Shown piece by piece: positions 1 to 21,642 of a stretch of 21,642 bases of DNA. The translations under genes were made by a program, and so were the position numbers. Positions within the stretch are counted from its first letter, which is position 1. The number at the start of each line of letters is the position of its first letter. This stretch comes from a virus: positions 1 through 21,642 of the IMG/VR virus record IMGVR_UViG_3300042691_051980, one strand, 5' to 3'. The notes beneath the pieces are model-generated. The model had not been told where the DNA came from. It did not search any database and was given only the letters and a program-made list of their open reading frames with translations.

Positions 1-509
1 ATGGGATATGGGATCTTACCAGATCATCTCTACTTTTTAATTCTCCACCATCGATTGAGAGTTTCTTTGTGGTTTCTGATAATTATGAAATGAGACCTGA
101 TCTAATAGCAGCTGTTGTTTATGGGGACCAGGGTAAAGTTGGATCCCTATTGAAATTCAATTCAATAAGTAATCCTTTCGCAATTGAAAAAAATAGGTAT
201 CTTATAGTGCCATCTGATGACTCCGTTACAAATTCTGTTTCTGCTAAAAAAATTGCGATACAGAACAATCCCTCTTCGAATACTAATACAAATCCTAATG
301 AGGTATTTAAAAAGAATCAGGAACAGAAAAAATTCAAGGTTAGTGAGGGAAGAAAAAAATTCCTGCAATCTAAAATAAAGAATCAACCAAATGTTATTCT
401 CCCACCAAACGTTTTACAACCTGAGGAAAAATCTATTGAAAAAAGAAATGGATTTATAGTTTTTGGTCCAAATGCTGGTGGTGGAGGATATAATAAACCA
501 CAAGGATAA
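1..509 (+). CDS. LysM-like baseplate protein, gp53-type (5' truncated)
   Basis: The reading frame is open from base 3 to the left edge, so the gene begins outside the window; the GTG at 69 and the ATG at 90 lie inside the frame and are probably not the start. The visible 169 residues contain a segment reading YEMRPDLIAAVVYGD, then LLKFNSISNPFAI and RYLIVPS. This has the spacing of a LysM motif (YGD, leucines, Asn-x-Ile, Pro, then a closing L-x-V-P). LysM-like folds occur in T4 gp53 and in the LysM subunit of contractile injection systems, where they attach wedges to the hub. The remainder is a Lys/Gln/Asn-rich, probably disordered stretch with a Gly-rich tail (GGGGYNKPQG). It sits two bases before the hub gene, where this subunit is found in contractile systems. 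The family is inferred from motif and position; a generic LysM structural protein is the alternative. Confidence 0.6.
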   Translation, partial: GIWDLTRSSLLFNSPPSIESFFVVSDNYEMRPDLIAAVVYGDQGKVGSLLKFNSISNPFAIEKNRYLIVPSDDSVTNSVSAKKIAIQNNPSSNTNTNPNEVFKKNQEQKKFKVSEGRKKFLQSKIKNQPNVILPPNVLQPEEKSIEKRNGFIVFGPNAGGGGYNKPQG

Positions 510-511
510 TA

Positions 512-2047
512 ATGACTAAAGACGATATTCAAATATTATCCATTGCAAAAAACAACATAAAACTGGATGAGATGTTTGCTCTTGACCCAGCAAATGGTTC
601 ATCGGATCCTGCTGTTCAGAAAAGAGTTGGACAAAACTTAGAGAAAACTTTAGGTACTAATGCCCCTTATATAACTATAAATGGATATAATATCACAAGA
701 TTTCTATTGAATTTCAATCTTAATTTGGATGGGTTTCTTCCAACTGTGAGGTTTTCTTTTGCAGCTGCCGATCCCGTTTTTATATCCGTTAATTACCCCA
801 AGGATGGTGATTTAGTTTCCGTATATATGAGATCTCCGGAGGACTATTATAAACCATTCAGAATGGATTTTTTAGTATTATCAGTTGCTGGTGGTCTATC
901 GAGTGACTATTCACCATCAGGAATGGATCCGGAGGGAAGATATTTTAGATTTAATATCATAGCAGAATGCCATATTCCTGGACTTTATACACAAAGAATA
1001 AAATCATTTTCTCAAAAAACCTCATGGGATACTCTCTTAGAGGTTTCTCAGGAAATAAATCTTGGGTATTCCTCAAATGAATCTATAACAAATGATACAA
1101 TGTCTTGGATATCCCCAAATTACTCATACTATGATTTTATACAGGAGGTTTCATTAAGGGCGTATAAGGATGACGAAACAAGTTTTTTTGATTGCTGGAT
1201 AGATGCATATTATAATTTGAATTTTATAAATCTTGGTAAGCAGTTTGGATTTTCCGGGAATCCAGATGAAACTGCATATTTTTTACCCGGATACGCTGAG
1301 GGTGGAATAAAACCGGATACTGCACAACCTGCAACCCCGTCCCCAACAGTTCAAAATTCCCCACTTGTTCTTACTAATCAGGTAGGCCTTGGAGTTACCC
1401 CATTTTTTATAAGAGGATACACTCTAACATCTAGAGCTGGTAATAATGCAAACGGGATGGGTTATATAACAACTATAGGTTTTTATGACGATGTTGCCAA
1501 TGTCGATACTCCAGATCAGAAATACATAAAATATGATATTGAATCGATAACAGCAGAGGTTGTTGAGGAGAATGCAATATTACAAAAAGGAAGGGGTAGA
1601 AGTAATGAATATAAGGAGGAAAAAAGAAAAGTTTGGCTGGGAGTTTTAAATAGATATGAGGATGGTGAAGGGGTTCATGAAAATTTCTTACATGCAAAAT
1701 ATCAGAATATGATCAATATGAATGATTGTACAAAAATGTGTTTGGAAGTTAGCATTGGATCTTATTTTCCTGGAATATTTAGAGGTCAGGTCGTTCCCGT
1801 AACGATATTTGTTAATGATGGCGGTAATAGACAACAAAATGTAGGAAACCAGAAAAATGGTGAATCAAATACCACAATGAATTCAACAATAGATAATTTT
1901 TTGAGTGGAAACTATGTTGTTACTGGAATAGACGTGAATTTTTCAGCAACATCAGCTGGTATGAAACAGACAATTAGATTATCTAAGAGAACGTGGTATG
2001 CTAATTCTTCCGGATCTTTACCAAAGGCTTTCCCAGTATCACTTTAG
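512..2047 (+). CDS. Baseplate hub protein, gp27/gpD-like
   Basis: Predicted central hub of the contractile baseplate, the ring joining the tail tube to the spike. The 511-residue protein has an early domain (about residues 50-110) beginning YITINGYNITRF and continuing FLPTVRFSF and PKDGDLVSVYM, the pattern of a gpD/gp27/VgrG N-terminal beta-barrel. A second region (about 145-240) with RFNIIAECHIPG, SWDTLLEVSQEINLG and FIQEVSLRAYKDD resembles the second hub barrel, in which a short helix (DTLLEVSQEI) precedes a phrase like YYDFIQEVS. Residues 270-300 form a Pro/Thr/Gln-rich linker. The last part, YVVTGIDVNFS and MKQTIRLSKRTW, looks like the closing barrel strands. The ATG follows a weak AAGGA by a few bases, the only start here with a trace of Shine-Dalgarno. 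It ends in TAG. The hub role is supported by the spike gene two genes downstream; exact family membership was not verified by alignment. Confidence 0.72.
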   Translation: MTKDDIQILSIAKNNIKLDEMFALDPANGSSDPAVQKRVGQNLEKTLGTNAPYITINGYNITRFLLNFNLNLDGFLPTVRFSFAAADPVFISVNYPKDGDLVSVYMRSPEDYYKPFRMDFLVLSVAGGLSSDYSPSGMDPEGRYFRFNIIAECHIPGLYTQRIKSFSQKTSWDTLLEVSQEINLGYSSNESITNDTMSWISPNYSYYDFIQEVSLRAYKDDETSFFDCWIDAYYNLNFINLGKQFGFSGNPDETAYFLPGYAEGGIKPDTAQPATPSPTVQNSPLVLTNQVGLGVTPFFIRGYTLTSRAGNNANGMGYITTIGFYDDVANVDTPDQKYIKYDIESITAEVVEENAILQKGRGRSNEYKEEKRKVWLGVLNRYEDGEGVHENFLHAKYQNMINMNDCTKMCLEVSIGSYFPGIFRGQVVPVTIFVNDGGNRQQNVGNQKNGESNTTMNSTIDNFLSGNYVVTGIDVNFSATSAGMKQTIRLSKRTWYANSSGSLPKAFPVSL

Positions 2048-2078
2048 GGTTAAAATTTTTAAAAATATTAGATAAAAT

Positions 2079-4427
2079 ATGTCTCTAGGAGCAATTGATA
2101 AGCAAAGGAGTTTATTCCTCAAGGGTTTTAAATTATCAAAGCAAGGAAATTACGAGGATCCCACATATCTGGGATTTAAGGTCATTGTTGATTTTGGTTC
2201 CCTCCCAATAAATGGTGAGGATGGTTTACCGCCAAGCCCATTATTTAAAAGGGATCCGTATTTTGTGGGCGAAGAAAATAGTTTCTTTGGTAAAAATCCA
2301 TTTGGGCAACCACAGTATGATTTCAGAACGAAACCAAACGGGAATATAGCTTATCATAGTGCTCAGTCTTACCTGAGAGAAAGGGAATCAGAATTTCTCT
2401 ATGGTGGAAAAAGATCCGATATGCTTCAGCAATTTTCTATTCTATTCAGTGATTTACTCACAAATTCCCCTTGGTTTTTACAATCGATAAAGGGTCTCGA
2501 TGAGCTGATGAAATTAGATAGGCCAGGATTTCCTAGTCAATCATCAGAAACTACATTTAATCCGCAGAGAACCTCTGGAAAAACTCTTGAATTCTCATGT
2601 TTGGAATCATTGAATTTAAGAATGACCGCATTAGCGGATCTTTATAATCAAGCAACATTTGATTATGATAATATGCGTGAACTCCTGCCAAGGAATCTAA
2701 GAAGATTTACAATGTACATATTTGTTTCGGAGGTTAGAAACTTTTTTAAGACATCCAGACTAATGGGATCTTCTGCAGCTTTGACCACATTGGATAATTT
2801 AAGTACATTGTTGGGATCCGGAAATAATCCTGGTACCAGTCTCGGGGTTTCCGATGTTTCTAGTGAACAGAATAGAAATTTTTCATCTGGACCTTCTGAT
2901 ATCAATCCAGCTAGTTCATTTAATTCTTTTGTTGGAAATATATTCAACCAATCAGGACTTGATAACGATTTTTCACTTCTGAAGAATCAGCAAGATCAAT
3001 CCGGTATAAAGCCTATGCTTGTTTTCGAATGCAAGAATTGTGAGTTTGATTTTGGAGGTTCGACACCGATTCCCACTGATCTTTCAACGGGTAGTTCAAC
3101 CGCACAATCCGAAACCCAATCTTTCAAAATCCATGTGGGTAGGGTAAGAATGAGAAATCAATATCCAAATATTAGATTAGATGGAAAACCTTTGGTTCTT
3201 GGTGATAGTTGGGATTCGGCTAGATCATCAGTTCAGAAAAATCCGGTTAATCAAAACGATATACTTGGAATAGGTGCTGAACTTCTAACTAATTTCGTAA
3301 GTAATTCACTTAACGATCTTATAAATGAGGGGGTTGCAAATTTAACAAAAAATATTGCTGGATTGGATAAAGCCCTTTTAGGAAATATCTATAGCTTTAA
3401 TCCGAGTCAAATACTTAGCAATCTTTCTTTTAATTCTGCTCAGAACCTATTGGATCAATTAGGAAATGCAAATATCGGTTTCAGAAACACCACACTCCCA
3501 AATCCACAGACTATGGGACAGGGAGGACCACCACAAAGGGTGTATCCTAATCCAGGCGGTGACGAATACCCAACATCACCAGGACCGGATCTCGGAGTTC
3601 CTGATAGAGTTTATCCAGCTCCTGGTGGGGATGTTTATCCAACAAATCCAGGACCGGATCTAGGGGTTCCTGGTAGAGTTTATCCAGCTCCAGGAGGTGA
3701 TGAATACCCAACATCTCCAGGACCAGATTTGGGGGTTCCTCAAAGAGTTTATCCAGCTCCAGTAGGGGATGAATACCCAACATCACCAGGTCCAGATTTA
3801 GGTGTTCCTCAAAGGGTTTATCCAGCGCCAGGTGGTGATGAATATCCAACATCGCCAGGACCAGATTTGGGTGTTCCGCAGAGAGTTTATCCACCAACTA
3901 CTGGTGATGAATATCCAACATCACCAGGTTCAGATTTGGGAGTTCCTGATAGAGTTTATCCTCCAACTACTGGTGATGAATATCTAACATCACCAGGTCC
4001 AGATTTGGGTGTTCCACAGAGGATTTATCCATCACCAGGTGGCGACGAATACCCAACATCACCAGGACCGGATCTAGGGGTTCCTGATAGAGTTTATCCA
4101 ACAACTAATGAGGATTTCTATCCAACAAATCCCGGTATAGATCTTGGGGTTCCTCAAAGAGTTTATCCACAAATCAATGAGGATGTTTATCCAACTTCTC
4201 CTGGAACTTTGGGTGAAAATAATTCATTCCAGTCCCCTCCCATAAGGGTTTATCCTGAAGTACCCGCGAGTTCGTCTCGCCCGAGAGGAACCCTTGGGAA
4301 AGAGTATCCAGTAACTAATGGAGACTTTACCCCCGGTCCTCCCATGGATTTAGGAAACTTAAAACCTCCTACTAAATATAATATAAGTACGGATGGATAC
4401 AACCCGGAATCAAAAGATTATGAATAA
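2079..4427 (+). CDS. Baseplate/tube-initiator-like structural protein with Pro/Gly-rich 23-residue repeats
   Basis: This 782-residue protein has three parts. Residues 1-380 are globular: SLFLKGFKLSKQG and YLGFKVIVDFG near the start, a helix-rich stretch (FSDLLTNSPWFLQSIKGLDEL), a segment SLNLRMTALADLYNQATFD followed by LLPRNLRRFTMYIFVSEVR, and a beta segment MLVFECKNCEFDFGG followed by FKIHVGRVRMRNQYP. This alternation resembles tail-tube-like folds such as tube initiators gp48/gp54, but I cannot confirm the family. Residues 386-485 are an Asn/Ser/Leu-rich connector. Residues 486 to about 712 are ten 23-residue repeats with the core RVYP...GDEYPTSPG...DLGVP, and the last 70 residues are Pro-rich and degenerate. 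It lies between hub and spike genes, so a role at the hub or tube base is likely. The start ATG has a purely A/T-rich leader. The repeat part could be an extended surface-exposed or flexible arm; no function is known to me. Confidence 0.55.
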   Translation: MSLGAIDKQRSLFLKGFKLSKQGNYEDPTYLGFKVIVDFGSLPINGEDGLPPSPLFKRDPYFVGEENSFFGKNPFGQPQYDFRTKPNGNIAYHSAQSYLRERESEFLYGGKRSDMLQQFSILFSDLLTNSPWFLQSIKGLDELMKLDRPGFPSQSSETTFNPQRTSGKTLEFSCLESLNLRMTALADLYNQATFDYDNMRELLPRNLRRFTMYIFVSEVRNFFKTSRLMGSSAALTTLDNLSTLLGSGNNPGTSLGVSDVSSEQNRNFSSGPSDINPASSFNSFVGNIFNQSGLDNDFSLLKNQQDQSGIKPMLVFECKNCEFDFGGSTPIPTDLSTGSSTAQSETQSFKIHVGRVRMRNQYPNIRLDGKPLVLGDSWDSARSSVQKNPVNQNDILGIGAELLTNFVSNSLNDLINEGVANLTKNIAGLDKALLGNIYSFNPSQILSNLSFNSAQNLLDQLGNANIGFRNTTLPNPQTMGQGGPPQRVYPNPGGDEYPTSPGPDLGVPDRVYPAPGGDVYPTNPGPDLGVPGRVYPAPGGDEYPTSPGPDLGVPQRVYPAPVGDEYPTSPGPDLGVPQRVYPAPGGDEYPTSPGPDLGVPQRVYPPTTGDEYPTSPGSDLGVPDRVYPPTTGDEYLTSPGPDLGVPQRIYPSPGGDEYPTSPGPDLGVPDRVYPTTNEDFYPTNPGIDLGVPQRVYPQINEDVYPTSPGTLGENNSFQSPPIRVYPEVPASSSRPRGTLGKEYPVTNGDFTPGPPMDLGNLKPPTKYNISTDGYNPESKDYE
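3534..4214 (+). repeat. 69-bp tandem repeat, ten in-frame units
   Basis: Units begin at 3534, 3603, 3672, 3741, 3810, 3879, 3948, 4017, 4086 and 4155 with no insertion or deletion between them; the tenth is incomplete. Each encodes 23 residues starting Q/D/G-R-V-Y-P and ending DLGVP, with GDEYPTSPG in the middle. Most differences between the central units are synonymous or confined to the four residues after RVYP. Two degenerate relics follow (RVYPEVPAS near 4245 and KEYPVTNGD near 4300). Exact length conservation shows selection for the protein period or recent unit-wise recombination. Confidence 0.95.
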
Positions 4428-4429
4428 AC

Positions 4430-5107
4430 ATGCCAAGTGAAAAAACATACCTAGGAAAAATAGTAGATATAAACGATCCACTTAAACTCGGTAGAGCGAA
4501 AGTGAATGTTTTTGGAATATTTGATGATCTTCCGGTAGAGGATATTCCGTGGGCTGAACAAAATCCTGGAATTTCTTTTGGTAAAGGTTTTGGAGGTGGA
4601 AATATAACAATCCCGAGGAATGGTGCAGTTGTTTATGTTAGGTTTGAGGAGGAAAATTATTACAAAATAACTTACGATTACCTTAAGGAAACCTCACCAG
4701 ATTTAATAGAGGAAATAAGTCAAGAGAACTCATATGAGGGAACTCAATGTTTAGTTTATGATGGCGATGCTCTACCAGGAACACTTAAAGTTATATACAC
4801 AAGGAGGAACGGAATGGTTATTTCCTTGGGTGATGCAAAAGTTCAACTTGATACACAAAATGGAGGTGAACTCAGAGTCGTTGTAAAGATGGGAGAGGAT
4901 GAAATAAGGATGGAGCAGAGCAAGGTTATAGTAAAATGTAACAACATAGAACTCGGGGAGGGTGCAGTGGAAAAACTTGTTAAAGGTAGCACATTTTTAA
5001 CTTATTTCAATTCTCATACACATCCAACTGGGGTTGGTCCTTCAGGAACTCCGATAATACCAATGACAGATCCCCAGCATTTGAGTCAGGTATCTAAAAC
5101 TAAATAA
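4430..5107 (+). CDS. Baseplate central spike protein, gp5/gpV-like, without lysozyme domain
   Basis: Forms the membrane-piercing tip under the hub. Residues 1-85 are an OB-fold domain with the signature start YLGKIVDINDPLKLGRAKV, as in the T4 gp5 N-terminal domain and gpV/VgrG proteins. Residues 120-178 are short alternating strands (MVISLGDAKVQL, RVVVKMGEDEIRM, KVIVKCNNIELG) expected of a trimeric beta-helix. The C-terminal segment carries NSHTHPTGVGPSGTP; the His-x-His pair at 196 and 198 resembles the metal-binding apex of phage spikes such as P2 gpV. At 225 residues it is far shorter than T4 gp5 (575) and has no lysozyme domain between OB fold and needle, so peptidoglycan cutting must come from elsewhere. 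The start lies two bases after the upstream stop, suggesting coupled translation. Confidence 0.88.
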   Translation: MPSEKTYLGKIVDINDPLKLGRAKVNVFGIFDDLPVEDIPWAEQNPGISFGKGFGGGNITIPRNGAVVYVRFEEENYYKITYDYLKETSPDLIEEISQENSYEGTQCLVYDGDALPGTLKVIYTRRNGMVISLGDAKVQLDTQNGGELRVVVKMGEDEIRMEQSKVIVKCNNIELGEGAVEKLVKGSTFLTYFNSHTHPTGVGPSGTPIIPMTDPQHLSQVSKTK

Positions 5108-5109
5108 CG

Positions 5110-6924
5110 ATGGCAGCAAGTTGGGATAGTTTCATAAGTAATGTTTCTAGTAAATTGGAATCTCAGACTATAGGATCATATGATGAGATGGCTGATTTTT
5201 TAAGGAAAGAATACATAAAAGCTACAGTTGGAAAAGCTGCATCTCCCTATGGACAGAAACATAGGAAGGGCAAAGATAATATTATTTTCAATGGATTCAA
5301 AAAAGGATTCAAAATACTTTATGAAGGTGGGGATTTGACATTCGAAGAGAAGAAAACTAATCCTGAATATGCTGATCTCGATGTACAGCCACCAACAATA
5401 GATGTTTCAGATTCTGCTGATCAGGTTGATCTTGATTTTAGAGATTGGGTAGAAGAAAATAAATCAACCATACCTCCCTTTACATATTCCCAATTTTTTT
5501 CACAGTTTCCCAATTTTCCTCCTACAAAGAAAGAAGCGGTGACTGAAATTGCTAAAAAGATTCTTCATGAATTTGACGGGAAGGGGCTTTATATCCAATG
5601 GATGTATTCGTTAAGAACTGGCAGCTATTCTGACTGGGGAAATGCAATAATGAATGAGATTGTAAAAATAATAAAAAAAGAGGCGGATAAGCCATTACAA
5701 TTGGGTGATCTCGTTAGAGGTTATGCTATGTATCTTCCTCTAGTTAATTTAAAAAAAATTAAAATCAATTATTTCGATAAAATCGGTGGCGATATAAATT
5801 TGGATGATTTGAATATTAGAGCTGGTTCTAGGGAATATAATAGAATACTATCCGAAAGAGTTTTAAAAGGTGGTGATGAAGAGGCTCGGGAGACTCTTTA
5901 TGGGAAAATAGTTTCCATAGGGCAGAAAGGGGGTAAACAAACAGTAAAAATTTCTACTTTCGATAAAAGATTAAATAGAAATTTCATTAGGGAGCTGATA
6001 CCTTCCTCCATAAATAGAAAAATTTTCATTTCTGATTTAACAAGTAATATTCCTGGAATTAGTATATCTGATAGGATTTTTCAGGAACAACATAGGAGTA
6101 ATCCTGGAAAAATCCCTAAATATTTAACTCAAGGATTTATAACCAATTTCACATATTCTAGGTCAGCTGAAAAAACATATTTCAGAACTGTTGCCAGCGA
6201 TATTGCTGGTTTTTCATCAGAGGATGTAAAAGAATTCGAAAATAAATTTAACGATCGATTCGATGGGGATTTCGTTTATAGTGATGAGATTGAGGATTAT
6301 TTTTCGGGGAGATCAGGGAGAAAAAATAGTTTTGCTAATCAAATTGATGGGATTCTTCAACAAATTCAGGGTAGTAATTACAATAATGGTTATGGTTCAT
6401 TTTATGGTCGGGAATATCAATTAGCAGTAGCAAAAAGTCGAAAAATTAACAGTAAAAATTTATCATATGCTTCTGAGGAAGAAAGATACAGGAAACTTCG
6501 AATAAGATGGATTGAGGAGATAGCAGAAAAGGCAAAAAAAGTTGAAGATCCAGATAAGCCAGAAAACCCATATAACGTTATGGCAAAGGGAATTATAGAT
6601 TATTGGAAATCCCTTGGGCCTCAGCCACTGGCAAATATGCCGGCAGCTCCACCTTGTATATTTTCTCCACCTCAGGGTGGTACCTATATACCTATATATT
6701 ATGGAAGTCAAACGATGCTTGGGAATAATTTGAAAAGAGCATTTAATAGTGGAAAAAGATTTACGAAGCCACCCGAGAAAAAAATAGCATCTTTAACAGT
6801 TGCATCCGCTCTTGCTTATTCATTCTCTATGCATCTTTTAGAGCTAAAATTTATATATATGGGGGGTATACCTGGACCGAATGGACCTATACCTATGATT
6901 GGATTTGTTCCTCTTGTTTATTGA
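5110..6924 (+). CDS. Unrecognised 604-residue baseplate-region protein
   Basis: I do not recognise this protein by name. The N-terminal 150 residues look helical and charged (MAASWDSFISNVSSKLES, DFLRKEYIKATVGKA), and include a Pro-rich segment with FPNFPPTKKEA. The middle contains basic, mixed alpha/beta sequence (RETLYGKIVSIGQKGGKQ, RELIPSSINRKIFISDL). Residues from about 491 form a distinct C-terminal domain: MAKGIIDYWKSLG, then PAAPPCIFSPPQGGTYIPIYYG, LKRAFNSGKRF, and a small-residue hydrophobic helix (VASALAYSFSMHLLELKF) closing with PGPNGPIPMIGFVP. The helix-plus-Pro/Gly tail looks like an assembly or interface domain rather than a membrane anchor. It starts two bases after the spike gene stop and ends in TGA before the first sizeable gap, so it closes the hub operon. 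A virion structural or hub-assembly role follows only from position. Confidence 0.6.
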   Translation: MAASWDSFISNVSSKLESQTIGSYDEMADFLRKEYIKATVGKAASPYGQKHRKGKDNIIFNGFKKGFKILYEGGDLTFEEKKTNPEYADLDVQPPTIDVSDSADQVDLDFRDWVEENKSTIPPFTYSQFFSQFPNFPPTKKEAVTEIAKKILHEFDGKGLYIQWMYSLRTGSYSDWGNAIMNEIVKIIKKEADKPLQLGDLVRGYAMYLPLVNLKKIKINYFDKIGGDINLDDLNIRAGSREYNRILSERVLKGGDEEARETLYGKIVSIGQKGGKQTVKISTFDKRLNRNFIRELIPSSINRKIFISDLTSNIPGISISDRIFQEQHRSNPGKIPKYLTQGFITNFTYSRSAEKTYFRTVASDIAGFSSEDVKEFENKFNDRFDGDFVYSDEIEDYFSGRSGRKNSFANQIDGILQQIQGSNYNNGYGSFYGREYQLAVAKSRKINSKNLSYASEEERYRKLRIRWIEEIAEKAKKVEDPDKPENPYNVMAKGIIDYWKSLGPQPLANMPAAPPCIFSPPQGGTYIPIYYGSQTMLGNNLKRAFNSGKRFTKPPEKKIASLTVASALAYSFSMHLLELKFIYMGGIPGPNGPIPMIGFVPLVY

Positions 6925-6952
6925 AAACTCATTCATAAGAAACTAATCTATA

Positions 6953-6967
6953 GATATATAGTATAAT
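6953..6967 (+). promoter_or_regulatory. Candidate promoter before the S1/amidoligase unit
   Basis: The 79-base gap 6925-7003 is extremely A/T-rich and contains GATATATAG at 6953-6961 directly followed by TATAATATT at 6962-6970. GATATATA recurs at 10474 and 19540, and TATAATATT at 10445, all just upstream of genes. A sigma-70-like -10 hexamer is present, but no -35 box at normal spacing. It could be a phage late promoter or simply A/T-rich intergenic sequence. Confidence 0.35.
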
Positions 6968-7003
6968 ATTAATAAATTTACTAACTTTTAAAAACTAAAA
7001 AAA

Positions 7004-8164
7004 ATGAATTTCGATTCTATTGAAAATTTCGATTGGGATCAGCCCAATGGATTAAAAATAAACAAAAAAATTAAATCCCCAAAGGGATGTAAGGTTTATT
7101 GTCATGATGATTATTCCCAGGAATTAATGGATTTGTTAATGCTGGACGGTGCTGATTTTTCCGGTGGTTCCAAGGATCTTTCTGAGGGTGATGTCTACAC
7201 ATGTAAGATTATAAGTGTAAAGGCTGATGAAGCTTTAGCACAAACCTCATCAGGTCAAACAATTTATATTGATCTTAAAAGGGAAAGAAGAGATGCGGAT
7301 AAACTAAATATTGAATCACTTAGTTTTATTCCTGGTGAGGAGATAAAAGCAAGGGTTAGAAAGATTAATGGAAGTTATCTTGGATCAGTTATAGAGTATT
7401 TCATACAAAGCTTAAGAATAGAATTATTTGAGCAAATCAAAAAGGAAAGCAGTGCTTATTTAGTTAAAGTTTTGAGTGTTAATAAAGGAGGATACATTGT
7501 TGATCTTTCGGGAATTAAATGTTTCATGCCTGGTTCTTTAGCTGCAGCAAATAAGATTACTGATTTTGAATCTTATGTTGGCAAAAGCATGCACGTCATG
7601 GTTGAGGGATATGTTGAGGCAAAAGATATATTTATAGTTTCTTATAAGAAATATATAAACAGAATAATGGAAACTAAAATACAGGAGCTTGATCTGACTA
7701 AAAAATATAGGGGATATATTACTGGAACTAGTGACTTTGGCGTATTTGTTGAATGGGATGAAATTTACACTGGGTTAATTCATAAAACTGAATTTTCTGG
7801 AGATAATATGCTGACATCATTGCAACCTGGGTTGGAAATAGAATTCTATGTAAAGGAAATAAAAGACAACAATAGATTAACTCTAACTCTAGATCAGCCT
7901 CTTGAGAGAAATATTATTATACAGGATCTTGAAAATTCAATAAAAGACGGAACTGTTGATTCTTATGAGGCAAAGGTAAAACATAAAAGAAAAAATGGAG
8001 CCCTTGTTGAAATACAGGGACTAGGATTGCTTGCTCTTATCCCACAGGATAAACTTGGCAAGATTGGAAATAACATAAAAATCGGTGACGATGTAAATGT
8101 TATTCCTTATGAGGTTGATACAATCTCGGGAAAAATATTTGTTAGAATAATAGATGTCGGATAA
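7004..8164 (+). CDS. Phage-encoded S1-domain (ribosomal protein S1-like) RNA-binding protein
   Basis: Predicted single-stranded-RNA-binding protein built from about four S1-type OB-fold domains: roughly residues 61-130 (EGDVYTCKIISVKADEAL), 148-215 (AYLVKVLSVNKGGYIVDL followed by CFMPGSLA), 232-297 and 318-384. The third is the most canonical: KKYRGYITGTSDFGVFVEW followed by YTGLIHKTEF, the G-x-V...FG-x-FV...GL-x-H pattern of S1. The second resembles the ribosome-proximal S1 domain with its FMPGSL phrase. Bacterial S1 usually has six domains and about 550 residues; this 386-residue form is shorter and has an acidic N-terminal extension of about 60 residues. S1-like proteins have been reported in huge phages and are thought to favour translation of phage mRNA. 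Here the leader is A-rich with no Shine-Dalgarno. The stop overlaps the next gene by 11 bases. A transcription or mRNA-stability role is an alternative. Confidence 0.85.
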   Translation: MNFDSIENFDWDQPNGLKINKKIKSPKGCKVYCHDDYSQELMDLLMLDGADFSGGSKDLSEGDVYTCKIISVKADEALAQTSSGQTIYIDLKRERRDADKLNIESLSFIPGEEIKARVRKINGSYLGSVIEYFIQSLRIELFEQIKKESSAYLVKVLSVNKGGYIVDLSGIKCFMPGSLAAANKITDFESYVGKSMHVMVEGYVEAKDIFIVSYKKYINRIMETKIQELDLTKKYRGYITGTSDFGVFVEWDEIYTGLIHKTEFSGDNMLTSLQPGLEIEFYVKEIKDNNRLTLTLDQPLERNIIIQDLENSIKDGTVDSYEAKVKHKRKNGALVEIQGLGLLALIPQDKLGKIGNNIKIGDDVNVIPYEVDTISGKIFVRIIDVG

Positions 8165-9560
8165 CAGAACACACTTTGATAAGTTAAATGCACTTAGCTC
8201 CTCAGTAATAGGATTTGAATTTGAATTTTTTACCGATCTAATGAAAGGTAAGGCTGCTAGTGCCATATCTAAGCTTATCAACAAAAAAGTTATAGTTTCC
8301 GATAAATACCACTCAAAAATACCAGTAGACTCAAACAATTTTAAATTGGAGCCAGATTACTCAGGCGGAAATAAAATGGTTGAGCTTATAACGGGACCTC
8401 TTCCTTACATGGAGGCAATTCCTATCCTCATTAAGATCCTAAAGTGGATTGATGAAAATGGATGGACTAACGATAGATGTGCTTTTCAATTCTCTGTTAG
8501 TTTTGACAAAATGAGAAAGGACGTCAGAACAAGAATAGAGGATTTGGATCAACTTAAATTTATATTGGGCCTCGATGAAGGCCTAATATATTCTAAGTTT
8601 GGAAACAGAGAAAAGAACGTTTACGCCAAATCTGTCAAGAAGGTAATACCAAGAAATAGATTTTCAATTTTGGAAAATATCACTTCGATAGATCCAAAAA
8701 TGTACAAGATTCCTAATGACAAATATTATGGGGTCAACTTCACAAAAATTCCAAAAGGGTATATAGAATTCAGATATCTTGGAAACAGAGACTATCAGAA
8801 AAAAATAAAGGAAATAAGGGAAATAATCGATTACATCATTCTCTATCTCTATGATATTCTTAGTGGAAGAATGGGTGGATATTCCCAACAGGATTTAAAA
8901 ACCCTCCAAAATTTACTTTCAAAATACACAAAAATAGTTAGATCTTTCAACGATCCAAATTTTTTCTACAGAAATTATCCGGACTTTCACATATTTGTTG
9001 ATCTCAAGGGATGGGACGAGAATATTAAAACTTATTTTCCAATGATAAGGGATAAGATTTTCGATCTTATAGTGGAGGGAAATATCACTTCATGTTACTT
9101 TAATTATGACACAACAAATGGAAGATATCAAATCAAGGAGGCTAGAAGTAGAAATGGTTTTGAGATAGATGGGGTTGATATGGTTCTTTGTGATATTAAA
9201 AATGCAACAATAAGAAATTGTAATCTTTATAATTGTGAGATAAGAAAATCCTCAATTGAGGACTCTTATTTGTATGGTGGATCCAAGGTGATATCTTCCA
9301 AGGTTAAATCAACCGTTATTGATTTTGGTAATGAGCTCAATGATTGTTTTATAGATTGTGAGAATAAGAATGTTAATGGTAAAATAATAGGAGGTGTTTT
9401 TAGAGCTGGAAATCTTGGGGAAAATTCAGAATTAAGCAAGGAAACAATAAAAATCAAAGCTCCAGAGGATATAAGAAAAGTTAGATTTGTTACTGACGGT
9501 AGATTAAAGGATATCAATGATAAATTCCCAAATCAAAGATTTGGTAACATGAACTATTAA
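8154..9560 (+). CDS. Putative amidoligase fused to a C-terminal pentapeptide-like beta-helix
   Basis: Residues 1 to about 240 match the glutamine-synthetase-fold amidoligase family (Amidoligase_2): GFEFEF at 20-25 supplies the paired acidic residues of the first strand, EPDYSGGNKMVELITGPL at 66-83 is the typical second block, GWTNDRCAFQFSVSF at 103-117 corresponds to the T-x-x-C-x-x-H/Q strand, and YIEFRYLGN at 203-211 gives the E-x-R strand. Such enzymes are predicted to form amide bonds with ATP and divalent metal; substrates are mostly unknown. Residues about 346-417 show five-residue periodicity (CDIKNATIRNCNLYNCEIRK, then SSIEDSYLYGG), indicating a right-handed quadrilateral beta-helix. 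The last 50 residues are charged. The usual His of the third block is Gln/Ser here, so activity is not certain. The gene overlaps the S1 gene by 11 bases, implying translational coupling. An N-terminal start further downstream is unlikely because GFEFEF follows closely. Confidence 0.75.
   Translation: MSDNRTHFDKLNALSSSVIGFEFEFFTDLMKGKAASAISKLINKKVIVSDKYHSKIPVDSNNFKLEPDYSGGNKMVELITGPLPYMEAIPILIKILKWIDENGWTNDRCAFQFSVSFDKMRKDVRTRIEDLDQLKFILGLDEGLIYSKFGNREKNVYAKSVKKVIPRNRFSILENITSIDPKMYKIPNDKYYGVNFTKIPKGYIEFRYLGNRDYQKKIKEIREIIDYIILYLYDILSGRMGGYSQQDLKTLQNLLSKYTKIVRSFNDPNFFYRNYPDFHIFVDLKGWDENIKTYFPMIRDKIFDLIVEGNITSCYFNYDTTNGRYQIKEARSRNGFEIDGVDMVLCDIKNATIRNCNLYNCEIRKSSIEDSYLYGGSKVISSKVKSTVIDFGNELNDCFIDCENKNVNGKIIGGVFRAGNLGENSELSKETIKIKAPEDIRKVRFVTDGRLKDINDKFPNQRFGNMNY
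8561..8590. other. Strong hairpin inside the amidoligase gene
   Basis: TATATTGGGCCT pairs with AGGCCTAATATA over 12 positions (one G-T wobble at 8567/8584) around the six-base loop CGATGA. No run of T follows, so it is not a rho-independent terminator. It lies in the codons around GLDEGLIYS. Confidence 0.8.
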
Positions 9561-9574
9561 AAAAAAGCCATACC

Positions 9575-10351
9575 ATGACACTTGATGAATTAGTACAGGA
9601 AATAGAAGATGCATTAAGCTTTAGCTGTGCCCTCCCATATAATCTTAATAGAGCGGAGATAGAAAGAATAATCAAGAGAGCAAAGGCTTGGTTTTATGAT
9701 AACTATCAATATGCAGCGGAGGACAGAGTATTTGTTATAGCTAATAGTATTTTTAATCACCAGGAGTTTAAAAGAACTAGACAGCTCAGACTTCCACCAT
9801 CCATAGTTAGTGTTTATGAGGTTAGAGAACTTGGTGGTTATGGAATATCAGGAAATCCGGATAGGGATTTCAGTGATTCAAAACTTCTTGGATCTGAACT
9901 TCTTCTTTCTCCATTTTTAGGGGATAACCTCGTTTATAGAACTGTTATGTATTCTTATTTTGATTTAGCTAAGGCATATCTATTAAACACATTTGCTTTT
10001 AAATTCAATAAAAATACAAAGCAATTAACAATACTTGGAAGGGATCCAAATAGATCCGGAAAAGGCCAGTTAGCACAGGGATTTGGTGTGGGTGGTGTTG
10101 ATGTTAGTGTTAGATGCTATGTTGCTATTCCTGATGAGGATTTATTTAATGACGAGTTATTTGTCAGATATTGTATAGCAAAATGTAAAATAGCTCTTTC
10201 TCAAATGCTTGGGGTCTTTACCTATAATTTGCCTGGTGGTGTTCAAATAAATGCTAATGAAATTGGAACACAAGGATCGACTGAACTTCAGGAGGTAATG
10301 GATATGATAAATGGGGAGAATACTCCATCTTATTTCCTTCAGTGGAATTGA
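9575..10351 (+). CDS. Putative virion structural protein, connector/neck-like
   Basis: This 258-residue protein opens with a helical segment (MTLDELVQEIEDALSFSC, EIERIIKRAKAWFYDNYQYA), continues with a beta-rich core (RQLRLPPSIVSVYEVREL), and ends with FVRYCIAKCKIALSQMLGVF, then a Leu-Pro-Gly-Gly-Val phrase and an acidic helix (TELQEVMDMING). The combination of an N-terminal helix pair, a central sheet and a late F-x-x-Y-x-x-A-x-x-K-x-x-L helix followed by LPGG is, to my recollection, shared by several tailed-phage structural proteins near neck and connector genes, but I could not confirm a family. It starts 14 bases after the amidoligase and is the last gene before the terminator at 10399. 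It is more like a virion protein than an enzyme; a chaperone or baseplate accessory protein is possible. Confidence 0.5.
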   Translation: MTLDELVQEIEDALSFSCALPYNLNRAEIERIIKRAKAWFYDNYQYAAEDRVFVIANSIFNHQEFKRTRQLRLPPSIVSVYEVRELGGYGISGNPDRDFSDSKLLGSELLLSPFLGDNLVYRTVMYSYFDLAKAYLLNTFAFKFNKNTKQLTILGRDPNRSGKGQLAQGFGVGGVDVSVRCYVAIPDEDLFNDELFVRYCIAKCKIALSQMLGVFTYNLPGGVQINANEIGTQGSTELQEVMDMINGENTPSYFLQWN

Positions 10352-10398
10352 AAAATTATTGGGTTAATTAGATATAAATTTGCAAGCATGATATTTCT

Positions 10399-10428
10399 AA
10401 AATCTACCTAAGGGTAGATTTTTTTTTT
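10399..10428 (+). terminator. Rho-independent terminator
   Basis: AAAATCTACC (10399-10408) pairs perfectly with GGTAGATTTT (10413-10422) around a four-base loop TAAG, and the right arm runs into an uninterrupted T tract ending at 10428. It lies 48 bases after the stop of the 258-residue structural gene and closes the unit that starts at 7004. The A-rich left arm also allows some function on the opposite strand, but no minus-strand gene is seen. Confidence 0.9.
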
Positions 10429-10444
10429 GATCCATATTTAGTTT

Positions 10445-10484
10445 TATAATATTTATTAACGTTTATTTTAATCGATATATAATG
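10445..10484 (+). promoter_or_regulatory. Candidate promoter before the baseplate wedge operon
   Basis: The 150-base gap 10352-10501 holds the terminator and then an A/T-rich stretch with TATAATATT at 10445-10453 and GATATATAATG at 10474-10484, the same two motifs seen at 6953-6970. Position between a terminator and the gp25-like start at 10502 makes a promoter here likely; which of the two motifs matters cannot be told from sequence. Confidence 0.45.
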
Positions 10485-10501
10485 TGAAATAAGTTCAATA
10501 G

Positions 10502-10873
10502 ATGAGAGAGATTTACAATAGAGATCCCGACGATCCAAGTTATAACCCATATCAGCTAGAAACAACAGATCCTGTTGAAATATGCATAGGACAGTTGAAA
10601 ATGCTTCTTTTGACAAATAAGGGAGAAGTTATGGGGGATCCTCAATTTGGGTTGAATTTGGAGGATCTTATTTTTAGTCTTAATATTTCAGAATATAGTC
10701 TTAAAAAAGAACTTGATTTAAATTTAAAAACATACGTTCCCTTATTTAGTAGATTAGGAGGTTCATATGATCTGAAATTTTTTCAGGGAACTCTGAGGGA
10801 TATTGCCACACTCGACTTTAGAATATCTGAATCTGGTGGGGATAGTCCCGTTGTTTCTTTAAAAATAACATAA
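10502..10873 (+). CDS. Baseplate wedge protein, gp25-like
   Basis: Small wedge subunit that in T4 and related injection systems nucleates sheath assembly on the baseplate. The 123 residues match the GPW_gp25 family in length (T4 gp25 is 132) and pattern: EICIGQLKMLLLTNKGEVM followed by GDPQFGLNLEDLIF (residues 26-58) is the family core, in which the small-residue/Pro/aromatic turn precedes the G-x-x-L-x-x-L helix. The usual Glu-Pro-Arg is here Gly-Asp-Pro-Gln. The C-terminal strands (YDLKFFQGTLRDIATLDFRI) fit the terminal sheet. It is the first gene after the terminator/promoter gap and lies seven bases before the gp6/J-like gene, the standard order gp25 then gp6. The leader contains no Shine-Dalgarno. 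Confidence 0.87.
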   Translation: MREIYNRDPDDPSYNPYQLETTDPVEICIGQLKMLLLTNKGEVMGDPQFGLNLEDLIFSLNISEYSLKKELDLNLKTYVPLFSRLGGSYDLKFFQGTLRDIATLDFRISESGGDSPVVSLKIT

Positions 10874-10880
10874 ATTATAG

Positions 10881-12605
10881 ATGAATATTTATAAAAAGAA
10901 TAATATATTAATCAATGGTTTATTGAGTGACACATTCAATTTCCTACAAACGACATATAATCAGGCATCATCTGTATTTACTGTTGCTTCTGCATGGGGT
11001 CAGATCTTATTTGTTCTGCAGAATCTCTCCCAGCTAATATTATATTTCATAGAAGACTCCATCACGGAATTAAACATACAGGAGGCAACAAGGGATTATT
11101 CTGTTAGAAGCTTAGCAAGAATATCTGGATATGATTCAGGAAGAGCCACAGCAGCTCAGGGTGAGATTTCAATAAACTGGAACACGAGGGAAGGCGACGT
11201 TGGTGGAGGTGCAGTTATAATTAGAAATAACACACAAATAAGATGTGTACAGACTGGAAAAATATATTCTCTTAGATTTGGTAGCGACGAGATAACAATT
11301 CCGCTAGTGAGAGGAAATGTTGTTAGATCTAAGATTGTTCAGGGAAATTTTGAAACTGGAACAGTAACGGGAGCGGGTATAGCATTACAGAGTTTTAATC
11401 TTCCGTCAACATCAGGAGCTTATATAGATCAATTCTATATAGATGTTTATGTTAATAATGAGAAATGGAAAAGATATGATTCACTTTATGATATCCCATT
11501 AAACGGAAAGGGCTATCTTGTTAGAAGTGGTATATCTGAGGGTATCGATATTTATTTTGGAAATTCAAATTTTGGAATGATTCCTCAAAGAGGATCCGTA
11601 ATAAAGATTGAATATTTACAAACATCAGGATTAAGCGGGAATTCGGAATCAACAAATGAAAATCCTCTTACATATAAATTTGTTTCAACTGGAACCGATC
11701 TATTTGGGACTGAGGCTGATTTAAACCTTTATCTTGACATAGGTAATCTTATAGATCCAACATTTGGAACAAATCCAGATCCCATATCCCTTATAAGATT
11801 GGTTGCTCCTAAAACCAGCAGATCATATGTTTTCGCAAACACCGAAAACTACGAGATATTCCTTCAGAAATTAGGTATTTTCTCACAAATACATGCTTTC
11901 ACAACATTTGATGACGATTTTCTGGATGATGATAATGTTATTTATATCTATTTAGTTCCAGATGTCACAATAAATCTTTCAACTAATGAGGATTATTTTA
12001 GTATTCCCGTTTCGGAATTTTTACTTACATCTCAGCAAAAAACCAAGGTCCTAAATTTAATTGAGGATTCTGGACAAATGATAGCTACAACGGTTGTTAA
12101 GATAGTTGAGCCAGTTATATCAAGATATGTTGCTAATATAGTTATTTCCGTTTTTGAAGGTAACGATCCGGAGACAATAAGACAAAATATAAGAAGAAGG
12201 ATTTCTGAATATATGCTTAATAATAAGAGAAGGGATAAGATCCCAAAATCTGATATTATAGCAATAGTGGAAGGTGTCGAAGGTGTAGATTCGGTTTCTA
12301 TGTTTTTCGTAGGACAAAAAAATGAGGAAAATCAAATAACATTAAGCGGACTAACAAATGTTTCACAGGCTCAACTCGATGAACAAATAGGTCTTGACAC
12401 ATTTGGCGATATACTTATAGGAAGAAATCAGCTTGTAATTTTGAGGGGGGGATGGACCGATAGAAATGGTATAACATACACGGAGGGAATAGTTCAGGGT
12501 CAACCTGGACCTTTAAATATAAGTGTTTCCTCATTTGTTCCTAGAAATTTTAGAAGTTCTTTGAATAATGAACTTAAAGCACAAATAATAAGTCAAAGCA
12601 AATAA
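10881..12605 (+). CDS. Baseplate wedge protein, gp6/gpJ-like
   Basis: Main wedge subunit forming the inner baseplate ring. Residues 57-98 carry the diagnostic IEDSITELNIQEATRDYSVR followed by SLARISGYDSGRATAAQGEI, the pattern of T4 gp6 and Baseplate_J proteins (helix, aromatic, A/G-x-x-x-GY, R-A-x-A-A-x-G). The middle is beta-rich with a long insertion (SGISEGIDIYFGNSNFGMIP; NPDPISLIRLVAPKTSRSY at about 300-315). From about residue 429, PETIRQNIRRRISEYM followed by KIPKSDIIAIVEGVEGVDSV is the C-terminal J-like domain with a substrate-contact-like helix and I-x-x-x-E-G-V-x-G-V. At 574 residues it is close to T4 gp6 (660) and longer than P2 gpJ (302), so the gp6 type is favoured. It ends one base before the next gene, suggesting a tight operon. 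Confidence 0.85.
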   Translation: MNIYKKNNILINGLLSDTFNFLQTTYNQASSVFTVASAWGQILFVLQNLSQLILYFIEDSITELNIQEATRDYSVRSLARISGYDSGRATAAQGEISINWNTREGDVGGGAVIIRNNTQIRCVQTGKIYSLRFGSDEITIPLVRGNVVRSKIVQGNFETGTVTGAGIALQSFNLPSTSGAYIDQFYIDVYVNNEKWKRYDSLYDIPLNGKGYLVRSGISEGIDIYFGNSNFGMIPQRGSVIKIEYLQTSGLSGNSESTNENPLTYKFVSTGTDLFGTEADLNLYLDIGNLIDPTFGTNPDPISLIRLVAPKTSRSYVFANTENYEIFLQKLGIFSQIHAFTTFDDDFLDDDNVIYIYLVPDVTINLSTNEDYFSIPVSEFLLTSQQKTKVLNLIEDSGQMIATTVVKIVEPVISRYVANIVISVFEGNDPETIRQNIRRRISEYMLNNKRRDKIPKSDIIAIVEGVEGVDSVSMFFVGQKNEENQITLSGLTNVSQAQLDEQIGLDTFGDILIGRNQLVILRGGWTDRNGITYTEGIVQGQPGPLNISVSSFVPRNFRSSLNNELKAQIISQSK

Positions 12606-12606
12606 T

Positions 12607-13137
12607 ATGCAAAATTATTCTCCTTTTTTTGGCGGAGCCGATAAAGATGTAAGTTACACGGTAAATGGAATAAAACCAAAAACAACCAATACAACATTCT
12701 ATAAAAGCGACGAGTTGTATGCTACTGAGGAACTTGCAAACAATAGGGCATACAATATAGGGTGTTCTGGAAGCAGAGCAATATTGGCAAATGCTAATGG
12801 AACATATAAGTTTGGACCTTGTTCAAATGCATCTGATTACAAAAGAATAATGAAAGAAATGCAGAAGGAGAATATTGATAGGAGATATTATGATTTTGAT
12901 CCAAATCAAAACATTTACGATATCAGGGACACCCAGAATGATGATTTATACGAGGGATTTAATTATAGATTCAGTCTACTTAGAAAATCCCTTTCCAATG
13001 TTATTTATAGAGATCCTATAAAGGAGGCTATCCTTGGATATTATGAAAGAGTTGTTTATGGTCTTGTTGAATCAACAAAGAATATAAAAAATTATTTTAA
13101 CTACACAGTTAAAAAAAATAATAGAAGGGTTTTCTAA
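12607..13137 (+). CDS. Small unrecognised wedge-operon protein with paired CSG/PCS motif
   Basis: I cannot name this 176-residue protein. It starts one base after the gp6/J-like stop and ends two bases before the giant wedge gene, so it is made together with the wedge. The N-terminal part is loop-rich (FFGGADKDVSYTVNG), then comes ANNRAYNIGCSGSRAIL followed by GTYKFGPCSNASDY: two cysteines about 20 residues apart, each beside Ser or Gly. This has the spacing of a motif (GC-x-G ... PC-x-x-x-x-x-Y) that I believe recurs in phage structural proteins where an HxH lies between the cysteines; the histidines are absent here. The C-terminal 50 residues are helical and basic (RFSLLRKSLSNVIYRD, EAILGYYERVVYGLVES). 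A baseplate accessory role is inferred from position only. Confidence 0.6.
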   Translation: MQNYSPFFGGADKDVSYTVNGIKPKTTNTTFYKSDELYATEELANNRAYNIGCSGSRAILANANGTYKFGPCSNASDYKRIMKEMQKENIDRRYYDFDPNQNIYDIRDTQNDDLYEGFNYRFSLLRKSLSNVIYRDPIKEAILGYYERVVYGLVESTKNIKNYFNYTVKKNNRRVF

Positions 13138-13139
13138 AA

Positions 13140-16100
13140 ATGGCTAATATAAACTTAAATTTTTATAACAAGAGTGGAAATCCTCTAAATTTCAATTATA
13201 TAGGTCCAACTGGTCCAACTCCGTTGGATCTAAAATTTGTTTATTTTAGAAGTGCCAACACGAATAATAACGGGGATCTTTTAATAACTGAGAGTACCAA
13301 TGATTATACTTTCACTTTCAATATAGAAGATGTTTCAAAAAATAATTTAACCTCTTGGAATACCGAGTGTGCTGATTTCATTGATAAGGGTGCATTTGTA
13401 TATCTGAATGGTAATGTTGCAGGTGGAGGGGGATTTAAAGCACTCATAGAGTCATCCACTATAGTAGGCGGTGATCTAGTTTTAGTTCTACCCAAATCAG
13501 GATATTCTGGCCAGAGCATAATAAGTTTAGAAAGCCGTATTTTTTTCAATGCCTCTTACGAAAACAGACCAGGAGGATATTTCAAGGGAAATATTTATTT
13601 TGATCCTGTTTCTATTGACCTCTATGAGAATGAACAAATTTTTATAGTTCAAAAATTCTATGACGGGACTGATTACGTTTATGGCCTACCACACACAGAA
13701 TTTTTCTCCGCAACAGGTCCGGGTAAATGGAGAACAAGATGGTATAATGACAACTATGGAAATATTGATATAAGTGATATAATATTCACCTACAAGATCG
13801 AGGAATCTCTTGCTGGGGGTGATGGTCAGCCTTTAATCGTTAATTATCCAAATATCGCTATCCCTGTTGATCTTGACCCTGCTGATACATATTACACTGG
13901 CGGGGTAATACAAACAACAAACATAACATCAAGTGCTTTAGGATTAAATGTTGCATTGAATTCAACGGAGGGATATGACGAGGTTTATGAAAGAAGACTT
14001 ATAGTTGAGGACGTAACAACAGAAACCCCCTCAACCGTTTTAATAATTGATTTTTATGGTGAAATAGTAGGCGAGGATGAAAGATTCAAGGTGCTTCTTG
14101 AGAATCTTGGTCGTGCTTTTTATAATAGCGACTCAATTATATTAAGAGATCATGATCCAAAGGAACCCCTGCCTAACTTTGAGGAAATAAATGAAAAGAG
14201 AAAAGAACTCCTTATCACGGGTGAGGAAATTTTTCCATACATAGGAAGTTATAAGGGACTTATTAACGCCTTGAAATTTTTTGGTTATCAGGATCTTAGA
14301 ATTAAAGAATATTGGCTCAATTTAAACTTTAGAAGTCTAAAACTCGAATCTGCCTTACAACAAAACCAAAACTTTCTTAATGCAATAAAAGCACAACAGA
14401 AACAGGGATATTCTCAAAGCTATGTTATTGGTGACGTTCTTGATAATCCAAACTCAGGAAAGTACCGAATGACCCAAACTTATGGCCCGGATAAAGATGG
14501 AAATTATGTGCTGGATGTGTCTTCCGAGGAAACCCTTATACCAAGCAGATCCTATAAAAAAACATCACTATTCGGTCTATATTATGATCTAAATAAGGTC
14601 ACTGATGAGGTTGATGAATATGGATATCCTATTGTAGTTGATGCTTTTAAATTCACTCAGGAGGAGGTTCTTATCAAGATATTTGGTCTAAAGGAAAGAT
14701 TGAAAAGGGATTACCTTCCTCTGAATGCAAGAATTATAGATATTACGGGGGAGGGGGTTTATTTTGCTGTTTATAACACAAGATCTTGGACGGACTTCAT
14801 GGGAAGATGTGACGTTGAGCTTGGTTTTGAATATGATTTCTACCCAAATCCGGATTTTGGATTCATAGAGGATCTAAGAAATTTTACAACCAGACCAAGT
14901 CAAATTGCTCCACAGGTACCAAGTTCATATTTTGATATCTACTCGACAACAGTTACTGTACAAGGTGGAACTGGTAGCGCTTTATTTTTCAGTGGAGGTT
15001 TACCCTACGGATCAACTGGGTCTAATCCAACAATAACACTCAAAGCGGGATCAACCTATTATTTCAATATGATTGATTCTTCCGGGTATAATTATGACCT
15101 AACATTTACAACGGATCCCTTACTAACTAAGGTAGATCCGGTTGGAATCATCAATAATGGTGCAACTGGGGACAGGACAATTACTTGGTATATAAATCCA
15201 CAGCAAACAACCCCGGTTTATTATTATTCATCAGTTAATAAAACTCTACTTAATGGGGTTGTAAATATTATCTCTGATACTATTTCCGATCTAGGAAATT
15301 CGGTGGATCCATTAATAAATGCACAACAGTACACATCCGGACAAAATGAACAATTCATTCAGTCAATAGAAAATTTCTACAATTTAAAACAAAATGGGGA
15401 AATAATAGAACTTGGCGATGGAATATATGATCCACCAGCTTATATTGATCCTATTACTGGTCAGTTATACGAGGTTCCTATTGGGATGCCGGTTATACTT
15501 GAAATGTTTCCTGATAGATGGGAATGGGACGAACTGAATATAAACTGGGATGGTTTGTTGATCCCCGTATTTAGTATGGGTGATAGAGTTTTTGTTAAAA
15601 TATTGGAAATATTTGGAACTGTTGTTGCGGTTAATTATTCTGGTGGAACATATGATGTTTTGCTTGATGGTTTTGCTGTTGTTGTTACTTATGGGGAGAA
15701 TGATCTCTTTAGTTCAAAACAAAACTTTAGTATACTCAATTGGAAAAACATTGATTTTTCGAATATTTTTGAAATAGAATGGATAATCGACAAAATAACA
15801 ACTGAGTCTGGATCCCCTTACCATTTCGAATTTAGAGGATCTATAGTTGATTTTTATAAGCTTGCCCATTTTATCCCTTATACTGGAAAATATCGTGTAA
15901 CATGCAACACCTATGACGGTTTTAATTATAAAACTAGTGTTATAAAAAACGGAATAATTGTTGTCGAGCCAAAAACTGTTGATATCGATTCTTGGACAAG
16001 ATTCAGGGAGGTTGAGTACTATCTGTATGATAATGTGACAAGAAGTTGGGATGACTATGATTCCATTTGGGAATATCCTGCTGAAGGGAAAGATCTTGTT

Positions 16101-17915
16101 ACCTTACAGAAGGAAATACCTAGCGAAATTTTAGATTTTGCAATTTATGGTAATAAATCTGAGGAGGGACAAAGTGTTTTTGTCAAAACAACACTCAATC
16201 CAATTGCAGCTTCTGGAGAGATTGTAATAACCCAAGATTTTATTGATATAGTTCAACTATATTCCCCCGAATTAGTCCCGGGTCAATATGGATATGTAAT
16301 CATAGAAACAACAACTCCCCATAATCTTGAAGCTGGCGACAATGTAACAATTGTGGGAAGTATACCTGAGATGAATGGTAGATTTAATGTTTTAAGTGTT
16401 TTATCTTCAACTGAATTTAAAATACCAATTGCACTTCAATCTCTCTGGAGCGGAGTTTTAATAGGAACGTCACCAAATAGACTGTATGTGGATACTTCGG
16501 TTTATTTGAACCAGAGAATAACCGGTGCGGGTGGCATAGATATTTATGTAGGAGGAAGACTTATAGGTACAGCCGAAGCAGGAGACAGCCTTTACAACAC
16601 GGCAAATCAAATAACCGGATCCATAAATTCATTAAGAACATATCCGGACTATTTTGCTTCATGTGTAGATCCGGAAAATGATCCTGCTATTATAACTATT
16701 TTTGCTCCATCCGAACTTGGAGCTGAACAAAATGGTGTTACTCTTTCAGTGGAAACTACCGGAATATTAACTATCCAATCCATAGATTCACAATTGAGCG
16801 GTGGTGTGTCTCCAACGGAGACATATGAATTTTGGTCAGAAAACAATCCGGATTACCCGAACGACAATCTTAAATTTTGGGGAACAAAAAATATAGATTG
16901 GCAGATATTTAATGATAACACATGGGAAGATGGCTATGCCCACACTTGGTTTGATTTTGAATACAATAACGATTGGCTCGGTGGGTTTGAATTGCACAGC
17001 ATTGGAAGTGGTGATAACGTGAAGATATCAACAGCAAATGAATCCTTCCCATTCCCAGTAGGTGTGACTTTCGGATCCTCCGATGTACTAACCCTACAGA
17101 ACGTTGCAGATGCCCTTAATAATTCATCAGATCCAAATATAACAAATTTCTATTATAGGGTTATCCCAACAGATAGTGGTTCTTTATCCCCAATTAATGG
17201 TCCAATTAATCTTGAGTTTCTTGACAATCCTTTAACGACAAGCTCATTTCCACCTCCGCCTTCACTGATAGGGGGAAGTCCTTTATTAACGGTTAATTTT
17301 GGATACACTGGAGGAACTCCTATAACGACAACAACCAGTACTACAACAACCAGTACTACAACAACTAGTACTACAACAACTAGTACTACAACAACTAGTA
17401 CTACAACAACTAGTACATCATCCACGACTACCACCACAACTATACCAGTTTTATGTGGTTTACCAAGTGGTACAGCTGTTTATGTTCCTCCACCAACTAC
17501 AACTACAACCACAACAACTACAACAAGTACAACCACGACTACAACAACAGCGCCTCCAACTAATTCACAAATATCGAATAATTGGACATCTAATATTTCT
17601 GGAATTTTTAATGTCGAGGTTCAAATAGGGTCAGGATCATGGGTTACTGTTTATACTTCATCCTTCCAGACAATTACACCAGGAAGCAATTTGAATTTCT
17701 TCCAGGGTTATTACCCTGGATCTAACCCACAGACTGGGAATTCTTTCAGAATTACAATATCTTCAGCTTCTGGTATATCAGTATTCCGTAAGATTCAAAT
17801 GTTCCAGGGAAGCACAAGTACCCAAGGATTCTTTTCAAATATTAGTTCCGGCACATGGAGAGCAACAACATTCTCCTCAGGCACACAATACAATTTAATT
17901 ATAAGTATTACATAA
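13140..17915 (+). CDS. Giant mosaic wedge/fibre protein, gp7/gpI-like N-terminal half, 1591 residues
   Basis: Very large baseplate protein. Residues 280-400 contain YERRLIVEDV and, at 365-392, FPYIGSYKGLINALKFFGYQ followed by DLRIKEYW, resembling the P2 gpI/tail protein I phrase (small residues, then a helix leading to a Gly-aromatic turn), as expected for the gene after gp6. Further domains: about 603-712 a cupredoxin-like sheet lacking copper ligands; about 814-850 an SH3/Tudor-like segment (GDRVFVKILEIFGTVVAVNY); about 880-930 an Ig-like strand pair (YTGKYRVTCNTYDGF); about 1056-1100 a recurring phage module (HNLEAGDNVTIVG, MNGRFNVLSVLSSTEF). From residue 1396 two Thr/Ser tracts flank a short linker with one Cys and the last 105 residues are a Ser/Gly/Thr-rich beta domain. 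It probably combines the gp7 wedge arm with fibre attachment. The gp7 assignment is inference from order and a weak motif. Confidence 0.6.
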   Translation: MANINLNFYNKSGNPLNFNYIGPTGPTPLDLKFVYFRSANTNNNGDLLITESTNDYTFTFNIEDVSKNNLTSWNTECADFIDKGAFVYLNGNVAGGGGFKALIESSTIVGGDLVLVLPKSGYSGQSIISLESRIFFNASYENRPGGYFKGNIYFDPVSIDLYENEQIFIVQKFYDGTDYVYGLPHTEFFSATGPGKWRTRWYNDNYGNIDISDIIFTYKIEESLAGGDGQPLIVNYPNIAIPVDLDPADTYYTGGVIQTTNITSSALGLNVALNSTEGYDEVYERRLIVEDVTTETPSTVLIIDFYGEIVGEDERFKVLLENLGRAFYNSDSIILRDHDPKEPLPNFEEINEKRKELLITGEEIFPYIGSYKGLINALKFFGYQDLRIKEYWLNLNFRSLKLESALQQNQNFLNAIKAQQKQGYSQSYVIGDVLDNPNSGKYRMTQTYGPDKDGNYVLDVSSEETLIPSRSYKKTSLFGLYYDLNKVTDEVDEYGYPIVVDAFKFTQEEVLIKIFGLKERLKRDYLPLNARIIDITGEGVYFAVYNTRSWTDFMGRCDVELGFEYDFYPNPDFGFIEDLRNFTTRPSQIAPQVPSSYFDIYSTTVTVQGGTGSALFFSGGLPYGSTGSNPTITLKAGSTYYFNMIDSSGYNYDLTFTTDPLLTKVDPVGIINNGATGDRTITWYINPQQTTPVYYYSSVNKTLLNGVVNIISDTISDLGNSVDPLINAQQYTSGQNEQFIQSIENFYNLKQNGEIIELGDGIYDPPAYIDPITGQLYEVPIGMPVILEMFPDRWEWDELNINWDGLLIPVFSMGDRVFVKILEIFGTVVAVNYSGGTYDVLLDGFAVVVTYGENDLFSSKQNFSILNWKNIDFSNIFEIEWIIDKITTESGSPYHFEFRGSIVDFYKLAHFIPYTGKYRVTCNTYDGFNYKTSVIKNGIIVVEPKTVDIDSWTRFREVEYYLYDNVTRSWDDYDSIWEYPAEGKDLVTLQKEIPSEILDFAIYGNKSEEGQSVFVKTTLNPIAASGEIVITQDFIDIVQLYSPELVPGQYGYVIIETTTPHNLEAGDNVTIVGSIPEMNGRFNVLSVLSSTEFKIPIALQSLWSGVLIGTSPNRLYVDTSVYLNQRITGAGGIDIYVGGRLIGTAEAGDSLYNTANQITGSINSLRTYPDYFASCVDPENDPAIITIFAPSELGAEQNGVTLSVETTGILTIQSIDSQLSGGVSPTETYEFWSENNPDYPNDNLKFWGTKNIDWQIFNDNTWEDGYAHTWFDFEYNNDWLGGFELHSIGSGDNVKISTANESFPFPVGVTFGSSDVLTLQNVADALNNSSDPNITNFYYRVIPTDSGSLSPINGPINLEFLDNPLTTSSFPPPPSLIGGSPLLTVNFGYTGGTPITTTTSTTTTSTTTTSTTTTSTTTTSTTTTSTSSTTTTTTIPVLCGLPSGTAVYVPPPTTTTTTTTTTSTTTTTTTAPPTNSQISNNWTSNISGIFNVEVQIGSGSWVTVYTSSFQTITPGSNLNFFQGYYPGSNPQTGNSFRITISSASGISVFRKIQMFQGSTSTQGFFSNISSGTWRATTFSSGTQYNLIISIT
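14946..15275 (+). other. Cupredoxin-like domain within the giant wedge protein, copper ligands absent
   Basis: Residues 603-712 show TVTVQGGTGSALFFSGG, then TITLKAGSTYYFNMIDSSGY, NYDLTF, a G-x-x-x-x-G-x-x-G-D loop and finally PVYYYSSVNKTLLNGVVNI. In cupredoxin-like phage and bacterial domains the comparable positions read gHPLxF and YYYC-x-x-H-x-x-M. Here His is Tyr, Cys is Ser, His is Asn or Lys and Met is Leu, so the sheet seems kept but the copper site lost. Confidence 0.55.
17325..17441 (+). repeat. 15-bp minisatellite encoding TTTTS units
   Basis: Six units of a 15-base repeat (consensus ACTACAACAACTAGT, with ACC or ACG at few positions) encode Thr4-Ser repeats, followed by Thr-Ser-Ser-Thr6. 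The near-identical codons in the last four units suggest recent slippage. Such Thr/Ser runs are flexible, extended and typical O-glycosylation substrates. Confidence 0.95.
17496..17549 (+). repeat. Second poly-Thr tract in the giant protein
   Basis: Ten Thr, one Ser and seven Thr codons, in mixed ACA/ACT/ACC/ACG order, so the tract is maintained at protein level rather than as a DNA repeat. It joins the VPPP segment to APPTN and the C-terminal beta domain. Confidence 0.9.
17701..17720. other. GC-rich hairpin in the giant wedge gene
   Basis: TCCAGGGT pairs perfectly with ACCCTGGA around the loop TATT. It lies in the codons for FFQGYYPGS near the 3' end of the gene and is not followed by a T tract. 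Confidence 0.75.
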
Positions 17916-17954
17916 TATTATTGAGGAAATTATGAAATTTAAAAACAATAAAAA

Positions 17955-18554
17955 ATGACGGTAACTATAACAATAACATCACCTGGAGCAGATACTGGAC
18001 CATTTGATTTATACCACAATTTAAACGGATTTTCTACAGCATTTGAAACATCGGTTCCCAAATCATCTTTAACTTCCGGATATCTTTCAAATCTTGTTCC
18101 TGATGGAGCCACTATCATTAGGGTTCAATCAACAGGAACATGTACAAATTATATAGATCTGGCAATATCAGGAGTACCAGCCACAACGACAACGACAACG
18201 ACAACAACCACAACTGCAGCTCCAGTCATTATACCGGTTGAATGGAACCTCTCGAATGCCACAGGTTCAACCGTGACTTCCAGAGAACTTAAATTTTATA
18301 AAAATGGTTCACTAATACAATTAATAACCTCAGATGGAACCGGAACAATAAATTATGCGTTAAATGACACCATAAGGGTAACAATCGAAATCAATCTCTC
18401 ACCTTTGGGAAATCAGAATTTATCAATCTATGACCAGTCTTTTAATACTGTTTTTGTAGACAGCTCCGGATCGAATTCTCTATTGGATAGTGGGAATATA
18501 CTTTTAGATTCATTAAGTGGAATAACTGATCTTTATGTTTATGGAGATTACTAA
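17955..18554 (+). CDS. Two-domain adhesin-like protein with a poly-Thr linker
   Basis: The 199-residue protein has two small beta domains. The first (about 1-74) reads MTVTITITSPGADTGPFDLY, with VPDGATIIRVQSTGTCTN near its end; its edge-strand periodicity and G-x-C-T-N turn suggest a tail-fibre module. Eleven Thr residues (77-87) and AAP form a linker, after which a second domain (EWNLSNATGSTVTSRELKFY, then LSIYDQSFNTVFVDSSGS) resembles the C-terminal part of the giant wedge protein in general character. There is no signal peptide or membrane segment. It lies 39 bases after the giant gene and its last 20 bases overlap the glycosyltransferase gene. A receptor-binding or decoration protein is the best guess; the fold has not been confirmed. 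Confidence 0.6.
   Translation: MTVTITITSPGADTGPFDLYHNLNGFSTAFETSVPKSSLTSGYLSNLVPDGATIIRVQSTGTCTNYIDLAISGVPATTTTTTTTTTTAAPVIIPVEWNLSNATGSTVTSRELKFYKNGSLIQLITSDGTGTINYALNDTIRVTIEINLSPLGNQNLSIYDQSFNTVFVDSSGSNSLLDSGNILLDSLSGITDLYVYGDY
18183..18215 (+). repeat. Poly-Thr tract in the adhesin-like gene
   Basis: Eleven consecutive Thr codons, starting as an ACA-ACG alternation (6-base repeat) and ending with ACA, ACC and ACT. It is followed by Ala-Ala-Pro, like the Ala-Pro-Pro after the second tract of the preceding gene. Confidence 0.9.
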
Positions 18555-19536
18555 AATCAATAAAAAAATAATATTTTTATCCGTTCAGCCGGATAATCAA
18601 TATTTTAATTGGCAGGTTGAAGTCCTTATTAATAATGCAATTCAGAAGGGAATAAACCCGAACTGGATAGAGATACTTTTTGTATATAAGGATTGTCCAT
18701 CCAATGATTCCTTGGATCTTGCATCAAGGTACCCACTAGTAAGGTTTTTTTTCTATAAGGAAAAGAACGAGGATAACTTCGGATATATTCCAATATTAAG
18801 ACCGGACGCTCTTATTCAACATTTTGATAGATTTCCTAGTTTGTCTAAGGAAATAATCTTTTACCATGATTCCGATATTATTTTTAAGGAACTTCCTGAT
18901 TTTAATCTTTTGATAAATGATGATGTTTGGTATTTAAGCGATACTGTCTCCTATATTGGAGCTGATTATATAAAATCAAAATCAGATTCATTACTGACTG
19001 AAATGTGTGAAATAGCTGGTATATCCAGGGAACTTGTTGAAAAAAATAATATGAATTCAGGGGGAGCGCAATATCTTATGAAAAATATAGATTCTTCATA
19101 TTGGAAGGATGTGAAGAAAGTCACTCTGGATCTCTATAAATTCATGTTAAAGAGGGAAATGGATGAAAGAAATTCAATGGGCGAAAATATACCGGTAGAT
19201 TATAATCCCATCCAAAAATGGTGTGCTGATATGTGGGGGGTTTTGTGGTGTGCATTGAAGAGAGGTAATGAAATTAGTATATCTAGCGAACTTGGATTCA
19301 GCTGGGGATGCTCTGAAGGAATGGATGAGTGGAACAGATATAAAATCATGCATAATGCTGGTGTTGTAGATAGTAGGGATGGAACAATTTTTTATAAGGG
19401 TGATTATATAAATAAGTCACCCTGGGATGAAAATTTTGAAAAAATGAATAAGAACCATAATAGCTACAATTACGTGGAAGCTATATTATACGCAAAAAAA
19501 ATGAGGGAAATTTACATTATTCCACAGCATATTTAG
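18535..19536 (+). CDS. GT-A-fold glycosyltransferase-like protein
   Basis: Predicted nucleotide-sugar transferase. The protein starts with a Rossmann-like beta strand (KKIIFLSVQPDNQYFNWQVE), and has a likely donor-site D-x-D, YHDSDIIF with Asp112 and Asp114. Later conserved-looking segments are NSGGAQYLMKN (174-184), DMWGVLWCALKRG (232-244), and MHNAGVVDS (272-280) followed by FYKGDYINKSPW (286-297), resembling acceptor/metal-site segments in which a His follows the last strand. No membrane segment is present, so it should be cytosolic. The start ATG at 18535 overlaps the adhesin-like gene by 20 bases; ATG 18541 is an equally plausible start. Its position among fibre genes suggests sugar addition to phage fibres, or host-surface or DNA modification. 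Substrate is unknown; the family is inferred from the D-x-D and fold-like pattern. Confidence 0.75.
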   Translation: MFMEITKINKKIIFLSVQPDNQYFNWQVEVLINNAIQKGINPNWIEILFVYKDCPSNDSLDLASRYPLVRFFFYKEKNEDNFGYIPILRPDALIQHFDRFPSLSKEIIFYHDSDIIFKELPDFNLLINDDVWYLSDTVSYIGADYIKSKSDSLLTEMCEIAGISRELVEKNNMNSGGAQYLMKNIDSSYWKDVKKVTLDLYKFMLKREMDERNSMGENIPVDYNPIQKWCADMWGVLWCALKRGNEISISSELGFSWGCSEGMDEWNRYKIMHNAGVVDSRDGTIFYKGDYINKSPWDENFEKMNKNHNSYNYVEAILYAKKMREIYIIPQHI

Positions 19537-19539
19537 TTA

Positions 19540-19548
19540 GATATATAG
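19540..19548 (+). promoter_or_regulatory. Possible promoter motif GATATATAG
   Basis: GATATATAG occurs in the 28-base gap 19537-19564, 25 bases before the next start, identical to 6953-6961. A short A/T-rich motif can recur by chance, so this is weak. Confidence 0.2.
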
Positions 19549-19564
19549 AAAAAAAGAATCATAG

Positions 19565-21370
19565 ATGGCTGATGTTATTCTTGGTATTAATCAGGGTGAT
19601 TATATTTACTATTTAGACGAAAGCACGGGGAATGACTCCAGGGATTGGTGGTTCCAGGGTGGAACACCAACCGGTGGGACCGCATTTGCTCCATCTGTGA
19701 GATATCTTGGTGTAAACGTGGATGGATATGACACGAAGCTGATAGCTTCTTTAGGTGTTGTAAGTAGAACAGCGTATAAGGAGGGAATTATTGTTGTTTA
19801 TCCTGAAACATTCGATATAGATTTTACTGTAACCCCATCATCACAAAATATGAGTCAGTTAGCTCTTTATTCCGCTACCGGTCAAACAGGTAGCGGAATC
19901 AATAACTATCTTTGGACTTCAATACCTGGAATAGGAAGTACATCTGGTCCGCTATTACAAACTTTTTCATACACTGCGAATGATTGGTTCCAGATTACTG
20001 GAACATATACTGGCTTACCAAATTCATCCTTCGTTGGTAGTCCCACATTTTCTGCATATAGTGATGCCGGGAACTTTGATACAGTAAATAAATCTATAAC
20101 TTACTTTAAATTAGGACCAGAGGAAAGTGTAAATTATGCTGATTCTGGAACATATGCAACCTCAGGAATATATTATGATCCCCAGATAATGAGCATAGAC
20201 ACCTCCGCTATACCTTCAATAGGTGGAAGTAACATAATTTTGAGGTTTGATCAATCATCTTACTCACCTAAATGGGATAATTCAGCATTTCATTCAACAT
20301 CAGAAATCGTGTTCTTTTTCCCTAATAATCAGGATTTGAACGTTTCATCAAATAAATTCCAAATAATTTTGAACGGATCGGCATTAGATCAATTAGCAGT
20401 AGCTGAGGGGTATCCAATGAAAACAGCTAATAATGAGATGGATCAGGGAAATTATATAAGTCCAGGTTTCGTAAGTTCTAACATGTATGACTCTTTTGTT
20501 GTTACTGATTATGTTACATCCGGAAGTGGGAGCAGTATTTCGGGTATTTCTTCATTTATAGGATCAAATAGAGACTGGAGTAATGATGCAATTTTAGGAT
20601 ATCTACAAAATGAACATTATTTTTCAGGATCATCTAAATTTATTGAAAATGGAGGATATGGAGGTAAAAAAGCACCATTGCAGGATTTAGTGTCGGTTCA
20701 GGCATACAATTCATCAATAGCAGGATATAATTGGAGTGGAACGGGAGGTTCCCCTCCTGCTAATTTACATGGGGTTTGCGTTCCATCAAGTTATTTTTTT
20801 GATGTTGTGTATGGAGATAGTTTTCCAGATGTTGATATCAATGTAGTTTTAAGGAACACATCAAATACAATAATTAGTTCATTCACTGTGATACTATCAA
20901 GTGGAGGATCTTTAGGAAATAGTTATGATGGATATTTAATATTAGCACAGGATACAGGATTTAACACATTCGACGGAATAGCAACATTAATTAATAACGA
21001 AATAACTTCGCAGGGATTGAATACAAATATTGTTGTGGAATCTCAGGACTATTGGGCTCCCTATGAAAATGGTGGAAATGAATTAAGTCCAAGATATGAT
21101 AAAAACTCATTTCACGGGCTGAGAGTTAATATTTTAGAACCTAATATAGGAGGAAACATTTTGAATAGCGTATCGATGGAATGGGGAAGTGGATATAACT
21201 CAATAATGTCATCCATAGCAATATTGGGTAATGATTATAAAACGCTATCTAGACCCTTTGCTTCAGCTACAACATCAACAACAAGATCTTGGACGGGATT
21301 AAGAAATCCAATAGTTAGACCAGGAACAGGAACATATTTCAAAGGATTTAAAATAGGAGGACAATTATAA
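19565..21370 (+). CDS. Unrecognised 601-residue fibre-like structural protein
   Basis: Not recognised by family. It is beta-rich and enriched in Gly, Ser, Thr, Asn and Tyr, with few charged residues, which is typical of phage fibre and tail-surface proteins. Visible blocks include ADVILGINQGDYIYYLDES at the N-terminus, a segment of YPETFDIDFTVTPSSQNMSQ near residue 80, FFFPNNQDLNVSSNKFQIIL near 250, and near the C-terminus a GTGTYFKGFKIGGQL tail. DUF-like or lectin-like identification would need structure prediction. The gene follows a 28-base gap after the glycosyltransferase and is followed six bases later by the propeller-like gene. A short ATTCCGCTACC inverted repeat lies inside it. Likely a fibre, spike or receptor-binding component, by composition and neighbourhood. 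Confidence 0.6.
   Translation: MADVILGINQGDYIYYLDESTGNDSRDWWFQGGTPTGGTAFAPSVRYLGVNVDGYDTKLIASLGVVSRTAYKEGIIVVYPETFDIDFTVTPSSQNMSQLALYSATGQTGSGINNYLWTSIPGIGSTSGPLLQTFSYTANDWFQITGTYTGLPNSSFVGSPTFSAYSDAGNFDTVNKSITYFKLGPEESVNYADSGTYATSGIYYDPQIMSIDTSAIPSIGGSNIILRFDQSSYSPKWDNSAFHSTSEIVFFFPNNQDLNVSSNKFQIILNGSALDQLAVAEGYPMKTANNEMDQGNYISPGFVSSNMYDSFVVTDYVTSGSGSSISGISSFIGSNRDWSNDAILGYLQNEHYFSGSSKFIENGGYGGKKAPLQDLVSVQAYNSSIAGYNWSGTGGSPPANLHGVCVPSSYFFDVVYGDSFPDVDINVVLRNTSNTIISSFTVILSSGGSLGNSYDGYLILAQDTGFNTFDGIATLINNEITSQGLNTNIVVESQDYWAPYENGGNELSPRYDKNSFHGLRVNILEPNIGGNILNSVSMEWGSGYNSIMSSIAILGNDYKTLSRPFASATTSTTRSWTGLRNPIVRPGTGTYFKGFKIGGQL
19869..19899. other. Perfect 11-bp inverted repeat in the fibre-like gene
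   Basis: ATTCCGCTACC (19869-19879) and GGTAGCGGAAT (19889-19899) are perfect complements around a nine-base loop. The stem is far richer in G+C than the surroundings and lies in the codons for YSATGQTGSGIN. No T tract follows. Confidence 0.85.
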
Positions 21371-21376
21371 TATAAA

Positions 21377-21642
21377 ATGGCAAGTTATACAGTTACAGTT
21401 AATCAAATAGCCCTAGATTCTGATTTTTTTGCATGGGGTTCAGGACAGGATTTAAGAAGATTTAATGGGGATAGTTGGGAATATTACAATTATCAAAATT
21501 CTGCTGTTCCAAGTGGTTCCCCTTATTTTCTGGATACTAGATGCATTTCTATTGATAATGAGGATAAAGCTTGGGTTGGTTGTGCTCAAGGACCAACTTC
21601 AGGATTAAACGAAGTTGCAATTTTTTATATAGAAACAAATAA
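21377..21642 (+). CDS. Beta-propeller-like fibre protein (3' truncated)
   Basis: Only the first 88 codons are in the window; the reading frame stays open to the right edge. It starts at ATG 21377, six bases after the previous stop. The visible part reads MASYTVTVNQIALDS, then RRFNGDSWEYYNYQNSAVPS, TRCISIDNEDKAWVGCA and QGPTSGLNEVAIF. The alternation of FNGDSW, a Y-x-x-x-NS-x-VPS turn and ISID-x-x-x-x-AWVG-C matches the two-component-regulator propeller (Reg_prop-type) blade, which normally reads Y-[DN]-G-x-x-W ... IAID-x-x-G-x-x-W-[IV]-G-T. In a phage such a propeller is likely a fibre or receptor-binding module. Full length and number of blades cannot be seen. Confidence 0.6.
   Translation, partial: MASYTVTVNQIALDSDFFAWGSGQDLRRFNGDSWEYYNYQNSAVPSGSPYFLDTRCISIDNEDKAWVGCAQGPTSGLNEVAIFYIETN

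Follow-up and report, generated by a model that had tools for sequence, protein, structure and literature searches.

Enzymes of the Amidoligase_2 (PF12224) family, or COOH-NH2 ligases, have a glutamine synthetase (GS) fold that carries the motifs GxExE, DxS...E, Y-x3-N, and ExR in that order, and they are predicted to form amide bonds in an ATP-dependent manner. In the phiEco32-type gene set, the amidoligase gene lies beside genes for an amidotransferase and an ATP-grasp enzyme, and Vibrio phage IME271 is a precedent for finding these three genes together. Two later papers credit to Iyer et al. 2009 the proposal that the phiEco32 amidoligase modifies the cell envelope (PMC10580990, PMC11318856). 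The pentapeptide-repeat proteins, among them Rfr23, NP275/276, MfpA, EfsQnr, AlbG, and HetL, form a square helix with a five-residue repeat, an aliphatic central residue, and a small residue at position i-2.

We analyzed a 21,642-base virus record (the window) in which one open reading frame (ORF) encodes a protein resembling both groups. The protein shares with the Amidoligase_2 family the fold, the ordered motifs, and presumably the chemistry, but it has a C-terminal beta-helix, reads Q-x-S in place of H-x-H, and has no adjacent GATase gene. Its helix has the features of the pentapeptide-repeat proteins but is shorter, neutral, and fused to a GS-fold enzyme. An earlier note on this DNA had called the fusion an undescribed architecture, and we likewise found no description of an amidoligase-pentapeptide fusion in the literature searched. 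What is new is the domain architecture; both domains belong to known families. The ORF contains the three motifs quoted in that note (GFEFEF at residues 20-25, MVELITGPL at 75-83, and YIEFRYLGN at 203-211), and the fusion of the two domains proved real and conserved among relatives. Judging by its predicted proteins, the window carries a cluster of baseplate genes from a T4-like phage (Table 1).

Table 1. Features of the fusion gene and its neighbors in the window
Feature	Positions	Strand	Basis or remark
Whole gene, predicted GS-fold amidoligase plus pentapeptide beta-helix, 468 aa	8154..9560	+	ORF translation
Predicted GS-fold amidoligase domain, residues ~17-240	8202..8873	+	AlphaFold2 model, fold matches, hhalign
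G20-x-E22-x-E24 motif, predicted metal ligands	8211..8228	+	Invariant in 80/80 covering sequences
D68-x-S70...E77 motif, predicted metal ligand strand	8355..8384	+	Invariant in 82/82
Q112, aligned with the first His of H-x-H in amidoligases	8487..8489	+	Alignment
K190-Y191-x3-N195...E205-x-R207, predicted ATP/metal/substrate site	8721..8774	+	Five positions invariant in 82/82
Helical linker and start of C-terminal region, residues ~241-329	8874..9140	+	Model secondary structure
Predicted pentapeptide-type square beta-helix and C-terminal beta-hairpin cap, residues ~331-421	9144..9416	+	Model, periodicity, Pfam
Tail, mostly low confidence, probably disordered, residues 422-468	9417..9557	+	AlphaFold2 model
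S1-domain protein of 386 aa with three Pfam S1 stretches, directly upstream of amidoligase	7004..8164	+	
Downstream neighbor, PHROG head-tail adaptor Ad2 match	9575..10351	+	Synteny conserved
gp25-like and gp6/J-like baseplate wedge genes, downstream of amidoligase	10502..12605	+	
gp5/base_V-like baseplate hub OB protein, upstream, same gene cluster	4430..5107	+	

The full fusion protein was modeled by AlphaFold2 with 39 sequences (pLDDT 85.5, pTM 0.81); residues 437-468 of the tail had a pLDDT below 50. The top matches among solved structures were glutamine synthetases (4bax, Z 11.8, rmsd 3.4, 183 residues aligned at ~10% identity; VIA), followed in rank by viral models named amidoligase (E 3e-13 to 1e-4; BFVD). 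Unlike glutamine synthetase, the window protein has the extra beta-helix, and no GS beta-grasp N-domain was found in it. Over its full length, the fold matched that of A0A6J5PQ40, an uncharacterized protein of an uncultured Caudovirales phage (TM 0.83/0.88 over 447 columns), which is 27% identical and has no functional name. Profile comparison by hhalign with amidoligases annotated in other phages (Porphyromonas, Christensenellales, and Syntrophomonadaceae phage proteins and the Vibrio phage IME271 homolog) gave 97.2% probability and E 3.5e-11 over residues 14-230. The window protein alone scored below the threshold of PF12224 (E 0.0019; 18.6 bits against a cutoff of 22). The same profile matched 14 of 19 diverse relatives, with a best E value of 6e-6, and its curated cutoff was exceeded in whole-record searches by four close relatives (in G001, G002, G003, and G005) and by Agrobacterium phage Atu_ph07. 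The AlphaFold2 model, the solved glutamine synthetases, and hhalign thus bear out the GS-fold amidoligase call of the earlier note at the level of predicted fold. A match to the NCBIfam model for DNA polymerase III epsilon (18 bits against a cutoff of 245) was judged to be due to chance.

Residue conservation was assessed in an alignment of 82 sequences, comprising 81 distinct relatives and the query. E22, E24, D68, S70, E77, K190, Y191, N195, E205, and R207 were invariant where covered. The first motif, G20-x-E22-x-E24, aligns with F-G-x-E-x-E of annotated amidoligases, the second corresponds to their D-x-S...E, and the third equals their R-Y-x3-N...E-x-R with one R-to-K change. By comparison with glutamine synthetase, these conserved positions would be the metal and ATP ligands. 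The fold is shared with glutamine synthetase and gamma-glutamylcysteine ligase over ~180 residues, and an active site of the E-x-E and E-x-R type presumably maps onto theirs. The H-x-H motif reads Q112-x-S114 in the window protein, and we therefore class the protein, by its sequence, as a divergent relative of Amidoligase_2 rather than a canonical member. Position 112 is Q in 70 of the 82 sequences and H in 12 more distant members, with both states tracking sequence groups. The replacement may have altered activity in the window's clade. Glutamine can still serve as a metal ligand, so Q112 is no proof of inactivity.

In the C-terminal half, at least 94% of the 82 aligned sequences carry a hydrophobic residue at each of columns 338, 343, 348, 353, 358, 363, 368, and 373, and most sequences have Ala, Ser, Cys, Thr, or Gly two residues before each of these columns. 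After a one-residue register shift, the periodicity resumes at 379 and 384 and, less strictly, at 389. Chance periodicity was ruled out by shuffling the segment: 1 in 100,000 shuffles equaled its run of six perfect pentads (p ~1e-5). Pfam Pentapeptide_4 matched 8 of 19 relatives, and a profile search of solved sequences matched MfpA, McbG-like/AlbG, QnrB1, and NleL. Residues 310-424 folded alone with a pLDDT of 95.8 and a pTM of 0.87; strands were predicted every five residues, and the Z score against pentapeptide proteins was 8-8.8. Helices of the pectate-lyase type came nearly as close (Z up to 7.9), and the sequence repeat is therefore the deciding evidence for the pentapeptide type. A conserved GGVxRxG at 413-419 lies within the terminal beta-hairpin. 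An artefact of Asn-rich low complexity was rejected, as there are 5 Asn in 57 residues and the periodic columns are conserved across sequences only ~30% identical. Together, the repeat, the lone fold, and the Pfam matches agree with the pentapeptide-like beta-helix that the earlier note had placed at residues 346-417. The periodicity holds there, although the predicted square helix extends slightly more widely, over about residues 331-421. It comprises ~90 residues in four to five coils.

A first viral scan found 56 loci with relatives, and a profile scan of IMG/VR found at least 554 sequence stretches that encode them. Six huge-phage records of 462-735 kb (LR756500-504 and LR745206) encode the fusion at 31-35% identity; two of these, LR756501 and LR756503, have identical lengths and match positions. 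Given this divergence, we regard the fusion as old in huge phages. Both halves are under purifying selection: where dS was unsaturated, dN/dS was ~0.04-0.06 for the GS domain and 0.10-0.17 for the helix. A bacterial chromosomal origin was rejected, with just two MAG contigs matched in 84,980 species. The Atu_ph07 protein AUZ94978 has a GS-fold domain homologous to that of the window protein (25% identity across residues 1-210; PF12224 E 5.5e-8) and is located in a structural gene cluster. By our count it would be gp196, since the portal AUZ94980 as gp198 and the prohead core AUZ94986 as gp204 agree with the published numbering. It differs in consisting of the enzyme half only, with no pentapeptide beta-helix in the alignment, and in retaining the H of H-x-H. 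In one distant member (L101:2873-5908), the amidoligase gene is preceded by genes for an AAA ATPase and a DUF2201 metallopeptidase/VWA-like protein. In Salicola phage SCTP-2, the adjacent large proteins gp125 and gp124 (L110:4966-8726) are weakly amidoligase-like (E 0.9 and 0.1).

The fusion gene is found across large and huge phages, and yet its products are named "hypothetical" or, in distant members, "amidoligase." An active enzyme would be widespread among phages and would make unusual amide bonds in late infection, which mass spectrometry could detect. It would also define an architecture open to testing, in which a GS-fold ligase has its own beta-helix arm for docking.

The end of the S1 gene overlaps the start of the fusion ORF by 11 nt. 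In the fetched loci, an S1 gene adjoins the fusion, overlapping or nearly so, in 87 of 107 fusion genes, the commonest overlaps being 8 or 11 nt (67 cases); among the other 20 are many on cut contigs or in distant members. Al-Shayeb et al. noted that huge phages encode proteins with S1 domains, for which they proposed a function in initiating translation (PMC7162821), and a published remark that Shine-Dalgarno motifs are rare in huge phages with such proteins agrees with the window. Here, 13 of 15 genes (starts across 512-21377) have no Shine-Dalgarno-like motif, which makes re-initiation of the fusion from S1 translation plausible and also means that the absence of the motif at the fusion gene is not specific. 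Of the translational coupling to the S1 gene that had been proposed for this locus, the overlap is conserved; coupling itself we infer. The adjacency is near-universal within the window's clade but breaks down in four relatives of 634-735 kb (LR745206 and LR756501, 502, and 504), which keep the fusion and have an S1-like gene at a distance of tens to hundreds of kb. Two other ORFs come between the genes in LR756500. These distant phages rule out S1 as an obligatory operon partner.

Candidate partner enzymes are encoded elsewhere in the genomes of the window's clade. Each of the 23 window-clade records that extend far enough has an AsnB-like gene ~17 kb upstream of the one for the amidoligase; two further contigs, which end ~5 kb upstream of the fusion, fall outside this count. 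Its product has an N-terminal MCGI and GATase_6 and Asn_synthase domains, and one copy of this glutamine-dependent synthetase gene, at L117:7195-8601 (G001:306194-307600), sits in the head/tail gene region. The gene was absent by GATase_6 from LR756500-502, 504, LR745206, and Atu_ph07 and by Asn_synthase from the L103, L105, and L108 contigs. A RimK-like ATP-grasp ligase, located at L126:5822-7297 (G001:396321-397796), is encoded in 11 of 11 window-clade genomes tested and, among the other records tested, only in LR756501; its C-terminal tail has a weak RimB/ATP-dependent Zn-protease-like match (E 0.003). Because the amidotransferase and ATP-grasp genes are not adjacent to the amidoligase gene (~17 kb and ~74 kb away), belong to one clade, and are mostly missing from distant fusion-bearing phages, the fusion does not require them as partners. 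One and the same sequence group is marked by the AsnB-like gene and by the change from His to Gln. Each may reflect one ancestral event, and their co-occurrence hints at a shared pathway.

Two other enzyme types were rejected as partners. An R2K ATP-grasp protein occurs sporadically: an R2K_2 clade protein (a CDC123 relative; L126:10990-11727) is present in G001 and G002 and not in the other five window-clade genomes tested, and further copies occur in several distant huge phages. A gamma-glutamyl cyclotransferase is missing from window-clade genomes and encoded far from the fusion in three distant ones.

We favor, with moderate confidence, the reading that the fusion protein is a carboxylate-amine ligase that makes amide or peptide bonds, depends on ATP and metal, and uses its helix to dock an acceptor, most likely a protein or peptide. 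Catalytic activity of the Amidoligase_2-type domain is suggested by the near-complete conserved set of amidoligase residues. The helix would be a rigid docking scaffold, a role proposed by analogy with other pentapeptide proteins. The effectors NleL and SopA also join a pentapeptide beta-helix to a protein-modifying ligase (E3), and the helix matches NleL with Z 7.6; their catalytic fold and chemistry are unrelated and the domain order is reversed, making this an analogy only. Baseplate cluster synteny and the position of the Atu_ph07 homolog among head genes point to synthesis late in infection alongside structural genes. In the window's clade, the enzyme would act with the AsnB-like amidotransferase and the RimK-like ligase, amidating or tagging a phage or host protein. 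A more specific version, in which the helix of a huge-phage tagging ligase recognizes one phage or ribosome-associated protein to which an amino acid is attached or an isopeptide cross-link made, with the clade-specific Gln in place of a metal-ligand His and both partners taking part, is tentative and on the whole rather unlikely.

The main rival to this docked ligase is a modifier of the cell envelope that would decorate surface sugars or the stem peptides of peptidoglycan with amino acids or amides, aiding lysis or excluding superinfecting phages as proposed for the phiEco32-type amidoligase. Such a role would fit the presence of all three enzyme types in window-clade genomes, the recurrence of the set in IME271, and the published phiEco32 proposal, which is itself a prediction. 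Against it, inspection of the fusion protein by eye revealed neither a signal peptide nor a membrane segment, no cell-wall gene adjoins the amidoligase gene, and most distant fusion-bearing phages are missing the partner genes; we consider it possible but doubtful. The other alternatives are less likely. Loss or change of catalysis, leaving a structural or regulatory pseudo-enzyme that serves as a morphogenesis factor or baseplate virion part, would suit a gene within a conserved baseplate cluster, the Gln at the H-x-H position, and an Atu_ph07 homolog in a virion-protein-rich cluster (PMC6102473). However, the other predicted catalytic positions are invariant down to ~25-30% identity, which is unusual for a dead enzyme, and in several 634-735 kb phages the gene lies outside the baseplate cluster, so this explanation seems unlikely. 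An anti-phage defense role was dropped because PADLOC gave no match for the amidoligase or the S1 protein.

The earlier note had also suggested the S1 protein as substrate, and tagging of the phage S1-like protein would be analogous to the addition of glutamates to ribosomal protein S6 by RimK. The frequent gene overlap speaks for it, as does the finding of an S1-like gene in nine of nine fusion-bearing records tested and its absence from Atu_ph07 and SCTP-2. This co-occurrence may instead reflect shared ancestry, and the C-terminus of S1 varies and lacks a conserved tail that could act as acceptor. Since S1 is unlinked in the four 634-735 kb phages, adjacency is weak evidence for S1 as the substrate, and we find S1-directed modification improbable. 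Least credible is DNA mimicry, also raised earlier, by which the helix would imitate DNA for gyrase or another DNA-binding protein and so recruit the enzyme. MfpA, McbG-like/AlbG, and QnrB1 are among the profile matches and the fold search adds EfsQnr, but cyanobacterial and synthetic pentapeptide helices score equally or better. Whereas the gyrase-inhibiting mimics Qnr, MfpA, and AlbG have a long, strongly acidic helix surface, the window helix is short and carries no net charge (12 K+R versus 12 D+E), and we give this explanation almost no weight.

Tandem repeats occur elsewhere in the window. A 782-aa ORF beside the baseplate hub gene contains a 69-nt unit in ~8-9 copies (positions 3552-4195), which encodes the Pro-rich repeat RVYPAPGGDEYPTSPGPDLGVP. 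A 1591-aa ORF has, close to its end, Thr/Ser-rich short tandem repeats (ACAACAACTAGTACT units) at 17328-17442 and 17494-17549, and the next ORF (17955-18554) has a similar Thr run.
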